A DNA stretch of 64,000 nt from Glycomyces amatae. Its GTDB lineage: Bacteria; Actinomycetota; Actinomycetes; Mycobacteriales; Micromonosporaceae. Positions within the stretch are counted from its first letter, which is position 1; the number at the start of each line of letters is the position of its first letter. Under the pieces are notes generated by a model. It saw nothing but the letters and a program-made list of their open reading frames with translations. It did no database searches and was not told where the DNA came from. The position numbers and the translations under genes were made by a program. The stretch spans positions 1 through 64,000 of the forward strand of contig NZ_JAJLQZ010000011.1 of assembly GCF_020991375.1 (NCBI RefSeq). Direction: 5' to 3'. Shown piece after piece: positions 1 to 64,000 of the stretch.

Positions 1-87
<87 letters not shown>

Positions 88-2688
88 CTACAGCAGGTCG
101 TTCGCGCAGCGCACGGCGGCGGCGAGCGCGTCGGGGTCGGTCCCGGCGGGGGCCTCGACGCGGATCGCGGCCGTCTGCCCGGCGCGCAGGGTGATCATGC
201 CCCGGTCGGCGCGGGCGCGGGGGGACACGGTGTCCGCGTGGCAGAAGACGTCCCTGGCGAGGGAGGTCGCGGTCACGCGCAGCTCCACTGTGGTTCCCAA
301 CGACGTGCCTCCTGACGACGTGCTTCCCGACGACATGGTTCCTGACGACATGGTTCCCGACGGCGCGCCGTCGACGGCGGCGGCCTCGACGCGCAGAGGG
401 CTCGGGTCGAGCCGCTGGTCGACGAGTTCGGCGCCGTACCGGAAGGCGGGCGCGAAGACCCCGTCGTCGGCGACGGCCACGATGGACTCCGCGGCCGGGT
501 CGCCGAACTCGGCGACCTCGGCGGGGACGGCCACGGCGGCGGCGTCGCGCGCGGGCACCCGCACCTCGACGCGGGCCTTGGCGAGCTCGGTCCCGTCGAA
601 GGCCTCGCGGACGACGGTGAAGGCCCCCTCGTAGTCCTCGCCGGTGTCGTTGACCAGGACGAGCGCGAGCATGTCCGGTTCGGGGGGCAGGCCCTCCCAG
701 GCGTTCGCGCGGGCGGCCTCGGAGGCTCGCGGCTGGAGCGTCGCCAGCCGCGGGGCGTACATGTCGCGCAGGGCGTGCCACAGCGGTTTGCGGTGCTCGG
801 CGAAGTCGACCGCGGCCCAGGAGACCACGGGCCAGTTGTCGTTGAGCTGCCACAGGATCGTGCCGGTGTTGTGGGGCGTGAGCGAGCGGAAGTGCTCGAC
901 GCCGAAGCGGATCGCGTGCGCCTGGTTGAGCTGCGTCGTCCAGTGCCAGTCCCGGATGGACTCCGGGTCGGGCAGGTGGCCCTGCCAGCCGCGCTGGAGC
1001 TTGGCGTTGCCCTGGTTGGCCTTCTGGTGCACCAGCATCTCGTGCCCGAAGGGGTCCATCGGCTCGTCGTGGACGACCGCGTCGAGGGTCGACCACGCGG
1101 GCGGGGCCTGGAACCCGAACTCGGAGACGAACCGCGGCCGGTAGTCGGCGTAGACCCGGTAGTCGACGCGGTTCCACACGTCCCAGACGTGCATCGTGCC
1201 GTAGCGCTCGTCGTTGGGGTGCCGGTAGTCGCCGAACGAGTAGGGGCTCGCGGGCGAGTACGGGCGGGTCGGGTCCAGTTCGGACAGGATCTCGGGGATG
1301 AGGCCGTTGTAGTAGGCGTCGCCCCAGCCGCGGCCCTCGAGGCGGTGCGCCCAGGACCAGTCGACCGAGCCCCAGGTGTTCTCGTTGTTGCCGTTCCACA
1401 GGATCAGGGAGGGGTGCGGGCTCAGGCGGGTCGCGTTCTCGCGGACCTCGGCCTCGATCTCGGACCGCAGCGGGTCGTCCTCGCTGTAGGCGGCGCAGGC
1501 GAACAGGAAGTCCTGCCACATGAGCAGGCCGTGCTCGTCGGCGAGGTCGTAGAGGTCGTCGGACTCGTAGATCCCGCCGCCCCACACGCGCAGGAGGTTG
1601 ACGTTCGCCTCGAGGGCGTCGGCCACGCGCCGGGCGTACCGGTCGCGGTCGATCTCGGTGAGGAACGCGTGGTCGGGGATCCAGTTGGCGCCGCGCACCA
1701 GGACGCGCTCGCCGTTGACGCGGATGTCGAAGGGCGCTCCGGCGGCGTCGGGGGCGGTGTCGAGCTCGACCGTGCGGAAGCCGACCCGGCCGCGCCAGTG
1801 CGCCTGGTCCGCTTCGATGCTCACGTCGTACAGGGGCTGGTCGCCGTGGCCGACCGGCCACCAGCGGCGCACGTCGGGCACGTCGACGACCACGGTGGCC
1901 GAGTCCGAGCCGGAGGGGACGGTGGCGGCGGTCTCCAGCGGGCGGCCGTCGGGGCCGGCGACGACGACGAGGACCTCCACGTCGCCGTCGTCGCAGGCGC
2001 GCTCGATGTCCAGGTGGACGGTGAGGACGCCGTCGTGGCCGCCCTCGGCGTTCGCGGCCACGTCCACCAGGGGCCGGACGGCCGCGATGCGGGCGCCGGA
2101 CCAGGAGTCGAGGCCGATGGGCTTCCAGATCCCGGCGCCCGCGACGTCGACGCCCCAGTCCCAGCCGAAGGAGCAGGCCATCTTGCGCAGCTGGTTGTAG
2201 GCGTGGTGGTTGGTGTGCGGCAGCGCGCCGTCGCGCTCGGCCCGGGCCGCGGCCTCGGGCACGGGGGCGGCGAAGGTCACGGCGAGGGTGTTCTCCCCCT
2301 CCCGCAGGTGCTCGCGGACGTCCCAGCGGTAGGAGCGGTGCATGTTCTCGGTGCGGCCGACCTCGACGCCGTTGAGCTCCACGACGGCGACGGTGTCGAG
2401 GCCGAGGGCGACCAGGTCGTGGCGGTCCTCGCCGCCGGTCCACTCGAAGGCGGTCGCGAACCGCCAGGCGGTGTCGCCGATCCACTGCTGCGCGGCCTCG
2501 TTGTCGCCGTCGAACGGCTCGGCGATCAGCCCGGCGCGGCGCAGGTCCAGGTGGGCCTCGCCCGGCACGGCGGCCGGGACGCCGGCGGCCAGCGCCGCCG
2601 GGTCGACGGGGGCCCCTGCGGGGAGTGCGGCGGCGGTCAGGGTCCAGCCCTCGTGGAGCGGGCGGAACGTCGGGGGAAGGTGGCTCAT
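88..2688 (-). CDS. Beta-mannosidase, glycoside hydrolase family 2
   Basis: This 866-residue protein should remove mannose from the non-reducing end of beta-1,4-manno-oligosaccharides. It has no signal peptide, so it acts in the cytoplasm on imported sugar. The GH2 layout is visible: an N-terminal sugar-binding domain, an immunoglobulin-like domain and a TIM barrel. The acid/base Glu436 lies in WNGNNEN and the nucleophile Glu523 in SEFGFQ. The start at 2688 follows a weak AGAGGA site. Near the C-terminus a five-residue repeat (SSGTM-like) comes from a 15-base tandem repeat at about 286-360. It sits between two C-terminal domains and looks like a flexible linker. The gene is last in the operon that begins at 8370, which supports a role on the transported oligosaccharides. 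Confidence 0.93.
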   Translation of the reverse strand: MSHLPPTFRPLHEGWTLTAAALPAGAPVDPAALAAGVPAAVPGEAHLDLRRAGLIAEPFDGDNEAAQQWIGDTAWRFATAFEWTGGEDRHDLVALGLDTVAVVELNGVEVGRTENMHRSYRWDVREHLREGENTLAVTFAAPVPEAAARAERDGALPHTNHHAYNQLRKMACSFGWDWGVDVAGAGIWKPIGLDSWSGARIAAVRPLVDVAANAEGGHDGVLTVHLDIERACDDGDVEVLVVVAGPDGRPLETAATVPSGSDSATVVVDVPDVRRWWPVGHGDQPLYDVSIEADQAHWRGRVGFRTVELDTAPDAAGAPFDIRVNGERVLVRGANWIPDHAFLTEIDRDRYARRVADALEANVNLLRVWGGGIYESDDLYDLADEHGLLMWQDFLFACAAYSEDDPLRSEIEAEVRENATRLSPHPSLILWNGNNENTWGSVDWSWAHRLEGRGWGDAYYNGLIPEILSELDPTRPYSPASPYSFGDYRHPNDERYGTMHVWDVWNRVDYRVYADYRPRFVSEFGFQAPPAWSTLDAVVHDEPMDPFGHEMLVHQKANQGNAKLQRGWQGHLPDPESIRDWHWTTQLNQAHAIRFGVEHFRSLTPHNTGTILWQLNDNWPVVSWAAVDFAEHRKPLWHALRDMYAPRLATLQPRASEAARANAWEGLPPEPDMLALVLVNDTGEDYEGAFTVVREAFDGTELAKARVEVRVPARDAAAVAVPAEVAEFGDPAAESIVAVADDGVFAPAFRYGAELVDQRLDPSPLRVEAAAVDGAPSGTMSSGTMSSGSTSSGGTSLGTTVELRVTATSLARDVFCHADTVSPRARADRGMITLRAGQTAAIRVEAPAGTDPDALAAAVRCANDLL

Positions 2689-2810
2689 GCGGATCCTCTG
2701 GGTCGTGGGTGTGCGGCCTGGCGGGAGTATGGCGCTCCCGTGCGGAGGGGCGGTTCGGCGGGTCGGGGGCGCCCGCCCGCCGGGGTCGTCCGGCGGGCTC
2801 CGGCGCCCGG

Positions 2811-3701
2811 TCACGCGGCGGCGGGGACGCCCGCTTCGCGCCACTCGCCGGCGAAGTGGTCGTAGCAGGCGCTGTTGTCGATCGCGTCCCGGTCGAGCGG
2901 CTCGGACGCGGTCACGCGCCCCAGCCGCTCGGGGTCGGGCGCGGCGGCCGCCAGCAGCTTCGTGTAGTCGTGGTGCGGGTCGAGGATGACCGCGTCGGCG
3001 GGTCCGCGCTCGACCACGCGGCCCCGGTAGAGGACGGTGACCTCGTCGGAGAAGTGCCGCGCGGTCGCGAGGTCGTGGGTGATGTACAGGACCGCGAGGT
3101 CGTCCTCGCGCTGGAGGCGACCCAGGAGGTTGAGCACGCCGAGGCGGATCGAGACGTCCAGCATGGACACCGGCTCGTCGGCGATGAGGACCTTGGCGCC
3201 CGGGGCCAGCGCGCGGGCGATCGCCACGCGCTGGCGCTGCCCGCCCGACAGCTCGTGGGGGCGCCGCGGCGCGATGCTCGCGGCCGGGGTCAGGTTGACG
3301 CGCTCGAGCATCTCGAGCACGCGCCCGCGGGTCTCGTCCTTGGTCGAGGTGCGCCGGTGGATGCGCAGCGGGCGGGCGATGTGGTGCTCGATGGAGTGGA
3401 ACGGGTTGAGCGAGGCGAACGGGTCCTGGAAGACCATCTGGACCTCGCGGCGGTAGGCCGGCCCGCCCACGGCGGTGCCGTCCTCGCGCCGGACCTCGAC
3501 GGTCCCGGAGGTGGGGCGCTCCATGCGGGTGAGGATCTTCGCGATCGTGGACTTGCCCGAGCCGGACTCGCCGACGAGGGCGACGGTGCGGCCCGGGGTC
3601 AGCTCGAGGCTGACGTGGTCGACCGCCCGCAGCCGGGTGCGCTTGAGGCCGTTGCGGATCGTGTAGTCCTTCACCAGGTCGGTGACGTGCGCGCTGGTCA
3701 T
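2811..3701 (-). CDS. Peptide-family ABC transporter ATPase (DppF/OppF type)
   Basis: This 296-residue cytoplasmic ATPase is one of two that drive the permease pair encoded upstream. Walker A reads GESGSGKST, the signature LSGGQRQRVAIARAL and Walker B VLIADEPVSMLDVS. The region after the H-loop matches the C-terminal extension of oligopeptide-type ATPases. Its ATG overlaps the stop codon of the preceding ATPase by four bases (ATGA), so the two are probably translationally coupled. By family it belongs to the Dpp/Opp group. Members of that group also import manno- and cello-oligosaccharides in Thermotoga and other bacteria. The beta-mannosidase next door makes a sugar substrate more likely than a peptide. 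Confidence 0.92.
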   Translation of the reverse strand: MTSAHVTDLVKDYTIRNGLKRTRLRAVDHVSLELTPGRTVALVGESGSGKSTIAKILTRMERPTSGTVEVRREDGTAVGGPAYRREVQMVFQDPFASLNPFHSIEHHIARPLRIHRRTSTKDETRGRVLEMLERVNLTPAASIAPRRPHELSGGQRQRVAIARALAPGAKVLIADEPVSMLDVSIRLGVLNLLGRLQREDDLAVLYITHDLATARHFSDEVTVLYRGRVVERGPADAVILDPHHDYTKLLAAAAPDPERLGRVTASEPLDRDAIDNSACYDHFAGEWREAGVPAAA

Positions 3702-4636
3702 GCTCGCTCCTCGGTCGGGTCGCTCTCGGAGGCCGCGGCCCCGTCGGTGCCGGTCTCGCCGGTGCCGGTCTCGCCTGCGTCGGTCTCATCGATGCCGGTG
3801 CGGATGAAGGCCCCGCGCTCGCCCGACAGGCTCGGGAAGGAGCCCAGGAGCTTGCGCGTGTACGGGTGGGCCGCCTGCCGGTAGAGCCGCTCGGCGGTGT
3901 CGAGCTCGACGATCTCGCCTTCGAGCATGACGGCGATGCGGTCCGAGATCTCCAGGAGCAGCGGCAGGTCGTGGGTGATGAACACGACCGCGAAGTCGAG
4001 CTCGTCCCGCAGGCGCACGATCTCGCGGAGGATGTCGCGCTGGACGACCACGTCGAGCGCGGTGGTCGGCTCGTCCATGATCATGATCTGCGGTTCCAGG
4101 AGCATGGCCATGGCGATCATGACGCGCTGGCGCATCCCGCCCGACAGCTGGTGCGGGTAGGAGCCCAGGCGCCCCGGGTCGACGCCCACGCGGCGCAGCA
4201 CGTCCTCGGAGCGGTCCCGGATCTCCTTGCGGGACATGCGGGGCCGGTGGGCGCGGAGCGTGTCGGCCAGTTGCGCGCGGATCGTGGCGACCGGGTTGAG
4301 CGCGTTCATCGCGCCCTGGAACACCATCGAGAGGCGGTCCCAGCGGAAGGCGCGCAGCGCGGCGTCCTCCAGGGCGAGGACGTCGACGTCCTCGCCGCTC
4401 TTGTCGTGGAAGGTGATACGGCCCGAGGCGATGCGCGCGGGCGGGCGGTGCAGGCGGTTGACCGCGTACGCGAGGGTGGTCTTGCCGCAGCCGGACTCGC
4501 CGGCGAGGCCGAGGATCTCGCCGCGGTGGAGGGTGAGGTCCGCGCCGCGCACGGCGGTCACGGGCTCGTCCACCTCGTACACGACGGTGAGGTCCTCGAC
4601 GGTGAGCACCGGGGCGGCGTCGGGGGCGGTCGTCAT
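3698..4636 (-). CDS. Peptide-family ABC transporter ATPase (DppD/OppD type)
   Basis: This 312-residue ATPase is the second of the pair. Walker A is GESGCGKTT, the signature LSGGMRQRVMIAMAM and Walker B IMIMDEPTTALDV. The start at 4636 was chosen because its ATG overlaps the stop of the upstream permease by four bases; an open frame continues further upstream only as an antisense shadow. The last ~30 residues are a low-complexity tail rich in Glu, Thr, Gly and Asp, with a near-repeat of 15 bases. It lies outside the ATPase fold and seems to be lineage-specific. Function is inferred from the operon: energy for uptake of manno-oligosaccharides or, less likely, peptides. Confidence 0.92.
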   Translation of the reverse strand: MTTAPDAAPVLTVEDLTVVYEVDEPVTAVRGADLTLHRGEILGLAGESGCGKTTLAYAVNRLHRPPARIASGRITFHDKSGEDVDVLALEDAALRAFRWDRLSMVFQGAMNALNPVATIRAQLADTLRAHRPRMSRKEIRDRSEDVLRRVGVDPGRLGSYPHQLSGGMRQRVMIAMAMLLEPQIMIMDEPTTALDVVVQRDILREIVRLRDELDFAVVFITHDLPLLLEISDRIAVMLEGEIVELDTAERLYRQAAHPYTRKLLGSFPSLSGERGAFIRTGIDETDAGETGTGETGTDGAAASESDPTEERA

Positions 4637-5649
4637 CGGTCGGACTCCTTCGCGGCGGTGGTGCGGCGCGAGGCGCCGCGCGCGAGCTCGCGTTCGAGGC
4701 GGGCGGCGCGGCGGGCGCGCCTGCGGTGCTGGCGCAGGTTCTTGAGCTTGGGGTTGATGACCTCGTCGATCGAGAAGTTGACGAGGGACAGGCCCATGCC
4801 GAACAGGGCGATCGTCAGGCCCGGGGGCACGAACCACCACCAGGCGCCGAGCGAGAGCGCGAAGCCGTTCTGGGCGTAGAAGAGCATGGTGCCCAGGGTC
4901 GCGGAGTTGGAGGCGCCCAGGCCGATGTAGGAGAGCCCGGCCTCGCCGAGGATCGCGGCGATGACGGCGAACACGAACTGGGAGGCGATCACCGGCAGCA
5001 GGTTCGGCAGGATCTCGACGACGATGACCCGCCAGGGCCGCTCGCCGCTCACCTGGGAGGCGGCCACGTAGTCGCGCTGGCGCACCGAGAGGGTCTGGGC
5101 GTGCAGGACGCGGGCCGAGGCGGCCCAGCCGGTGACGGCCAGGACCACGGCGATCGTCCACAGTCCGCGGCTCTCGCGGGGCACGAACCCGGAGATGACG
5201 ATGACCAGCGGCAGGCCCGGGATCACCAGGAACACGTTGGTGAACAGGGAGAAGGCGTCGTCGAGGAAGCGGCCGCGGTAGGCGCCGTAGATCCCGAAGA
5301 AGGCCGAGAGGATCGTGGCGAGGACGCCCACGAGCAGGCCGATCTGGAGCGAGCCGCGCGTCGCGTGGGCGAGCTGGGCCAGCACGTCCTGGCCGGTCTG
5401 GGTGGTGCCGAGCCAGAACTCGGCGGAGGGGCCGGTCAGGCCGATGTCGCGGATCTGCCGCGGGTCGCCCGTGAAGAGCGGCCCGAGGAGTCCGAACAGG
5501 GTGATGCCGCCGACGAGGACGAGGCCGACGGCCAGCCAGGGCGTCATGGTCGGCAGGAGGGAGCGCCAGCCGGAGCGGACGGGGGCCGCGTCGGGTCCGG
5601 TCTCCGCGGCGTCCGCGGGGGTCGCGGTGGCGGGTTCGATGTTCGTCAT
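4633..5649 (-). CDS. Peptide-family ABC transporter permease (DppC/OppC type)
   Basis: This is a 338-residue inner-membrane permease. A hydrophilic N-terminus of about 35 residues precedes the first membrane segment, as is usual for DppC-type subunits. Five further hydrophobic segments follow. The EAA loop region appears as ASQVSGERPWRVIVVEILPN, which contacts the ATPase. The protein ends in a basic tail. Its start follows the upstream permease by 14 bases and its stop overlaps the next ATG by four bases. It forms the channel together with the product of 5664-6653. Confidence 0.92.
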   Translation of the reverse strand: MTNIEPATATPADAAETGPDAAPVRSGWRSLLPTMTPWLAVGLVLVGGITLFGLLGPLFTGDPRQIRDIGLTGPSAEFWLGTTQTGQDVLAQLAHATRGSLQIGLLVGVLATILSAFFGIYGAYRGRFLDDAFSLFTNVFLVIPGLPLVIVISGFVPRESRGLWTIAVVLAVTGWAASARVLHAQTLSVRQRDYVAASQVSGERPWRVIVVEILPNLLPVIASQFVFAVIAAILGEAGLSYIGLGASNSATLGTMLFYAQNGFALSLGAWWWFVPPGLTIALFGMGLSLVNFSIDEVINPKLKNLRQHRRRARRAARLERELARGASRRTTAAKESDR

Positions 5650-5663
5650 GGTCGCCTCTCTCC

Positions 5664-6653
5664 TCAGGCCCGGGCGCGGGTGCGCGGGTCGATCAGGCCG
5701 TAGAGCAGGTCGACCAGGAGGTTCGCGCCCAGCACGGCGAGGGTGATGAACAGGAACACGCCCTGCATCAGCGCGTAGTCGTTGTTGGTGACCGCGCCCA
5801 GCAGGCGCCCGCCGATGCCCGGGTAGGAGAACACCTGCTCGGTGATGACCGAGCCGGAGACGACGAAGCCGAGCGAGATGGCGAAGCCGGCGACCGAGGG
5901 CAGGACGGCGTTGCGGGAGGCGTAGGACCGCAGGATCTTCCGCGGCGACAGGCCCTTGGCCTCGGCGGTGAGGATGTAGTCCTCCGAGAGCGTGGAGACC
6001 ATCATGTTGCGCATGCCCAGGAGCCAGCCGCCGATCGAGGCGAGCACGATCGTCAGCGCGGGCAGGAACCCGTACTGGATCGCCGAGGCGATGAACTCCC
6101 CGTTCCAGCCCGGGGTGAGCACGACGTCGTAGCCGCCCTGGAGCGGGAACCAGCCCAGGACGCGGGCCAGGAGGTACACCAGGATGAGGGCCAGCCAGAA
6201 GTAGGGGACGGCCGCCAGGAGCGTGGTGGAGGGGACGAGCGAGTCCAGCCACGTGCCGGGCTTCCAGCCCACGATCGCGCCGAGGAGCACCCCCAGGAGC
6301 GCGGCGATGACCGTGGCGACCCCGACCAGCACCACCGTCCACGGCAGCGACGTGAGGATCACGTCGGAGACCTTGGCCGGGTAGTAGCTGACCGAGGTCC
6401 CGAGGTCGCCTCTGGCGAGGTTCTTCAGGTAGTCCCAGTACTGGACCCACAGGGGGTCCGAGGTGTCGCCCCCGAGGAGGAGCGCGTACGCCTTGCGGGT
6501 CTCCGGCGTGACCGTGCCGCCGCGCTGCTGGAGCTTGGCCAGCAGGATGTCGACGGGGTCGCCCGGCAGCAGCCGCGGGATGGCGAAGTTCAGCGTCAGC
6601 GCGGCCCACAGGGCCACCGCGTAGAAGCTCAGTTTGCGCAGGAAATAGTTCAC
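5664..6653 (-). CDS. Peptide-family ABC transporter permease (DppB/OppB type)
   Basis: This 329-residue inner-membrane permease starts MNYFLRKLSFYAVALW, the usual DppB arrangement with a membrane helix at the very N-terminus and a large outside loop after it. The motif PRLLPGDPVD in that loop is typical of the family. The EAA loop reads YILTAEAKGLSPRKI. It lies 37 bases after the binding-protein gene and 14 bases before its partner permease, so all are cotranscribed. The substrate is inferred from context to be manno-oligosaccharides. Confidence 0.93.
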   Translation of the reverse strand: MNYFLRKLSFYAVALWAALTLNFAIPRLLPGDPVDILLAKLQQRGGTVTPETRKAYALLLGGDTSDPLWVQYWDYLKNLARGDLGTSVSYYPAKVSDVILTSLPWTVVLVGVATVIAALLGVLLGAIVGWKPGTWLDSLVPSTTLLAAVPYFWLALILVYLLARVLGWFPLQGGYDVVLTPGWNGEFIASAIQYGFLPALTIVLASIGGWLLGMRNMMVSTLSEDYILTAEAKGLSPRKILRSYASRNAVLPSVAGFAISLGFVVSGSVITEQVFSYPGIGGRLLGAVTNNDYALMQGVFLFITLAVLGANLLVDLLYGLIDPRTRARA

Positions 6654-6690
6654 GGTCTCTCGACTCCTCCCCGGGGGCGGTATGCGCCCG

Positions 6691-8370
6691 CTAGCCCTTC
6701 GGTTCGAGCCGCTTGAAGATCTCGGCGGCGTCGTACGCCGACCAGATCGCCGGGAAGGCGTAGAGGTCCTCGTCGGAGGGCCAGCCGGTGTACTCGGCGG
6801 TGTTCCAGATGCTGGTGGTGCCGCCGGTCATGATCGGCACGTAGGGCATGTCCTCGACGATCTCGGTCTGGATGGCGTCGAAGTGGGACTGGCGGCCCGC
6901 GGCGTCGTCGAGGGGCATGGTCGCGAGCGCGGCGACGGCCTCGTCCACGGCGGGGTTCTCGTAGCGCGCGTAGTTGTTGCCCGCGCTCCCGCCGACCTCG
7001 GCGCCGGAGGAGGAGTCGTAGAAGTAGTTGTAGAGGTAGTACGGGTCGGGGGCCGGGCCCTGCCACAGGGAGTCGATGGCGAGCTGGAAGTTCCCCGAGC
7101 CCTTCTTCTCGGTCCACTCGTTCCAGGAGGACTGGGCGGCGGTCAGCTCGATGCCGGCGGCCTTAGCCTGGGAGGCCATGGTGTCGATGGCGGTGATGTA
7201 GTCGGTCCAGCCGGTGACGACCTCGACGGTGAGGGTGAGCTTCTCGCCGTCCTTGGCGTAGATCCCGTCGTCGCCCTTGGCCCAGCCGGCGGCCTCGAGG
7301 AGGTCCGCGGCGGTGTCGGGCTGGGCGGTGGTCGGCGCGATCGGCTCCTCGACGGCGGCGGAGACGTACTGGTCCTGGCTGGGGGTCAGGGTGAACGCCG
7401 GCGACATGTCGTTGGCGGTGTCCATGAACGCCAGCGAGTTCAGCTGCTCGCGGTCGATGGCGTAGTAGAGGGCGTGGCGGACCGCGGGGTCGGTCTGCGG
7501 GCCCTCGCAGCCGAGTTCGGCGCTGGAGCAGGTGGCGAGGACCATCTGGTTCTGCCACTGCGTGTATGCGTCGTAGTTCGGGAAGTTCCGGTTGGTGTTC
7601 TGGATGTCGGGGATGGGCCCGGTCTGCCAGTCGATGGTCCCGGCCGCGATGGCGTCGGCGCCGGCCTGGTTGCCCGAGAGCGAGAGGTAGCGGACCTCCT
7701 TGATCTCCGGCTCGCCGCCCCAGTACTCGGGGTTGGACTCGAGGGTGTAGGCCTGCGGCTTGAACTCCTTGAGGAGGTAGGCGCCGGTGCCGACGGGCTC
7801 CTCCATGACGTCCTCGACGGGGTTGACGTCCTTCCACAGGTGCTCGGGGACGATCGGGGTGTTGCCCATCAGGTCCGGGCCCTTGACGAACGTGGGCTCC
7901 TCGAACGTGAAGGTCAGGTGGGTGTCGTCCTGGGCCTCGACGGTCCCGTCGAAGCCGCTGGCGTTGATCGCGGGCTGCCCCTTGAGCATGTCGAAGGTGA
8001 AGACCACGTCGTCGGCGGTGAACGCCTCGCCGTCGCTCCACTCGACGCCGTCGCGGAGGACGACCGAGAGGACGGTGCCGTCCTCGTTCCACGCCTGCTC
8101 GGTCGCGAGCAGCGGCGCGGGCTCGGAGACCTCGGCCTTGTTGTAGAAGAACAGGGTCTCGTAGATGGTGCCGAGCGCGCCGATCTTCGTGGGAGAGAAG
8201 GGGTTGAAGTTGATCTGGTAGTCGCCTGCCTGTCCGGTGTAGACCACCAGGGCGTCGCCGGAGGAGGAGTCGGCCGAGCCGCCTGAGCAGGCGCTGAGGG
8301 CCAGGCCGAGGGCGGCCGCGCCCGCGAGGGCGGCCGCGGCGCGGGGCCGGGGTCCGTTCTTGGGTGACAT
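6691..8370 (-). CDS. Lipoprotein substrate-binding protein, SBP family 5 (probable manno-oligosaccharide binder)
   Basis: This 559-residue exported lipoprotein captures the ligand for the adjacent transporter. The N-terminus has a basic stretch, a hydrophobic core and the lipobox LALSACSGG, with Cys as the anchor residue. A Ser/Asp-rich spacer follows, then the long peptide-type binding fold; the segment WNEDGTVLSVVLRDGVEWSDG is typical of SBP family 5. A AAAGGAC ribosome site precedes the ATG. It is the first gene of a six-gene operon (SBP, two permeases, two ATPases, beta-mannosidase). Family alone would say oligopeptide or dipeptide binding. The operon partner and the divergent ROK regulator with alpha-galactosidase argue for mannobiose or galacto-manno-oligosaccharides. 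Confidence 0.9.
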   Translation of the reverse strand: MSPKNGPRPRAAAALAGAAALGLALSACSGGSADSSSGDALVVYTGQAGDYQINFNPFSPTKIGALGTIYETLFFYNKAEVSEPAPLLATEQAWNEDGTVLSVVLRDGVEWSDGEAFTADDVVFTFDMLKGQPAINASGFDGTVEAQDDTHLTFTFEEPTFVKGPDLMGNTPIVPEHLWKDVNPVEDVMEEPVGTGAYLLKEFKPQAYTLESNPEYWGGEPEIKEVRYLSLSGNQAGADAIAAGTIDWQTGPIPDIQNTNRNFPNYDAYTQWQNQMVLATCSSAELGCEGPQTDPAVRHALYYAIDREQLNSLAFMDTANDMSPAFTLTPSQDQYVSAAVEEPIAPTTAQPDTAADLLEAAGWAKGDDGIYAKDGEKLTLTVEVVTGWTDYITAIDTMASQAKAAGIELTAAQSSWNEWTEKKGSGNFQLAIDSLWQGPAPDPYYLYNYFYDSSSGAEVGGSAGNNYARYENPAVDEAVAALATMPLDDAAGRQSHFDAIQTEIVEDMPYVPIMTGGTTSIWNTAEYTGWPSDEDLYAFPAIWSAYDAAEIFKRLEPKG

Positions 8371-8442
8371 CGTCGTCCTTTCGGGTCCGGGGCGCCTTCG
8401 CCTCGGAGCTGGAGGGGGTGCGCCCGCTCGGGCGCCCGGCCA

Positions 8443-8472
8443 ATTATTAACCTGTTAAATTTAAGGTGTCAA
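8443..8472 (-). promoter_or_regulatory. Promoter of the mannoside operon with overlapping ROK-type operator
   Basis: On the minus strand, TTGACA (8467-8472) is followed after 17 bases by TAATAA (8444-8449), close to the sigma-70 consensus. The inverted repeat TTAAC-N2-GTTAA lies at 8447-8458, covering the -10 end of the spacer. A protein bound there would block polymerase. The ROK regulator gene starts 35 bases away on the other strand, so it is the likely repressor. ROK proteins are known to bind AT-rich repeats of this kind. Confidence 0.8.
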
Positions 8473-8506
8473 GAATAAGATCCGATGAACTTTCGAAGGG
8501 GGCGCC

Positions 8507-9730
8507 ATGCGCCGTCCGGGCGGGGTCCGCGCGAGCGCGGCCCGGCGCGTGCTCGACCTCCTGCGGGCCGAGGGCACCCTCAGCCGCGTCGAGCTCGCCG
8601 AGTTGACCGGGCTGACGGCCGCGACCATCACCAACACCGTGCGGCCGCTCATCGCCGACGGGCTCGTGCGCGAGAGCGGCCGCGACGAGCGGCCGGGCCG
8701 CGGCCAGCCGCGACGGCTCCTGCGGCTCGCCGCCGACGCCTGGCACGCCGTGGGCATCCAGGTCGACCGCACCACCACCACGATCGTCGTGCTCGACTTC
8801 GCCGGGGTCCGGGTCGCCGGCGCGAGCCTCCCCGGCACGGGCGGGCGCGGTCCCGAGGAGACGGTGCGGGCGCTCGCCGCGCACGTCGACGCGCTGCTCG
8901 ACCGCGCGGGCGTGCCGCGCGAGCGCGTCCTGGGCGCGGCGCTGGCGACCCACGGGCCGCAGGACCTGGAGCGGGGGATGCTGCTGACCGCCCAGCCCGG
9001 CCCGGCGTGGCTCGAGTACCCGCTCACCGCGGCGCTCGCCGAGCGGCTCGGCGTCCCGGTGCTGCTGGAGAACGACGCGAGCGCCGCGGCGTTCGGCGAG
9101 TTCTGGGCCGGCTCCCCGCCGACGGACACGTTCGGCCTGATCTACATGGCCTCCGGCATCGGCGGCGGCGTGATCGTCGACGGCGAGGTCTACCGGGGCC
9201 GGGCCTCGAACGCGGTCGAGATCGGGCACGTGGCCCTCGCCGGCGGGAGGGCGCCGTGCGTGTGCGGCGGCAGCGGCTGCGCGCAGGCCGAGGCCGGACC
9301 GCAGGCCGTGGTCGCGAAGGCGCTCGCCGACGCCGGGCTGGCCGAGCGCCTCGCCGTCCGCGGGGAGCCGGACGGCACGCTCGCGGACTTCGACCGGATC
9401 GCCCGCGCCTGGCGCGCCGGGGACCGGGACGCGGCCGCGATGCTGGAGCGGTCGGCGCGCTGGATCGGCCGGGCCGCCGTCACCCTGGTCAACCTGTTCG
9501 ACCTCGACACCGTCGTGCTCGCCGGCCCCGCGTTCACCGTCACCGGGACGCTGTACCGCGAGCACGTGGCCGCCGAGCTGGAGCGGCGGGCGCTGAGCCG
9601 CGCGCTGCGCCGCCCCCAGGTGCTCGTGTCGTCCAACGTCGACTCCGCCGCGGCGGTCGGCGGCGCGCTGCACGTGCTGCGCACCATGCGCATCGGGGCG
9701 CCGCGCCTCGCGGACCGGGGGCGGGCGTGA
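8507..9730 (+). CDS. ROK-family transcriptional regulator
   Basis: This 407-residue protein has an N-terminal winged helix (about residues 8-65, with LSRVELAELTGLTAATITN) and a C-terminal ROK/sugar-kinase-like domain. The ROK zinc site CVCGGSGC is intact. The ATP-site pattern expected of a true kinase is weak, so it is a regulator. A GAAGGGGG ribosome site sits before the ATG. It is transcribed away from the mannoside operon, and an inverted repeat overlaps that operon's promoter. The likely role is repression released by a sugar such as mannose or a manno-oligosaccharide. The alpha-galactosidase gene follows in the same direction. Confidence 0.9.
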   Translation: MRRPGGVRASAARRVLDLLRAEGTLSRVELAELTGLTAATITNTVRPLIADGLVRESGRDERPGRGQPRRLLRLAADAWHAVGIQVDRTTTTIVVLDFAGVRVAGASLPGTGGRGPEETVRALAAHVDALLDRAGVPRERVLGAALATHGPQDLERGMLLTAQPGPAWLEYPLTAALAERLGVPVLLENDASAAAFGEFWAGSPPTDTFGLIYMASGIGGGVIVDGEVYRGRASNAVEIGHVALAGGRAPCVCGGSGCAQAEAGPQAVVAKALADAGLAERLAVRGEPDGTLADFDRIARAWRAGDRDAAAMLERSARWIGRAAVTLVNLFDLDTVVLAGPAFTVTGTLYREHVAAELERRALSRALRRPQVLVSSNVDSAAAVGGALHVLRTMRIGAPRLADRGRA

Positions 9731-9789
9731 AGCCGGGCGGCCCCGGCGGCGCATGCGAGCATGATCCCCGCTCCAGCCGAAGGAGCACC

Positions 9790-9834
9790 GTGAACCGGCA
9801 AGCCCTCCACACCACCGACGAAGGAGCACTGTGA
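9790..9834 (+). CDS. Possible 14-codon leader peptide coupled to alpha-galactosidase
   Basis: A GTG at 9790 with an AAGGAG site opens a 14-codon frame reading VNRQALHTTDEGAL. It ends in a TGA that overlaps the GTG start of the alpha-galactosidase in the arrangement GTGA. Its ribosome site and start (GAAGGAGCACCGTGAAC) are nearly identical to those of the alpha-galactosidase (GAAGGAGCACTGTGAAC) 41 bases later. It may be a coupling leader or the remnant of a small duplication. There is no evidence for a functional peptide. Confidence 0.35.
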   Translation: MNRQALHTTDEGAL

Positions 9835-11966
9835 ACGCACAGACCTGGACCGTGCTGCGCCGCGACGGCGTGTCGCTGATCCTCGGACATACGGCGGCGG
9901 GACTGCCGTCGGTGCTGCACTGGGGCGCCGACCTCGGCGAGCTCGGTGAGGCCGACCTCGCCGAGCTCGACCGGGCGACCAGCCGCCAGACCGCGCCCGG
10001 GACGCTCGACGCCGCCTGGCGCCTCCCGCTCGTCCCGCAGGAGGCCGACGGCTGGTCGGGCCGCCCGGGCCTGCTCGCCACCCGCGAAGGACGGCCGGTC
10101 TTCCCGCGCTGGACCGCGGCGGTCGAGCGCCGGGACGAGGCCGCGGTGCGGCTGACCGCGACCGACGAGGCCTCGGGCCTGGTGCTGCGCACCGCGATCG
10201 CCATCGGCGAGGGCGGCCTGGTGCTGCTCGACCACGAGATCGCCAACACCGGCGACGGCGAGCTGGAGGTCGCGTGGCTCGAGGCCACGCTGCCGGTGCC
10301 CAAGGCCGCCGACCACCTCACCCAGTTCGCCGGGCGCTGGACGCGCGAGAAGTCGCCGCTGACGGCCCCGATGCCGCGCGGCACCACCGTGCGCGAGTCG
10401 CGCCGGGGCCGCGGCGGCCACGACGCGCCGTGGGTCACCCTGGCGTCCGACGGGCAGCCGCGGAACCGCGGCGGCGAGGTGTGGGCGGTGCACCTGGGCT
10501 GGAGCGCCGACGTGCGCCACCGCGTCGACCGCGTGGGCGAGCACGTGACCGCGCTCGGGGCCGGCGAGCTGGTGCGGCCCGGCGAGATCCGCCTCGCCCC
10601 CGGCGGCGCGTACCGGACGCCGACCGCGTACTTCGCCTGGGCCGCAACTGGTCTCGACGGCGTCAGCGAGCGGTTCCACACCTGGATGCGGTCGCGCCCG
10701 CAGCACCCGAGGACCGCCCGCCCGCTCGTGCTCAACACCTGGGAGGCCGTCTACTTCGACCACGACGGGGACCGGCTCGAAGCGCTCGCCCGCAAGGCCG
10801 CGGCCGTCGGCGTCGAGCGGTTCGTCCTCGACGACGGCTGGTTCCCGGGCCGGCGCGACGACACCAAGGGACTGGGCGACTGGACCGTGGACCGCACGGT
10901 CTGGCCCAACGGGCTCGGGCCCCTGGCGGACCTGGTGCACTCGCTCGGGATGGAGTTCGGGCTGTGGTTCGAGCCCGAGATGGTCAACCTCGACTCCGAC
11001 CTGGCGCGCGCCCACCCCGAGTGGCTGCTCGCCAACCCCGCCTCGGTGCCCTCGCCGGAGGGATTGTCGTTCCGCACCCAGTACGTGCTGGACCTGGCGA
11101 ACCCGGAGGCGTTCGAGCACGTCAGGTCGCAGATGTCGGCGCTGGTGCGGGAGCTGGGCATCGACTTCGTCAAGTGGGACCACAACCGGGACCTGGTCGA
11201 GCCGGTGCACGGGGGCGCGCCGGGCACCCACGGGCAGACCCTCGCGGCCTACCGCCTCATCGCGCGGCTCAAGGCCGACCACCCGGGACTGGAGATCGAG
11301 TCGTGCTCCTCCGGCGGCGCCCGCACCGACCTGGGCATCCTGGAGCACACCGACCGGGTGTGGGCCTCGGACTCCAACGACCCGGTGGAGCGCCAGGAGA
11401 TCCAGCGCTGGACCGAGCTGGTGCTCCCGCCCGAGCTCATCGGCGCGCACGTCGGCCCCTCCCCCGCCCACTCGTCCGGCCGCGCCGCACCGCTGTCCTA
11501 CCGGATCGCGACCTCGCTCCAGGGCTCCGCGGGCTTCGAGTGGGACCTGCTCTCATGCGACGAGGAGGAGACCGGGCGGATCACGGCGTTCGCCGCGCTC
11601 TACAAGGAGCTGCGGCACCTGCTGCACACCGGGACCGTGGTCAGGCCCGACGTGCTCGACCCCGCGCTGCGGGTGCGCGGCGTCGTGGCGCCCGACCGGT
11701 CCGAGGCGGTCTTCACCGTGGCGACCGTGGCCTCGCTGGAGGACGCGCTCGCCGAGCGGCTGCGCCTGGACGGCCTCGACCCCGAACGGCGCTACCGGGT
11801 CCGGGTGCGCGACGAGATCGGCACGGCCCGGTGGGGCTGGGTCACCCCGGCGTGGCTCGACGGGGAGGGGACGGTCCTGCCGGGGCGGGTCCTCGCGGAG
11901 GCCGGGCTCCAGCTGCCGACGCTGTGGCCGATTCAGGCGCTGGTGGTGCATGTGACCGCCGTCTGA
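9831..11966 (+). CDS. Alpha-galactosidase, glycoside hydrolase family 36
   Basis: This 711-residue enzyme lacks a signal peptide and should act in the cytoplasm, releasing alpha-1,6-linked galactose from galactomanno-oligosaccharides or raffinose-type sugars. The N-terminal beta-sandwich domain is followed by the TIM barrel. The nucleophile is Asp450 in FVKWDHNRD and the acid/base Asp514 in WASDSNDP. The substrate-binding block FVLDDGWFPGRRDD is present. The length fits GH36 enzymes of about 700 residues. The GTG start at 9831 has a good AAGGAG site. The gene lies 100 bases after the ROK regulator and ends in a strong hairpin at 12013. With the beta-mannosidase and mannanase nearby, galactomannan is the likely source of its substrate. 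Confidence 0.94.
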   Translation: MNAQTWTVLRRDGVSLILGHTAAGLPSVLHWGADLGELGEADLAELDRATSRQTAPGTLDAAWRLPLVPQEADGWSGRPGLLATREGRPVFPRWTAAVERRDEAAVRLTATDEASGLVLRTAIAIGEGGLVLLDHEIANTGDGELEVAWLEATLPVPKAADHLTQFAGRWTREKSPLTAPMPRGTTVRESRRGRGGHDAPWVTLASDGQPRNRGGEVWAVHLGWSADVRHRVDRVGEHVTALGAGELVRPGEIRLAPGGAYRTPTAYFAWAATGLDGVSERFHTWMRSRPQHPRTARPLVLNTWEAVYFDHDGDRLEALARKAAAVGVERFVLDDGWFPGRRDDTKGLGDWTVDRTVWPNGLGPLADLVHSLGMEFGLWFEPEMVNLDSDLARAHPEWLLANPASVPSPEGLSFRTQYVLDLANPEAFEHVRSQMSALVRELGIDFVKWDHNRDLVEPVHGGAPGTHGQTLAAYRLIARLKADHPGLEIESCSSGGARTDLGILEHTDRVWASDSNDPVERQEIQRWTELVLPPELIGAHVGPSPAHSSGRAAPLSYRIATSLQGSAGFEWDLLSCDEEETGRITAFAALYKELRHLLHTGTVVRPDVLDPALRVRGVVAPDRSEAVFTVATVASLEDALAERLRLDGLDPERRYRVRVRDEIGTARWGWVTPAWLDGEGTVLPGRVLAEAGLQLPTLWPIQALVVHVTAV

Positions 11967-12012
11967 CGGTCCGGGGCCGTTCGCACCGATATGCGGGGCG
12001 GCCCCGTCGCCA

Positions 12013-12048
12013 GGCCCGGCACCGGCCGATTTCGGCCGGTGCCGGGCC
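12013..12048 (+). terminator. Long hairpin terminator after the alpha-galactosidase
   Basis: A perfect 17-base-pair stem closes on a two-base TT loop. No T run follows, as is common for hairpin terminators in high-GC actinobacteria. It lies 47 bases after the alpha-galactosidase stop codon and before the second ROK gene. Confidence 0.75.
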
Positions 12049-12101
12049 CGCACGGGCCGGTAAGGTGATCGGAGCCCGTCACCCCACGCGAGGAGGCCGC
12101 A

Positions 12102-13331
12102 TTGCGATCGTTCGGCGCCGACACCCGTCTGCCGACGCTGGCCGTGGTGCTCGACATCATCCGCGAGCGGGGGGCCGTCAGCCGCGTCGAGCTGGCCGAC
12201 GCCACCGGACTGACCCAGGCCACGATGACCCACGCCGTCAGGAAGCTGACGGCGCTGGGGCTGGTCCACGAGGTCGGCACCGCGCCCGCCAACCGCGGGA
12301 CCCCGCGGCGCCTCATCGGGATCAGGGAGGACGCCTGCTACATGGTCGGCGTCCAGCTCGACCAGTTCTCGGCGGTCGGCGTCGTGGTCGACCTGGCGGG
12401 CCGCGTCGTGGTCCGCCGCGACACGCCCGGCTCGGGCATGCGGCCGCTGGCCTCGGTCGTCGCCGACCTCGCCGAGCTGGTGCGGACCGTGCTCGACGAG
12501 GCCTCGGTGCCCCCGCACAAGGTGCTCGGCATCGGGCTGGCGACCTACGGCTCGCAGGACCGCGAGGCCGGCATCGTGATCACGCCCCACCCGACCGCCG
12601 AATGGCTCGGCTACCCGCTGGCCGAGACCCTCGCGGCGGCGACCGGGCTGCCGGTCGCGCTCGAGAACGACGCCACCGCCGCGGGACTGGGCGTGCAGAC
12701 CGCGGGCGGATCGGGCTCGAGCTTCGCCGTCGTGTTCATGTCGGGCGGCATCGGCGGCGGCGTCATCCTCGACGGCCACCCCTACCGCGGGGTGACCTCG
12801 AACGGCGTGGAGCTGGGCCACATCTCCGTCGACGCGCTCGGCGAGCCCTGCGCCTGCGGCAACCGCGGGTGCCTCGACCCCGCCGCCGGTCCGCGCGTGG
12901 TCGTCGAGCAGGCCCTGGAGGACCCGGCGCTCGCCGCGCGGCTGGGGCTGGGCGCCGACACGCTCACCGACTTCAACCGGATCGGGCGCGCCGCCCGCGA
13001 GGGGGACGCCGAGGCGGCCGCGCTGGTCGCGGCCTCGGCGCAGCGGCTCGCGGTCGCCACGGTCTCGATGGTGAACATGTTCGACGTGGGCCGGGTCGTG
13101 CTCGCCGGGCACGCCTTCGCCGAGACCGGGCGGGCCTACCGGGACGTGCTCCAGGAGGTGCTCCACCGGTCGGTGTACATGCGCCACGTGCACACCGTGG
13201 AGGTCGACCTGGCAGAGGACGTGACGCAGGCGGCGGCGGTCGGCGGCGCGGCCGTGGTGCTGCGCAACCTGCTCGAGTCGCCGAACCCGGAACTGCGGGG
13301 CGTCGCGGCGGACGCCGAGGCGGGCGTCTAG
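12102..13331 (+). CDS. ROK-family transcriptional regulator (second copy)
   Basis: This 409-residue protein has the same plan as the ROK gene at 8507: an N-terminal helix-turn-helix (AVSRVELADATGLTQATMTH) and a ROK domain with the zinc site CACGNRGC. The two are clearly paralogous but differ throughout. The TTG start at 12102 was chosen for its strong GAGGAGG site. The gene stands alone, with a terminator on each side. A target is not obvious. The Lpl-type sugar transporter at 14608, beyond one unrelated gene, is a candidate, because a GTTA-N5-TAAC repeat lies upstream of it. Confidence 0.88.
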   Translation: MRSFGADTRLPTLAVVLDIIRERGAVSRVELADATGLTQATMTHAVRKLTALGLVHEVGTAPANRGTPRRLIGIREDACYMVGVQLDQFSAVGVVVDLAGRVVVRRDTPGSGMRPLASVVADLAELVRTVLDEASVPPHKVLGIGLATYGSQDREAGIVITPHPTAEWLGYPLAETLAAATGLPVALENDATAAGLGVQTAGGSGSSFAVVFMSGGIGGGVILDGHPYRGVTSNGVELGHISVDALGEPCACGNRGCLDPAAGPRVVVEQALEDPALAARLGLGADTLTDFNRIGRAAREGDAEAAALVAASAQRLAVATVSMVNMFDVGRVVLAGHAFAETGRAYRDVLQEVLHRSVYMRHVHTVEVDLAEDVTQAAAVGGAAVVLRNLLESPNPELRGVAADAEAGV

Positions 13332-13367
13332 AGGGCGGTGCTCGGCGCGGCCTGATGCGGCATACGG

Positions 13368-13397
13368 CGCGGGCCCCGGCTTCCGCCAGGGCCCGCG
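13368..13397. terminator. Bidirectional hairpin between convergent genes
   Basis: CGCGGGCCC and GGGCCCGCG form a nine-base-pair stem with a 12-base loop. It lies between the ends of the second ROK gene and the convergent LigD-type gene and could stop transcription from both sides. Confidence 0.6.
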
Positions 13398-13406
13398 GCG
13401 CGTCCG

Positions 13407-14333
13407 CTAGCGCTCGAGCGCGTCGAATCGTTCGCGGGCCTCGGCCGCCGAGGCGGCGTGGGCGTCCATGTCGGCCCACGGGTCGGCGGCCTTGTGGGCG
13501 AGGCGCCGGCGCATGGTCGCGATCGTGCTGCCGCCGGGGGTCGCGCGGCCCAGTTCGGACCAGTCCAGCGGCGTGGCCACGCTCGCGCCGGGCCGGGCGC
13601 GCAGCGAGTACGGCGCGATGAAGGTCTGGCCGTAGGCGTTGCGGTTGACGTCCAGGAAGATCCGGTCGCCGCGCTTGTTCTTGCGCTGCTCGGTGGTCAG
13701 CAGGTCGGGGTCCCGCGCCGCCAGGCGGTCGGCGAGGTCCGCGGCGAGGCCGCGGACGGCGTCGAAGTCGGCGGAGCGGTCCAGCGGCGCGGCCACGTGG
13801 AAGCCGCGGCCGCCCGTGGCCTGCGTGTACGGCGCCAGGCCGATTTCGGCGTAGGCGTCGCGGATGCGGCGCGCGACCGAGCGCAGGGTGTCGACGTCGG
13901 CGCCCTTCGGCGGGTCGATGTCGATCACCAGCCGGTCCGGGTGGTCCAGGTCGTCCATCGTGGACAGCCAGATGTGGAACTCGACGGTGTTCTGGTTGGC
14001 GAGGTACACCAGGGCGGCCTCGTCCTCGCAGACCACGTGCCGGACCGTGCCCTCCTCGCTGCGCTGGGGCACCTCGACCACGCGCACCCAGTCCGGGAAG
14101 TACTCCGAGGCGTGCTTCTGGAAGAAGCCCTCCTCGTCGATCCCGTCGGGGAAGCGCCGCATCGTCAGCGGGCGGCCCGCCAGGTGCGGCAGCATCACGT
14201 CGGCCACCGTCCGGTAGTGCTCGATGACGTCGCCCTTGCTGACGTCGTCGTCCGGGAAGAGCTCCTTGTCCGGTTTCGAGACCTTGACGTCGCGGTCCTC
14301 GACATGGATCGTCTCTGCTTTCGGCCGTGTCAT
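13407..14333 (-). CDS. LigD-type DNA polymerase/primase domain protein
   Basis: This 308-residue protein matches the polymerase domain of bacterial non-homologous end joining ligase D, as a stand-alone module. Seen motifs include VIDIDPP, whose two Asp residues bind metal, TGGRGFHV of the nucleotide site, and FLDVNRNAYGQTFIAPYSLRARPGASVATPL cut here to the idea of a C-terminal third Asp and a basic phosphate-binding loop. No ligase or nuclease domain is present and no Ku gene is nearby. Actinobacteria often carry such separate polymerase proteins. They add ribonucleotides or deoxynucleotides during end joining or excision repair. Its neighbours are unrelated sugar genes, so it is probably transcribed alone. 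Confidence 0.9.
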   Translation of the reverse strand: MTRPKAETIHVEDRDVKVSKPDKELFPDDDVSKGDVIEHYRTVADVMLPHLAGRPLTMRRFPDGIDEEGFFQKHASEYFPDWVRVVEVPQRSEEGTVRHVVCEDEAALVYLANQNTVEFHIWLSTMDDLDHPDRLVIDIDPPKGADVDTLRSVARRIRDAYAEIGLAPYTQATGGRGFHVAAPLDRSADFDAVRGLAADLADRLAARDPDLLTTEQRKNKRGDRIFLDVNRNAYGQTFIAPYSLRARPGASVATPLDWSELGRATPGGSTIATMRRRLAHKAADPWADMDAHAASAAEARERFDALER

Positions 14334-14483
14334 GACCGGCGGTTACCCGGGCGGCGGGGCCGCAAACGGGGCCGCCGGAGCGGGCACTGGCGCGCGACAG
14401 GTCAATGTGGATTCCTCATGGGCGCGGCGAGCTGGACTGGAGTCGTTCAATGGGGTGGGTGTTGCGCCGGTCTCATCGATGTA

Positions 14484-14496
14484 GTTATATTTTAAC
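14484..14496. promoter_or_regulatory. Candidate operator upstream of the Lpl-type transporter
   Basis: The AT-rich island around 14480-14530 stands out in this high-GC window. It contains GTTATATTTTAAC, arms GTTA and TAAC five bases apart, followed at once by the palindrome ACGTACGT sharing bases from 14495. The repeat resembles ROK-type sites more than LacI-type ones. No pair of promoter boxes with good spacing was found here, so the exact promoter is open. Confidence 0.4.
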
Positions 14497-14607
14497 GTAC
14501 GTCCCTACAAATACGAACCCTTGCGAACTTCATATACCCGGCATTGGCGACGCCTGCGGCCATGAACCAGCAGAGCACCGTGACTCCCCTACGAAAGGCA
14601 CCGCGCC

Positions 14608-16275
14608 ATGGGCGACACCTCCAGCGGAACCCGGTTCCGCCTCCAACGCCGAACCCTCTTCCAGGCCGGCGGCGCCGCCGCCGTCACCGCCTCCCTCACC
14701 GCCTGCGCCGACCTCGAGGAGGGCCCCGAGGGCACCGCCGCCGGGTCCGACGAACTCGCCGACCTGCTCCCCGAGTTCATCCCCTACGAGGGCGGCGTCG
14801 AGCCCGACCTGCCCGGCCGGCCCGACGGCACCGTCTCCCCCGGCTACCTCTCCCGGCCCGACCAGGTGCTCCAGGCCGTCGCCGAGAAGCCCATGACCAC
14901 CGGCGAGGAGATCACCGCGATCACCCCGCTGTGGAACCCGGCCCCGCCCGGCCTGCCCGGCAACTCCTACTTCACCGCCGTCAACGAGGCCCTCGGCGGC
15001 ACCGTCACGTTCAACATCGCCGACGGCAACAACTACGTCGACAAGATCACGACCACCCTCGCCGGCGGCGACGTCCCGGACATGTTCCAGATCCCCGGCT
15101 GGGAGATCATCAAGCTCTCCGACTTCACCGAGGCCGCGAACGAGCTGTTCGCCGACCTCTCGCCGTACCTGGCGGGCGCCAAGGCCGCCGACTACCCGCT
15201 CCTGGCCAACTACCCCACCGCCGCGTGGGCGATGGGCGTCTTCGGCGGCAGGCTCCTCGGCATCCCGTGGGAACGCGCGCCGTACACGAACACCATGTTC
15301 GCCCGCCAGGACCTGCTCGACGAGCTGGGCCTGGAGCACCCGACGAACCTGGAGGAGCTGCTGGCGATCGCCGAGGAGGTGAACGACCCCGCGAACAACC
15401 GCTGGGCCTTCGCCAGCCTCGACCAGACCGTCCAGGAGGCGATGGGCGTGCCCACCCTGTGGCGCGACGACGGCGGGAAGCTCGTCCACAAGTTCGAGAC
15501 CGAGGCGTTCGCCGCCGCGATCGAGTTCACCCGCCAGGTCTTCGACAAGGGCCTGGTCCACCCCGACTACGTGGCCGACCGCTTCACCAACACCAAGGAG
15601 ATCATCGGCTCGGGCCAGGCCGTGTTCTACGAGGACGGCCTCGGCGCCTGGCACGAGATGCTCGGCACCTACCGCGACGTGCCCGGCTTCGACCTCCAGG
15701 CCGTGAACCCGATGGCCGCCGAGCCCGGCGGCACCCCCACGATCTGGCGCGACGACCCGGCCGGCATGTTCACCTTCATCCGCAAGGACCTGTCCGAGGA
15801 GCGGATCAAGGAGTGCCTGCGCGTCGCCAACTGGTGCTCGGCGCCCTTCGGCACCGTCGAGTGGGACCTGGTGTGGGACGGCGTCGAAGGCGTCCACTTC
15901 ACCGTCGACGCCGACGGCGTCCCCCAGCGCACCGACCTGGGCCAGACCGAGGTCGCCAACACCTACCTGTTCCTCTCGGGCCGCTCCAACGCGAACTTCA
16001 AGTTCCAGTACCCGGGCCAGGTCGAGGCCCAGCACGCGTGGGAGACCAACGCCGCGCCGTTCCTCGACGACCACCCGTTCCAGGGCCTGCGCATCGAGAT
16101 GCCCTCCGACCTGGCCGCCGAGAACGAGCCGATGACGGACGCGCACCACGAGATCTACCGCGGCCAGCGCGAGGTCTCGGCGTGGGCGGCCCTCGTCGAG
16201 GACTGGCGCGCCAAGGTCGGCGACTCGGCCCGCGAGTACTACACCGGGATCGCCGAGGACAACGACCGCCTGTGA
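14608..16275 (+). CDS. Sugar ABC transporter binding lipoprotein, LplA-like
   Basis: This 555-residue exported lipoprotein carries a twin-arginine signal (QRRTLFQAGG) followed by a lipobox ending in LTACAD, so it is probably folded before export and anchored by Cys. The rest resembles the long LplA/YtcQ-type binding proteins for complex sugars. Conserved stretches include AVNEALGGTVTFNIADG and GDVPDMFQIPG. Its stop overlaps the GTG of the first permease by four bases. LplA-type systems usually import oligosaccharides from polysaccharides such as pectin, xylan or host glycans. The substrate cannot be read from the sequence. No ATPase gene is in the operon. Confidence 0.88.
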   Translation: MGDTSSGTRFRLQRRTLFQAGGAAAVTASLTACADLEEGPEGTAAGSDELADLLPEFIPYEGGVEPDLPGRPDGTVSPGYLSRPDQVLQAVAEKPMTTGEEITAITPLWNPAPPGLPGNSYFTAVNEALGGTVTFNIADGNNYVDKITTTLAGGDVPDMFQIPGWEIIKLSDFTEAANELFADLSPYLAGAKAADYPLLANYPTAAWAMGVFGGRLLGIPWERAPYTNTMFARQDLLDELGLEHPTNLEELLAIAEEVNDPANNRWAFASLDQTVQEAMGVPTLWRDDGGKLVHKFETEAFAAAIEFTRQVFDKGLVHPDYVADRFTNTKEIIGSGQAVFYEDGLGAWHEMLGTYRDVPGFDLQAVNPMAAEPGGTPTIWRDDPAGMFTFIRKDLSEERIKECLRVANWCSAPFGTVEWDLVWDGVEGVHFTVDADGVPQRTDLGQTEVANTYLFLSGRSNANFKFQYPGQVEAQHAWETNAAPFLDDHPFQGLRIEMPSDLAAENEPMTDAHHEIYRGQREVSAWAALVEDWRAKVGDSAREYYTGIAEDNDRL

Positions 16276-17255
16276 CCGCTCCGACGATCCAGTCCCCGGC
16301 CGATGCGGCCGGGGACGCTCCACCGCGCGCGGCGAAGCCGGGGACGCACTGGCGGGCGCGGCTGCGCCGCGACTGGCCGCTGGTGCTCATGGCGGCGCCG
16401 ATGATGCTCCTGGTGTGGGGGTTCTGGTGGATCCCCGCGCTGGGCAACGTGGTCGCGTTCCAGGACTACAAGCCCTACACGGGCGGGATCTTCGGCTCGC
16501 GCCTGGTGGGCTTCACGCACTTCCAGATGCTGTTCTCGGACCCGGACTTCCTCCGGGCCCTGGTGAACACGCTGTCGATCACCGCGTTCCAGCTGGTGTT
16601 CTACTTCCCGGTGCCGATCATGCTGGCGCTCCTGCTGCACTCGCTGACGTCCGCGAAGCTGCGGTCGATGCTCCAGAGCGTGGTGTACCTGCCGTACTTC
16701 TTCTCCTGGGTGCTCGTGATCGCGATCTTCCAGCAGATGCTCGGCGGGGCGGGGCTGCTCAACCAGCTGCTGCGCGCCGGCGGGTTCGAGGGCGTGGACT
16801 GGATGACCGATCCGGACACGTTCATCCTGCTGGTGACCTCGCAGGCGATCTGGAAGGACGCGGGGTTCGGGGCGATCATCTTCCTGGCGGCGCTGGCCGC
16901 GATCGACCCGAACCTGTACGAGGCGGCCGCGGTCGACGGGGCGGGCCGGTGGCGGCGGCTGTGGCACATCACGCTGCCGGGCATCCGGCCGGTGATCGTG
17001 CTGCTGCTGATCCTGCGGCTGGGCGACGCGCTCAACGTCGGGTTCGAGCAGTTCTTCCTCCAGCGCAGCGCGGTCGGCTCGCAGGCCTCGGAGGTGTTCG
17101 ACACCTTCGTGTACTACAGCGGCATCCGCACCGGCGACTTCGACTACGGGGCCGCGGCGGGCCTGTTCAAGGGCGTGGTGGGCCTCGTGCTCATCCTCGC
17201 CGCCAACAAGGCGGCCCACATGATGGGCGAGCGGGGGGTGTACTCCAAGTCATGA
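16272..17255 (+). CDS. Sugar ABC transporter permease, LplB-like
   Basis: This 327-residue permease starts at a GTG that overlaps the binding-protein stop (GTGA). A hydrophilic N-terminus of about 35 residues leads to six hydrophobic segments. The EAA loop reads EAAAVDGAGRWRRLWHITLPG, near the C-terminal third. Phrases such as GNVVAFQDYKPYTGG are typical of LplB/YtcP-type systems. It pairs with the permease starting at 17252, where ATG and TGA again overlap. The operon supplies no ATPase, as is usual for systems served by MsiK. Confidence 0.92.
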   Translation: MTAPTIQSPADAAGDAPPRAAKPGTHWRARLRRDWPLVLMAAPMMLLVWGFWWIPALGNVVAFQDYKPYTGGIFGSRLVGFTHFQMLFSDPDFLRALVNTLSITAFQLVFYFPVPIMLALLLHSLTSAKLRSMLQSVVYLPYFFSWVLVIAIFQQMLGGAGLLNQLLRAGGFEGVDWMTDPDTFILLVTSQAIWKDAGFGAIIFLAALAAIDPNLYEAAAVDGAGRWRRLWHITLPGIRPVIVLLLILRLGDALNVGFEQFFLQRSAVGSQASEVFDTFVYYSGIRTGDFDYGAAAGLFKGVVGLVLILAANKAAHMMGERGVYSKS

Positions 17256-18142
17256 GCGCTGTGAAACGCGCGGCGTGGGAGGAGCGGCCGACGGTCGCGG
17301 GGCGGGCGTCCAAGGGCGTCGCCGTCGTGGTGATCGCGCTGCTGGTCCTGTTCCCGCTCTATACGATCGCGCTGACGAGCCTGTCGAGTTCGGACACGGT
17401 GCACCGCGTGGGCGGCCTCGTGGTGTGGCCGGGCGACGGGATCACCTTCGACGCGTACGAGCAGATGTTCCGCAACCCGGTGGTGCTCAGGTCGCTGGCG
17501 GTGTCGCTGGGGATCACGGCGGTCGGCACGGCGGTCAGCGTGGTCGTGTCGGTCCTGGGGGCGTACTCGCTGTCGCGCCCGGGTTCGTTCGGGCACAGGA
17601 CGATCCTGTTCTCGGTCCTGCTGATGTTCGTGGTCTTCCCGGGGCTCATCCCGGTCTACCTGTGGGTGAGCGCGATCGGTTTGCGGGACAACTACCTGGC
17701 GATCATCCTGCCGATGGCCGTGTCGGCGTTCAACGTGGTGGTGCTGCGGGCGTTCTTCATGAGCATCCCGCAGGAGCTGTTCGACTCGGCCCGGATCGAC
17801 GGGGCCGGTGAGTTCCGCGTCCTGTGGCAGATCGTGGCGCCGCTGTCGAAGGCGGTGATCGCGGTGGTGACGCTGTTCTACGCGGTCGCGTACTGGAACA
17901 ACTGGTTCAACGCGTTCCTGTACCTCGACGACACCGGGAAGTGGCCGCTGGCGCTGGTGCTGCGGACGTACGTGGTGGAGTCGGCGCCGCTGCCGCAGGC
18001 GGCGGGGCTGAGCGAGGCGCCGCCGACGCTGGCGGTGAAGATGGCGATCGTGATGATCGCGATCGTGCCGGCGCTGATCATCTACCCCTTCGTGCAGAAG
18101 CACTTCAAGAAGGGCGTGATCATCGGCGCGGTGAAGGGCTGA
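17252..18142 (+). CDS. Sugar ABC transporter permease, YtcP-like
   Basis: This 296-residue permease is the second channel subunit. It has six predicted membrane segments and an EAA loop reading DSARIDGAGEFRVLWQIVAPLS. The hydrophobic start LVLFPLYTIALTSLSS and the phrase YWNNWFNAFLYL are characteristic of YtcP-type subunits. The ATG overlaps the stop of its partner. A hairpin at 18156 ends the operon. Confidence 0.92.
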   Translation: MSAVKRAAWEERPTVAGRASKGVAVVVIALLVLFPLYTIALTSLSSSDTVHRVGGLVVWPGDGITFDAYEQMFRNPVVLRSLAVSLGITAVGTAVSVVVSVLGAYSLSRPGSFGHRTILFSVLLMFVVFPGLIPVYLWVSAIGLRDNYLAIILPMAVSAFNVVVLRAFFMSIPQELFDSARIDGAGEFRVLWQIVAPLSKAVIAVVTLFYAVAYWNNWFNAFLYLDDTGKWPLALVLRTYVVESAPLPQAAGLSEAPPTLAVKMAIVMIAIVPALIIYPFVQKHFKKGVIIGAVKG

Positions 18143-18155
18143 CCTGCGGTGCGGG

Positions 18156-18189
18156 GTCCGGCCGGTCCTCTGAGGGGGCCCGGCCGGAC
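18156..18189 (+). terminator. Hairpin after the Lpl-type transporter
   Basis: GTCCGGCCGG and CCGGCCGGAC form a perfect ten-base-pair stem with a 14-base G-rich loop, 13 bases after the permease stop. Confidence 0.6.
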
Positions 18190-18201
18190 GCCGCAGAAGA
18201 A

Positions 18202-18219
18202 TGAGTGTACAGTCACTCA
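18202..18219. promoter_or_regulatory. TetR operator, copy 1 (autoregulation)
   Basis: TGAGTG-N6-CACTCA is a perfect inverted repeat ending one base before the TetR start codon. The same arms and spacer length recur at 18883. The spacer here holds TACAGT, a plausible -10 box seven bases before the ATG. There is no ribosome site, so a leaderless transcript is possible. The regulator would then block its own -10 box. Confidence 0.75.
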
Positions 18220-18220
18220 C

Positions 18221-18811
18221 ATGAAATCCGATCGCGTGCTCTCCACGGCCGAGGAACGCCGGGCGAAGGTGGTCGCCAGCGCGGTGGCCGCGTTCGCCCG
18301 CGGCGGCCTCCACGCCGTCACCGTCGCCGACGTGGCGAAGCACGCGGGCATCTCCCCCGCCTACGTGCTGAAGCTCTTCACCTCGAAGACGCAGCTGTTC
18401 GCCGCCGCGCTCGACGAGTGCTACCGGCGCATCGGGGAGGCGATGGAGCGGGGCGCGGCGCAGGCCGAGGAGGAGACGCCCGAGGCCCTGCTGCACACGA
18501 TGGGCGGGGCGTACGCCGAGCTCATCGGGGAGCGGGACCTCCTGATGCTCCAGGTGCACGCGCAGTCGGCGATGGCCGAGCCGCTCATCGCCGACGCGGT
18601 GCGCCGGGGCGCCGCGGGGATCACCGACTACGTCGCCGCGCGCTCGAAGGCCTCGGGCCGCCAGGTCCAGGAGTTCATGGCCTTCGGGCAGCTGTGCCAC
18701 CTGCTCACCACGATCGACGCCTTCGGCATCGACGAGCCCTGGGCGAAGCTCCTGACCGAGGGCTTCCGGCACTCGGACCCGATCGAGCCGCCGGGAGGCG
18801 CACCGGACTGA
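18221..18811 (+). CDS. TetR-family transcriptional regulator
   Basis: This 196-residue repressor has the usual N-terminal helix-turn-helix (VTVADVAKHAGISPAYVLKLFTSKTQLF) in residues of about 30-60, and a helical ligand domain. The start at 18221 was preferred to an upstream in-frame codon because the matched operator ends at 18219. It has no visible ribosome site. Identical operator arms lie before this gene and before the epimerase gene, so it probably controls itself and the epimerase. The inducer is unknown. Confidence 0.9.
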   Translation: MKSDRVLSTAEERRAKVVASAVAAFARGGLHAVTVADVAKHAGISPAYVLKLFTSKTQLFAAALDECYRRIGEAMERGAAQAEEETPEALLHTMGGAYAELIGERDLLMLQVHAQSAMAEPLIADAVRRGAAGITDYVAARSKASGRQVQEFMAFGQLCHLLTTIDAFGIDEPWAKLLTEGFRHSDPIEPPGGAPD

Positions 18812-18847
18812 CCAGCGCGTTCGCGCCGCGTTCGCGGCGAGAGGGCA

Positions 18848-18870
18848 CCCGCCTGAGGCGGGCGTTTTTT
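18848..18870 (+). terminator. Rho-independent terminator after the TetR gene
   Basis: CCCGCC-TGA-GGCGGG forms a compact stem followed by CG and six T bases. It is one of the few classical T-tract terminators in the window. Confidence 0.85.
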
Positions 18871-18882
18871 CGGCCGAATCAG

Positions 18883-18900
18883 TGAGTGATCAGCCACTCA
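18883..18900. promoter_or_regulatory. TetR operator, copy 2 (epimerase promoter)
   Basis: TGAGTG-N6-CACTCA repeats the arms and spacing of the site at 18202 exactly; only the six spacer bases differ. It lies 24 bases before the epimerase start codon and directly after the terminator of the regulator gene. This makes the epimerase gene the probable target. Confidence 0.8.
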
Positions 18901-18924
18901 TTCATCAGGAAGAGGAGTACCACC

Positions 18925-19878
18925 ATGAACGACCAGCGACTGCACGTCGTCCTCGGCGCCGGTCCCGCCGGGACCGCCACCGCCGCCGAGCTCGCCTCCC
19001 GGGGCGAGCGCGTCCGCCACGTCTCGCGCAGCACGATCCCGCACGTGGACGACCGGATCGAGCGGCGGCGGGCCGACGTCTCGACCGCCGAGGCCGCCGT
19101 CGCGGCCACCGAAGGCGCCGCGGTGATCTACCACGCCGTCAACGTCCCCTACCACCAGCAGGTCGCGGTCCTGCCGGGCGTCGCCGAGGCCGTCATCGCG
19201 GCCGCCGCACGCCACGACGCGAAGCTCGTCGTCCTCGACACGCTGTACCCCTACGGGACCGCGGACGGCGAGGCCATCACCGAGCAGACCCCGTGGGCCG
19301 CGACCAGCCGCAAGGGACGGATGCGGGCCGAACTCGACGAGCGCTACCTGGAGGCGCACCGCGGCGGCGAGGCCCGCACGGTCATGGGCCGCGCCGCCGA
19401 CTTCTTCGGCCCCGGCGTCCTCACCTCCACGCTCGCCGCGACCTTCTTCCCCGGCGCGCTCACCGGCGAACCCGTCCTCGGCATCGGCGACATCACCCTG
19501 CCGCACAGCTACACCTACATCAAGGACGTCGCCGCGGGCCTGGCGGTCCTCGGCGCCGACGACCGGGGCGACGGCCGCGTCTGGCACCTGCCCACGAACC
19601 CGGCCGTGTCGACCGCGGAGGTGCACCGGACGGTCGAGTCGATCACCGGGCGCCCGCTCACCGTCGAGCTCGTGACCGAGGCGGTCGCCTACGGGCCCTT
19701 CGACGAGCGGTTCATGGCCGAGTACGCCGAGATGTTCTACCAGAACCTGATCCCGCAGAACATGGTCTCCGCCGCGTTCGAGTCCGCGTTCGACGTGCGC
19801 CCGACCCCGATGCGCCGGGCCCTCGAGGAGACCCTCGCCTGGTACGCGGCCGCGTTCGCCGGCGACGAGACCCGGTAG
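18925..19878 (+). CDS. NAD-dependent epimerase/dehydratase-like protein (extended SDR)
   Basis: This 317-residue cytoplasmic protein has a Rossmann start (VVLGAGPAGTATAAELASRG) and a downstream layout of an extended short-chain dehydrogenase. The glycine motif GxGPxG is closer to atypical or NmrA-like members than to the GxxGxxG of classical sugar epimerases. YLEAHRGGEA lies where YxxxK would be expected, and a clear YxxxK was not found. It may be an oxidoreductase or a redox sensor rather than an epimerase. ATG 18925 was chosen over 18886 because of the AGGAAGAGGAG site. The TetR operator upstream shows it is inducible. A hairpin separates it from the multicopper oxidase. Confidence 0.8.
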   Translation: MNDQRLHVVLGAGPAGTATAAELASRGERVRHVSRSTIPHVDDRIERRRADVSTAEAAVAATEGAAVIYHAVNVPYHQQVAVLPGVAEAVIAAAARHDAKLVVLDTLYPYGTADGEAITEQTPWAATSRKGRMRAELDERYLEAHRGGEARTVMGRAADFFGPGVLTSTLAATFFPGALTGEPVLGIGDITLPHSYTYIKDVAAGLAVLGADDRGDGRVWHLPTNPAVSTAEVHRTVESITGRPLTVELVTEAVAYGPFDERFMAEYAEMFYQNLIPQNMVSAAFESAFDVRPTPMRRALEETLAWYAAAFAGDETR

Positions 19879-19883
19879 ACCCC

Positions 19884-19910
19884 GCGGCGCCCCCGCCGCG
19901 GGGGCGCCGC
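19884..19910 (+). terminator. Hairpin between epimerase and multicopper oxidase
   Basis: A 12-base-pair GC stem closes on a CCG loop, six bases after the epimerase stop. It may only weaken read-through, since the oxidase follows 40 bases later on the same strand. Confidence 0.6.
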
Positions 19911-19950
19911 CCCGTCCCCCCCGACGCGACCACCCTGAAGGACCACTGAC

Positions 19951-21447
19951 ATGCGACGTCGCAAAGCAATCGCGCTCACCCTCGGCATCGGCGGGGCGCT
20001 CGTCCTCGGCCCCGCCGGCTTCTACGGCTACCGGCTCGCCGCCGCGAAGCTCGACACCGTCGGCGAGGTCGCCTTCGACACCCCGCTCGCCGTCCCGCCG
20101 CTCGCCGAACCGACCCGGGACCCCTCGGGGGCGAAGGTGTTCGACCTCGAGCTCCGGTCCGGGCGGACGCAGTTCGCGGACGGGGCCGCCACCGCGACGT
20201 GGGGCGTCAACGGCGCCTTCCTCGGGCCGACCGTCCGGGCCCGGCGCGGCGAGGAGGTCGCGTTCACCGTCCGCAACGGACTGGACGAGGCGACCTCGAT
20301 CCACTGGCACGGGATGCGCCTGCCCGCCGTCATGGACGGCGGCCCCCACCAGGAGGTGGCCCCGGGCGAGACCTGGACGCCGCAGTGGACGGTGGACCAG
20401 CCCGCGGCCACCCTCTGGTACCACCCGCATCCGCACGGGAAGACCGCCGCGCACGTCTACCGCGGGCTGGCCGGGATGTTCATCGTGGACGACGACGCGG
20501 ACCTGAACCTGCCGCGGACCTACGGCGTGGACGACGTGCCGATGATCGTGCAGGACCGGAAGTTCGACGGCGACAACCAGTTCGACGACGGGGCGCCGCT
20601 GTTCGGCGCGCTCGGCGTGATCGGCGACCGCGTCATGGTCAACGGCACGCTCGGCCCCTACTTCGACGTCACGACCCGGCTGGTGCGCCTGCGGCTGCTC
20701 AACGGCTCGGGCGCCCGCACCTATCATTTCGGGTTCGGCGACGACCGGCCCTTCTCGCTCGTCGCCACCGATGGCGGCCTGCTGCCGGAGCCCTGGGAGA
20801 CCGACCGGATCAGGCTCACGCCGGGCGAGCGGGCCGAGATCGTCGTCGCCTTCGCCCCCGGCGAGACCGTGGACCTGCGCTCCTACCCCTCCGACATCGG
20901 GGGCCCGGCGGGGCGGCTCGACGGTTTCGCGGACCGGCTGGACGTCTGCCGGTTCCGGGCGGCCGAGCGGCTCGGCGAGGGCACCGAGGTGCCCGCGGCG
21001 ATGGGCGCCGCGCCCGCACTGGACGCCGCAGAGGCCGCCGCGGAGCGGTCGTTCACGCTGGGCGGAGACAAGATCAACGGGGAGGCGATGGCCATGGAGC
21101 GCATCGACTTCGGCGTCCGGGTGGACACCACGGAGGTGTGGGAGGTGGTCAACGACAACGGGTTCCTGCACAACTTCCACGTCCACAATGTTCAGTTCCA
21201 GGTCCTCGACGTGGACGGCGCCGAGCCGCCGCCCGCCCTGCGCGGCTGGAAGGACACCGTGCCGCTGATGCCCGGCGAGCGCAACCGGCTGGCGCTGCGC
21301 TTCAGCGAGCACACCGACCCGAACGTGCCGTACATGTACCACTGCCACGTGCTCAAGCACGAGGACGAGGGGATGATGGGCCAGTTCGTGGTCCTCGGCG
21401 AGGGCGAGGAGGTCGGCGAGGTCCCCGGGGCGCACGCCCACGGGTGA
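19951..21447 (+). CDS. Multicopper oxidase (three-domain, CueO/CotA-like)
   Basis: This 498-residue protein couples oxidation of a substrate to reduction of oxygen to water. All four copper-ligand clusters are present: HWH at 118-120, HPHPH at 158-162, HNFHVH at 407-412 and HCHVLKHEDEGM at 464-475, with Met475 as axial ligand of the type 1 copper. The N-terminus is a basic stretch and one hydrophobic segment (ALTLGIGGALVLGPAGFYGY) without a clear cleavage site, so it is probably membrane-anchored facing outside. Substrates could be phenolics, copper(I), bilirubin-like pigments or manganese; the sequence does not decide. Lignin-derived phenolics would fit the plant-biomass setting but that is conjecture. 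Confidence 0.93.
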   Translation: MRRRKAIALTLGIGGALVLGPAGFYGYRLAAAKLDTVGEVAFDTPLAVPPLAEPTRDPSGAKVFDLELRSGRTQFADGAATATWGVNGAFLGPTVRARRGEEVAFTVRNGLDEATSIHWHGMRLPAVMDGGPHQEVAPGETWTPQWTVDQPAATLWYHPHPHGKTAAHVYRGLAGMFIVDDDADLNLPRTYGVDDVPMIVQDRKFDGDNQFDDGAPLFGALGVIGDRVMVNGTLGPYFDVTTRLVRLRLLNGSGARTYHFGFGDDRPFSLVATDGGLLPEPWETDRIRLTPGERAEIVVAFAPGETVDLRSYPSDIGGPAGRLDGFADRLDVCRFRAAERLGEGTEVPAAMGAAPALDAAEAAAERSFTLGGDKINGEAMAMERIDFGVRVDTTEVWEVVNDNGFLHNFHVHNVQFQVLDVDGAEPPPALRGWKDTVPLMPGERNRLALRFSEHTDPNVPYMYHCHVLKHEDEGMMGQFVVLGEGEEVGEVPGAHAHG

Positions 21448-21541
21448 GGAGCGAGGGGCGGACGGGCGCGGGCGGCATATGATCACTCGACCCGACCGCC
21501 CCCGTCGCCCCAGCCGCGGCCCGCTCAGGACAAGGACGCCG

Positions 21542-22453
21542 ATGCCCCGACCAGTGCCCGGACCGGGGGCGCTCGTTTCGTACATCCGGACCGGCGCCCG
21601 CGACGCCCGCATCGCCTACCGGGAGCTGCCCGACGGGGAGCGGCTGGCCTACCGCGAGACGGTGCGCCGCGTGTACGAGGCCGCGATCGACCGCCACTTC
21701 GGCGGGCGCCCCTCCGACGAGCAGGCGCACGACCTCGCGGAGGCGGTCGCCGCCCGGCATCCGCAGTACGGCGGCGGCGTCAGGCGGGTGCTGCGCTCGA
21801 GCGCGGAGGGGGTGCTGCGCAGCGGGATGAGCCCGCGCCAGCTCCTCACCGCGCAGCACCTCGTCGTCCGCGAGGTCGCCAAGCTGCACGCGGACTTCCG
21901 CGAGCGGGCCGAGCAGGTCGTCGAGGAGGCGTCGCGGACGCTGGTCTCGGCCGGGCTCCGGTCGGCCCTGGAGGACCGTGCGGCCGAACGGGGCGAGGAC
22001 TCGGGCGCCCCCTCCTCCGCATCGGGCGCGGGCCCCGTTTTCACGGGCACCGACGCGGACTCCCTGGTGTCGGTGACGATCGGGCTCGACGGCTCGCTGC
22101 GCGCGCTCGAACTGCGGCGCGGCGTGGAGCGCCTGGGCGGCAGGTCCCTCGGGTCGAGCGCCGTGCGCGCCTGGGTGGACGCCGAGAAGCAGCGGTGGCG
22201 CCGCGCGAAGGAGCTGGGCGTGCACGACGCGTTCCCCGAGATCGGCTCCGGCAGAGGCGGCGGGGACGCGTTCCGGGGCGAGGCCTACTGCGCCAGCGGA
22301 CTGTGCCGCGCGACCGTGGACCGGTACGGGCGGCTGCGCGACCTCACCTTCATGCGCACCGCGCTGTTCGGCGACGACGGCCGCCTGGGGCTGGCCGCCG
22401 AGATCCGCGAGGCGATCACCGGAGCGCAGCGGCGCCTGGCCGACTCGTGGTGA
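21542..22453 (+). CDS. Protein with a C-terminal YbaB/EbfC-like domain
   Basis: The function of this 303-residue protein is not known. The first ~150 residues are helical and charged, without a family I can name. The C-terminal part (about from VFTGTDADSLVSVTIGLDGSLRALEL) resembles the YbaB/EbfC nucleoid-binding fold as seen in many actinobacterial proteins. A motif AYCASGLCRATVDRYGRLRDL near the end contains two Cys residues. No signal peptide or membrane segment is present. The start at 21542 follows AAGGAC; an in-frame ATG at 21479 has no ribosome site. It stands between the oxidase and the mannanase with no obvious link to either. Confidence 0.65.
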   Translation: MPRPVPGPGALVSYIRTGARDARIAYRELPDGERLAYRETVRRVYEAAIDRHFGGRPSDEQAHDLAEAVAARHPQYGGGVRRVLRSSAEGVLRSGMSPRQLLTAQHLVVREVAKLHADFRERAEQVVEEASRTLVSAGLRSALEDRAAERGEDSGAPSSASGAGPVFTGTDADSLVSVTIGLDGSLRALELRRGVERLGGRSLGSSAVRAWVDAEKQRWRRAKELGVHDAFPEIGSGRGGGDAFRGEAYCASGLCRATVDRYGRLRDLTFMRTALFGDDGRLGLAAEIREAITGAQRRLADSW

Positions 22454-22904
22454 GCCGGGCGCCCGGCGTCTGCGGCCTTTGAGGACCGCGCTCCTCGGTG
22501 CGGGGCCGGCCGGGCGTGCCGTCGACCGGTGCAGGCGCCGGCGCGTGCCGCCGGGCACCCGCCTCGGGACGGGAGCAGGGCGCCGGTCCCGCCGCGGCGG
22601 CGCCCCGGACGCCGCCGGTCCGGGCGGCGCGACGGTAGCGCTTCCATCGGCATTGACATAGAGAGATTCCTATGTCTATCATGAATGTCACTTAACCGCT
22701 TCAGTCACTGTTTTCCCAGTTCGATCCCCTCACGGGGCCGGCCGAGTCCCCAGCTACCCCAGGGACATCGCGCCACGCGGACGCACGAGCCGCGGCCGGG
22801 ACCCCGGCCGCTCGCGGCGGTGCCCCCGTGCCGTCCGCGGCCCCGCTCGTACGACAGCAACGGACCCCGCTCGCACAAGGGTTCACCGTGCAAAGGAGAC
22901 GCAA
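22454..22904 (+). other. Intergenic region and structured leader of the mannanase gene
   Basis: The first ~180 bases contain only GC-rich sequence with small hairpins. The mannanase promoter lies at about 22634-22682. After it comes a leader of roughly 215 bases. The leader contains a nine-base-pair hairpin at 22792-22811 (GCGGCCGGG/CCCGGCCGC). No convincing small gene was found. Confidence 0.6.
22634..22682 (+). promoter_or_regulatory. Mannanase promoter with internal inverted repeat and CelR/CebR-like box
   Basis: TTGACA (22653-22658) and TATCAT (22677-22682) are 18 bases apart. The spacer and -35 end hold the inverted repeat GACATAG-N8-CTATGTC (22655-22676), an obvious operator. Eight bases before the -35 box lies GGTAGCGCTTCC (22634-22645), which keeps the AGCGCT core of the CelR/CebR operator TGGGAGCGCTCCCA known from Thermobifida and Streptomyces. 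Two regulators may therefore act here. Confidence 0.75.
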
Positions 22905-24899
22905 GTGTCTTTCCCTTCCCTCCGCGCGCCGAGGCGCGCGGTCATCGTCATGGGCGCCGCCGCCGTCGCCGCCACCGGAGCCGCGCTCCCGGCCTCGGCG
23001 GCGGGACGGCCCGCGCCGGTCCGCCTCGCCGACGACAAGGCGACCCGCGAGACCCGCGCCCTCTTCCAGTACATGCGGGACCTGCGCGGCCGGGGCGTCA
23101 TGTTCGGCCACGAGCACACCCTCTCCGACGGGTTCACGTTCTCGGGGATGGACGGCGAGTCCTCCGACGTCGAGGCCGTCGTCGGCGACTACCCCGCCGT
23201 GTTCGGCTGGGACACCCTGATCCTCAACGGCTTCCAGAAGCCCGGCGTGTACGGCGGGACCGTCGAGGAGAACATCGAGGCCCTCAGCTGGGCCCTGGAG
23301 CAGTCGGACGCGCGCGGCGGGATCAACATCCTGAGCGCCCACCTCTACAACTTCGTCACCGGCGGCGACTTCTGGGACACCACCGGCCGGGTCGTGGGCC
23401 AGATCCTCCCCGGCGGGGCCAAGCACGCGGACTTCAACGAGTTCCTCGACCGGATCGCCGCGGCCGTCAAGGGCGCGAAGCGCCCCGACGGAACCCGCAT
23501 CCCGGTGATCTTCCGGCCCTTCCACGAGAACAACGGCGGCTGGTTCTGGTGGGGCGCCGGGCACTGCACCTCGGCGGAGTTCATCGAGATCTTCCGCTAC
23601 ACCGTCGAGTACCTGCGGGACGTGAAGAAGGTCCGCAACCTCCTCTACGCCTACTCCCCCAACTCGAGCTTCGGCGGGGACCCGGCCGGCTACCTCAAGA
23701 CCTACCCGGGCGACGAGTTCGTGGACGTCCTCGGCTACGACGCCTACGACAACTCCGCGGGCTCGCCCGAGTGGCTCGCCGCCACCGTGACGGACCTCGG
23801 GATGGTCGTGGACCTCGCCGCCGAGCGCGGCAAGGTGCCCGCCTTCACCGAGTTCGGCGAGTCCGGCGAGGAGGGCCGGAACCTGACGTGGTTCACCGAC
23901 CTGCTCGGGGCGATCGAGGCCGACCCGGGCGCGAGGCAGGTGACCCACATGCTCACGTGGGCGAACTTCGGCGGGGACAACCGCGCGTACGTGCCCTTCC
24001 CCGGGCACGCGCTGGAGCCGGACTTCGCCGCCTTCCACGAGGACCCGTACTCGCTGTTCACCTCCGACCTGGAGGGCGTGTACGACGCGAAGACCTGCGC
24101 GGTCCCCAACGCGCCGTTCCTGCACCTGGCGACCCCCACCGACCGCCAGCGGATCGCGGCCGACGCGACCGTGGTCCGGGTGCGCCTCAACAACGCGCAC
24201 GCCTCGAAGGTCACCTGCTCGATCGGCGGGGCCGAGCCGATGCGGCTGCGCCGCGACGAGGCCGGCTTCTACTCCGGGGAGTGGGCGATCGACCCGTCCT
24301 GGCTGGACAACCGCTCGGTCGAGGTCGCGGTGAGCGCCAAGGTCGGCCGCCGGACGCTCACCGACTCGGCGCTGGTGCTCCTGGGCGAGGTCGAGCCGCT
24401 CCCGGCGGGGTGGATCGACGACTTCGAGGGCTACGCGGGCGACGACCTGACGCTGAGCGAGGCGTACAGCCACGTCAACGCCAACACCACGGCCCTGTCG
24501 ACCGAGCACAAGGCCTCGGGCTCCTACGGCCTGGCGTACTCGTACGACTTCTCGAGCGCCGGGTACACCGGCATCGGCAAGTCGGTGGACGCGGACTGGA
24601 CGGCCTTCTCGGCGCTGAAGCTGTGGATGCGGGGTGACGGGTCGACGAACGGCGCGACGTTCCAGATCGTCGCCAAGGGCGCGTACTTCGAGTACAACAC
24701 GGGCCTGGGCGACACGGCCGGGCAGGACGTGAACGCGCCGTTCGCGGACTTCCGGCCCGCGCCGTGGGACACCGCGCACGCGGACGAGCTGCTCGACGCC
24801 GAGCACCTCGCCGACGTGACGGCGTTCAACCTCTACCTGGGCTACGGCGGCGCGAACGCCACCGGCACCGTCCACTTCGACGACATCCGGGCGGAGTAG
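22905..24899 (+). CDS. Secreted beta-mannanase, glycoside hydrolase family 26, with C-terminal binding module
   Basis: This 664-residue secreted enzyme should cut beta-1,4-mannan chains internally. The signal peptide runs to about ALPASAAG. The GH26 barrel spans about residues 40-390. The acid/base Glu208 lies in FRPFHENNGGWFWW and the nucleophile Glu316 in AFTEFGESG. A beta-sandwich linker-like segment follows, then a C-terminal module from about residue 505 (WIDDFEGYAGDDLTLSEAYS onward) that resembles CBM11/CBM23-type folds; the exact family is uncertain. The GTG start has an AAAGGAG site. Products would feed the peptide-family transporter, beta-mannosidase and alpha-galactosidase at 88-11966. 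Confidence 0.95.
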   Translation: MSFPSLRAPRRAVIVMGAAAVAATGAALPASAAGRPAPVRLADDKATRETRALFQYMRDLRGRGVMFGHEHTLSDGFTFSGMDGESSDVEAVVGDYPAVFGWDTLILNGFQKPGVYGGTVEENIEALSWALEQSDARGGINILSAHLYNFVTGGDFWDTTGRVVGQILPGGAKHADFNEFLDRIAAAVKGAKRPDGTRIPVIFRPFHENNGGWFWWGAGHCTSAEFIEIFRYTVEYLRDVKKVRNLLYAYSPNSSFGGDPAGYLKTYPGDEFVDVLGYDAYDNSAGSPEWLAATVTDLGMVVDLAAERGKVPAFTEFGESGEEGRNLTWFTDLLGAIEADPGARQVTHMLTWANFGGDNRAYVPFPGHALEPDFAAFHEDPYSLFTSDLEGVYDAKTCAVPNAPFLHLATPTDRQRIAADATVVRVRLNNAHASKVTCSIGGAEPMRLRRDEAGFYSGEWAIDPSWLDNRSVEVAVSAKVGRRTLTDSALVLLGEVEPLPAGWIDDFEGYAGDDLTLSEAYSHVNANTTALSTEHKASGSYGLAYSYDFSSAGYTGIGKSVDADWTAFSALKLWMRGDGSTNGATFQIVAKGAYFEYNTGLGDTAGQDVNAPFADFRPAPWDTAHADELLDAEHLADVTAFNLYLGYGGANATGTVHFDDIRAE

Positions 24900-24909
24900 G
24901 GCGCGGCTC

Positions 24910-24944
24910 GGGCGCCCCGCGGACGCTGGTCCCGCGGGGCGCCC
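24910..24944. terminator. Bidirectional hairpin between mannanase and SDR genes
   Basis: A perfect 13-base-pair GC stem with a nine-base loop lies between two convergent genes, 11 bases after the mannanase stop and eight before the end of the SDR gene. Confidence 0.75.
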
Positions 24945-24951
24945 GCGCCGT

Positions 24952-25716
24952 TCAGGAGTTGTGCGGGTCGGCGGCGTTGAGGGCGGCCACGACCTGGTCG
25001 TAGTCGCCGCGGGCCTCGCCGTACCGCAGGAACTTCACGCGCTCGACCTGGATCTCGGCGGCGTCCGGCCGCGACTCGATGAGGCCCATGACCTCGGCGA
25101 CGAACTCGTCGAGCGGCATCGCGTGCTCGTTGTCCTCGTGGCCGGGCATGAGCGCGGTCCGGACCGCGGGCGGCTCGAGTTCGACGACCCGCACGGCCGT
25201 GTCGGCCAGCTGGAGCCGGATCGACTCGCTGAGCATGTGGATCGCGGCCTTCGAGGCGTTGTAGGTGGGCGTGACCTTGAGCGGCGTGAACGCGAGCCCC
25301 GAGGAGACGGTCATGATCGTCGCCTCCGGCCGGGTCTGGAGGTGCTCGACGAACGCGGCGATGAGGCGGATCGGGCCGAGGACGTTGGTGGTGACGGTGG
25401 CCTCGGCCGTCTCGAGGAAGCCCTCGGGCCGGTGCCAGTCCTCGGCGCGCATGATCCCGGCCATGGCGACCAGGACGTCGAGCTCGGGGTAGCGGGCGAG
25501 GACGTCCTCGGCGGCGGTCTCGATGCTCGCCGGGTCGGCGGTGTCGATGCGGACGGTGCCCAGGCCCGGGTGCTCGGCGGCGATCCGCTCCAGCAGCTCG
25601 GTGCGGCGCCCGCCCACGACGACGGTGTTGCCCCGGTCCCGGAGCGCCAGGGCGAGGGCGAGGCCGATGCCGCTGGTCGCGCCGGGGATGAAGACGGTGT
25701 TCCCTGAAATCTGCAT
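24952..25716 (-). CDS. Short-chain dehydrogenase/reductase
   Basis: This 254-residue cytoplasmic oxidoreductase has the classical SDR motifs: the cofactor site GATSGIG, the LDVLVAMAG element, the catalytic Ser in VSSGLAF and YNASKAA with Tyr and Lys. The Arg-containing stretch VVGGRR suggests NADP preference, but that is inference. Similar DltE/YciK-like oxidoreductases are often divergent from an MmyB-type regulator, as here. The substrate is unknown. The start at 25716 was chosen because upstream sequence is intergenic and shared with the regulator. Confidence 0.9.
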   Translation of the reverse strand: MQISGNTVFIPGATSGIGLALALALRDRGNTVVVGGRRTELLERIAAEHPGLGTVRIDTADPASIETAAEDVLARYPELDVLVAMAGIMRAEDWHRPEGFLETAEATVTTNVLGPIRLIAAFVEHLQTRPEATIMTVSSGLAFTPLKVTPTYNASKAAIHMLSESIRLQLADTAVRVVELEPPAVRTALMPGHEDNEHAMPLDEFVAEVMGLIESRPDAAEIQVERVKFLRYGEARGDYDQVVAALNAADPHNS

Positions 25717-25826
25717 GCCTCGATTCTGGACGGGATCGGGCGGTTCGGGCAGAGATCGCCTATCGGGGGATCGGCGGTCCCCCGTTCGAGGTCGCATCGC
25801 GAGAGCGGGCGCACGATACTGGAGGC

Positions 25827-26663
25827 ATGGACCGCACCGCACTGGCCGAGTTCCTGCGCCGCCGCCGCGAGGAGCTGCAACCGCAGGACGTCGGGCTCCC
25901 CGTCGGGCTGCGGCGCCGCGCCCCGGGCCTGCGCCGCGAGGAGGTCGCGTCCCTGGCCGCGATGTCGACCGACTACTACACGAGGCTGGAGCAGCGGCGC
26001 GGGCCGCAGCCGAGCGTCCAGATGCTGACCTCGCTCGCGCGGGCGCTGCGCCTGAGCGACCAGGAGCGCGACTACCTGTTCCGGACGGCCGGGCACAACG
26101 CGCCGACGAGCCTCGCCGCGGCCGACCACGTCGCGCCCGCGCTCCTGCGGGTCATGGACCGGCTGGAGGACACGCCCGCGCTCATCCTGTCCGCGCTCGG
26201 GGAGCCGCTGGTGCAGAACCGGATGGCGGTGGCGCTGTTCGGCGAGCGCACCGCGTACACCGGGCTGCGCCGCTACGACGCGTACCGGTGGTTCACCGAG
26301 CCGTCGTCGCGCCGGATCTACCCCGAGGACGACCACGACCGGCAGGGGCGGGCCCTGGTGTCGAGCCTGCGGGCGGCCTACGGGTCGATGGGGCCCAAGT
26401 CGCGGGCCGGGGAGCTGGTCCGGGCGCTGCGCCGGGAGTCCGCCGAGTTCGCGGCGGTGTGGGACCGCCACGAGGTGGCCAAGCGCTTCGCCGACCACAA
26501 GACGATCGTCCACCCCGAGGTGGGGCCGATCGAGCTGGACTGCCAGGCGCTGTTCACCGAGGACCAGTCGCAGTCCCTGCTGGTGCTCACCGCCGCGCCG
26601 CGCAGCGAGGCGGAGGAGCGGCTGAAGCTCCTGGCGGTCCTGGGCCCGGCGGACACGCGCTGA
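25827..26663 (+). CDS. XRE-type regulator with MmyB-like ligand domain
   Basis: This 278-residue protein has an N-terminal helix-turn-helix (residues about 10-80, with GLRREEVASLAAMSTDYYTRLEQRRG) and a C-terminal domain of the MmyB-like type that binds small molecules, possibly fatty acids. It is divergent from the SDR gene with 110 bases between them, and the pair is a common actinobacterial arrangement. It probably controls the SDR gene and itself. GATACT ends six bases before the ATG, and the only GGAGG is too close to the start to be ideal, so the transcript may be leaderless. Confidence 0.9.
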   Translation: MDRTALAEFLRRRREELQPQDVGLPVGLRRRAPGLRREEVASLAAMSTDYYTRLEQRRGPQPSVQMLTSLARALRLSDQERDYLFRTAGHNAPTSLAAADHVAPALLRVMDRLEDTPALILSALGEPLVQNRMAVALFGERTAYTGLRRYDAYRWFTEPSSRRIYPEDDHDRQGRALVSSLRAAYGSMGPKSRAGELVRALRRESAEFAAVWDRHEVAKRFADHKTIVHPEVGPIELDCQALFTEDQSQSLLVLTAAPRSEAEERLKLLAVLGPADTR

Positions 26664-26674
26664 CCGCGGCCCGT

Positions 26675-27148
26675 TCAGGCGCGGTCGTCGGCCTCGCCCG
26701 GTTCGGGCTCGGCGCAGCCGTCGCTCCAGTCGCCGTCCTCCGGGGACGTGCCGCCGATGTACAGCGGTCCGCCGAACGCCCACTCGGCGTCGTCGAACTC
26801 GGGGAAGTCGCCGAACACGCCGAAGCGCCGGTAGTGGTCGTCGGCGACCTCGCAGAGGACGAGGGTGACCTCGTACTCCTCGCCTTCGCAGCCCGACTCG
26901 CAGAACATGCCGGTGATGCGCCCGGTCGCGACCGCCGAAGCGCCGCCCCAGGACTCCCATTCGAGGTCCCGGCCGCTGGAGAACTCCGAGAGCGTCAGCT
27001 CCTCGGGCCGCTGGAGGCTGAGCTCCTGGGAGTCGTCGCCTTCGAAGGTGTCGAGGTCGAGGACGTGGACCTCGCCGGTCGGCTCCTCGGCGGGGCTCGG
27101 CTCGGTCGCGTCCGTTGTGGAGGCGTCCGCCGTGGGCGAGGGCGCCAC
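26675..27148 (-). CDS. Small hypothetical lipoprotein (body of the gene)
   Basis: The open frame from GTG 27148 encodes 157 residues with a Ser/Thr/Pro/Glu-rich spacer and then an acidic domain containing a pair of Cys (ESGCEG region) and an unassigned fold. I do not recognise the family. Reading the same frame upstream gives [17 protein letters not shown], a textbook lipobox, but with no start codon in that frame. The start in fact seems to lie at ATG 27228 in a neighbouring frame; see the next entry. The native protein is therefore probably a surface lipoprotein of about 185 residues. It overlaps no other gene and ends 11 bases after the convergent regulator gene. Confidence 0.6.
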   Translation of the reverse strand: MAPSPTADASTTDATEPSPAEEPTGEVHVLDLDTFEGDDSQELSLQRPEELTLSEFSSGRDLEWESWGGASAVATGRITGMFCESGCEGEEYEVTLVLCEVADDHYRRFGVFGDFPEFDDAEWAFGGPLYIGGTSPEDGDWSDGCAEPEPGEADDRA

Positions 27149-27228
27149 GGCGGCGGGGTCGGCAGTGCAGGCGGCGAGGATCGCCAGGCCGATCAGGACG
27201 GGGGCGCCAGGAGACGAGGGGACCGCAT
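27149..27228 (-). other. Out-of-frame signal peptide of the small lipoprotein (apparent frameshift)
   Basis: ATG 27228, preceded by AGGA, opens [11 protein letters not shown] and then hits a stop. Insertion of one base into the five-G run at 27200-27204 would join [10 protein letters not shown] to [11 protein letters not shown], forming a perfect lipoprotein signal in frame with the downstream gene. This is either a homopolymer sequencing error or a real slippage mutation. The sequence shows the frame break directly; the cause is inference. Confidence 0.6.
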
Positions 27229-27396
27229 GGCGTGCATCCTAAGGCACGCCCGCAAGTCCCCCAGTGTCCGTTCGGGTCCGGAGCGGGCGGGCCCCGCCGG
27301 GGCGCCGCTCGCGGCGGCAGTCGGCGCACACGTGTTCGCCGGTCGATCACAGCGGGTACAGTTCTGGGGCGAATCGGCGAGCGGACGGGAGCGCAC

Positions 27397-28209
27397 GTGA
27401 TCGAGTTCGAATCGGTGTCCAAGACCTATCCGGACGGCACCGTCGCCGTCGAGGAGTTCTCGCTCGTGGTCCCCTCCCACCGGTCGGTGGTGCTGGTCGG
27501 GTCCTCCGGGTCGGGCAAGTCGACCCTGCTCCAGATGGTGAACCGCATGGTGGAGCCCACGGGCGGACGGGTCGCCATCGACGGCGAGGACGTCGCCGGG
27601 CGCGACGCGGTGGGCCTGCGCCGGTCCATCGGGTACGTCCTCCAGCACGGGGGCCTCCTGCCGCACCGGACGGTCCTGGACAACATCGCCACCGTCCCGG
27701 TCCTCAACGGGACGCGCCGCCGCCGGGCCCGGACGGAGGCGGCCGGGCTCCTCGAGCGCGTCGGCCTCGACCCGTCGCTGGGGAGGCGGTACCCCTCGCA
27801 GCTCTCCGGCGGCCAGCAGCAGCGCGTCGGCGTCGCCCGCGCGCTCGCCTCCGACCCGAACATCCTGCTCATGGACGAGCCGTTCGGCGCGGTCGACCCG
27901 ATCGTGCGCCGCGAGCTCCAGGACGAGCTCGCCCGGCTCCAGGCCGACCTGGGCAAGACCATCATCTTCGTGACCCACGACGTGGACGAGGCCCTGCGCC
28001 TGGGCGACGAGGTCGTGGTGCTGCGCCGCCACGGCGTGATCGCCCAGCGCGGCACGCCCGCCGAGATCCTGGCCTCGCCGGCCGACGACTTCGTGCGCGA
28101 CTTCGTCGGCGCCGACAGGGAGGAGCGGCGGCTCACCGTCCGGAAGGTCGACGGCCGCGACGTCGCCGTGGACGGCACCGGACGCCCGGTCGGGGTGCTG
28201 CACCCATGA
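27397..28209 (+). CDS. Osmoprotectant ABC transporter ATPase (OpuCA-like)
   Basis: This 270-residue ATPase powers import of glycine betaine, choline or related solutes. Walker A is GSSGSGKST, the signature [15 protein letters not shown] and Walker [14 protein letters not shown]. The C-terminus keeps a short tail but no CBS domains, so osmotic sensing by CBS modules is absent. The GTG at 27397 has a GGGAG site. It is the first of four genes whose starts and stops overlap by four bases each, so all four are translationally coupled. Confidence 0.92.
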
Positions 28210-28874
28210 CATGGCTGGCCCTGAGCTGGGAGTACGTACTCGAACTGACGCGGGACCACCTGCTGCTGAGCGTCCCCGCGGTCCTCCTGAGCGTGCTCAT
28301 CGCCGTCCCCATCGGACGACTCGCGAACCGGCGCAGGGTCCTCGGCGGGCTCGTGACCGGCGCCGCGACCCTCATGTACGCGATCCCGGCGCTGCCGCTG
28401 CTCATCATCATCCCCGCGGTCTTCGGCTTCCCGCTGCGGTCCTCGGCCACCGTGGTCACCGCGCTCACCGTGTACGGCGTCGCGCTGCTGGTGCGGACCG
28501 CCGCCGACGCCTTCGGCTCGGTGGACGCGGAGGTCCGCGACGCCGCGCTCGCCGTCGGCCACTCGCCGCGCAGCGTCTTCTGGCACGTCGACCTGCCGCT
28601 GGCGATCCCGGTGCTGCTCTCGGGCACCCGCGTGGTCGCCGTGAGCACCGTCAGCCTCGTGACGATCGGCGCGCTCATCGGCGTGCCGGGCCTGGGCTCG
28701 CTCCTCACCGACGGGTTCCAGCGCGGCATCACCGAGGAGGTCGCGGTCGGCGTGGTCGCCACGATCGTCGTCGCCCTGGTCCTCGACGGGCTGCTGCTGG
28801 CGGCCGGGCGCGCCCTCACCCCGTGGGCGCGCACCCCGCGCCGGAGCGCGAAGACCGCGGGAGGCGCGCGATGA
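28206..28874 (+). CDS. Osmoprotectant ABC transporter permease (OpuCB-like)
   Basis: This 222-residue permease has five to six membrane segments and an EAA loop in [19 protein letters not shown] style ([14 protein letters not shown] seen). The phrase [15 protein letters not shown] is typical of OpuCB/YehY-type proteins. Its ATG overlaps the ATPase stop, and its own stop overlaps the next permease start. The two permeases form a heterodimer. Confidence 0.92.
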
Positions 28875-29584
28875 GCCTGCTCATGGACGCCGGCGCCTGG
28901 CTGGGCGACCCCGCGAACTGGTCCGGTGACAACGGCGTCCCGACCCGGACCGTGCAGCATCTGGCGATCACCGGCGCCGCGGTCGGCATCGCCGCCGCCG
29001 TCGCCCTCCCCGCGGGGGTCCTCATCGGGCACACGCGCCGCGGGGCGGGCCTCGTGGGCGCCCTCTCCGGCGCCGCCCGCGCCATCCCGACCCTGGGCCT
29101 GCTGACCCTGTTCGGCCTCGCCTACGGCATCGGCCTGAAGGCCTCGCTGGCGGCCCTCGTGGTCCTGGCGGTGCCGTCGATCCTGGCGGGCGCCTACGCG
29201 GGCGTCCAGGCCGTCGACGCCGCCACCGTCTCGGCCGCCAGGGCCGTCGGCATGCGCCCGCGCCAGGTCCTCTTCGGCGTGGAGCTGCCGCTCGCCGCGC
29301 CGGTGGTCGTCGGCGGCGTCCGCGCCGCCGTGTTGCAGGTCGTCGCCACGGCGACCCTCGCCGCCTACATCGCCGACTACGGCCTGGGCCGCTACCTGTT
29401 CGCCGGGCTCAAGTCCCGCGACTACGCGCAGATGCTCGCCGGGGCCCTCCTCGTCGCGGCGCTCGCCCTCCTGCTCGAACTCGCCTTCGCCGCCGCGCAG
29501 CGCTACGCCGCGACGCGCATCGCCGACCCCGCCCGATCCGACCGGAACGACACCCGAACCGTTCAGAAAGGCCCGACCTCATGA
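28871..29584 (+). CDS. Osmoprotectant ABC transporter permease (OpuCD-like)
   Basis: This 237-residue permease is the partner of the preceding gene. Key stretches are RAIPTLGLLTLFGLAYGIG and VSAARAVGMRPRQVLFGVELPLA, the EAA loop. A membrane-spanning pattern with five or six helices is clear. It overlaps both neighbours by four bases. Confidence 0.92.
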   Translation: MSLLMDAGAWLGDPANWSGDNGVPTRTVQHLAITGAAVGIAAAVALPAGVLIGHTRRGAGLVGALSGAARAIPTLGLLTLFGLAYGIGLKASLAALVVLAVPSILAGAYAGVQAVDAATVSAARAVGMRPRQVLFGVELPLAAPVVVGGVRAAVLQVVATATLAAYIADYGLGRYLFAGLKSRDYAQMLAGALLVAALALLLELAFAAAQRYAATRIADPARSDRNDTRTVQKGPTS

Positions 29585-30513
29585 AACGAAGCCTCCCAGG
29601 GCAACGCCCCCGCAAACGACGCGCGCTCGCGGCGGCCCTCGCCGTGGCCGGGACCGCCGCCCTCACCGCCTGCTCCGGCGGCGACCCGTTCGACTCCGGC
29701 TCCGACGGCGGGGACGGCGACACGATCGTCATCGGCTCCCAGGACTACTACTCGAACGAGATCATCGCCGAGATCTACGCCCAGGCGCTCGAAGAGGCCG
29801 GGTACACCGTGGACCGCCAGTTCCGCATCGGCCAGCGGGAGGCGTACCTGCCGGAGATCGAGGACGGCACGATCGACCTGTTCCCCGAGTACAGCGGCCC
29901 GCTGCTCCAGTACTGGAACGCCGAGACCTCGGTCAACCTGCCCGACGAGGTGTACGCCGAGCTGGAAGGGGCCGTGCCCGACGGGCTGCGGGTCCTCGAC
30001 CAGTCCCCCGCGAACGACCAGGACTCCTACACCGTCACGCAGGAGTTCGCCGACGAGTGGGGCCTCACCGCCATCGGCGACCTCGCCGAGGTCACCACGC
30101 CGCTCGTGCTCGGCGGGAACTCCGAGGCCGAGACCCGCGCCTACGGCCCCGCCGGGATGATGGAGACCTACGGGATCGAGATCGGCTTCACGCCCATCGA
30201 GGACGGCGGCGGGCCGCTCACCGTGCAGGCCCTCGAGGACGGCGACATCCAGCTGGCGGTCATCTACACCGCCTCGCCCGCGATCGCCCAGGGCGGCCTG
30301 GTGACCCTCGAGGACACCGAAGGGCTCTTCCTGGCCTCCAACGTGGTCCCGCTCGCCAGCGACAACGTCGACGACGAGGCGGCCGCGATCATCGACGGCA
30401 TCAGCGCGGGCATGGACACCGAGGACCTCATCGCCTTGAACGTGCGCAGCGTCGAGGAGGAGCTGCCCGCGGCGACCATCGCCGAGGACTGGCTCGCCGA
30501 GAACCCGCAGTAG
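29581..30513 (+). CDS. Osmoprotectant-binding lipoprotein (OpuCC/OsmX-like)
   Basis: This 310-residue lipoprotein has a basic N-terminus and the lipobox AALTACSGG. The mature part begins with [20 protein letters not shown] and shows [17 protein letters not shown], the ligand-pocket region of OpuAC/ProX-like proteins with aromatic residues suited to quaternary amines. It completes the four-gene transporter. Ligand choice among betaine, choline, carnitine and proline betaine cannot be read from sequence. Confidence 0.92.
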
Positions 30514-30525
30514 AGGGGTCTCCGC

Positions 30526-30563
30526 TGCGGCGGCGCGGGCGATTCCCCGTTCGGGCCGCCGCA
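30526..30563 (+). terminator. Hairpin after the osmoprotectant operon
   Basis: TGCGGCGGC and GCCGCCGCA form a nine-base-pair stem with a 20-base loop, 12 bases after the last stop of the operon. No T run follows. Confidence 0.55.
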
Positions 30564-30642
30564 CCGGGCAGGCTCTGGAATCATGCCGGTGGGGTCCGCA
30601 CAGTCGGGCCCCACCGCACCGGATCGTGAAGGGACAACGCCG

Positions 30643-30705
30643 ATGATCTCCGAGAGAACCGCAGGGCCGCGCGCCGACCGCCCCACCGCGGCGGTGGCGC
30701 CGTGA
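30643..30705 (+). CDS. Possible 20-residue leader peptide coupled to the flavoprotein gene
   Basis: ATG 30643, preceded by GAAGGGAC, opens a frame of 20 residues starting [14 protein letters not shown]. Its TGA overlaps the GTG of the next gene as GTGA. The flavoprotein itself lacks a good ribosome site of its own, so coupling through this short frame would explain its translation. The peptide resembles nothing I know. Confidence 0.4.
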
Positions 30706-32126
30706 GCACCCGCGAAGTGGACCTGGTCGTCATCGGCGCGGGGCCGGTGGGCGAGAACATCGCCGACCGAGCCGTCCGCGGCGGCCTCGAGACGGTCGTC
30801 GTCGAGCGCGAGCTCGTCGGCGGCGAATGCTCGTACTGGGCGTGCATGCCGTCGAAGGCGCTGCTGCGCTCACCGCAGGCCCTCAGCGCCGCCAAGGCGG
30901 TGCCCGGCGCCGCCGAGGCCGTCACCGGCGGGCTCGACGTCGCGGCGGTCCTGCGCCGGCGCGACTCGTTCGCCAGCGACTGGTCCGACTCGGGCCAGGT
31001 GCAGTGGCTCGAGAGCGCCGGCATCGGCCTGGTCCGCGGCCACGGGCGCCTGAGCGGGGAGCGCGAGGTCACCGTGACCGCCGAGGACGGCGCCACCACG
31101 GTGCTGCGCGCCCGCCACGCGGTCGCGGTCGCCACCGGCTCGGTCGCGAACCTCCCGGGCATCCCCGGGCTCCGCGAAGCGAAGCCGTGGACGAGCCGGG
31201 AGGCGACGAGCGCCAAGACGGTGCCCGAGAGCCTCGCCGTCATCGGCGGCGGCGTGGTCGCGACCGAGATGGCCACGGTCTACGCCGCGTTCGGCGCCCG
31301 GGTCACGATCCTCTCCAGGAGCCGCCTGCTCGGCGGGGTCGAGCCCTTCGCGGCCGACCGCGTCGCCGAGTCCCTGCGGGCGCAGGGCGTCGAGATCAGG
31401 ACGGGCGTCGAGACGCTCCGCGTCGAGCGCACCGGCGACGGCGTCCGCGTCGAGACCGACCAGGGCGCCGTGACCGCCGCCGAGCTGCTCGTCGCGGCCG
31501 GGCGCTCGCCCGCCACCGGCGACCTCGGGCTCGAGACGATCGGGCTCGACCGCCGCGCGAAGCTCGAGACCGACGACACGCTCCGGGTCGAGGGCTTCGA
31601 CTGGCTCTACGCCGTGGGCGACGTCAACGGCCGGGCCCTCCTGACCCACCAGGGCAAGTACCAGGCGCGCGCCGCGGGCGACGTGATCGCCGCGCGCGCC
31701 GCCGGGCGCCCGGTCGACGACGCGCCGTGGGGCGCGCACGTCGCGACCGCCGACCACGCCGCCGTCCCGCAGGTGGTGTTCACCGAACCCGAGGTCGCGG
31801 CCGTCGGCCCCACCGCCGACGAGCTGCGCGAACAGGGCAGGAACATCCGCGTCGTCGACTACGACCTCGGCTCGGTCGCCGGGGCGAGCCTCTACCGGGA
31901 CGGATACGAGGGCGCCGCGCGCATGATCGTCGACGAGGACCGCGGCGTGATGGTCGGGGCGACCTTCGTCGGCCCCGAGGTCGCCGAGCTCGTGCAGGCG
32001 GCCACCACGACCGTCGTCGGCGAGGTCCCGGTCGACCGCCTCTGGCACGCCGTCCCGGCCTACCCGAGCATCAGCGAGATCTGGCTGCGCCTGCTGGAGG
32101 AGTACGGGCGGCCCGCGACCGCCTGA
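30702..32126 (+). CDS. FAD-dependent pyridine nucleotide-disulfide oxidoreductase
   Basis: This 474-residue flavoenzyme belongs to the dihydrolipoamide dehydrogenase/mercuric reductase group. The FAD site is [10 protein letters not shown], the redox pair lies in [13 protein letters not shown] (CX4C), and the NAD(P) site is [12 protein letters not shown]. The second FAD motif is LYAVGDVNG and the dimer-interface His is in [11 protein letters not shown]. It has no N-terminal metal-binding domain, so mercury reduction is not indicated. The role may be thiol or quinone reduction. The GTG start overlaps a short upstream frame (GTGA). It is not clearly linked to its neighbours. Confidence 0.88.
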
Positions 32127-32441
32127 CGCCAAGTGCGGGCGGCCCCGCCCAGGCGACCAGAGGGGCGGGGCCGCCTCGGTGACGGCGGCGGCACCCGCGT
32201 TCCGAGGCTCGACGCCCTGCGCCTTCGTTCGTCCCCCGCGCGGCCCGCTTCCCCGTCGAGGCCCGCGGGCCCCTCCGACCGGGAAGGGGTTCCCGCCCCC
32301 GTCTTGCCGGTCTCCTGCCTTGTGAACGGCTCCGCCCGCCGACAAACTGGTCCTGATCGATTCGGCCTCCGACCCCCAGGCCGCCTCCTGATCGCGAACC
32401 GCAGCGGCTCGCAGCCTCGTCCAAGTGCCAAGGAGTCGGAC
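32127..32441 (+). other. Intergenic region between flavoprotein and beta-propeller genes
   Basis: The first 50 bases hold the terminator at 32138-32175. The remaining sequence is GC-rich with short Pro/Arg-coding stretches on both strands and no supported gene. A promoter for the next gene should lie near 32320-32400, where base composition falls slightly, but I could not pick convincing boxes. Confidence 0.5.
32138..32175 (+). terminator. Hairpin after the flavoprotein gene
   Basis: GGCGGCCCCGCCC and GGGCGGGGCCGCC form a perfect 13-base-pair stem with a 12-base loop, 11 bases after the stop codon. Confidence 0.7.
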
Positions 32442-33452
32442 ATGACCTCACTCGACCGCCGTCAGTTCCACCGGTCGCTCCTCGCCGTTCCCGCCGCCGC
32501 CCTGGTCGGCACGGGCCTCGGCGCGCTCGCCCCCGCCGCGGCCTCGGCCGCCCCCGCCGACTGGCAGGCGCAGTTCCTGGTGGGCCAGGCGGACGGCGAG
32601 CTCATGCACCGAAGGCGAAGGGGCGACGGGTCCTGGGGTCCGACCTGGGACGGGGTCCCCACCGCCACCGGCGCGCTGCTCCGCGTCTCCTGCGCGGGCA
32701 TGTCCGCGGACCTCCACGTCGTCGCGACGATCAACAGCGGGACTCCGGACCACGCCGTCCGGCGCGGCTCCGACGGCTCCTGGACGGCGTTCACGCCGAT
32801 CCCCTCGCAGTCGGGCCCCGCCTCGGGCGCCGTCCACGTCGCGGCGACCACGCTCGGCCGCGAACTGCACGTCTTCAGCGCCTCTGAGCGGGGCACCACC
32901 CTGTACCACACCGTCCGCGGCGAAGACGGGGTCTGGCTGCCCCGTTGGACGGCGCTGCGGACCTTCGGGCGCATCGGCCACATCGCCACCGCCCGGGTCG
33001 GCACGACGATCAGCACCACCGTCATCGCCGACGGCAGGCTGCTCCACGCCGTCCGCGCCTCGGATGGGACATGGAGCACCTGGGGCGACGTCGAGCGCCC
33101 GGCAGGCGACATCGGGAACGTCAACCAGGTGGCCCTGGCGGGGATCGGCGCCCAGCTCCACGTCGTGGCGCTGAACGGCTCCAGCGAGGTCCACCACGCC
33201 ATCCGCAAGGGGGACGGGTCCTGGCAGCGGTTCAGGAAGCCGTCCGTCTTCAACGGCCACTCGCCCTTCGCCGTCTGCGCGGCGAACGTCGGCGGCGAGA
33301 TGCAGGTCGGGATCATCGACCTCGACGGCAGCCGCCAGATCGTCAAGCACTCCATCCGCCGATCCGACGGATCGTGGCAGCGGGTCGGCACCGTCTCCTC
33401 CGCCGGTCTCACCGGTGATCCGGGGACCCTGGCGGTGGCCGCCACCCGGTAG
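32442..33452 (+). CDS. Tat-exported beta-propeller protein with DGSW repeats
   Basis: This 336-residue protein has a twin-arginine signal (DRRQFHRSLLAVPAAALVG, cleavage near ASAAPA). The mature part consists of about six repeats of roughly 48 residues. Each carries a strand ending in H or HV, then HAVRxxDGSWxxW or a variant; examples are DHAVRRGSDGSW, LHAVRASDGTW, HHAIRKGDGSW and KHSIRRSDGSW. A last strand (TLAVAATR) could close the ring with the first blade. The pattern recalls PLL-type or tachylectin-like sugar-binding propellers, but the family is not certain. No catalytic residues were recognised. A secreted lectin or binding protein is the best guess. An AAGGAG site precedes the ATG. Confidence 0.75.
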   Translation: MTSLDRRQFHRSLLAVPAAALVGTGLGALAPAAASAAPADWQAQFLVGQADGELMHRRRRGDGSWGPTWDGVPTATGALLRVSCAGMSADLHVVATINSGTPDHAVRRGSDGSWTAFTPIPSQSGPASGAVHVAATTLGRELHVFSASERGTTLYHTVRGEDGVWLPRWTALRTFGRIGHIATARVGTTISTTVIADGRLLHAVRASDGTWSTWGDVERPAGDIGNVNQVALAGIGAQLHVVALNGSSEVHHAIRKGDGSWQRFRKPSVFNGHSPFAVCAANVGGEMQVGIIDLDGSRQIVKHSIRRSDGSWQRVGTVSSAGLTGDPGTLAVAATR

Positions 33453-33505
33453 GCCCGGGATCGTCTCGCGACCGGGGACCTGAGCGGCGATGTCGAAGCA
33501 GCCCA

Positions 33506-33543
33506 CGCCGAGAGCCGGGCCCTGGCGGGCCCGGCTCTCGGCG
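33506..33543. terminator. Bidirectional hairpin between propeller gene and envelope operon
   Basis: A perfect 17-base-pair stem closes on the loop TGGC. It lies between convergent genes and ends eight bases before the stop of the DUF3618 gene. Confidence 0.8.
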
Positions 33544-33550
33544 GAAGAGG

Positions 33551-34090
33551 TCAGCCTTCGCGTGAAGACCGGCGGACGTCGTCGGCGGCCTGCCGCGACT
33601 CCTCCTTCACGTGCTCGCCCGAGCTCTTCGCCTCGGACTTGACGTGCTCGACCGATTCCTTGGCGCTCTCCTCGAGGTGATGCGCCGACTCCTTGGCGGT
33701 GTCCCCGACGTGCGAGCCGATCTCGGCACCGATCTCCTTGGCCTCGGCCTTCATGTGCTCGGCCATGGGCTCGGCCCGGTCGGCCAGCGCCTGCGCCGCC
33801 TCGCGGGCCGTGCGGTCCGCGGGCAGGAGCGAGGCCGTGAGGGCGCCCACCCCGAAGGCGATCAGGCCGGCGGCGAGCGGGTTGCCCTTGATCTGGCCCT
33901 CGACCTGGTCCGCGTCGACGGCGCCCATGACCTTCTCGCGGACGGTGCGGACGCGCCGCTGGACGCGCTCCTTGCCGCGGTGGGCCATCCGCTTGGGGTT
34001 GACCCGGTCGTTGATCTCGTCGATCGTCATGCCGAGGTCTTCCCTCGTGCTCTCGATCTCGTCCCTAATCGCATCTGCTCGCGCACCCAT
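33551..34090 (-). CDS. DUF3618-type membrane-associated protein
   Basis: This 179-residue protein starts with a DUF3618-like region (ADAIRDEIESTREDLGMTIDEINDRVNPKR) and has one hydrophobic segment (PLAAGLIAFGVGALTASLLPA) near the middle. The C-terminal half is a long charged helix rich in EHVK/EESAKES-type repeats, suggestive of a coiled coil or LEA-like stretch. Function is unknown. It is the third gene of an operon with the two that follow. Its ATG has an excellent AAGGAGG site and lies inside the end of the upstream gene, giving a 64-base overlap. Confidence 0.8.
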   Translation of the reverse strand: MGARADAIRDEIESTREDLGMTIDEINDRVNPKRMAHRGKERVQRRVRTVREKVMGAVDADQVEGQIKGNPLAAGLIAFGVGALTASLLPADRTAREAAQALADRAEPMAEHMKAEAKEIGAEIGSHVGDTAKESAHHLEESAKESVEHVKSEAKSSGEHVKEESRQAADDVRRSSREG

Positions 34091-34515
34091 GACGCGTCCT
34101 CCTTCAACGTCTCCCTGGTCTGCCGCGGCATCGGCGAGACCTCGCGGAGCTGCTTGCGGCCGTTGACGTACAGCACCGCGGCCACGATCGCGTAGACCAC
34201 CGCCACGATGAGGAACGCCCAGCCCTCGGGCATGACCTCGGCCAGGCCCCACGCCGCGGCGAACGACGCCAGCAGGAGCGTGAAGTGGCCCATCAGCGCC
34301 GCGGCGCCGAGTTTGGCGCCCGCCTTCGAGGCCTTGGACGCCTCTTCGCGCAGCTCCACCTTGGCGAGCTCCACCTCCTTGCGGAGCAGGTCGCTGACGT
34401 CGCGGGCGACGTCGCTCAGCAGCGTCCCGAGGGACTGGTCCTCCCGGGAGTTGCGGTCGCGGGCGGCGTGGTCCGGTTCGCGGACCGTCCGCCGTGTCTC
34501 ATCGGTCATCGCCAT
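34027..34515 (-). CDS. Phage-holin-superfamily (DUF1469) membrane protein
   Basis: This 162-residue protein has a charged N-terminal helix (LLSDVARDVSDLLRKEVELAKVEL) and two membrane segments typical of the actinobacterial holin_3_6/DUF1469 group, followed by a basic tail. Despite the family name, chromosomal copies like this are not prophage genes. They usually sit with DUF3618 genes, as here. The exact role is unknown; a link to envelope stress is possible. AGGAG lies before the ATG at 34515. It overlaps the upstream gene by ten bases and the downstream one by 64. Confidence 0.82.
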   Translation of the reverse strand: MAMTDETRRTVREPDHAARDRNSREDQSLGTLLSDVARDVSDLLRKEVELAKVELREEASKASKAGAKLGAAALMGHFTLLLASFAAAWGLAEVMPEGWAFLIVAVVYAIVAAVLYVNGRKQLREVSPMPRQTRETLKEDASWVREQMRLGTRSRARGKTSA

Positions 34516-35291
34516 GGCGTCTCCTCGGCGGCGGCCTCCCGGCCGGTCCGGTACTCGCCGACCGGCGGGTTGGGCCGGTAGTCGCGGTCGGACCGGTTGG
34601 ACTGGTACTCCCCCGCCCATCGGTCGGGCCGGCGCGCGCCGGTCGGCTCGGTGTCCGAACCGCGCTCGGCGCCCTCATGGCGCGGGTGCTCCTTGCGGAC
34701 CTCGTTGCCGCCGCGGAGCAGCCTGCCGGCCGCGAATCCCGCCACGACCGCGGCGCCCAGGAACATGGCGGGCCGTTCGCGCGCGAAGCGCCTGGTGTCG
34801 TCGAGGACGCCGTCGAAACCGTCGTCCTGCATGCGTGCGGCGACCCGGCGCATCTCGCCGGCGGCCGACTCGGCGTAGTCCGCGAGCGGGCCGGCGTCCT
34901 CCGGACGGCCCTCGGCCAGCGCGCTGAACTGGTCGCCGAAGCGGCGCAGTGAATCGCCGAGCTTCTCGGCCTGGGCCGCGGTCTGCTCCCGCAACTGGGC
35001 CCGGGTGTCTTCGGCGAGGTGCCGGATCTCGGCCTTCGCCTCGTCGGCCAGCTCCCGCCCCTCCTCGCGCACGGTCCCGGCGACGTTCTTGGCCTCGTCG
35101 GCGGCCGTGTGGGCCATTTCCGTCCCGCGCCGCCGCGCGGTGTCGGCGGTGTCCTCGGCGCCTCCGGTGGTCTTCCCGCCGGTGTCCGGTCCGGACGTCC
35201 CTTCGACGGTGGGCCAGTCGGCGGTGCCGGATGTCCTCACCGCGTCGTCTGGCGTCGGATCGGCCGCGCCGGGCCTTTCTGCGAAGCTCAT
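34506..35291 (-). CDS. Hypothetical envelope-associated protein with long helical region
   Basis: This 261-residue protein leads the operon. Residues of about 50-170 form a long charged helix (ADEAKNVAGTVREEGRELADEAKAEIRHL style). One hydrophobic segment (RPAMFLGAAVVAGFAAGRLL) lies near residue 190. The C-terminus is hydrophilic and carries repeats of the kind YQSN/YRPN/YRTG. The layout suits a membrane-anchored envelope protein. The start at 35291 follows GGAGGGGAAG; an in-frame ATG at 35384 has no such site. I do not recognise a named family beyond similarity of plan to the partners downstream. Confidence 0.72.
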   Translation of the reverse strand: MSFAERPGAADPTPDDAVRTSGTADWPTVEGTSGPDTGGKTTGGAEDTADTARRRGTEMAHTAADEAKNVAGTVREEGRELADEAKAEIRHLAEDTRAQLREQTAAQAEKLGDSLRRFGDQFSALAEGRPEDAGPLADYAESAAGEMRRVAARMQDDGFDGVLDDTRRFARERPAMFLGAAVVAGFAAGRLLRGGNEVRKEHPRHEGAERGSDTEPTGARRPDRWAGEYQSNRSDRDYRPNPPVGEYRTGREAAAEETPWR

Positions 35292-35459
35292 CTTCCCCTC
35301 CTTTCCCCGTCCTCCGGACGGGTGATCGTCGAGTGGTGTCAATGCGCTCGCGACGGCGTACCCCTGCTGTAAGCGTCCAATCACCTTCCTCGATGCCCAG
35401 CGGCGGCGGACATGAGGAAGACTCTCCTCACCTGGGGTTTCGCTCGCAGATTCCGGGCG

Positions 35460-36542
35460 TTAAACGCCGAGGTTGGCGATGACCGCCTCGGTGACGGCGG
35501 CGGTGCCGGCGGTGCCTCCCACGTCGCGGGTCTTGACGCCCTGCGCCGTGGCGGCCTCGACGGCCCTGTGGACGGCCTTCGCCTCGTCGTGCAGGCCCAG
35601 GTGGTCGAGCATCATGGCGGCGCTGCCGATGGCGCCGACCGGGTTGCACACTCCCTGCCCGGCGATGTCCGGGGCCGAGCCGTGGACGGGCTCGAACATG
35701 CTCGGGAAGCGGCGCTCGGGGTTGAGGTTCGCGCTCGCGGCCAGCCCGAGGCTCCCGGCCAGGGCGCTGCCGAGGTCGGAGAGGATGTCCGCGTGGAGGT
35801 TCGAGGCCACGACCACCGAGAGGTCCTCGGGGCGCAGCACGAACTTCGCGGACATCGCGTCCACCAGGACGCTCTCGGTCTCCACGTCCGGGTAGTCGGC
35901 GGCGACGCGCCGGAAGACCTCGTCCCACAGCACCATGCCGTACTGCTGGGCGTTGCTCTTGGTGACGCTGGAGACCTTCTTGACCGCGCGGGTGCGCGCC
36001 AGGTCGAACGCGAAGCGGATGATCCGCTCGCAGCCGACCTCGGTGAACAGGGCCGACTGGACGGCGACCTCGCCGCCGTCGCCGCGCGCGGCGAGGTTGC
36101 GGCCGCCGATCCCGGCGTACTCCCCCTCGGAGTTCTCGCGCACCACGACCCAGTCGAGGGGGGTGTCGTCGGCCTTGCGCAGCGGGCTGGTGACGCCGGG
36201 CAGGAAGGCGACGGGCCGGACGTTGGCCCACTGGTCGAAGTTCTGGCACACGCGCAGCCGCAGGCCCCACAGGCTGACGTGGTCGGGCACGGTGGGCCAG
36301 CCGACGGCGCCGAAGTAGATCGCGTCGAAGCCGCGCAGGACCTCCAGGCCGTCCTCGGGCATCATGGCGCCGTGCTCGGCGTAGTAGTCCGAGCCCCAGG
36401 GGAACTCCTCCCACTCCAGGGCGAAGCGGCCCCCGGCGTTCGCCTCGACCGCGTCGAGGACGGCGCGTCCGGCCGCGACGACCTCGCGGCCGACCCCGTC
36501 GGCGGGAATGGCGGCGATGCGGAAGCGCTGCGGGTCGTCCAT
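35460..36542 (-). CDS. Tartrate dehydrogenase/decarboxylase-like enzyme
   Basis: This 360-residue NAD-dependent enzyme belongs to the isocitrate/isopropylmalate dehydrogenase family. The block WVVVRENSEGEYAG and the later GSAPDIAGQGVCNPVGAIGS match tartrate dehydrogenases of the TtuC/YeaU group, which oxidise tartrate or decarboxylate D-malate. Substrate-site Arg residues (LRLRVCQNFDQWANVRPV) and a catalytic Lys/Tyr region are present. The length is normal. It follows the LysR and DASS transporter genes on the same strand, which supports dicarboxylate import and use. The start at 36542 lies after a GGAGC site. It could also act on D-malate. Confidence 0.88.
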   Translation of the reverse strand: MDDPQRFRIAAIPADGVGREVVAAGRAVLDAVEANAGGRFALEWEEFPWGSDYYAEHGAMMPEDGLEVLRGFDAIYFGAVGWPTVPDHVSLWGLRLRVCQNFDQWANVRPVAFLPGVTSPLRKADDTPLDWVVVRENSEGEYAGIGGRNLAARGDGGEVAVQSALFTEVGCERIIRFAFDLARTRAVKKVSSVTKSNAQQYGMVLWDEVFRRVAADYPDVETESVLVDAMSAKFVLRPEDLSVVVASNLHADILSDLGSALAGSLGLAASANLNPERRFPSMFEPVHGSAPDIAGQGVCNPVGAIGSAAMMLDHLGLHDEAKAVHRAVEAATAQGVKTRDVGGTAGTAAVTEAVIANLGV

Positions 36543-36670
36543 GGAAGCTCCGAATCTCTCAGGCCGGGTGCGGCGGGGGGTGACTCGAGTGAACAACGCC
36601 GGGGCGGCCGGTGTCCAACACCGGTCTCCGATGAGCGTGATCGGGCGGTCCTATGGTTCAGTGCTGCTGT

Positions 36671-36742
36671 GAGCCTCCGGCTCGGTGTTGCTGCGAGCCT
36701 ACGGCTCAGCACTACCGCGAGCCTCCGGCTCAGTGCCGCTAC
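36671..36742. repeat. Three tandem 24-base hairpin repeats
   Basis: Three consecutive 24-base units (36671-36694, 36695-36718, 36719-36742) each contain GAGCC-N3-GGCTC, a five-base-pair hairpin. A degraded fourth unit precedes them from about 36655. The last unit runs into the stop codon of the LysR gene. The array separates LysR from the tartrate dehydrogenase gene. It could be a weak terminator, an RNA-processing or stability element, or a simple expanded repeat. Confidence 0.75.
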
Positions 36743-37626
36743 GCGTCGGCGGCCCAGGCGGCGGCCATGTCGACGAACGCCCGCGCGGCCGGGGTGAGGC
36801 CCTCGGGGCGGCTCACGAGCGAGGCGCGCAGGTGCATGGTCGACTCGATGCGGTGGACGGCGGCCCCGGCGCGCTCGGCCAGCGGCGTCCACGACTCGGG
36901 CATGACGGCGTGCCCGAACCCGGCCAGCACCAGGGGCAGGATCGAGGTGCGGTGCGCGATCTCGGCGGCGAGGACGAGCTCCGTGCCGCGCTCGACGAGG
37001 TCGTCGACGAAGCGGCGCATGAGGCTGCCGCGCTGGGAGGCGATGACCCGCAGGCCCCGGAAGTCCTCGTGCCGGACCGTGTCGCCCGGCGGCAGGCCGT
37101 GGTCGGGCGGCGAGATGAGGACGAGCGGCTGGTCCCCCAGCGGCACCACCCGCAGGCCCGCGGTGCGGAGCGCGCCGGAGGAGCCGAGCAGGCCGATCTC
37201 GCTGAGGCCGGTGCGCACGCTCGCGACCACCTCGTCGGCGGTGAAGGCGCCGTCCACGTTGAGCGTGATGCCGGGATGGGACTCGGCGAAGCGGCACATC
37301 ATCGTCGTCAGCGGCTCGATGCCCGGCGAGGGCATGGAGACGAGGTCGAGGCGCCCGCGCTGGAGGTCCTTGACGGACTGGGCGGCCGAGCGGGCCGCGT
37401 CGAGGTCGCGCAGGACCTGCCGGGCGGGCTCGACGAGGAGGGCGCCCGCCTCGCTGAGCACCACGCCGCGCCCGACGCGGTGGAACAGCGGGACCCCGAG
37501 TTCGCGCTCCAGGTTCGCGATGGCCTGCGAGAGCGAGGGCTGGGCGATGTGGATGTGGTCGGCGGCCCGCCCGAAGCCGCCGTGGTCGACCACGGCGAGG
37601 AAGTAGCCCAGCTGGCGTGCGTCCAT
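36739..37626 (-). CDS. LysR-family transcriptional regulator
   Basis: This 295-residue regulator has the N-terminal winged helix MDARQLGYFLAVVDHGGFGRAADHIHIAQPSLSQ region (helix-turn-helix at about residues 16-37) and a C-terminal ligand domain. It lies between the dicarboxylate transporter and tartrate dehydrogenase genes. Perfect inverted repeats ATAGGC-N3-GCCTAT lie before this gene and before the transporter gene, each containing the T-N11-A core expected of LysR sites. It probably activates transporter and dehydrogenase expression with tartrate or malate as signal, and controls itself. Confidence 0.9.
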   Translation of the reverse strand: MDARQLGYFLAVVDHGGFGRAADHIHIAQPSLSQAIANLERELGVPLFHRVGRGVVLSEAGALLVEPARQVLRDLDAARSAAQSVKDLQRGRLDLVSMPSPGIEPLTTMMCRFAESHPGITLNVDGAFTADEVVASVRTGLSEIGLLGSSGALRTAGLRVVPLGDQPLVLISPPDHGLPPGDTVRHEDFRGLRVIASQRGSLMRRFVDDLVERGTELVLAAEIAHRTSILPLVLAGFGHAVMPESWTPLAERAGAAVHRIESTMHLRASLVSRPEGLTPAARAFVDMAAAWAADA

Positions 37627-37654
37627 GCCCCTCCGTCCGCCCGGCGGCCCGTCG

Positions 37655-37669
37655 ATAGGCGCCGCCTAT
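37655..37669. promoter_or_regulatory. LysR operator at the regulator promoter
   Basis: ATAGGCGCCGCCTAT is a perfect palindrome with arms ATAGGC/GCCTAT, flanked by G and C that extend the pairing by one. It begins 29 bases before the LysR start codon. The same arms and spacing recur at 39438. Confidence 0.75.
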
Positions 37670-37681
37670 CGGAGAAGTGTA

Positions 37682-37716
37682 GGCCCGCGGCGGCGTCTCA
37701 GATGCCGCCGCGGGCC
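37682..37716 (-). terminator. Hairpin after the DASS transporter gene
   Basis: A 13-base-pair stem (GGCCCGCGGCGGC/GCCGCCGCGGGCC) with a nine-base loop lies 11 bases after the transporter stop and before the LysR promoter. Confidence 0.75.
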
Positions 37717-37727
37717 TTGAGCGGGTG

Positions 37728-39356
37728 TCAGCCGCCGATGCCCGCGACGGCGACCATCACGCCGATGAGGGCGACGATGACGACCGCGCCGATGACGTCG
37801 AACGTGACGCCCGATCTGATCATCCTGGTCATCGGCACCGCGCCGGTGCCGTAGACGATGGCGTTCTGCGGCGTCGAGACCGGCAGCATGAAGCCCATGG
37901 ACGCGGCGAAGGTCGCGCCCATCGCCGGGACGAGCGGGTCGACGCCCGCCGCCACCGCCAGCGGGATGATGATCGGCACCACGACCGCCGCGGAGGCGGT
38001 GTTGCTCGTGGTCTCGGAGATGAGGATCGCCAGCACCACCGCGAACACCGTGATCGCGAACGTGCTGGAGATGCCGAGCGTGTCCGAGGCGCCGTTGCCG
38101 ATGGTCTCGGCGAGCCCGGTCGAGGCCAGCAGCGCGCCGAAGATGATGCCGGTGCCGAACAGCAGGATCGTGCCCCAGTCGATCTTCGCGGCGTCCTTCC
38201 AGGTCAGTGTGGGCTCCTGGCGCTTCCAGCTGATCGGCAGGATGAACAGCAGCGAGGCGCCGATGACGGCGGACACGCCCTCGTCGAGCCGGTCGGAGAC
38301 GCTGGCGTACGTCGAGGAGTCGGTGCCGGCGACGAGGCCGACGACGGCGGGGATGAGCCACAGCACCACGGTGACCAGGAAGGCGATCACGGTGTTCTTC
38401 TCGGCGCGGCCCATCGGGCCCTGCTCGGCGCGGCGCTCGCGGATGTACTCCTCGACGCCCTCGATGCGGCGGATCTCGGGCTTGTTCACCAGGATCAGCA
38501 CGACCGCGAGGACGGCGAACATGATGGCGCAGATCGGCAGGGCCATGACCATCCACTGCCCGAAGGAGATGCGCTCGCCGGTGGCCTCCTCGATGAGGCC
38601 GCGGCCGATGAGGTTCGGCGGAGATCCGACGGGCGTGAGCAGGCCGCCGACGCTGGCGCCGTAGGCGAGCATGAGCATCAGGGCGGCGCCGACGCGCAGC
38701 CGCAGCGGGTCGAAGTCGGGGCGGACGACCCCCTGGTCCTGCATGAGCCGCGCGATGACGGCGAGGATGCCCATGGCCGTGGGCATGAGCATCGCGACCG
38801 TGGCGGTGTTGGAGATGAACGCCGAGAGGACGCAGGTGACGGCACCGAAGGCGATGATGGTCCGGACCGTGGACCTGCCGACGCCGGGCAGCCCCAGGAT
38901 GAAGTAGGCGACGCGCTGGGCGACGCCGTGCTTGAGCATCGCCGCGGCGAGGATGAACGCCCCGATGAAGGTGAAGACGGTGCTGGAGCCGAAGGGCGCC
39001 AGGACGTCGCCGGAGGGGGCGACGCCGAGCAGGATGATCGCGCTGACCCCGATGAGGCCGCCGACGGGGATGGGGATGGGCTCGCAGATCCACAGGACGA
39101 CCACGCCGAGGAGGACGGCCGCGAGGGACTGCTGGTCGCTCGCCAGGTCGAGCGGGAGGAAGTAGAAGACGACGGACACGAGGGGGGCGAGGAACCAGCC
39201 GACGAGGCGGCGGCCCCTCTCGAACCGCTCATCGGCGCCGGAGCCGAGTTCGGTGAGGCTGCGGTAGGTGGAGCCGCCCAGGAGGGCCTTGTCCACATCG
39301 GTGCGGGGGGCGCCGGCGGCGTCGGGGGACGCCTGCGAGGCGGGGTCGGACACCAT
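37728..39356 (-). CDS. DASS-family sodium/dicarboxylate symporter
   Basis: This 542-residue inner-membrane protein has 11-12 hydrophobic segments and the two SNT signatures of the divalent anion/sodium symporter family: SNTATVAM in the first half and TTSNTASAAVVVP in the second. These form the sodium and substrate sites. A hydrophilic N-terminus of about 55 residues precedes the first membrane segment. It is likely to import succinate, malate or tartrate. AAGGAGGAGG precedes the ATG at 39356, so this start was preferred to in-frame codons further upstream. A LysR-type palindrome lies at 39438. Confidence 0.9.
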   Translation of the reverse strand: MVSDPASQASPDAAGAPRTDVDKALLGGSTYRSLTELGSGADERFERGRRLVGWFLAPLVSVVFYFLPLDLASDQQSLAAVLLGVVVLWICEPIPIPVGGLIGVSAIILLGVAPSGDVLAPFGSSTVFTFIGAFILAAAMLKHGVAQRVAYFILGLPGVGRSTVRTIIAFGAVTCVLSAFISNTATVAMLMPTAMGILAVIARLMQDQGVVRPDFDPLRLRVGAALMLMLAYGASVGGLLTPVGSPPNLIGRGLIEEATGERISFGQWMVMALPICAIMFAVLAVVLILVNKPEIRRIEGVEEYIRERRAEQGPMGRAEKNTVIAFLVTVVLWLIPAVVGLVAGTDSSTYASVSDRLDEGVSAVIGASLLFILPISWKRQEPTLTWKDAAKIDWGTILLFGTGIIFGALLASTGLAETIGNGASDTLGISSTFAITVFAVVLAILISETTSNTASAAVVVPIIIPLAVAAGVDPLVPAMGATFAASMGFMLPVSTPQNAIVYGTGAVPMTRMIRSGVTFDVIGAVVIVALIGVMVAVAGIGG

Positions 39357-39437
39357 GCCTCCTCCTTGAGGTCTAGGTTGTGGCGACTGTCTCATCCGCC
39401 CTCGCTCCCAGTCCAAGACTTGTCTCCTTTGCGGCAT

Positions 39438-39452
39438 ATAGGCAACGCCTAT
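39438..39452. promoter_or_regulatory. LysR operator at the transporter promoter
   Basis: ATAGGCAACGCCTAT has the same six-base arms and three-base spacer as the site at 37655; both are followed by CGG. It lies 82 bases before the transporter ATG, a usual place for a LysR activation site. Confidence 0.78.
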
Positions 39453-39520
39453 CGGAAAACGCGGTGGCGTCGCCCGCGGATGCCGAGGCCGGGGGCCTGG
39501 ACGTTCACGTATGCCAATAC

Positions 39521-39586
39521 TTGACTGCCTAAATTAAGGCTTGGTACGCTCCGCTCACCTCGACACTCACTTTGGGAGCGCTCTCT
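39521..39586 (+). promoter_or_regulatory. Promoter and CelR/CebR-like operator of the SGNH esterase gene
   Basis: TTGACT (39521-39526) and TACGCT (39545-39550) are 18 bases apart. The spacer includes GCCT-N6-AGGC. Downstream, TGGGAGCGCTCTCT (39573-39586) matches the CelR/CebR operator TGGGAGCGCTCCCA at 12 of 14 positions. Its position after the -10 box suits a road-block repressor released by cellobiose. Confidence 0.75.
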
Positions 39587-39605
39587 TCACCTCGAAGGAC
39601 GACAT

Positions 39606-40697
39606 ATGCGAACGACTCGAAACCGCAAGCGCCTCACCATGACCGCCGTGGCCGTCACGGCGCTCGGCACCGGCGCCCTGATGGTCGCCTCGGCGAGCCC
39701 GGCACTCGCCGAGGAGGGCTGCGAAGTGGACTACACCGTGGTCGGCAGCTGGGGCTCGGGATTCCAGGCCAACGTCGCCATCACGGCCGACGAGGCCATC
39801 GACGGCTGGGAGATCGAGTGGGCCTTCCCCTCGGGTACCACCGTCGGCAGCGCCTGGAACGTCGACTGGAGCCAGTCCGGGACCGCGTTCACCGGCTCGG
39901 ACGTCGGCTGGAACGCCGCCATCGGCTCGGGCCAGACCCGCGAGGTCTTCGGCCTCATCGGCTCCGGCAGCGCCGCAGCGCCCACCGGCGTCACCGTCAA
40001 CGGCGACCTGTGCGACGGCCAGGTCGACCCCACCGACCCGCCGACCGACCCCACGGACCCGCCGACCGAGGAGCCTGGCGGACCGGTCTCGATCATGCCG
40101 CTGGGCGACTCGATCACCGGCAGCCCCGGCTGCTGGCGCGGCAACCTGTGGAGCCTGCTCGACCAGGCCGGCCACGAGGTCGACTTCGTCGGCTCGCTGT
40201 CGCAGGCCTGCAACCCGGCCGGGTCCGACCCCGACCACGAGGGGCACGGCGGCTTCCTGGTCACGCAGTCGGTCGCGAACGGGAGCGTGCGCGGCTGGCT
40301 GGAGCAGAACACCCCCGACGTGCTCATGATGCACTTCGCCACCAACGACGTCTGGTCGGCGGTCCCGCCCGCGCAGATCCTCGCCGCCTACACCGCCATC
40401 GTGGAGGACCTGCGCGAGCTCAACCCGGACGCGGTCATCCTGGTCGCCCAGATCATCCCGCTGCACCCGGACGCGTCCTTCGGGTGCACCGACTGCCCGC
40501 AGCGGGCGATCGACTTCAACGCCGAGATCCCCGGCTGGGCCGCCGGGCTGACCACCGCGGAGTCGCCGATCACGGTGGTCGACCAGTGGACCGGCTTCGA
40601 CCCCGCCGTCGACACCTACGACGGGGTCCACCCCGACGAGGACGGCTACGTCAAGATCGCCGCGAACTGGTTCGAGGCCCTCGACCCGATCCTGTAG
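39606..40697 (+). CDS. Secreted CBM2-SGNH esterase (CE3-like)
   Basis: This 363-residue secreted protein has a signal peptide (cleavage near ASPALAEEG), a family 2 carbohydrate-binding module of about 100 residues bounded by two Cys residues and containing several exposed Trp residues, then a linker rich in Asp-Pro-Thr repeats, and a C-terminal SGNH hydrolase domain. The Ser nucleophile lies in MPLGDSITG, Asn in FATNDVWS and the Asp-His pair in DGVHPDEDG. The layout matches acetyl xylan esterases of family CE3. It would remove acetyl groups from xylan or related polymers while bound to cellulose. AAGGAC precedes the ATG. The promoter bears a CelR/CebR-like box. Confidence 0.9.
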   Translation: MRTTRNRKRLTMTAVAVTALGTGALMVASASPALAEEGCEVDYTVVGSWGSGFQANVAITADEAIDGWEIEWAFPSGTTVGSAWNVDWSQSGTAFTGSDVGWNAAIGSGQTREVFGLIGSGSAAAPTGVTVNGDLCDGQVDPTDPPTDPTDPPTEEPGGPVSIMPLGDSITGSPGCWRGNLWSLLDQAGHEVDFVGSLSQACNPAGSDPDHEGHGGFLVTQSVANGSVRGWLEQNTPDVLMMHFATNDVWSAVPPAQILAAYTAIVEDLRELNPDAVILVAQIIPLHPDASFGCTDCPQRAIDFNAEIPGWAAGLTTAESPITVVDQWTGFDPAVDTYDGVHPDEDGYVKIAANWFEALDPIL

Positions 40698-40710
40698 CAC
40701 CCGCGGTCGC

Positions 40711-40741
40711 GGCGCCCGTCTCCGGTGGGGAGGCGGGCGCC
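40711..40741 (+). terminator. Hairpin after the SGNH esterase gene
   Basis: A stem of about 13 base pairs, with one G-T pair, closes on a five-base loop; its outer arms are GGCGCCCG and CGGGCGCC. It starts 13 bases after the stop codon. Confidence 0.65.
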
Positions 40742-40767
40742 GCCGCTTCGCCCCGGGAATGTCCGTT

Positions 40768-40783
40768 TGCATCGTTGTACGAT
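40768..40783. promoter_or_regulatory. LacI operator at the regulator promoter
   Basis: TGCATCGTTGTA (40768-40779) matches the palindrome TACAACGTTGTA at 41874 in 10 of 12 bases. It overlaps a second short palindrome, ATCGT-N3-ACGAT. TACGAT (40778-40783) could be the -10 box of the regulator gene, so binding would be self-repressing. Confidence 0.65.
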
Positions 40784-40805
40784 CGTGAGGATTCGAGGAG
40801 GTGCC

Positions 40806-41816
40806 ATGGCGGCGACCCTGCACGACGTCGCGGACCTCGCGGGCGTGTCGTTCAAGACGGTGTCGAACGTGGTCAACGGCCACCCCCACGTCAGGCCCGC
40901 CACCCGCGAGAAGGTCGAGCGCGCGATCGCCGAGCTGGACTACCGGCCGAACCTCACCGCCCGGGGCCTGCGCAAGGGCCGCACCGGCGCGATCGCCCTG
41001 GCCGTCCCCGAACTCAACCTGAGCTACTTCGCCGAGCTCGCCAGCTTCGTCATCGCCGCCGCCGAGCGCTCCGGCCTGGTCACCCTCGTCGAGCAGACCG
41101 GCGGCGACCGCGACCGCGAGCTGGCCCTGCTGCGGAGCCCGCGGCTGCGCATGACCGACGGCCTCATCCTCAGTCCGCTGGGGATGCGGCAGGAGGACGC
41201 CGACGCGCTCGACGTGCCCTTCCCGCTGGTGCTGCTCGGCGAGCCGGTGTTCGACTGGCCCAGCGACCACGTCTCCATGCGCAACGCCGAGGCGGCCCGC
41301 GCCGCCACCGAGTACCTCATCGCCTCGGGGCGGCGGCGCATCGCCGTCATCGGCGAGTACGAGGACGAGGTCTTCGGCTCGGCCCGCGCGCGCCTGCGCG
41401 GCTACCGGGAGGCCCTGGAGGCGCACGGCATCGGGTACGACGGGCGCATCGTCGCGCACGCGACCCTGTGGCACCGGGCCGACGGGGCGCGCGCCATGCG
41501 CGAGCTGCTCGACCGCGGCGCGCCGTTCGACGCGGTCTTCGGCTTCAACGACACGCTCGCGCTCGGCGCGATGCGCGTGCTCCAGGAGGCGGGCCTGCGC
41601 GTCCCCGAGGACGTGGCGGTGCTCGGCTTCGACGACCTGGACGAGGCCGCCTACGCGATCCCCTCGCTCACCACGGTCGACCCGGGCCGCGAGTGGATCG
41701 GGCGGACCGCGGTCGAGACGCTGCTCGAGCGCATCGGCGGCGGGAGGGACGCCGCGCCCGCCACGCGACTGGCCGATTTCAGCATCGTCGAGCGGGAGTC
41801 CGCGCCCCGCGGGTGA
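40806..41816 (+). CDS. LacI-family transcriptional regulator
   Basis: This 336-residue repressor has the N-terminal LacI helix-turn-helix (ATLHDVADLAGVSFKTVSNVVNGHPHVRPATREKV) and a periplasmic-binding-like sugar domain. GAGGAGG lies before the ATG at 40806. It precedes a sugar transporter and a GH1 gene; related palindromes occur at its own promoter and twice before the binding-protein gene. It is therefore the probable local repressor of that operon, with a disaccharide as inducer. Confidence 0.92.
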   Translation: MAATLHDVADLAGVSFKTVSNVVNGHPHVRPATREKVERAIAELDYRPNLTARGLRKGRTGAIALAVPELNLSYFAELASFVIAAAERSGLVTLVEQTGGDRDRELALLRSPRLRMTDGLILSPLGMRQEDADALDVPFPLVLLGEPVFDWPSDHVSMRNAEAARAATEYLIASGRRRIAVIGEYEDEVFGSARARLRGYREALEAHGIGYDGRIVAHATLWHRADGARAMRELLDRGAPFDAVFGFNDTLALGAMRVLQEAGLRVPEDVAVLGFDDLDEAAYAIPSLTTVDPGREWIGRTAVETLLERIGGGRDAAPATRLADFSIVERESAPRG

Positions 41817-41835
41817 GCCCGGGGGCGGCCCCGTG

Positions 41836-41912
41836 TTGACAGGGCCGCGAGGGGCGACGTACGATCCAGAAATTACAACGTTGTACAAGACTCACGTTTT
41901 TACAACGTTGCA
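41836..41912 (+). promoter_or_regulatory. Promoter and double LacI operator of the sugar-transport/GH1 operon
   Basis: TTGACA (41836-41841) and TACGAT (41860-41865) are 18 bases apart. Downstream lie TACAACGTTGTA (41874-41885), a perfect 12-base palindrome, and TACAACGTTGCA (41901-41912), 27 bases later. Two operators after the transcription start would give tight repression, and a spacing of 27 bases places them on nearly opposite faces of the helix. Confidence 0.85.
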
Positions 41913-41955
41913 CTAGGCGCAGACAGCGCAGTCTCGCATCGAGAGGGAATTGGAC

Positions 41956-43215
41956 ATGACACGCACGCGGATCTGGACGGGCGCCGCCGCGGCGCTCGCG
42001 CTCACGGCGGCGGTGGCGGGCTGCTCGGGCGGCGGCGAGGACGACGGCCCGGTCGAACTCACCTTCTGGCACGGCTACTCCGAGGCCGACGGCGACGTGC
42101 TCGAGGAGATCGTCGCCGACTTCAACGCCTCGCACGACGACATCACCATCGACACCGAACTGAAGACCTGGGACAGCATCGACGACACGCTGCTCACCGC
42201 GCTCTCCGCGGGCGAGGGGCCCGGCCTGGTGGCCATGCCCGCCGAGCGCCTCCCCGTGTACGCCTCCAAGGGCGCCTTCGCCTCGCTGGACGACTTCTAC
42301 GCCGACGAGGCGAGCAACACCGCGAACCTGGTCCCCGGCGCCGTCGAGATGGAGGAGGTCGAGGGCGAGAAGTTCGGCGTGCCGAGCGGCTTCGTGCCCC
42401 TGGCGGTGTACTACAACACCGCGCTCTTCGAGGCCGGGGGCGTGGACGAGTTCCCGCAGACCTGGGACGAGTGGGTCGAGGCCGCGAAGCGGCTCACCGT
42501 GGACGAGGACGGCGACGGCACGCCCGAGCAGTACGGCGTCGTGCTCCCCGACCACGCGACGGTCGCGAACGGCCTGTGGCCCTCGCTGTTCTACGGCAAC
42601 GGCGGCGGCATCGTCGACGGCGGCGAAGCGGTGATCGACTCGCCGGAGAACGCCGAGACGCTCGAGTTCTGGAGCGGCGCGATCGCCGCCGACCAGATCT
42701 CCCCCACCGGCGTCGACGGCATCGGCGCCGACGAGCTGTTCAGCGGCGGCAAGGCCGCCATGACCGTCGGCGGCCCCTGGATGGCCTCGATCGCCACCGA
42801 GAACGGCATCGACTACGCGATCGCCCCGCTCCCGGCCGGGCCCGCGGAGCAGGCCGCCTCGGCGATCGGCGTCTCCATGGCCGTCACCGTCGACACCAGC
42901 CGCGCCGAGCAGGCCGCGGCCGAGGAGTTCCTCTCGTTCTTCCTCAACGAGGAGAACTCCGTGAAGTGGTCGCTCGGCTCCGGCTGGCCGCCGCTGCGGA
43001 CCGACATCCCGGCCGAGGCGGTCGCCGAGAACCCGGTGGTGGCGTCCCTGACCGAGATCGCGGCGACCGGCCGGCCCCTGCTGCCGGGCGTGGTCAACAG
43101 CGTCGACGTGCTCAGCGCCGTCGACGAACTGACGCAGCGGGCCGTCGCGGGCGAGGACGTGGACGCGCTCCTCGCCGAGGCCCAGGCCGAGGTCCAAGCG
43201 GCGCTCGAAGACTGA
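41956..43215 (+). CDS. Sugar ABC transporter binding lipoprotein, family 1
   Basis: This 419-residue lipoprotein has a hydrophobic signal with lipobox VAGCSGG and the family 1 sugar-binding fold, shown by LTFWHGYSEADGDVLEEIVADFN near the mature N-terminus and GKAAMTVGGPWMASI further on. The ATG at 41956 is preferred to TTG 41950. It captures an oligosaccharide for the two permeases that follow. The GH1 enzyme in the same operon suggests a beta-glucoside such as cellobiose or laminaribiose. Confidence 0.92.
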   Translation: MTRTRIWTGAAAALALTAAVAGCSGGGEDDGPVELTFWHGYSEADGDVLEEIVADFNASHDDITIDTELKTWDSIDDTLLTALSAGEGPGLVAMPAERLPVYASKGAFASLDDFYADEASNTANLVPGAVEMEEVEGEKFGVPSGFVPLAVYYNTALFEAGGVDEFPQTWDEWVEAAKRLTVDEDGDGTPEQYGVVLPDHATVANGLWPSLFYGNGGGIVDGGEAVIDSPENAETLEFWSGAIAADQISPTGVDGIGADELFSGGKAAMTVGGPWMASIATENGIDYAIAPLPAGPAEQAASAIGVSMAVTVDTSRAEQAAAEEFLSFFLNEENSVKWSLGSGWPPLRTDIPAEAVAENPVVASLTEIAATGRPLLPGVVNSVDVLSAVDELTQRAVAGEDVDALLAEAQAEVQAALED

Positions 43216-43232
43216 CCAGCGCGCCTTAGTCG

Positions 43233-43255
43233 GGGGCGCCCGGCCCGGGCGCCCC
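43233..43255 (+). promoter_or_regulatory. Intergenic stem-loop after the binding-protein gene
   Basis: GGGGCGCCC-rich arms form a long GC stem between the binding-protein and permease genes of one operon. Such stem-loops commonly stabilise the upstream message, giving more binding protein than permease. It may also act as a partial terminator. Confidence 0.6.
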
Positions 43256-43279
43256 TCCCGCCGAGGTTGAGAGGAAACC

Positions 43280-44230
43280 ATGAGTGCTGACCATCCGCCG
43301 GTCCGCCGGTACCGCCCGCCGGCCCCCCTGGGCGGGCGGCGCCGCGCCACCGGCAGCCCCGCGGGGCGCAACACGAAGGCGCTGCTGTTCCTGGCGCCCG
43401 CGCTGATCGTCCTGGGCCTGTTCGTGGTCTGGCCGATGATCTCGGCCCTGCGGCTGTCGTTCACCGACGCGAGCGGGTTCGGCCGCGAGGAGTGGGTCGG
43501 GCTCGAGAACTACGCCGCGGTCTTCACCGACCCGGACATCCTGAACGCGGTCACCAACACCGTGCTGTACACGGTGCTGTTCACCCCGACGGCGGTGATC
43601 GCGGCGCTGGGGCTGGCGCTGCTGCTCAACAGCCCCCGCATGCCGTTCCGGTCGTTCTTCAGGACCGCGCTGTTCGTGCCGTTCGTCGTCTCGTTCGCCG
43701 TGGCGGCGTTCGCGTGGAGCTACCTCATCGACCCGCAGGTGGGCCTGGTGAACTACTGGCTGCGCGGCATGGGGATCAGGATGGGCAACGTCCTGGAGGA
43801 CCCGACCTGGGCCATGCCGATGGTCGCGTTCGTCGCGGTGTGGAAGCTGTTCGGCTTCTACTTCGTCATCTTCCTCGCCGGGCTCCAGGACATCCCGAAC
43901 TCGCTGTACGAGGCCGCGCGGATGGACGGGGCCGGGCCGTGGTCGCGGCTGCGGAACATCACGCTGCCCATGCTGTCCAACACGATGGCGTTCGTGCTGG
44001 TCTTCGCGACCATCGCCGCGCTCCAGGCGTTCGACCAGATCTACGTCATGACCGGCGGCGGCCCCTACGGCAACACCCAGACCGTGGTCATGGAGATCTA
44101 CGAGTCCGGGTTCCGCAAGCTCGACATCGGCTTCGCGTCGGCGCTGTCCTACGTGCTGCTCGTCGCGACGCTGATCCTGAGCCTGGTCCAGTTCGTGTTC
44201 TTCGGCCGCAGAGAGAAGGACCTGTCATGA
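43280..44230 (+). CDS. Sugar ABC transporter permease (MalF/UgpA type)
   Basis: This 316-residue permease has a hydrophilic N-terminus of about 35 residues and six membrane segments. The EAA loop reads YEAARMDGAGPWSRLRNITLP. AGAGGAAA precedes the ATG. Its stop overlaps the next ATG by four bases. It forms a heterodimer with the next product. No ATPase lies in the operon. Confidence 0.93.
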   Translation: MSADHPPVRRYRPPAPLGGRRRATGSPAGRNTKALLFLAPALIVLGLFVVWPMISALRLSFTDASGFGREEWVGLENYAAVFTDPDILNAVTNTVLYTVLFTPTAVIAALGLALLLNSPRMPFRSFFRTALFVPFVVSFAVAAFAWSYLIDPQVGLVNYWLRGMGIRMGNVLEDPTWAMPMVAFVAVWKLFGFYFVIFLAGLQDIPNSLYEAARMDGAGPWSRLRNITLPMLSNTMAFVLVFATIAALQAFDQIYVMTGGGPYGNTQTVVMEIYESGFRKLDIGFASALSYVLLVATLILSLVQFVFFGRREKDLS

Positions 44231-45093
44231 GCGCCCTCGGCGGCACCCTGACCACCGCGCGCCGGAGGCTGCGCGAACTCCGCCCGAGCACGGTCCTCGC
44301 GACGCTGGCCCTCGTCGTGGTGAGCGCGATCGTGCTGCTGCCCATCGCGATCATCGTGCTCACCGCGTTCAAGCCCGCCGGGGAGGTGAACGCGTTCCCG
44401 CCGAGCCTCCTGCCGGACACGTGGACGCTCGACAACCTCAAGGAGGTCACCTCCGAGCTGCCGTTCGCCCGGCTGATCGGCAACAGCTTCCTGTTCGCGG
44501 GCGGGGTGACGGCGTTCGCGCTGGTCTTCGACTCCCTGGCCGCGTACGCCCTGGCGCGCATCGACTTCACCGGCCGCAAGGTCCTGCTGGTCGCGATCAT
44601 CGCGACGCTCATGATCCCCTTCCAGGCCACGCTCATCCCGCTCTACCAGCTGGTGGCGGACCTGGGCTGGGTGAACACGTACGCCGGGCTCATCGCGCCG
44701 CGCGCGGCCGACGCGTTCGGGATCTTCTTCCTGCGCCAGTTCTTCCTCGCGCTGCCCCGCGACATCGACGCGGCCGCGCGCATGGACGGCGCGGGCGAGT
44801 TCCGGATCTTCCGGTCGGTCGTGCTGCCGAACGCGATGCCCGCCCTGCTCACCCTGGGGCTGTTCACGTTCGTGAACAACTGGAACGACCTCCTGTGGCC
44901 GCTGGTGTTCACCACCGACGCCGAGATGGGCACCATCACCTCGGGCCTGACGCTGCTGACCGGGCCCAGCGGCATCGTGCCGCACGGCGTGATGATGGCC
45001 GGCTCGCTCATCGCGATCGTGCCGCTGGTCGTCGCCTTCCTCTTCGTACAACGCCGCTTCATCGAGAACATCGCCACGACAGGACTCAAATGA
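44227..45093 (+). CDS. Sugar ABC transporter permease (MalG/UgpE type)
   Basis: This 288-residue permease starts within the stop of its partner. It has six membrane segments and the EAA loop DAAARMDGAGEFRIFRSVVLP. The end (VQRRFIENIATTGLK) is the usual C-terminus of MalG-type subunits. Its stop overlaps the ATG of the GH1 gene, so transport and hydrolysis are translationally coupled. Confidence 0.93.
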   Translation: MSALGGTLTTARRRLRELRPSTVLATLALVVVSAIVLLPIAIIVLTAFKPAGEVNAFPPSLLPDTWTLDNLKEVTSELPFARLIGNSFLFAGGVTAFALVFDSLAAYALARIDFTGRKVLLVAIIATLMIPFQATLIPLYQLVADLGWVNTYAGLIAPRAADAFGIFFLRQFFLALPRDIDAAARMDGAGEFRIFRSVVLPNAMPALLTLGLFTFVNNWNDLLWPLVFTTDAEMGTITSGLTLLTGPSGIVPHGVMMAGSLIAIVPLVVAFLFVQRRFIENIATTGLK

Positions 45094-46349
45094 CCGCTCC
45101 CCCGCAATGGCACCGCGACGGATCGCTGCACTTCGCCGTCGGTGTCGAGGACACCTTCGTGCCGCAGGCCGGCCCCGGCCAGCGGCCGATCGACGAGTAC
45201 GAGCTCACCGAGCACTACGCGCACTGGCACGCCGACCTCGGCCTGGCCGGGGACGCGGGCGCGGAGCTGGTGCGGTGGGGCGTGCCCTGGTACCGGATCC
45301 AGCCCGGGCGGGACCGGTGGGAGTGGGGCTGGCTCGACCGGGTCATGGACCGCTTCGCGGAGCTGGGCCTGCGGCCGATCGTGGACCTCATGCACTACGG
45401 GACGCCGCTGTGGCTGGAGGGGCAGTTCGCGAACCCGGACTACCCCGAGCGCGTCGCCGAGTACTCGGCGCGGGTGGCCGAGCGCTACGCCCACCTGGGG
45501 TTCGCCGAGTACACGCCGGTGAACGAGCCGATGATCCACGCGCAGTTCTCCGGCGAGTACGCGTACTGGCCGCCGTACCTGTCGGGCCCCGAGGGGCTGA
45601 GCGCGATCGTGAGGCAGCTGGGGCGCGGGTTCGTGCTGGCGCAGCGCGCCATGCGCGAGGTCCTGGGCGAGGCGGCGGTGTTCGTGCACGTGGACGCGGG
45701 CCAGCGCTACGCGGGCGACGTCGACGCCCCGGAGCACCGCGAGCACGCGGCGCGGCTGCGGGAGCAGGTGCACCTCGTGGAGGACCTGGTGACGGGCCGG
45801 GTCGGCGGGTCCCATCCGCTGGAGCCGTTCCTGCGCGCCAACGGCTGGTCCGACGGGGACCTGGCGTGGTTCGCGGCCGACCCGGTGCACCCGGACGTCA
45901 TGGGCGTCAACTACTACCCGCTGCACTCGACCGAGGTGTTCGAGGCCGGGGTGTTCCACTCCGGGGGCTTCCCCGACCCGCGCCCGGCGCGGGACGACGG
46001 GGCGGCCGGGCTGGTCGAGCTGCTGCGCGCGGCGGCGGACCGGTACGGGGCGCCGGTGATGCTGACCGAGACGTGCGTGACCGACTCGGTGAAGGCGCGC
46101 GTCGACTGGCTCGACGAGTCGGTCGCGGCCGTGCGCGGACTGCGCGAGTCCGGTGTGGACGTGGTCGGGTACACGTGGTGGCCGCTGTTCGACATGTACG
46201 AGTGGACCTACCGGCACTCGCAGGCGCCGCGGGAGGCGCACCGGCTGACGATGGGGCTGTGGGAGCTCCGGGAGCGCGGCGGCGAGCTGGCCCGCGTCCG
46301 GACGGCCGTGGCCGACCGGTTCCGCCACCACGCGACCGGGGGGCGCTGA
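45090..46349 (+). CDS. Glycoside hydrolase family 1 protein (probable beta-glucosidase)
   Basis: This 419-residue cytoplasmic enzyme shows a reduced GH1 barrel. The acid/base Glu146 lies in TPVNEP, and the nucleophile Glu327 in MLTETC, where most GH1 enzymes have TENG. The length is below the usual 440-480 residues. GVNYYPL and YTWWPLFDMYEW match GH1 subsite regions, but the start FAVGVEDTFVP differs from the common FxWG(A)ATAxYQ. It is a divergent GH1 subgroup. It is the last gene of a LacI-controlled sugar-transport operon and should cut the imported sugar. Beta-glucosidase is likely; beta-galactosidase or beta-mannosidase activity is possible. Confidence 0.85.
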   Translation: MTAPPQWHRDGSLHFAVGVEDTFVPQAGPGQRPIDEYELTEHYAHWHADLGLAGDAGAELVRWGVPWYRIQPGRDRWEWGWLDRVMDRFAELGLRPIVDLMHYGTPLWLEGQFANPDYPERVAEYSARVAERYAHLGFAEYTPVNEPMIHAQFSGEYAYWPPYLSGPEGLSAIVRQLGRGFVLAQRAMREVLGEAAVFVHVDAGQRYAGDVDAPEHREHAARLREQVHLVEDLVTGRVGGSHPLEPFLRANGWSDGDLAWFAADPVHPDVMGVNYYPLHSTEVFEAGVFHSGGFPDPRPARDDGAAGLVELLRAAADRYGAPVMLTETCVTDSVKARVDWLDESVAAVRGLRESGVDVVGYTWWPLFDMYEWTYRHSQAPREAHRLTMGLWELRERGGELARVRTAVADRFRHHATGGR

Positions 46350-46361
46350 ACCCGGATCGGA

Positions 46362-46399
46362 GGCGAGGCGGCCGCGGACTCGTCCGCGGTCGCCTCGCC
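46362..46399. terminator. Bidirectional hairpin between GH1 and MFS genes
   Basis: A stem of 17 base pairs with one G-T pair closes on CTCG. It lies between convergent genes. Confidence 0.78.
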
Positions 46400-46410
46400 G
46401 CGTCAGGGGC

Positions 46411-47595
46411 TCAGCCCGCGTCGGCCGTCTCCCGGGCGCGCTCGCGCGCGGCCGGGGTGATGAAGGCCGCGGCGAGCACGAGGACCAGGACGGCGATGAG
46501 GGCCGAGCGCAGGCCGTAGTGCTCGCCGAGGAAGCCCAGGACCGGCGGGCCCACGAGGAAGGCGACGTAGCCGATGGTCGCGGCCAGGGAGACCCGCGCG
46601 GCGGCGTTCTCGCCGGAGTCGCCCGCCGCCGAGATGGCCACGGGGAAGCCGAGCGAGGCGCCCAGGCCCCACAGGATCGCGGCGCCCCCGGCCACGATCT
46701 GGTTGTCGGCGAAGACGACCAGGGCCATGCCGCCCGCGCTCACCAGGGCGCTGGCGCACAGGACCGCGGCGCGGCCGAAGCGGTCGACGAAGCGGCCGCC
46801 GATGAAGCGGCCCACGGTCATCGCGGCGGCGAAGACGGCGAAGACCCCTGATCCGAGGGCGTCGTCCAGGCCGTGCCCGTCGACCATGATCAGCGGCAGC
46901 CAGTCGTTGGCGGTGCCCTCGGCCATGGCCAGCGCGAGGATGACGCCGCCGATGAGCAGCAGCCGCGAGTCCTTCCAGACCGCGGCGCGCGGCGCGTCCT
47001 CGGCGGCGCCGGCGCCGGTCCGCCTGCCGAGGCCGGAGGGGATGGGCCGGATCGCGGCCGCCAGTGCGGCGACCACGACGGCGGCGGCGATCCACAGGTG
47101 CGCGATCACGGGGAAGGACACGGCGGTGAGGACCATCCCGGCCGTGGCGCCGACGACGGTGCCGAGGCTGAAGAAGCCGTGCATCATGGGCATCGCCGAG
47201 CGCCCGAGCCGGCGTTCGACCTCGGCGCCCTCGATGTTGAGGGAGACCTCGGCGCCGCCCATGCCGCAGCCGAACAGGCCCAGGCCGACCGCGACGGCGA
47301 GGCCGGAGCCGAAGTGCGCGCCGGTGCCGATGACCGCGGTGCCGAGCGCGATGACGAGCATCCCGGTGGCCGTGACCCTCCGGGTGCCCCAGCGGGACAC
47401 GAGCGGCCCGGAGGAGAGGATGCCGGTCATCGAGCCGACGGACAGGCCGAAGAGGATGAGGCCCATCTGGGCGGTCGAGGCGCCGACGAGGTCGCGCACG
47501 TCCGGCGTCCGGGTGATCCACGAGGAGATGGTGATGCCGGGCAGGAGGAAGAGCGCGGACAGGGCGTTCCTGTGCGCGCGGACGGATGCGGTCAC
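46411..47595 (-). CDS. MFS transporter
   Basis: This 394-residue membrane protein has about 12 hydrophobic segments in two halves. The start (RNALSALFLLPGITISSWITRTPDVRDLVGAS) resembles the YbjJ-like group of the major facilitator superfamily. The GTG at 47595 is the only start that fits. It is divergent from a TetR gene with an inverted repeat between them, so it is probably an efflux protein induced by its substrate. The substrate is unknown. Confidence 0.88.
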   Translation of the reverse strand: MTASVRAHRNALSALFLLPGITISSWITRTPDVRDLVGASTAQMGLILFGLSVGSMTGILSSGPLVSRWGTRRVTATGMLVIALGTAVIGTGAHFGSGLAVAVGLGLFGCGMGGAEVSLNIEGAEVERRLGRSAMPMMHGFFSLGTVVGATAGMVLTAVSFPVIAHLWIAAAVVVAALAAAIRPIPSGLGRRTGAGAAEDAPRAAVWKDSRLLLIGGVILALAMAEGTANDWLPLIMVDGHGLDDALGSGVFAVFAAAMTVGRFIGGRFVDRFGRAAVLCASALVSAGGMALVVFADNQIVAGGAAILWGLGASLGFPVAISAAGDSGENAAARVSLAATIGYVAFLVGPPVLGFLGEHYGLRSALIAVLVLVLAAAFITPAARERARETADAG

Positions 47596-47627
47596 GGGGC
47601 CGCCTTCTGGGGAGGGCTGAACAAGTC

Positions 47628-47641
47628 TGTACGACCGTACA
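47628..47641. promoter_or_regulatory. TetR operator between MFS and TetR genes
   Basis: TGTACG-N2-CGTACA is a perfect inverted repeat in the 103-base divergent region. It sits closer to the MFS start (33 bases) and could control both genes. Confidence 0.75.
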
Positions 47642-47698
47642 CACTCGGTCGGTCGGCCTCCAGACCGCGCGGCGCCCCGGCTGTGGCAGATTGGTCAC

Positions 47699-48265
47699 AT
47701 GGGCGGAACACGGCGCGAGGTCCCCAACGACCCCGGACGCAGGGAGCGCATCCTCGACGCCGCGCTCGACGTGATCGCCGGGTCCGGGGTCCACAAGACC
47801 ACCCACCGGCGCATCGCGGCCCGGGCCGGGGTCCCGCTCGGATCGCTCACCTACTACTTCTCGGGCCTGGACGACCTGCTCGCCCAGGCGTTCATCCGCC
47901 TCGCCGACACCATGTCCGCCCACTACCGGCGCACGCTCGAGGGCGCGGCCACGCGGGAGGAGGCCGAGGCCGCGGTCGTCGAGCTCGTCTGCGGGCCCGC
48001 GTACGCGACCTCGCGGGAGATGACCCTGATCTTCGAGATGTACGGGTACGCCAACCACCACCCGGAGGTCATGGCGACCGCGCGGGCCTGGCTCCACCGC
48101 AGCCGGGCGAGCCTCAGCCTGCACTTCCCCGAGGAGGTCTGCGCGGCGTTGGACGTGCTGATCGAGGGCTGGCCGATCCACCGCGTGCTGGAGGGCGCGC
48201 CGCTGGACCGCGAGCTCGTGGCCGCCGCGGTCCGGGCCCTGGTCAGCGGTCTCGGAGCGCGCTGA
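47699..48265 (+). CDS. TetR-family transcriptional regulator
   Basis: This 188-residue repressor has the helix-turn-helix RRIAARAGVPLGSLTYYFSGLDDLL in residues of about 40-65 and a helical ligand domain. It is divergent from an MFS gene, the usual arrangement for an efflux repressor. Its end overlaps the end of the convergent esterase gene by 23 bases. Confidence 0.9.
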   Translation: MGGTRREVPNDPGRRERILDAALDVIAGSGVHKTTHRRIAARAGVPLGSLTYYFSGLDDLLAQAFIRLADTMSAHYRRTLEGAATREEAEAAVVELVCGPAYATSREMTLIFEMYGYANHHPEVMATARAWLHRSRASLSLHFPEEVCAALDVLIEGWPIHRVLEGAPLDRELVAAAVRALVSGLGAR

Positions 48266-49184
48266 GGCCGTTCGCGAAGAAGTCGAGGGAACGGTCCACT
48301 TCGGCGACCTTCGGGGAGTGGTTGAGGTGGCCGTGCGTCATGCCGAGGGCCAGGTACGGCTCGACCGGGACGCCGACCTCGCGCAGCTGGCGCTCCAGGA
48401 GTTCGGCCGAGGAGCGCAGGTCGTCGTACTCGGCGGCCATGAGGAGGGCGCGCGGGAGGCCGTCGAGCCGGGCCGCGCCCGGCAGGGCGTCGGCGGGGAC
48501 GTCGCTGATGCGGCCCACGTAGTTGCGGACCATCTCCTCGACGCCCTCGGCCTCGAAGCGGAACGGCAGCCCCGCCATCTCGGCGCTCAGCGCCGGGCTC
48601 GGGGCCGGGTTCGGGTAGTGCGCGAAGGGGTAGGCCAGCAGCATCGCGTCCGGGAGCCGGGGGCCGGCGTCCCTGGCGCGCAGCGTCGCCGAGAGGGCCA
48701 GGGCCGCACCGGCGCTGGCGCCGCCGATGGCGGCGGGGCCGCCCCGGGCCGGGTCCCGCTCGCACAGCCAGGTCCAGGCGGCGTGGACGTCGTCGATCGG
48801 CACGGGGTGCCGGTTGGCCCCGCTCTCGGCGAGGCGGTAGTCCACCGAGGCCACGACGACCGAGGCGCGGCGCGCCAGTTCGAGGCTGACGATGTGGCCC
48901 TCGGGCATGTCGAGGTCGCCGTGGCGGAAGCCGCCGCCGTGGGCCCACAGCAGCGCGCCGCCCGCGGGCGCCTCGGGGCGGTAGAGGCGCAGCGGGATCG
49001 GGCCGTGCGGGCCGTCGATCGACAGGTCCTCGACGGCCACGCCGGCGGCGTCCCAGTCGTCGGTGGCGCGGTACTCCAGGAGGTAGGCCTGGACGAGGGC
49101 TTCGCGCTCCTCGTCGTCGGCGGCCGCGGCGCCCGCCGCCTCCATGCCGCGGAACATCTCGGTGAAGTACTCGTCGACCGGCAC
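48243..49184 (-). CDS. Alpha/beta hydrolase (HSL-type esterase)
   Basis: This 313-residue hydrolase belongs to the hormone-sensitive-lipase group. The oxyanion motif is AHGGGFRHG, the nucleophile Ser lies in GGASAG and the acid and His fall in AAEYDDLR and GMTHGHLNH. No signal peptide is present, so it acts in the cytoplasm on short-chain or acetylated esters. The GTG at 49184 has an AGGAGG site and was preferred to an in-frame codon at 49223. Deacetylation of imported sugar fragments is possible but not shown. Confidence 0.88.
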   Translation of the reverse strand: MPVDEYFTEMFRGMEAAGAAAADDEEREALVQAYLLEYRATDDWDAAGVAVEDLSIDGPHGPIPLRLYRPEAPAGGALLWAHGGGFRHGDLDMPEGHIVSLELARRASVVVASVDYRLAESGANRHPVPIDDVHAAWTWLCERDPARGGPAAIGGASAGAALALSATLRARDAGPRLPDAMLLAYPFAHYPNPAPSPALSAEMAGLPFRFEAEGVEEMVRNYVGRISDVPADALPGAARLDGLPRALLMAAEYDDLRSSAELLERQLREVGVPVEPYLALGMTHGHLNHSPKVAEVDRSLDFFANGLSALRDR

Positions 49185-49254
49185 GGCAGCCTCCTCGTGG
49201 CGAACGGGCCCGGCGGGCCTCACGCGTCAATGATGCCGTTTGCCGTTCCGGGGA

Positions 49255-50439
49255 TCAACGGCGCACCTGGATCATCGCGCGGGTGCCGCTCGTGCGCCAG
49301 CCGGGCTCGTCCCGTTCGAGGTCGGCGAGGCGGGCCGGGTCGACGCCGACGGCCAGGTCCGACTTGGCGGTGCGCAGCGCGGCCACCGGGCCGGGGAAGT
49401 AGGAGGCGACGGCCTCGAAGGGGGTGGCGGCGTCCCACTCGCGGTCGCCGGTGAGCCGCCGATAGTTCAAGTCCCCCTTGAGGATCACCAGCTTCGCGGC
49501 GGCGAAGCGGCGCACGAGGCCGGGCGGGAGTTCGCGGTAGGTCGAGGGGAGCGTGTAGAAGCCGTGGGTGCGCAGGTCGAGGCGGCCGATGCGCACCGCC
49601 CGCCGCAGGCGCGCCGCGAGCGCCCCGACGGCCGGGTCGGGGTTCGCGGCCATGGTGTCGAGGGTGGCGAGCAGGTCGCGGCCGGTGGCGTCCGAGACGA
49701 AGAACGGGTCGGCCTTGAGGTGCAGCTCCACGCCGGTCGTGCCGGTCTCCAGGAGGTCGTCGATCAGGGCGAGGTCGGCGGCGAGCTCGCGGCCGGCGTT
49801 GTCGGCCACCACGATCACCGTCCGGCGCCCGGGCGCGTCGAGCAGCTCCCACACGTCGGCGCTGTGGTCGACCACCACCTCGCCGGTGCTCCCGCCTCGG
49901 CCCGCCTCGGGGTTGTCGGTGCGAAAGCCCAGGTCGGCCTGGTTGCCCCAGAGCGCGGCGTGCAGGAGCGCCTGGCGCCGCTCGGCGGGGTCGCGCGGCA
50001 GGCGGGCGTAGGCGTCGAGGTCGGCCAGGATCTCGGCCCCGTCGAGCTGCCGGTGCTTCTGCGGGGCGAAGGGGTCGACGCCGCGCCAGACGCTGGCGGC
50101 GTCGAAGTACTGGACGGCCTCGAGCACGCGGCGGTAGAAGTACGCCTCGGCCCACAGGAACGGCAGGGCGCTCCAGGGACTGCCCGCGTACGCGGCGAGC
50201 TGGTCCGCCCAGGCGCGCTCGTCGGGGCCGGGCGGCGGGGCCGCGGGCACGGTGCCGTCGAGGGACTCGGCGAGGAGCTCCTGGAGGTCGGCCCGGATGC
50301 GGGGAGGGTAGGGGTGGTCGTCGAGCAGGTTCGCGATGAGGACCGGGTGGCGCTCGTGGAAGACCGAGCGGCTGAAGGAGCCGGGCCGGTCGATTCCGAT
50401 CCGCGGGGGCGGGCCGTCTGCCGAACGCTCATGGTCCAC
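49255..50439 (-). CDS. DUF89/ARMT1-like metal-dependent protein
   Basis: This 394-residue protein matches the ARMT1-like (DUF89) fold. Members are metal-dependent phosphatases acting on damaged sugar phosphates; the human member was also described as a carboxyl methyltransferase. Conserved metal or phosphate residues appear as VVADNAGRELAADL and LKGDLNYRRL. A His/Arg-rich front (RSVFHERHPVLIANLLDD) is also typical. The GTG start at 50439 follows GGAG. It is divergent from the ArsR-type regulator with 118 bases between. Damage control of sugar phosphates would suit a sugar-eating cell, but this is inference. Confidence 0.82.
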   Translation of the reverse strand: MDHERSADGPPPRIGIDRPGSFSRSVFHERHPVLIANLLDDHPYPPRIRADLQELLAESLDGTVPAAPPPGPDERAWADQLAAYAGSPWSALPFLWAEAYFYRRVLEAVQYFDAASVWRGVDPFAPQKHRQLDGAEILADLDAYARLPRDPAERRQALLHAALWGNQADLGFRTDNPEAGRGGSTGEVVVDHSADVWELLDAPGRRTVIVVADNAGRELAADLALIDDLLETGTTGVELHLKADPFFVSDATGRDLLATLDTMAANPDPAVGALAARLRRAVRIGRLDLRTHGFYTLPSTYRELPPGLVRRFAAAKLVILKGDLNYRRLTGDREWDAATPFEAVASYFPGPVAALRTAKSDLAVGVDPARLADLERDEPGWRTSGTRAMIQVRR

Positions 50440-50510
50440 TGCCGCCGCTCCGTTCGCTCTGGGTGCAACGGCATCATCGCACTGCCGGGAACGCCGTCTC
50501 CCGCGGGTAT

Positions 50511-50538
50511 CGAAAGAACTCTTGCGAAAGAAATCTTT
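50511..50538. promoter_or_regulatory. Candidate operator between ARMT1-like and ArsR-type genes
   Basis: CGAAAGAA occurs twice, 14 bases apart (50511-50518 and 50525-50532). The second copy is part of AAAGA-N2-TCTTT (50527-50538). The AT-rich patch is distinct from its surroundings and lies 20 bases before the regulator's start. Confidence 0.55.
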
Positions 50539-50557
50539 TGAATGGTACGGTGCCGCC

Positions 50558-51184
50558 ATGACCACTCCAGAGGACCCGTCCGCCGGCCTGCCGCGCCGCG
50601 AGCTGCGGGAGGCCACGGTGCTGCGGGCGCTCGCCCATCCGGTCCGGCTGCACCTCCTCGAAGAGCTCGGCGCGCTGGACCGGGCGACGGCGACCGAGCT
50701 GGCGGAGCGGCTCGGCGAATCGCCGGCGAACTGCTCCTGGCACCTGCGCCAGTTGGCGAAGCACGGCTTCATCGAGGAGGCCGGCGGGGGCGCCGGACGA
50801 CAGCGCCCCTGGAAGCTGGTGGCGCAGAGCAACATCGTCACCGGCGAGGACGAGGCCGAGGGCGGGACCGAGCTGGCCGCCGCCCACGACGAGCTGCTCA
50901 ATGTGGTGATCGACCGGGAGGTCGAGGCGCTGCGGGGCTGGCAGCGGGCCCGCGGCGGGGAGCCCGCCGAGTGGGTCGAGGCGGTGTTCGCCGCCCAGTC
51001 CTCCGCGATCTGGCTCACCGCGGAGGAGACGGCCGAGATCAAACGGGAGCTGCACGCCGTCTACGAGCGGCTGGTGTGGCCGCGGCTCGACCGGATGGAA
51101 CCGGACCGGCGGCCGGCGGGAAGCCGCCGGGTCAGGTTCGTGGCGTGGGCGATCCCCAACGGCCCCCCGCACTCCGGCGAATGA
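50558..51184 (+). CDS. ArsR-type winged-helix regulator
   Basis: This 208-residue regulator has an N-terminal ArsR/HTH_20-type winged helix (VLRALAHPVRLHLLEELGAL ... GESPANCSWHLRQLAKHGF) at about residues 20-85. A C-terminal helical extension carries no clear metal-binding Cys, so metal sensing is unlikely. It is followed after 59 bases by the DUF885 gene and is divergent from the ARMT1-like gene. It may control one or both. Confidence 0.87.
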   Translation: MTTPEDPSAGLPRRELREATVLRALAHPVRLHLLEELGALDRATATELAERLGESPANCSWHLRQLAKHGFIEEAGGGAGRQRPWKLVAQSNIVTGEDEAEGGTELAAAHDELLNVVIDREVEALRGWQRARGGEPAEWVEAVFAAQSSAIWLTAEETAEIKRELHAVYERLVWPRLDRMEPDRRPAGSRRVRFVAWAIPNGPPHSGE

Positions 51185-51243
51185 CCGGCAGACCGAACCC
51201 CGCGGGCCCGCCCCGCACCACCCTTCGATCGACAGGAGACCCG

Positions 51244-52926
51244 ATGACACCCGAACAGACCATTGCCGCGCTCGCCGACGAGATGCTGTCGGAACTGCTC
51301 GGCGGCACGCCCGTGGGGGCGACCCTGCTGGGCTTCCACGAGTGGGACGACCGCCTCCCGGACTTCTCCGAGGCCGGCCAGGACGCCCGGGGGCGGCGGC
51401 TGACCGAGCTCGCCGCCCGCGCCGCCGCGGTCGACCCGGCCGCGCTCGGCGGCACCGACCGCGTCACCCGGGCGGTGCTCCGGGAGATGGCGCAGGGCGA
51501 ATGCGACCAGCTCGCGGCCCGCGCCGTGGAGTACACCGTCACCGACACGTTCATCGCGCCCGCCGTCGAACTGCTGGTGTTCCTGCCGATGACCGAACTC
51601 GCCGAGCCGGCGCACGCCGACGGGTACCTGGAGCGGCTGAAGGGGATGCCCGGCCTCCTCGACACGATCGGGGAGCGGCACCGGGCCGGGCTGGCCGCCG
51701 GCCGCACGCCCGTGCGGGGCCTGGTCGCCGCCGCCGTCGCGCACCTGGACCAGTACCTGTCCGACCCGGGCCGCGACCCGCTCGCCCGGCCCGACCTCCC
51801 CGCGGACCTGCCGTCGCGGGACGCCTTCGCCGCCGAGCGGGACCGGCTGCTGGCCGAGGCGGTCCGGCCGGCGTACGCCCGCTACCGCGAACTGCTGGAG
51901 TCGGCGATCGCCCCGCACGCCCGCGCCGAGGAGCGGCCGGGACTGAACTGGCTGCCCGACGGCGAGGCGATGTACGCCGGGCTCGTCCGGGCCCACACCA
52001 CCACCGACCGCACCCCCTCGGACCTGCACGCACTGGGCGAGGAGCTCATCGAGCAGCTGGCCGGGGAGTACGCGCGGATCGGGGAGCGCGCCCTCGGCGT
52101 GGCCGACCCCGCCGAAGTGCGCCGCCGCCTCCGCGACGACCCGGCGCTGCGATGGCCGGACGGGGACGCGCTGCTCGCCCACGCGAAGGAGAGCATCCGG
52201 CGGGCCGAGGCGGCGGCCCCGGACTGGTTCGGTACCGTGCCCGAGCAGCGGTGCGCCGTCGTGCCGGTGCCCGAGTCGGACGCCCCCGGCGCGCCCGCGG
52301 CCTACTACGTGTCGCCCGCGCTGGACGGCAGCCGCCCGGGCACCTACTTCGCCAACACCCACGACGCGGCGCAGCGCGGCCGGGCGGGCTACGAGGCGGT
52401 CGCCTTCCACGAGGCGGTGCCGGGCCACCACTTCCAGATCGCCCGCGCGCAGGAGCTCGGCGAGCTGCCGATGCTGCGGCGGGTGAACGGCTTCAACGCC
52501 TACAGCGAGGGCTGGGGCCTGTACGCCGAGCGGCTCGCCGACGAGATGGGCCTGTACTCCGACGACATCGCCCGGCTCGGGCGGCTCAGCGAGGACTCGA
52601 TGCGCGCCGCCCGGCTGGTGGTCGACACCGGGCTGCACGCCCGCGGCTGGTCCCGCGACCGGGCGGTCGAGTACCTGAGGGCCCACACCGCCACCCCCGA
52701 GGTCGAGATCCAGTCGGAGGTCGACCGCTACATCGCCATGCCGGGCCAAGCGCTGGCGTACATGGTCGGCAGGCTGGAGATCGAGCGGGCCCGGGCCGCC
52801 GCGGAGCGCGCCCTGGGCGACCGGTTCGACGTCCGGGCCTTCCACGACACGGTGCTCGGCTCCGGCGGCGTCCCGCTGACCGTACTGGCCGAGCTGGTCG
52901 AGGAGTGGGCGGCCGCGCAGCGGTGA
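51244..52926 (+). CDS. DUF885 family protein (putative metallohydrolase)
   Basis: This 560-residue protein contains the zinc-site-like motif FHEAVPGHHFQ and the downstream Glu in YSEGWGLYAERL, both diagnostic of the DUF885 family. The fold is related to M32-type carboxypeptidases, and some members are peptidases. No signal peptide is present. ACAGGAGA precedes the ATG. It lies after the ArsR-type gene in the same direction and is probably cotranscribed. The substrate is unknown. Confidence 0.87.
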   Translation: MTPEQTIAALADEMLSELLGGTPVGATLLGFHEWDDRLPDFSEAGQDARGRRLTELAARAAAVDPAALGGTDRVTRAVLREMAQGECDQLAARAVEYTVTDTFIAPAVELLVFLPMTELAEPAHADGYLERLKGMPGLLDTIGERHRAGLAAGRTPVRGLVAAAVAHLDQYLSDPGRDPLARPDLPADLPSRDAFAAERDRLLAEAVRPAYARYRELLESAIAPHARAEERPGLNWLPDGEAMYAGLVRAHTTTDRTPSDLHALGEELIEQLAGEYARIGERALGVADPAEVRRRLRDDPALRWPDGDALLAHAKESIRRAEAAAPDWFGTVPEQRCAVVPVPESDAPGAPAAYYVSPALDGSRPGTYFANTHDAAQRGRAGYEAVAFHEAVPGHHFQIARAQELGELPMLRRVNGFNAYSEGWGLYAERLADEMGLYSDDIARLGRLSEDSMRAARLVVDTGLHARGWSRDRAVEYLRAHTATPEVEIQSEVDRYIAMPGQALAYMVGRLEIERARAAAERALGDRFDVRAFHDTVLGSGGVPLTVLAELVEEWAAAQR

Positions 52927-52928
52927 GG

Positions 52929-52954
52929 GCGGCTCCCGGGTCGCCGGGAGCCGC
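52929..52954. terminator. Bidirectional hairpin between DUF885 and NUDIX genes
   Basis: A ten-base-pair stem (GCGGCTCCCG/CGGGAGCCGC) closes on six bases. It begins two bases after the DUF885 stop, between convergent genes. Confidence 0.7.
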
Positions 52955-52960
52955 GGCCCG

Positions 52961-54118
52961 TCAGCCGGGCCCTATCGCCTGCGCGACCATGCCGAGGGTG
53001 GCCCAGTCGACGAGGCCGCCCTTGCGGATCTCGCCGAACGTGGCGATCTCGATCCAGGTCACCTCTCCCCCGCCGACGCCGTGCGGGCCGGGCGCGGCCG
53101 CGAGCGCGGCCAGCTCGTCGTCGGTGATCTCGGCGGCGAACAGGTGCGCGTGGTGGGCCGAGACGGTGGCGGCGACCTGGCGGCTGCCGAGGGGCCGGAG
53201 CCGGTCGGCGGCGAGCACGAGGCCGGTCTCCTCCTCGACCTCGGCGAGGGCCTGGACGGTGTCGACCGGCCCGGGGCCGCTGCCGCCGGGCGGCTCGTGG
53301 ACGGCCCCGTCGGGGGTCGAGGCGGGGCTGCGGAACTCGCGCACCAGGACCACGGCGGTGTCGTCGGGGTCGGGCGCGGGCCGGTAGAGGACGGTGACGG
53401 CCGTGTCGGGCCGGGAGATGACGACCTCGTTGTCCTTGACGCGGTCCTCGGCGGCGACGTGGACGCTGACGTGCAGCGCCCAGTAGTGGACGGCCCGGAC
53501 CGGGCCGACCCTGAACGTCCAGACCAGGCGCGCGGCCAGGAGCGCGTTCCCGGCCTCGCGCTGCGCGGCGAGCCAGCGCTGGAGGCTGTCGACGCGCCAC
53601 AGGAAGAGCGGGACCTCCCGTTCGCCGCCGGTCCGGACCGCGCCGGTCCCGACCATGTCGAGGGCGTGGGCGACCGCGCCGCCGAGGGTGGCGGCGGTGG
53701 GGACGCCGCGGGCCTCGGCCTGGAGGAAGAGGTAGGCGTTGCCGGGCGCGGCCTCGGGGGCGCCGAGCACGGCCTTGCCGGTGCCGTGCCAGGTGCCCCA
53801 CTCGATGTTGGTGGTGAACGCGGGCATGGTCGCGAGGTCGCGCGGGACCCAGAAGAGGATCACGTCGGCGAGGTGGAGGCAGCGCTCCTCCCAGGCGATC
53901 TGGCCGTCGTAGTCGGCTGCGAGCCCGCCGCGCGGCTCGGGCGAGAAGACGACGAGGACGCCGTCGCCGCGCCACCCCTCGCGCAGGAGGCCGATCGCCT
54001 CGGGGTGCCAGGAGGCGGCGTTGCCCGAGCGGGGCAGGGGCCCGGCGAGGAAGACCGCCGCGGACCAGGAGTCGGGCGGGGTCTCGTTGGCGTGCACCAC
54101 GACGACGTCCTGCGGCAT
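52961..54118 (-). CDS. Fusion of a nucleoside 2-deoxyribosyltransferase-like domain with a NUDIX domain
   Basis: This 385-residue protein has two domains. The first ~170 residues (VFLAGPLPRSGNAASWHPEAIGLL, then LHLADVILFWVPRDLATMPAFTTNIEWGTW) resemble the nucleoside 2-deoxyribosyltransferase-like group. The C-terminal part is a NUDIX hydrolase domain. Its Nudix box keeps AEVEEETGL but lacks the usual Arg before the first Glu and the Glu of the front part, so catalysis may be altered. The pairing suggests nucleotide salvage or a nucleotide-derived signal system. It lies 62 bases after the LacI gene on the same strand and may be cotranscribed. Confidence 0.8.
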   Translation of the reverse strand: MPQDVVVVHANETPPDSWSAAVFLAGPLPRSGNAASWHPEAIGLLREGWRGDGVLVVFSPEPRGGLAADYDGQIAWEERCLHLADVILFWVPRDLATMPAFTTNIEWGTWHGTGKAVLGAPEAAPGNAYLFLQAEARGVPTAATLGGAVAHALDMVGTGAVRTGGEREVPLFLWRVDSLQRWLAAQREAGNALLAARLVWTFRVGPVRAVHYWALHVSVHVAAEDRVKDNEVVISRPDTAVTVLYRPAPDPDDTAVVLVREFRSPASTPDGAVHEPPGGSGPGPVDTVQALAEVEEETGLVLAADRLRPLGSRQVAATVSAHHAHLFAAEITDDELAALAAAPGPHGVGGGEVTWIEIATFGEIRKGGLVDWATLGMVAQAIGPG

Positions 54119-54180
54119 GAGGCGGCTCCGATCGGTCTCGGGCGGGGACTCAAGCAGTGTAAGGGTCCCTTGTGACGTTC

Positions 54181-55248
54181 TCAGGTCGGCAGGAGGCGCC
54201 GCACCGATCCGCGCAGGACCAGGTGGGTGCCGAGGACGGTGTGCGGCAGCTGGCCGCCCGCCCGCTGCTGGAGGGCGAGGCGGACGGCGGTGCGCCCCAG
54301 CTCCTCGTGCGGGAGGGAGACGGTGGTGAGGTCGATGTCCATCGCGGGCGGCAGGTCGTCGAAGCCGACCATCGAGACGTCGTCGGGGACGCGCAGGCCC
54401 GCTTCGAGGAGCGCCTGCCGCGCGCCCGCGGCGATCTGGTCGTTGGCGGCGAAGACCGCGGTGAAGTCCGGCGGGCCCGCCGAGAGGCGTTCCCGCATCA
54501 TCCGGTACCCCTCGAAGCGCTCGAAGGTGCCGTCCACCTCGAGGCCGGGGTCGCGGTCGACGCCGTGCGCGGCCAGGGCGTCGCGGTAGCCGGCGATCCT
54601 GGCGTCGGCGGTGGTGTAGCCCTCGCGGCGGCCGAGGAAGAGGATGCGCCGGTGGCCGCTGGAGAGCAGGTGGCCGGTGGCGGCGAAGGCGCCGCCGGTG
54701 TTGTCGTACTCGATGACGATGGCGGGCGCGTCGGGGCCGAGGGACGGGCGGCCGCACAGCACGAGCCGCGAGCCGATGGAGGCGAGGGCGTGCGCGTACC
54801 GGGTCATGCGGGCCCGGTACTCGTCGTCGACGGCGACGTTGCCGACCAGGATGACCGCCTCGGGGCGCTGCTCGCGCATGAACTGGACCATGGCGAGCTC
54901 GCGTTCGGCGTCGCCGCCGGTGGTGCCGATCTGGCACAGGCGGTTGTCCTCGGCGGCCTGGGTCTGAACGCCTTGGGCCACATGGGCGTAGTGCGGGGAG
55001 ATCACCGAGTTGAGGATGATCGCGATGCTCTTGCGGGTGGTGCCCTGGAGCGCCCTGGCGTGGTGGTTGGCGACGTAGTCGAGCTCCTCGACGGCCTTCA
55101 TGACCTTGGCGCGGGTGGCGGGGGCGGCCGGGTAGGTGCCCGAGAGGATGCGCGAGACGGTGGCGACGGAGACGCCCGCCAGCTCGGCCACCTCGCGGAT
55201 CGTGGTCTGGCGCGGGCCGTCTCCGGTCCTGGCTGCCCTCCGGGCCAC
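54181..55248 (-). CDS. LacI-family transcriptional regulator (probable pectin-regulon repressor)
   Basis: This 355-residue repressor has the LacI helix-turn-helix TIREVAELAGVSVATVSRILSG and a sugar-binding domain. The GTG at 55248 was chosen because it begins the usual short N-terminus; GTG 55257 is an alternative. CG-centred palindromes related to one another lie before this gene, before the binding-protein gene and on both sides of the two lyase genes. These fit LacI-type operators, which have a central CG. It probably controls the pectin genes, with a galacturonate- or rhamnose-containing sugar as inducer. Confidence 0.9.
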   Translation of the reverse strand: MARRAARTGDGPRQTTIREVAELAGVSVATVSRILSGTYPAAPATRAKVMKAVEELDYVANHHARALQGTTRKSIAIILNSVISPHYAHVAQGVQTQAAEDNRLCQIGTTGGDAERELAMVQFMREQRPEAVILVGNVAVDDEYRARMTRYAHALASIGSRLVLCGRPSLGPDAPAIVIEYDNTGGAFAATGHLLSSGHRRILFLGRREGYTTADARIAGYRDALAAHGVDRDPGLEVDGTFERFEGYRMMRERLSAGPPDFTAVFAANDQIAAGARQALLEAGLRVPDDVSMVGFDDLPPAMDIDLTTVSLPHEELGRTAVRLALQQRAGGQLPHTVLGTHLVLRGSVRRLLPT

Positions 55249-55275
55249 GGCGTCCACCTCAATGTTGAAACGGGG

Positions 55276-55289
55276 GTAAAAACGGTTAC
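55276..55289. promoter_or_regulatory. LacI-type operator before the regulator gene
   Basis: GTAAAAACGGTTAC keeps the AAAACG core and flanking bases of the GTTAAAACGATTTAA sites at 56797 and 59064. It lies 28 bases before the regulator start and suggests autoregulation. Confidence 0.6.
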
Positions 55290-55380
55290 TGAAACAATGA
55301 TTCACCGCCGCCGCAGGGGTGTCAAGCCCCGGCGCAGCAGTGGTTCGTTCGGCCGGTTCCCTTGGGGCGCAATGAGAACA

Positions 55381-55419
55381 GCGCACCGAGGGGCGGCGTC
55401 GAGCCGCCCCTCGGTGCGC
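55381..55419 (-). terminator. Long hairpin after the sugar-binding lipoprotein gene
   Basis: A perfect 17-base-pair stem with a five-base loop lies 21 bases after the binding-protein stop. It separates that gene from the regulator gene. Confidence 0.82.
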
Positions 55420-55439
55420 CGGTCACCGCGCAGGGCCGG

Positions 55440-56729
55440 TCACTGCTCAGAGGCGAAGAGGGTCTCGGCCTCGGTGAAGAAGAGGTCGGCGGCCTCCTCG
55501 GGGGTCATGGCGGCGTACTGGACCTGCTCGTAGATCTCCTGGTACTTCGCCTCGATCGCGCCCGCCGCCGAAGGGGGGACGGCCGGGGCGGGCTGGATGT
55601 AGTCGGCGACGGCGGCCTCGTAGTCGAGGACCAGCTGGGAGGCCTCGTCGATCTCGATGGCGTCGAGGCCCGCGGTCTTGGCGGGGATGCCGCGGTTGGT
55701 GCCGAGGATCGCGACGGCCCCGGGGTCGCCGAGGAAGAAGTCGATGAACTTCGCGCAGGCCTCGGGGCGCTCGGTGGTCGCGGAGACCACCAGCTGCATC
55801 GAGGGCTTGAGGTAGATGCCGAGGTTGGCGGGGTCGGTGGTGGGCGGGGCGCAGAGGCCGAGCTGCCCGCCCTGCTCCTGGACGGTGGGCAGGAAGCCGG
55901 AGACGGCGGTGTCCCAGCGGATCTCGGAGGCGACCGCGCCCTCGGCGATGGGGTCGGTGGCGAAGGCGGCCATCTCCTCCCCGGAGGGGACGAGGTCCTG
56001 CTCGACGAGCGGGGCGGTCATGGACCAGTACTCGACGAGCTGCTCCTTGGTGAAGCCGAGCGCGGCCGCGTCGTCGGAGTAGAAGACGCCGCCCTGCTGG
56101 CGGACCCACATCTCCATGAACAGGTAGGAGCGGGCCCAGTCCTCCCCCGCCCACAGGCCGTCGGGGAGGCTCCCCTGGAGGTCGGCGAGGAGGGCGGCGT
56201 AGTCGTCCCAGGTGTGGCCGGGCTCGGGCACGGCGACGCCGTGGGCGTCGAAGAGGTCGGCGCGGTAGATCAGGCCGAGGGTGTTGCCCGCGACGGGGAC
56301 GGCGACGAGCTGGTCGTCGAGGCGGCCGCCGTCGAGGAGGCCCTCGCGGAAGCCCTCGGTGTCCACGACGCCCTCGAGGGGCAGGAGCATCCCGCTGGTG
56401 GCGAACTGGCGCAGGCGCGGGTAGTCCATCTGGAACACGTCGGGGAGGTCGCGGGAGGCCATGCGGCCGGTCAGGCCCTCCCAGTGGGCGGCGTAGTCGG
56501 CGAAGTTGGCCTGGACCTTGATGCCCTCGTTCTTGGACTCGAAGAGGGCGATGGCCTCCTTGGTGAGCTCGGCGCGGGCCTCGTCGCCCCACCACTCGAA
56601 GCTGATCTCGATCGGGTCGTCGGCGGTGCCGGCGGGGCCGTCGTCGCTGCACGCCGCGGCCGCGGCCAGGGCGGCGGCGCCGGTGGCGCCCGCCAGGAGG
56701 CTCCGGCGGCGGATCGGGGAGAGGGGCAT
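55440..56729 (-). CDS. Orphan sugar ABC transporter binding lipoprotein, family 1
   Basis: This 429-residue lipoprotein has a twin-arginine signal (IRRRSLLAGATGAAAL) ending in a lipobox with AAACSDD. The mature part is a family 1 sugar-binding fold: IEISFEWWGDEARAELTKEAI at the front and LPDVFQMDYPRL later. No permease or ATPase genes adjoin it, so it must work with a transporter encoded elsewhere. The start at 56729 precedes the signal directly. Its promoter carries an operator identical to that of the exo-lyase gene, so its ligand is probably a pectin oligosaccharide. GGAG lies rather far (about 11 bases) from the ATG. Confidence 0.9.
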   Translation of the reverse strand: MPLSPIRRRSLLAGATGAAALAAAAACSDDGPAGTADDPIEISFEWWGDEARAELTKEAIALFESKNEGIKVQANFADYAAHWEGLTGRMASRDLPDVFQMDYPRLRQFATSGMLLPLEGVVDTEGFREGLLDGGRLDDQLVAVPVAGNTLGLIYRADLFDAHGVAVPEPGHTWDDYAALLADLQGSLPDGLWAGEDWARSYLFMEMWVRQQGGVFYSDDAAALGFTKEQLVEYWSMTAPLVEQDLVPSGEEMAAFATDPIAEGAVASEIRWDTAVSGFLPTVQEQGGQLGLCAPPTTDPANLGIYLKPSMQLVVSATTERPEACAKFIDFFLGDPGAVAILGTNRGIPAKTAGLDAIEIDEASQLVLDYEAAVADYIQPAPAVPPSAAGAIEAKYQEIYEQVQYAAMTPEEAADLFFTEAETLFASEQ

Positions 56730-56796
56730 GGTGTCTGCGCTCCTTTGCGGTGAGGGATCGGCGGCCGGGGTCGGGGACCCGGCCGCATGTACGTAC

Positions 56797-56854
56797 TTAA
56801 ATCGTTTTAACAGTTGATGGCGACACCTTAGAACGCGTTTTCCAAGACTGTCAA
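56797..56854 (-). promoter_or_regulatory. Promoter and LacI-type operator of the sugar-binding lipoprotein gene
   Basis: On the minus strand, TTGACA (56849-56854) is followed after 18 bases by TAAGGT (56825-56830). Just downstream lies TTAAAACGATTTAA (56797-56810), identical over 15 bases, with its leading G, to the site at 59064. A second CG-rich near-palindrome, GAACGCGTTTTC, falls in the spacer. Confidence 0.82.
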
Positions 56855-56891
56855 GCGCCATGCCGCGATCTTTCGGGAACCGAGGCCGAAG

Positions 56892-56925
56892 GCCTTCCCG
56901 CCCGACGGGAGTCGGGCGGGAAGGC
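56892..56925. terminator. Hairpin between the lyase gene and the lipoprotein promoter
   Basis: A 15-base-pair stem with a four-base loop lies six bases after the PL11 stop. It stops lyase transcription before it enters the promoter of the binding-protein gene. Confidence 0.8.
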
Positions 56926-56930
56926 GGGGC

Positions 56931-58793
56931 TCAGTAGGTGATGTTCGGCGTCTCCGGCTCGTTCATGCCCGCGCCGAGGAAGTAGTCGACGTGGTGGGAC
57001 TGCATGTAGCCGTGGAGGGTCATGGCGTTGCGGTACGCCGGGTTGTGCGCCAGCGTGTACAGGCGGATGTCGGTCGGGACGTCGGTGGTGAAGACGATGA
57101 GCTCGTCGTAGGCGGCGTTGGTGTAGACGGCCTCCTCTCGCCAGTCGCCGAACAGGTCGCCGACGAGGGTGGGACCGCCCTGCGCGGCGGTCACCGCGCC
57201 GTAGTTCCAGGTGGACTCCAGGCGCGGCAGGCTGTTGGTCGGCCGCGGGTCCTCGGGGTCCCACTTCTCGATCTTGCCGGAGTTGAGCAGCTCCATCGTG
57301 GCGTCGCCGTCCCACCACAGGCCCAGCTGCGGCCACGGCTGCAACTCGGTGTCGGGTTCGGTGAGCTCGTTCGAGGCGGCGTTGTAGAGCCCGTCGAAGG
57401 ACCAGACCTCCATGCCCGGGAAGTCCGGGTCGACGTCCCCGGCCATGCCGCGGCCGACGTCGCCGGTGCCGTCGAGGGCGTGCTGCCAGATCATGTCGCC
57501 GTTGTCGGCGTCGTAGTAGTACTCGCGCAGGCCGCTCGGGTTGTTCTGCTGCACGCCGTAGCCCTCCAGGCCCGGCCGGGACGGGTCCATGTCGGCGATG
57601 TGGAACCGGTCGCCGTGCACGATCCCCTCGTCGGCGAGGGAGTAGCGCAGGGTGCCGTCGCCGTTGAGCACGAAGCCGATCTCGGCGACCTCGTCCCTCC
57701 CGTCGCCGTCCACGTCGATGATGCGGGTGTTGTGGCCGTCGGGCAGGTCCTGGCCGCCGCGCAGGAACTTCCACTGCTGCGTCAGGTTCTGGCCGGACCA
57801 GTTCCAAGCGGCGATCATGAGGTTGAACGCGCCGCCGTCCTGGCGGTTCTTCATGTAGGCCACCAGGCTCGGCGTGACGCCGTCGAGGTGGCCGACGCCG
57901 AAGCGGGCGGCCAGCGGTCCGTCGGCGATGTAGTCCTGGGGAATGCTCGAGTAGTTGCGCAGCGCGCCGGTGCGGCCGTCGAGGATCGCCACCCACTGGC
58001 GGTTGTCATCGGAGTGGGTCCAGGTCTGGCCGTCGCCGAAGGTCACGCCGTCGGCGATCTTCAGCGCGACCTCGGCGTAACCGTCGGAGTTGAAGTCGTA
58101 GACGGTGACGCCGTCGTTGTGGCCGACGTCGATCGTGGCCGACCCGGGTTCGATGTTGTCCTGGTTCGTCGAGTTGGGGCCGAGGTCGACCTCCCACAGG
58201 AACTCGCCCGTGGAGGTGTACGCCTCGATCGACTGCGGGCTGGTCTGGCGGTCGATCACGTAGTCGAACTCGCCGTCCCCGTCCAGGTCGCCGGTCCACG
58301 CGAACTTGACGGCGCCGCCCGCGCGCAGCGGGATGCGGACGACCGGCTCCTCGGCGTGGTTCGCGCTCAAGGTGAACGCGCCGCTCGGGTCCTGCTCCGA
58401 GCCGCCGACGACGGGGACGACGCGGTAGGCGTTGGACTGGGAGAGGTTCGCGGTCGAATCGGTGTAGTTGGTGCCGCCGGTGAGGACCGCGCCGTTGAGC
58501 TTGACCCAGGAGCCGCCGTTCGCGGACCGGTAGACGTTGAAGCCGATGCCGGAGGGGTCGAGCCCGAGGAGGCGCCAGCTGACGAGCACGTCGTCGCCCG
58601 CGGCGCGGACGGCCACGACGCCGCGGCCGAGGTCCTCCATGGGCCTCGCGGCCTGCTGCGCCCCGTTGTCCGTCGGGGCGGCCGGGTCGTCGGGGTCCGC
58701 GTGGGCGGACGAGGCGCTGACGGCGAACGCGGCCCCGGCGGCCAGGAGGCCGGCGGCGGCTGCGATGGCCGACGATTTCGTAAACGTTTTCAC
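56931..58793 (-). CDS. Secreted rhamnogalacturonan lyase, polysaccharide lyase family 11
   Basis: This 620-residue secreted enzyme should cleave the rhamnogalacturonan I backbone of pectin by beta-elimination. The signal peptide runs to about ASSAHA. A fibronectin-like front domain precedes an eight-bladed propeller with repeated Asp-rich calcium loops (LDGDGEFDY, FNSDGYAEVA, VDGDGRDEVAE, GDWREEAVY). These motifs and the end NPAYRNAMTLHGYMQSHHVDYFLG are typical of PL11 (YesW/YesX type). GTG 58793 with a GGAG site is preferred to TTG 58838, which lies inside the operator. No binding module is attached. Confidence 0.93.
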   Translation of the reverse strand: MKTFTKSSAIAAAAGLLAAGAAFAVSASSAHADPDDPAAPTDNGAQQAARPMEDLGRGVVAVRAAGDDVLVSWRLLGLDPSGIGFNVYRSANGGSWVKLNGAVLTGGTNYTDSTANLSQSNAYRVVPVVGGSEQDPSGAFTLSANHAEEPVVRIPLRAGGAVKFAWTGDLDGDGEFDYVIDRQTSPQSIEAYTSTGEFLWEVDLGPNSTNQDNIEPGSATIDVGHNDGVTVYDFNSDGYAEVALKIADGVTFGDGQTWTHSDDNRQWVAILDGRTGALRNYSSIPQDYIADGPLAARFGVGHLDGVTPSLVAYMKNRQDGGAFNLMIAAWNWSGQNLTQQWKFLRGGQDLPDGHNTRIIDVDGDGRDEVAEIGFVLNGDGTLRYSLADEGIVHGDRFHIADMDPSRPGLEGYGVQQNNPSGLREYYYDADNGDMIWQHALDGTGDVGRGMAGDVDPDFPGMEVWSFDGLYNAASNELTEPDTELQPWPQLGLWWDGDATMELLNSGKIEKWDPEDPRPTNSLPRLESTWNYGAVTAAQGGPTLVGDLFGDWREEAVYTNAAYDELIVFTTDVPTDIRLYTLAHNPAYRNAMTLHGYMQSHHVDYFLGAGMNEPETPNITY

Positions 58794-58824
58794 TGATGCT
58801 CCAGACTTGCCGTTGAACTGGACT

Positions 58825-58839
58825 TTTGAATCGTTCAAA
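58825..58839. promoter_or_regulatory. LacI-type operator of the PL11 gene
   Basis: TTTGAA-N3-TTCAAA is a perfect inverted repeat. Read on the minus strand with its leading G it gives GTTTGAACGATTCAAA, sharing the AACGATT core of the sites at 56797 and 59064. It lies 31 bases before the chosen GTG start, after the promoter. Confidence 0.75.
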
Positions 58840-58927
58840 CCGGTCGATCGTCCGCAAGCGCTTCACGCTGCGGAGCCCCGGCGGGCGGCGTGCGCGCCCT
58901 CTCGGTGCGGCGCGGTGCCGTCCAACG

Positions 58928-58957
58928 CATCTAAACATAGATGAATATAGATGACAA
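58928..58957 (-). promoter_or_regulatory. PL11 promoter with a second inverted repeat
   Basis: On the minus strand TTGTCA (58952-58957) and TTAGAT (58929-58934) are 17 bases apart. CATCTA-N4-TAGATG (58928-58943) overlaps the -10 box and part of the spacer, and a further TAGATG half-site lies at 58948-58953. This second motif differs from the LacI-type sites, so another regulator may act here. Confidence 0.7.
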
Positions 58958-59021
58958 GGGCGTGTTCAGCAGTGATGATCTCCGAGAGGAGCACCATCAC
59001 CCCATGAGATGCGGGAACCCG

Positions 59022-59078
59022 TTGACCGGGGATCGACTCATGGCTATATTGAAGCCCCTGGAAGTTAAAACGATTTAA
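59022..59078 (+). promoter_or_regulatory. Promoter and LacI-type operator of the exo-lyase gene
   Basis: TTGACC (59022-59027) and TATATT (59045-59050) are 17 bases apart. TTAAAACGATTTAA lies at 59065-59078, about at the start of the transcript. It is the exact reverse complement of the + strand sequence at 56797-56810. Confidence 0.85.
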
Positions 59079-59111
59079 TCCGGAGTCGTCTCCGGACCCC
59101 TTGGAGGACCC

Positions 59112-61907
59112 GTGTCCGACCCATCACCGGCACTCGAACCCACTCCGTCCCTTCACGAACCGTCCCTCAACGAACCGACCGGCGGCGTCCGCCGCCGGAG
59201 CCTCCTCGCCACCGGGGCGGGCGTCGCCGCGGCGGCCGCGCTCCTCGACGGCTCCCCTGCGAGAGCGCAGACCGCGGCCGACCCCGGCCCCGACTCCGTC
59301 GAGCTCAAATGGCTCGAAGGCGCGCCCGCCGAGTCGCCCGGCTCGACCTGGGGCGTGCCCTGGGGCCAGGGCCGCTTCCCCGGCGACCAGGCCTTCAAAC
59401 TCACCGGCAGCGACGGCGCCGCGGTACCGGTCCAGACCTGGCCGCTCGCCTACTGGCCGGACGGGTCCCTGAAGTGGACCGGCCACGCCATCGGCCCGCA
59501 CGCGACCCAGGAGGCGTTCACGCTCGAGGCGGGCGAGGCGGCCGCGCCGGCCTTCGCCGTCTCGGTCTCCGAGTCGAAGAAGCACATCGACGTCAGCACC
59601 GGCGTGATCACCGCGCGGATCGGCAAGTCCGGGACCGACCTGGTCAAGCACGTCAAGCGCGGGGACCGGACCCTCGTCAAGGGCGGGCACCTGGTCAACA
59701 TCACCCAGGAGGAGGCCCCCGATCCGGAGACCGGCTCGGTGAGCAGGGACCGGTACGTCTCGGAGATCGACGAGGTCACCGTCGAGCAGGAGGGCCCGGT
59801 GCGGGCCGTGGTCAAGGTGACCGGCAATCACCGCAAGACGAAGGGCCGCAACAAGTCCTGGCTGCCGTTCACCGTCCGCCTGTACTTCTACGCGGGCGGC
59901 GAGTCCTTCCGCATGGTGCACACGTTCGTCTACGACTCGGACGGGAACGAGGAGTTCATCGCCGGCCTCGGCGTCCGGTTCAAGGTCATGCTCACCGACG
60001 AGCTCTACGACCGGCACGTCCGGTTCGTGGGCGAAGGCCACGGGCAGCTCACCGAGGCCGTCCGCGGCATCACCGGCCTGCGCCGCGACCCGGGGGCGGC
60101 GGTGCGGGAGGCGCAGATCGCCGGGCAGGCGCTCCCGGACCCGGCCACCTGGGACCAGCGGGTGACCTCGCGCCTGCACTGGATCCCCGCGTGGGGCGAC
60201 TACTCGCTCGCCCAGCTCAACTCCGAGGGCTTCGCGATCAGGAAGCGCACCAAGGAGGGCCACGGCTGGGTCCCGGCCGACCAGGGCCGCCGCGCCTCCG
60301 GCTTCGCCTACGTCGGCGGGGTCTCGGGCGGGTTCGGCTTCGGCATGAAGGACTTCTGGCAGCGCCACCCCACCGGGCTCGACATCCGCGACGCCCACAC
60401 CGACGAGGCCACCGTGACGGTGTGGATGTGGTCGCCCGAGGCGCAGCCGATGGACAACCGGTTCTACCACGACGGCCTCGGCCAGGACACCTACGAGCAG
60501 CAGCTCGACGCCCTCGAGGTCACCTACGAGGACTACGAGCCCGGCTTCGGGACCCCGCACGGGGTGGCGCGGACGACCGAGCTCCAGTTCTGGGTCACCG
60601 AGGCGACCCCGAGCCGGGAGCGCCTGGGCGCCATGGCCGACGCCGTCCGGGCGCAGCCGCAGGTGATCGCCCCGACCGGGCACATGAGCGCCGCCGGAGC
60701 GTTCGGCGGCCTGTTCGGCCCGGTCGACCGGTCGAGTCCGGTCAAGGAGACGGTCGAGAACGGCCTCGACTTCTACTTCGACTACTACCGCCTCCAGCAG
60801 GAGCAGCGGCACTGGTACGGGTTCTGGGACTACGGCGACTTCATGCACTCCCAGGACGGCGACCGGAAGGTCTGGCGCTACGACGTCGGCGGCTACGCCT
60901 GGGACAACTCGGAGATCTCCCCGGACATGTGGCTGTGGCAGTACTACCTGCACACCAACCGGGCCGACGCGTTCCGCTTCTGCGAGGCGATGACCCGCAA
61001 GACCAGCGAGGTCAACGTCTACCACATCGGCGACTGGGCCGGGCTCGGCACCAGGCACGGCGTGCAGCACTGGGGCGACTCCTCGAAGCAGCTGCGCGTC
61101 TCGAACGCGAACTACCGCAGGTACTTCTACTACCTGACGGCGGACGAGCGCACCGGCGACCTGCTCCACCTCCTCTCCAAGGGCGAGGAGACGGCCCTGG
61201 TGCTCGACACCGGCCGCAAGATCCGCGACCCCGAGGCGGACCCGTGGGAGCCCGACCGGAACGCCGTGGACATCGGCTTCGGCACCTCCTGGGCGGCGCT
61301 GGCGGCGGCCTGGCTGACCGAGTGGGAGCGGCGCGGACCGGACTGGGAGTTCTGCCGGGACAAGGTCCTCGGCACGATGGAGACCATCGCGGCCCAGCCC
61401 AGCGGCTTCGCTCAGGGCTCGGCGCTGTACGACATCGACACCGGCAGGTACGCCATCGCCGAGGAGCCCGTCGTCGAGCGCTCGAACCTCTCCAACTCGT
61501 TCGGCAGGCCGGAGATCTGCGCGGAGCTGATCCAGCAGATCGACATGCCCGCGTTCGAGGAGGACTGGTTCAGGTACTCCCGCTTCTACACCGCCACCTT
61601 CGAGGAGCAGGAGGCGGAGTACGGCGGCCGGTTCTCGGACCTGTTCCTGTACGCGTACGCCCGCGCCAACGCGTTCATCTACAGCCGGACCGGCGACGAG
61701 TCCCAGGCGACGCACGCCTGGCACCGCTTCCTGAACCCGATCAAGTCCTGGGAGATCCGGACCGAGTGGCCGAAGGAGTCCGAGGCGGTGGGCGAGACGC
61801 TCAACCCGACCGACTGGTACGGGGTGGCCACCAACGAGATCGCCCAGTACGGCCAGGCCGCGATCCAGATCCTGCACCTGGCCGGGGAGTTCGCGCCCGA
61901 AGCGTAG
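59112..61907 (+). CDS. Secreted PcRGLX/YetA-like exo-rhamnogalacturonan lyase (PL26-type)
   Basis: This 931-residue protein has an N-terminal extension of about 25 residues rich in Pro, Glu and Ser, followed by a twin-arginine signal (RRRSLLATGAGVAAAAALLDG) and a cleavage site near ARAQ. The mature protein matches the PcRGLX/YetA family, whose fungal member releases disaccharides from the end of rhamnogalacturonan I. Typical stretches are WGVPWGQGRFP, HWIPAWGDYSLAQ and YGFWDYGDFMHS. Three domains are expected: a front beta-sandwich, an alpha/alpha barrel and a rear beta domain. GGAGG precedes the GTG. With PL11 it would break rhamnogalacturonan I to small pieces. Confidence 0.88.
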   Translation: MSDPSPALEPTPSLHEPSLNEPTGGVRRRSLLATGAGVAAAAALLDGSPARAQTAADPGPDSVELKWLEGAPAESPGSTWGVPWGQGRFPGDQAFKLTGSDGAAVPVQTWPLAYWPDGSLKWTGHAIGPHATQEAFTLEAGEAAAPAFAVSVSESKKHIDVSTGVITARIGKSGTDLVKHVKRGDRTLVKGGHLVNITQEEAPDPETGSVSRDRYVSEIDEVTVEQEGPVRAVVKVTGNHRKTKGRNKSWLPFTVRLYFYAGGESFRMVHTFVYDSDGNEEFIAGLGVRFKVMLTDELYDRHVRFVGEGHGQLTEAVRGITGLRRDPGAAVREAQIAGQALPDPATWDQRVTSRLHWIPAWGDYSLAQLNSEGFAIRKRTKEGHGWVPADQGRRASGFAYVGGVSGGFGFGMKDFWQRHPTGLDIRDAHTDEATVTVWMWSPEAQPMDNRFYHDGLGQDTYEQQLDALEVTYEDYEPGFGTPHGVARTTELQFWVTEATPSRERLGAMADAVRAQPQVIAPTGHMSAAGAFGGLFGPVDRSSPVKETVENGLDFYFDYYRLQQEQRHWYGFWDYGDFMHSQDGDRKVWRYDVGGYAWDNSEISPDMWLWQYYLHTNRADAFRFCEAMTRKTSEVNVYHIGDWAGLGTRHGVQHWGDSSKQLRVSNANYRRYFYYLTADERTGDLLHLLSKGEETALVLDTGRKIRDPEADPWEPDRNAVDIGFGTSWAALAAAWLTEWERRGPDWEFCRDKVLGTMETIAAQPSGFAQGSALYDIDTGRYAIAEEPVVERSNLSNSFGRPEICAELIQQIDMPAFEEDWFRYSRFYTATFEEQEAEYGGRFSDLFLYAYARANAFIYSRTGDESQATHAWHRFLNPIKSWEIRTEWPKESEAVGETLNPTDWYGVATNEIAQYGQAAIQILHLAGEFAPEA

Positions 61908-61977
61908 ACGGGGGACGGCCCGCGGGCCCGTGAGGGGTGTCCGCCGGCCGTCCCTGGAGGACCCTTGAGGAGGGGAA

Positions 61978-62010
61978 GGACGGGACCGCTCGCTTCGAGC
62001 GGTCCCGTCC
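61978..62010. terminator. Bidirectional hairpin between exo-lyase and xylanase genes
   Basis: A perfect 15-base-pair stem with a CTT loop lies between the convergent genes. Confidence 0.8.
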
Positions 62011-62037
62011 CTATGCGTCGTCCGTCCTCATGAGATC

Positions 62038-62067
62038 TCGACCTTCACGGCCTCGATCTTCACGGCT
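62038..62067. repeat. 15-base direct repeat at the end of the xylanase gene
   Basis: Two adjacent 15-base units (62038-62052 and 62053-62067) share 13 positions. The second includes the first base of the xylanase stop codon. Read past the stop in frame, they would encode AVKIEAVKVEIS before another stop. Confidence 0.55.
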
Positions 62068-64000
62068 CAGTCGCCCCAGTTCGCGGCGGCGCGGCGGCGG
62101 CGCATGACGAGCAGGGTGGTGATCCCGGCGGCGGCCACGAGCACGGCGCCCGCGACCGCGGCGGTGAGGGCCGCGCCGGTGGTCGGCAGCTGCCCGCCGC
62201 CGCCGCCGTTCCCGACCTCCTCGACCAGTTCGGCGATGCCCCAGTTGGCGTTGGTGTTCCAGGACAGGCCGGTCGGGTCGTACCAGGTGTGGACGGCGGT
62301 GCGGACGCCGTCGGTGCCGTCGTTGACCTGGAGATCCAGGCCGTGCTCGGCGCCCACGACGCCCTGGCCCTCGGCCAGCGCGACGGCGATCTCGACCCGG
62401 TAGCCGGTGTCGGTGACCGCGGCGGCGCTGGTGAGCTCGCCCGCCTCGGGTCCGTTGCCGCCCACGGAGACCACGTTGGTGAAGCTGACGCGGTACTGGC
62501 CGTCGGCCTCGTCGTAGCCGCCGGACTTGGTGTTGCCGGGGTTGAGGAAGACCTCGACGGAGTCCTGCTCCCAGGGGTTGGCGCTGGCCTCGTCGAGCTG
62601 CGGGTCGGTGACCTCGAAGAGGGCGTAGACCGCGTCCTCGTCCCACAGGAGCGAGACGTCGGCCTTGGCGCCGTCGGCGCCGCCCTCGATGGTCACCTCG
62701 GTCGCGACCGTGGCGGCCCCGTCCCAGGCGGCCTCCCTCTCGCCGTCGACCACCGGGGCGGTGTCGGCGAGGGGCACCTGGACGCGGGCGTAGTCGGGCT
62801 CCTCCTGCTCGGGGACGTCGGGCAGGCGGCTCGGGTCGACGATGCCCCAGTAGGCCCATTTGGACTGGAGGGCGTCGTCGAAGACCAGGGGGCTCTCCAG
62901 GGGCCGGTCCTCGTCGCGCAGCCAGGAGCGGGCGTCGTGCAGGCCCCAGACGGTCACGGACTCGAGCAGGTCGGCGTGCTCGCGGAACATGGCGAACAGG
63001 TCGCGGAAGTAGTGCCCCTGCTCGATGAGCCGGGCTTCGAGCTCGGGGAACTCCTCCCCCGCCCCGGGGGCGCCGATGGCGATGTCGAGTTCGGTGACCG
63101 TCTGGAGCACGCCGAGGCCGGCGAACTTCTCGATGCTGTCCTCGATCTGGTCGATCGAGGTGTTGAGGTTGATGTGGGTCTGGTGGCCGACGCCGTCGAC
63201 GGGGACGCCGTCGGCGATCATGTCGGCGACCAGGTTGTAGAGGTTGTCGCGCTTGCCGGGGTTGTCGGTGCCGTAGTCGTTGATGAACAGCTTCACGTCG
63301 GTGGCGCCGACGGCGTCGAACTGCTCGCGGGCGATCCGGAAGGCCTCCGAGACGTACTCGGGCCCTTCGAAGATCTGGTACCAGCGGCTGTTGCGGTAGA
63401 CCTCGGCGTTGTTGTCGCTGATGACCTCGTTGACGACGTCCCAGGCCCAGATGTCGTCGCCGTAGTGCTCGGCGAGGGCGCCGATGTGCGCCTCGAGGCG
63501 GTCGAGCATGATCTGGCGGTCTTCGCCTGCGCTGCCGAGGGGCTCGCCGGCGTTCGGGTGGCCCGCGGGGTACTGGAACCACCACTCGGGGACCTGGTCG
63601 GTGTGCCACAGGAAGGTGTGGCCCCACACCTCCATGCCGTTGGCCTGCGCGTACTCGACGAGTTCGTCGGCCGCGTCGAAGGTGAACTCGCCCTCGGTCG
63701 GCTGGATCGCGTCGGGCTTCATGTGGTTCTCGGCGGTGATGGAGTTGAAGTGCTTGCTCAGCAGCTGCGACGAGGGGTCGACGAGGTCGCGGGAGTCGAC
63801 GGCGGCGCCGATGAGGAAGTCGTCGGCGAGGACGTCCTTGAGCGCGGGGATGTCCGGCTCGATGCCGGGCGGGTCGAGCTCGGTGATCGTGAAGTCGTCG
63901 ATCCAGTAGGAGGCGTCCACGGTGGGCGACTCGATGTAGAAGGTGAGGCTGTCGGCGGGGCCGGTGATGCTGTACTGCCCGGTGAGCTCGGCCCAGTCGG
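62067..64000 (-). CDS. Cell-wall-anchored xylanase: CBM22-GH10-CBM9-LPTTG (5' end outside the window)
   Basis: The gene enters from beyond the right edge, so its start and signal peptide are missing. What is seen, in order: the end of a CBM22-like module (LTGQYSITGPADSLTFYIES ... YWIDDFTI), a GH10 barrel, a CBM9-like module and a wall-sorting signal. The GH10 acid/base Glu lies in WDVVNEV (codon 63426-63428) and the nucleophile in VTELDIA (63090-63092). The C-terminus has a Gly-rich spacer, LPTTG (62175-62189), one hydrophobic helix and RRRR. Sortase should link it to the wall. It would cut xylan at the cell surface. The ATG-like codon at 63920 is internal. Confidence 0.94.
   Translation of the reverse strand, partial: DWAELTGQYSITGPADSLTFYIESPTVDASYWIDDFTITELDPPGIEPDIPALKDVLADDFLIGAAVDSRDLVDPSSQLLSKHFNSITAENHMKPDAIQPTEGEFTFDAADELVEYAQANGMEVWGHTFLWHTDQVPEWWFQYPAGHPNAGEPLGSAGEDRQIMLDRLEAHIGALAEHYGDDIWAWDVVNEVISDNNAEVYRNSRWYQIFEGPEYVSEAFRIAREQFDAVGATDVKLFINDYGTDNPGKRDNLYNLVADMIADGVPVDGVGHQTHINLNTSIDQIEDSIEKFAGLGVLQTVTELDIAIGAPGAGEEFPELEARLIEQGHYFRDLFAMFREHADLLESVTVWGLHDARSWLRDEDRPLESPLVFDDALQSKWAYWGIVDPSRLPDVPEQEEPDYARVQVPLADTAPVVDGEREAAWDGAATVATEVTIEGGADGAKADVSLLWDEDAVYALFEVTDPQLDEASANPWEQDSVEVFLNPGNTKSGGYDEADGQYRVSFTNVVSVGGNGPEAGELTSAAAVTDTGYRVEIAVALAEGQGVVGAEHGLDLQVNDGTDGVRTAVHTWYDPTGLSWNTNANWGIAELVEEVGNGGGGGQLPTTGAALTAAVAGAVLVAAAGITTLLVMRRRRAAANWGD

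What the first reader, a model, noticed from the sequence alone, without database searches (positions are those of the whole stretch)
55276..59078. A pectin regulon read from four CG-centred operators
GTTAAAACGATTTAA is found, identical over 15 bases, just after the promoters of the sugar-binding lipoprotein (56797-56811) and the exo-lyase (59064-59078). Variants with the same core precede PL11 (58825) and the LacI gene (55276). All four genes lie within 8 kb and three have readable promoters. The LacI protein is the natural repressor.
Basis: partly seen in the sequence, partly recalled or inferred. Interest (0 to 1): 0.7.

Follow-up and report, generated by a model that had tools for sequence, protein, structure and literature searches.

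The report
LacI-controlled rhamnogalacturonan-I regulon in Glycomyces
A soil actinomycete keeps its genes for eating one part of pectin (rhamnogalacturonan I) behind a shared DNA switch that is probably closed by the neighbouring LacI-type repressor; the switch is conserved across the genus, but of a familiar kind.

Summary
Three of the four sites hold. The 15-mer is exact at 56797-56811 and 59064-59078, about 7-21 bases after the inferred transcription starts of the lipoprotein and PL26 genes, and nowhere else exact in the genome. In 22 Glycomyces genomes all 21 exact copies lie at this cluster. Where the LacI orthologue and the target gene were both found, the site precedes the lipoprotein gene in 17 of 17 species and PL26 in 18 of 18. 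One species without the LacI gene keeps PL11 and PL26 but has no operator. The PL11 site is weaker. The site before the LacI gene is not this motif (5 mismatches); a different conserved element there resembles an older operator form (GTAANCGNTTTAC) beside LacI orthologues in other genera. The substrate is rhamnogalacturonan I, not pectin at large. Another LacI regulator with a similar operator stands beside the rhamnose operon. Best reading: an ordinary local LacI repressor regulon. I found no description of it in print. Binding and inducer are untested.

The parts
54181..55248 (-). LacI-family regulator (355 aa), proposed repressor
   Evidence: Pfam LacI HTH and Peripla_BP_3 above cut-off; orthologue at 76-89% identity in 18 of 21 other Glycomyces genomes, 70-73% in Nonomuraea, Streptosporangium and Streptomyces
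55281..55295 (-). GTTTCAGTAACCGTT just after the LacI gene's -10; probable autoregulatory site of the older operator form (CG at 55283-55284)
   Evidence: Conserved in 19 of 19 orthologous promoters: 14 exact, 4 one mismatch, 1 two; GTAANCGNTTTAC form before the LacI gene in 4 of 6 distant orthologues at <=1 mismatch
55297..55325 (-). promoter of the LacI gene, TTGACA-17-AATCAT
   Evidence: conserved (two of the 19 differ in the -35: TCGACG and TTGACG)
55379..55421 (-). terminator-like hairpin (19 pairs) between the lipoprotein and LacI genes
55440..56732 (-). sugar-binding lipoprotein (SBP_bac_1) without permeases beside it
   Evidence: 65% identical to the binding protein near the rhamnose genes on contig C12
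56797..56811 (-). operator 1, GTTAAAACGATTTAA, about +7 to +21 of the inferred transcription start
   Evidence: 33.9 bits, rank 2 in the window; present before the lipoprotein gene in 17 of 17 LacI-bearing species in which that gene was located
56825..56854 (-). promoter of the lipoprotein gene, TTGACA-18-TAAGGT
   Evidence: read, not listed by the scan; same layout before rhaI in G015
56931..58796 (-). PL11 rhamnogalacturonan lyase
   Evidence: Pfam RGL11_C and RGI_lyase; solved PL11 enzyme 4cag over 49-619 of 621, and YesW and YesX
58780..58793 (-). operator candidate over the PL11 start codon (TGAAAACGTTTACG on the minus strand)
   Evidence: [AG]TG[AG]AAACGTTTA in 17 of 18 LacI-bearing species with PL11 (exception G021); TTT is 11 of 1734 Phe codons in the ORFs sampled from this genome; absent in G009, which has no LacI orthologue
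58826..58840 (-). operator in the PL11 leader, GTTTGAACGATTCAA (3 mismatches)
   Evidence: 11.2 bits, rank 4 in the window; counterparts in G011, G004, G012, G015
58929..58957 (-). inferred PL11 promoter, TTGTCA-17-TTAGAT
   Evidence: read; not found by the scan
59022..59050 (+). PL26 promoter, TTGACC-17-TATATT
   Evidence: conserved in the intergenic regions
59064..59078 (+). operator 2, GTTAAAACGATTTAA
   Evidence: 37.5 bits, rank 1 in the window; 18 of 18 LacI-bearing species with PL26, one of them in a diverged form
59112..61907 (+). PL26 exo-rhamnogalacturonan lyase homologue (931 aa)
   Evidence: three PcRGLX domains; PcRGLX structures over 62-922 at 6e-231

Best explanation
The LacI-family protein at 54181-55248 is a local repressor of rhamnogalacturonan-I use. 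Without inducer, a dimer sits on CG-centred palindromes (consensus GTTAAAACGATTTAAC) placed just after the transcription starts of the lipoprotein and PL26 genes and blocks them. It also acts on PL11 through a site over the start codon, helped in some species by a leader site, and on its own promoter through a related older-form site. A breakdown product of RG-I, most likely an unsaturated rhamnogalacturonan disaccharide or another rhamnose-bearing sugar, releases it. Shown: sites, positions, conservation, co-occurrence with the regulator. Inferred: binding, direction of control, inducer, release by it.
For: Exact sites found nowhere else in the genome; 21 of 21 exact copies in 22 genomes lie at this cluster (placed). 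Site before the lipoprotein gene in 17 of 17 and PL26 in 18 of 18 LacI-bearing species where the gene was located. G009 has no LacI orthologue, keeps adjacent PL26 (77%) and PL11 (69%), and has no operator (best score -2.7 bits in 14 kb) and no start-codon palindrome. A matrix trained without this genome ranks the two sites first and second of the window. Of 6 orthologue loci in three other genera, 5 hold PL26, PL11 or DUF2264 genes (one of them only a 34% PL11 match), with 12 sites of the older form in 121 kb against 0 in 502 kb of Glycomyces control loci and a mean of 0.13 (largest 1) in 30 Markov sets. The recognition-helix residues SVATVSRILSG are the same in this protein and in all 6 distant orthologues.
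Against: No binding or expression data exist. Co-occurrence rests on one informative species (G009), whose intergenic region differs throughout, so the cluster there may have come from elsewhere. I did not test whether another regulator's presence fits the pattern as well. The site before the second PL11 gene (26.5 bits under this matrix) and the one beside an lldD-like gene (29.7 bits) score high outside the cluster, and the first persists in three species without the LacI orthologue, so similar sites can serve another protein. The LacI-gene site does not fit the matrix. G008 has the LacI gene but neither the cluster nor the 15-mer. Four of the 12 older-form sites are the LacI promoters from which I derived that pattern.
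Confidence: 0.82

Rival explanations
1. The sites are read by another LacI-family protein, above all the RhaR-like one on contig C12 beside the rhamnose operon, and the neighbouring LacI protein controls only itself or something else.
For: The C12 regulator is in 22 of 22 genomes, each with a site matching ATGAAACGATTCAA at 13 or 14 of 14 positions in its locus. The PL11 leader site here scores 13.5 under its matrix against 11.2.
Against: G009, G017 and G020 keep the C12 regulator but have no exact or one-mismatch copy of the 15-mer. The lipoprotein and PL26 sites score 33.9 and 37.5 under the LacI matrix against 17.9 and 9.0. In G015 the stretch before rhaI bears both kinds of site as separate elements. 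The two proteins are 30% identical.
Confidence: 0.1
2. Both regulators act on shared hybrid sites such as the one before the second PL11 gene (ATTGAAACGATTTAA), so RG-I and rhamnose use form one overlapping network.
For: The exact hybrid site is in 19 of 22 genomes, and lies upstream of the second PL11 gene in 7 of 7 loci looked at; 26.5 and 15.2 bits under the two matrices. G015 has rhaI downstream of both kinds of site. The lipoprotein is 65% identical to the binding protein near the rhamnose genes.
Against: Persistence of the hybrid site in three species without the window regulator shows that it does not need it.
Confidence: 0.3
3. The start-codon palindrome in PL11 is kept for translation (open, A-rich start of the mRNA), not as an operator.
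For: A-rich second codons are common at start sites in general (recalled); Ravcheev 2014 reports under 1% of LacI-family sites inside coding regions (passage seen). G021 has the LacI orthologue yet AAACGCTT at this place.
Against: TTT at codon 4 in 17 of 18 species when TTT is 0.6% of Phe codons sampled here, and the perfect AAACGTTT symmetry; in G009, which has no LacI orthologue, the start is ATGAAAGCGTCAACA, without the palindrome.
Confidence: 0.35

Closest known systems
RhaR of Actinomycetales (LacI family; Rodionova 2013, PMC3870299, passages seen)
   Same: LacI-family regulator of rhamnose-related genes, including uptake of rhamnose-bearing oligosaccharides, in actinomycetes with palindromic operators; the paper also places lldD in some RhaR regulons
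   Different: The RhaR-like protein here is the one on contig C12, beside rhaI and the rhaD-ADH fusion; the window protein is 30% identical to it, has another operator and stands with RG-I lyases
RhiR of Rhizobiales and Erwinia (LacI family; same paper)
   Same: LacI-family regulator predicted for a rhamnogalacturonide uptake cluster, separate from the rhamnose regulator
   Different: No orthology shown: the relatives from Martelella (33%) and Brenneria (34%) whose neighbours I looked at lie beside sugar ABC transporters of another type (5 neighbours each)
CelR of actinobacteria (LacI family; PMC3377646, passages seen)
   Same: LacI-family regulator with palindromic sites in actinobacteria; [quoted passage not shown]
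   Different: A cellulose regulon answering to cellobiose with a different palindrome (a variant printed in the passage is AGGGAGCGCTCTCT)
RhgR of Bacillales (named in PMC3870299, passages seen)
   Same: Controls rhamnogalacturonan use; YesW and YesX of a Bacillus are solved relatives of the PL11 here (species recalled)
   Different: A different protein family (AraC, recalled), so only a functional analogue
PcRGLX, founding PL26 exolyase of Penicillium chrysogenum (5xq3; source and activity recalled)
   Same: Nearly full-length relative of the product of 59112-61907
   Different: Fungal, and no comparable operator control is implied

Membership tests
LacI-family transcription factors | LacI HTH plus periplasmic-binding-protein-like sensor domain | tested here: met
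   PF00356 60.4 bits (cut-off 27) and PF13377 125.5 bits (cut-off 26.5)
LacI-family transcription factors | even palindromic operator with a central CG | tested here: met
   GTTAAAACGATTTAAC form in other species, one mismatched pair beside the centre; general rule from PMC4052901
LacI-family transcription factors | binds the operator and is released by a sugar | not testable with these tools
   needs gel shift and ligand assays
RhaR (LacI type) of Actinomycetales | linked to rhamnose isomerase and the aldolase-dehydrogenase fusion | tested here: not met
   those genes lie on contig C12 beside another LacI protein; in one other species, G015, rhaI has moved next to PL11
RhiR (LacI type) | orthology with RhiR and a rhi transporter cluster | tested here: inconclusive
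   no named RhiR was in hand; two 33-34% relatives are not in RG-I loci
Polysaccharide lyase family 11 | RGL11 catalytic domain | tested here: met
   PF21348 248 bits, cut-off 27; solved PL11 enzymes
Polysaccharide lyase family 26 | three-domain PcRGLX architecture | tested here: met
   PF19501, PF21345, PF21346 all above cut-off
Polysaccharide lyase family 26 | exo-acting rhamnogalacturonan lyase activity | not testable with these tools
   inferred from homology

The most novel reading that the evidence does not exclude
An operator is built into the coding sequence over the PL11 start codon and is the most constant control point of that gene, since the leader operator comes and goes among species: selection for repressor binding overrides codon choice in a 73% GC genome. 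Alongside, the genus operator has drifted from GTAANCGNTTTAC to GTTAAAACGATTTAAC while the recognition helix stayed the same and the LacI gene kept the older form.
Probability: 0.45. Interest if true: 0.45.

Novelty: new member of a known kind. Interest (0 to 1): 0.34.

Why it matters
It gives a testable operator and regulator for rhamnogalacturonan-I lyases of families PL11 and PL26 in actinomycetes. My literature searches found no described regulon of this kind; the nearest was a remark that one actinobacterial rhamnogalacturonan lyase may answer to CelR. It separates the RG-I regulon from the rhamnose regulon in the same genomes, and offers a case of operator drift with an unchanged recognition helix and a species in which regulator and operators are missing together.

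Tried and rejected
Treating every TTGAAACGATTYAA site as part of the regulon: rejected, because the site before the second PL11 gene persists in three species without the window regulator, and the rhamnose-type site stands beside the C12 regulator in all 22 genomes. Treating the LacI-gene site as a fourth copy of the motif: rejected on matrix score and conservation. Close LacI paralogues (52-58% identical) as owners of the motif: I fetched 20 such loci; in the 2 from this genome (L073, L074) no site entered the top 12 of the matrix scan, and one search reported no exact 15-mer outside the cluster; the other 18 were not scanned with the matrix. GTTTCNGNAACCGTT as a genome-wide motif: outside the LacI promoters there is one exact match (G002:C1:605715) and scattered one-mismatch matches, and the reversed control is also hit. 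A GH88/GH105 hydrolase as downstream regulon member: none found in the genome (PF07470; the control rang in 3 of 14 genomes). DUF2264 genes elsewhere in this genome (2): no site in the fetched 4 kb loci. Distant LacI relatives as RhiR: neighbours of the two looked at do not fit. A paper on DUF2264: none held. In one search tblastn began at residue 24-48 of PL11 in 8 species, so their upstream windows were misplaced; replace them. Loci L064, L065 and L070 gave no lipoprotein, PL11 or PL26; G015 and G021 were then covered by L116, L256 and L257; G015's lipoprotein gene was not located.

Full report
What is there. The window is the start of contig C3 of a 6.17 Mb genome; the genus, Glycomyces, is inferred from named records of the orthologues. 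The genes are a LacI-family regulator (54181-55248, minus), a sugar-binding lipoprotein (55440-56732, minus), a PL11 rhamnogalacturonan lyase (56931-58796, minus) and a PL26 exo-rhamnogalacturonan lyase homologue (59112-61907, plus). Solved PL11 and PcRGLX structures match most of the two lyases. The substrate is therefore rhamnogalacturonan I, a narrower claim than pectin.

The sites. GTTAAAACGATTTAA occurs exactly twice in the genome, before the lipoprotein and PL26 genes. Each lies 13 bases after a readable -10 hexamer, so a bound repressor would cover the first transcribed bases. The PL11 variant differs at 3 of 15 positions, the LacI-gene variant at 5 of 15. At up to 3 mismatches the genome has 14 matches against 4 for the reversed control; those outside the cluster are discussed below.

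Conservation. The LacI orthologue is in 18 of 21 other genomes of the genus (76-89% identity). In 15 of these 18 the order PL26, PL11, lipoprotein, LacI is seen on one stretch; the exceptions are G015 (LacI at a contig end), G021 (parts on different contigs) and G008 (no cluster). In many species a DUF2264 gene stands in the cluster as well (9 of 9 candidate ORFs tested). Where gene and LacI orthologue were both found, the operator precedes the lipoprotein gene in 17 of 17 species and PL26 in 18 of 18, counting one diverged form in G021. All 21 exact 15-mers in the 22 genomes lie at the cluster. At up to 2 mismatches there are 79 matches against 5 for the reversed control. In G015 one exact copy now stands before the rhamnose isomerase gene, in a promoter laid out like the lipoprotein promoter, together with a rhamnose-type operator. 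A matrix from 30 sites of the 15 other species ranks the two window sites first and second, the PL11 leader fourth, the PL11 start-codon site fifth, and the LacI-gene site eleventh with a negative score; third is an unrelated palindrome at 41870.

The natural test. G009 has adjacent PL26 and PL11 genes (77% and 69%) but no LacI orthologue; its best LacI matches are the paralogues at 55%. No operator is found there, and the palindrome over the PL11 start codon is absent. This is one species, and its intergenic region differs throughout. The reverse case, G008, has the LacI gene but neither the cluster nor the 15-mer.

The PL11 start codon. On the PL11 strand the gene starts GTGAAAACGTTTACG. [AG]TG[AG]AAACGTTTA is kept in 17 of 18 LacI-bearing species (16, G005); the exception is G021 with ATGAAAACGCTTCC. 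TTT codes 11 of 1734 phenylalanines in the sampled ORFs of this genome. The leader operator, in contrast, is seen only in G000, G011, G004, G012 and G015. In several other species PL11 and PL26 lie close together and the single PL26 operator falls between them; G001 and G003 have long gaps and no leader site. I read the start-codon palindrome as a probable operator; a role in translation is the rival.

The LacI gene. Its promoter and a following GTTTCNGNAACCGTT are conserved in 19 of 19 orthologues (14 exact, 4 one mismatch, 1 two). Six orthologues at 70-73% from Nonomuraea, Streptosporangium and Streptomyces lie near PL26, PL11 or DUF2264 genes in 5 loci, one of them by a 34% PL11 match only. 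These loci carry GTAANCGNTTTAC: 12 sites at up to one mismatch in 121 kb, against 0 in 502 kb of Glycomyces control loci and a mean of 0.13 (largest 1) in 30 Markov sets. Four of the 12 are the LacI promoters from which the pattern came. Of the other eight, one precedes a DUF2264 gene, one falls 51 bases inside the called start of a PL26 ORF, and one, in Nonomuraea terrae, precedes a permease pair. The Glycomyces LacI promoter keeps the left half of this older form (GTAACCG), at 2 mismatches to the whole. The recognition helix is the same in the window protein and the six distant ones (G021 differs by one residue). Autoregulation through an older-form site is my reading.

A second regulator. 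On contig C12 another LacI protein (30% identical) stands beside rhaI and the rhaD-ADH fusion. It is in 22 of 22 genomes, each with a site close to ATGAAACGATTCAA (13 or 14 of 14). ATTGAAACGATTTAA is exact in 19 of 22 genomes and lies before a second PL11 gene in 7 of 7 loci looked at, three of them in species without the window regulator. The PL11 leader site scores 11.2 and 13.5 bits under the window-regulator and rhamnose matrices in this species, but favours the window regulator in the other four (20.5 against 5.5, 15.7 against 8.1, 22.7 against 3.8, 6.7 against -2.1).

Transport. The lipoprotein has no permeases beside it. It is 65% identical to the binding protein near the rhamnose genes, next to which a permease gene lies (C12:232383-233255). 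I infer that the two binding proteins share that transporter. No GH88/GH105 hydrolase was found in the genome, so the next step for the unsaturated product is open.

Literature. Rodionova 2013 (PMC3870299; passages seen) predicts LacI-type RhaR in Actinomycetales and RhiR in Rhizobiales and Erwinia. Ravcheev 2014 (PMC4052901; passages seen) gives the CG-centred palindrome as the family rule; the search terms rhamnogalacturon, rhamnose and pectin have no occurrence in its main text. PMC3377646 (passages seen) says that a rhamnogalacturonan lyase of Nocardiopsis dassonvillei may be regulated by the LacI-family protein CelR, a cellulose regulator. PMC8579813 (passages seen) describes RhaR and RhaR2 for rhamnogalacturonides in Caldicellulosiruptor. 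For the rest I saw listings only. None showed a LacI regulon for PL11 and PL26 in actinomycetes. The library lacks most subscription journals, and RegPrecise could not be consulted.

Verdict. An ordinary local LacI repressor regulon for rhamnogalacturonan I, newly delimited, with two details worth an experiment: the start-codon operator and the operator drift.

Noticed in passing
window 41870-41916: Two further CG-centred palindromes (AAATTACAACGTTGTACAAG and TTTTTACAACGTTGCACTAG) in the gap between another LacI-family gene (40725-41816) and a binding-protein gene (41950-43215); probably a second local sugar regulon with its own motif.
   Followed up: partly
window 14608-17246: Binding protein and permease genes; the permease at 16296-17246 is 55% identical to the permease of the Nonomuraea terrae RG-I locus. 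No site of this regulon is before them in the scans (top matches).
   Followed up: partly
own genome C23:357929-360370 (L015): A second PL11 gene beside integrase-like ORFs, with ATTGAAACGATTTAA upstream; that site is exact in 19 of 22 genomes of the genus, including three without the window regulator.
   Followed up: partly
own genome C3:121190-121204 (L017): A strong site (29.7 bits) between another LacI gene and an FMN-dependent lactate dehydrogenase-like gene; lldD is named in some RhaR regulons in PMC3870299.
   Followed up: partly
own genome C28:19921-28460 (L258): A second PL26 homologue (48%) near a permease related to the Nonomuraea RG-I permease (46%), with GAGTTGAATCGGTTCAATCG and a TTGAAAGGATTCAA palindrome without central CG some kilobases away.
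   Followed up: no
L055:5442-7130 and counterparts: A DUF2264 gene stands about 60 bases after PL11 in several species; by sequence it is nearest to solved beta-glucuronic acid dehydratases (9o4u, 9nwf). The window cluster lacks it; the genome has two elsewhere.
   Followed up: partly
G015 contig C8:1-860 (L095): The rhamnose isomerase gene stands after a lipoprotein-type promoter with the 15-mer and a rhamnose-type operator: apparent capture of rhaI by the RG-I promoter.
   Followed up: yes
own genome C66:27510-30460 (L020): A beta-helix protein and a ricin-lectin protein, each preceded by a site scoring higher under the rhamnose matrix (22.5 and 18.2 bits) than under the LacI matrix (15.8 and 15.6).
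   Followed up: no
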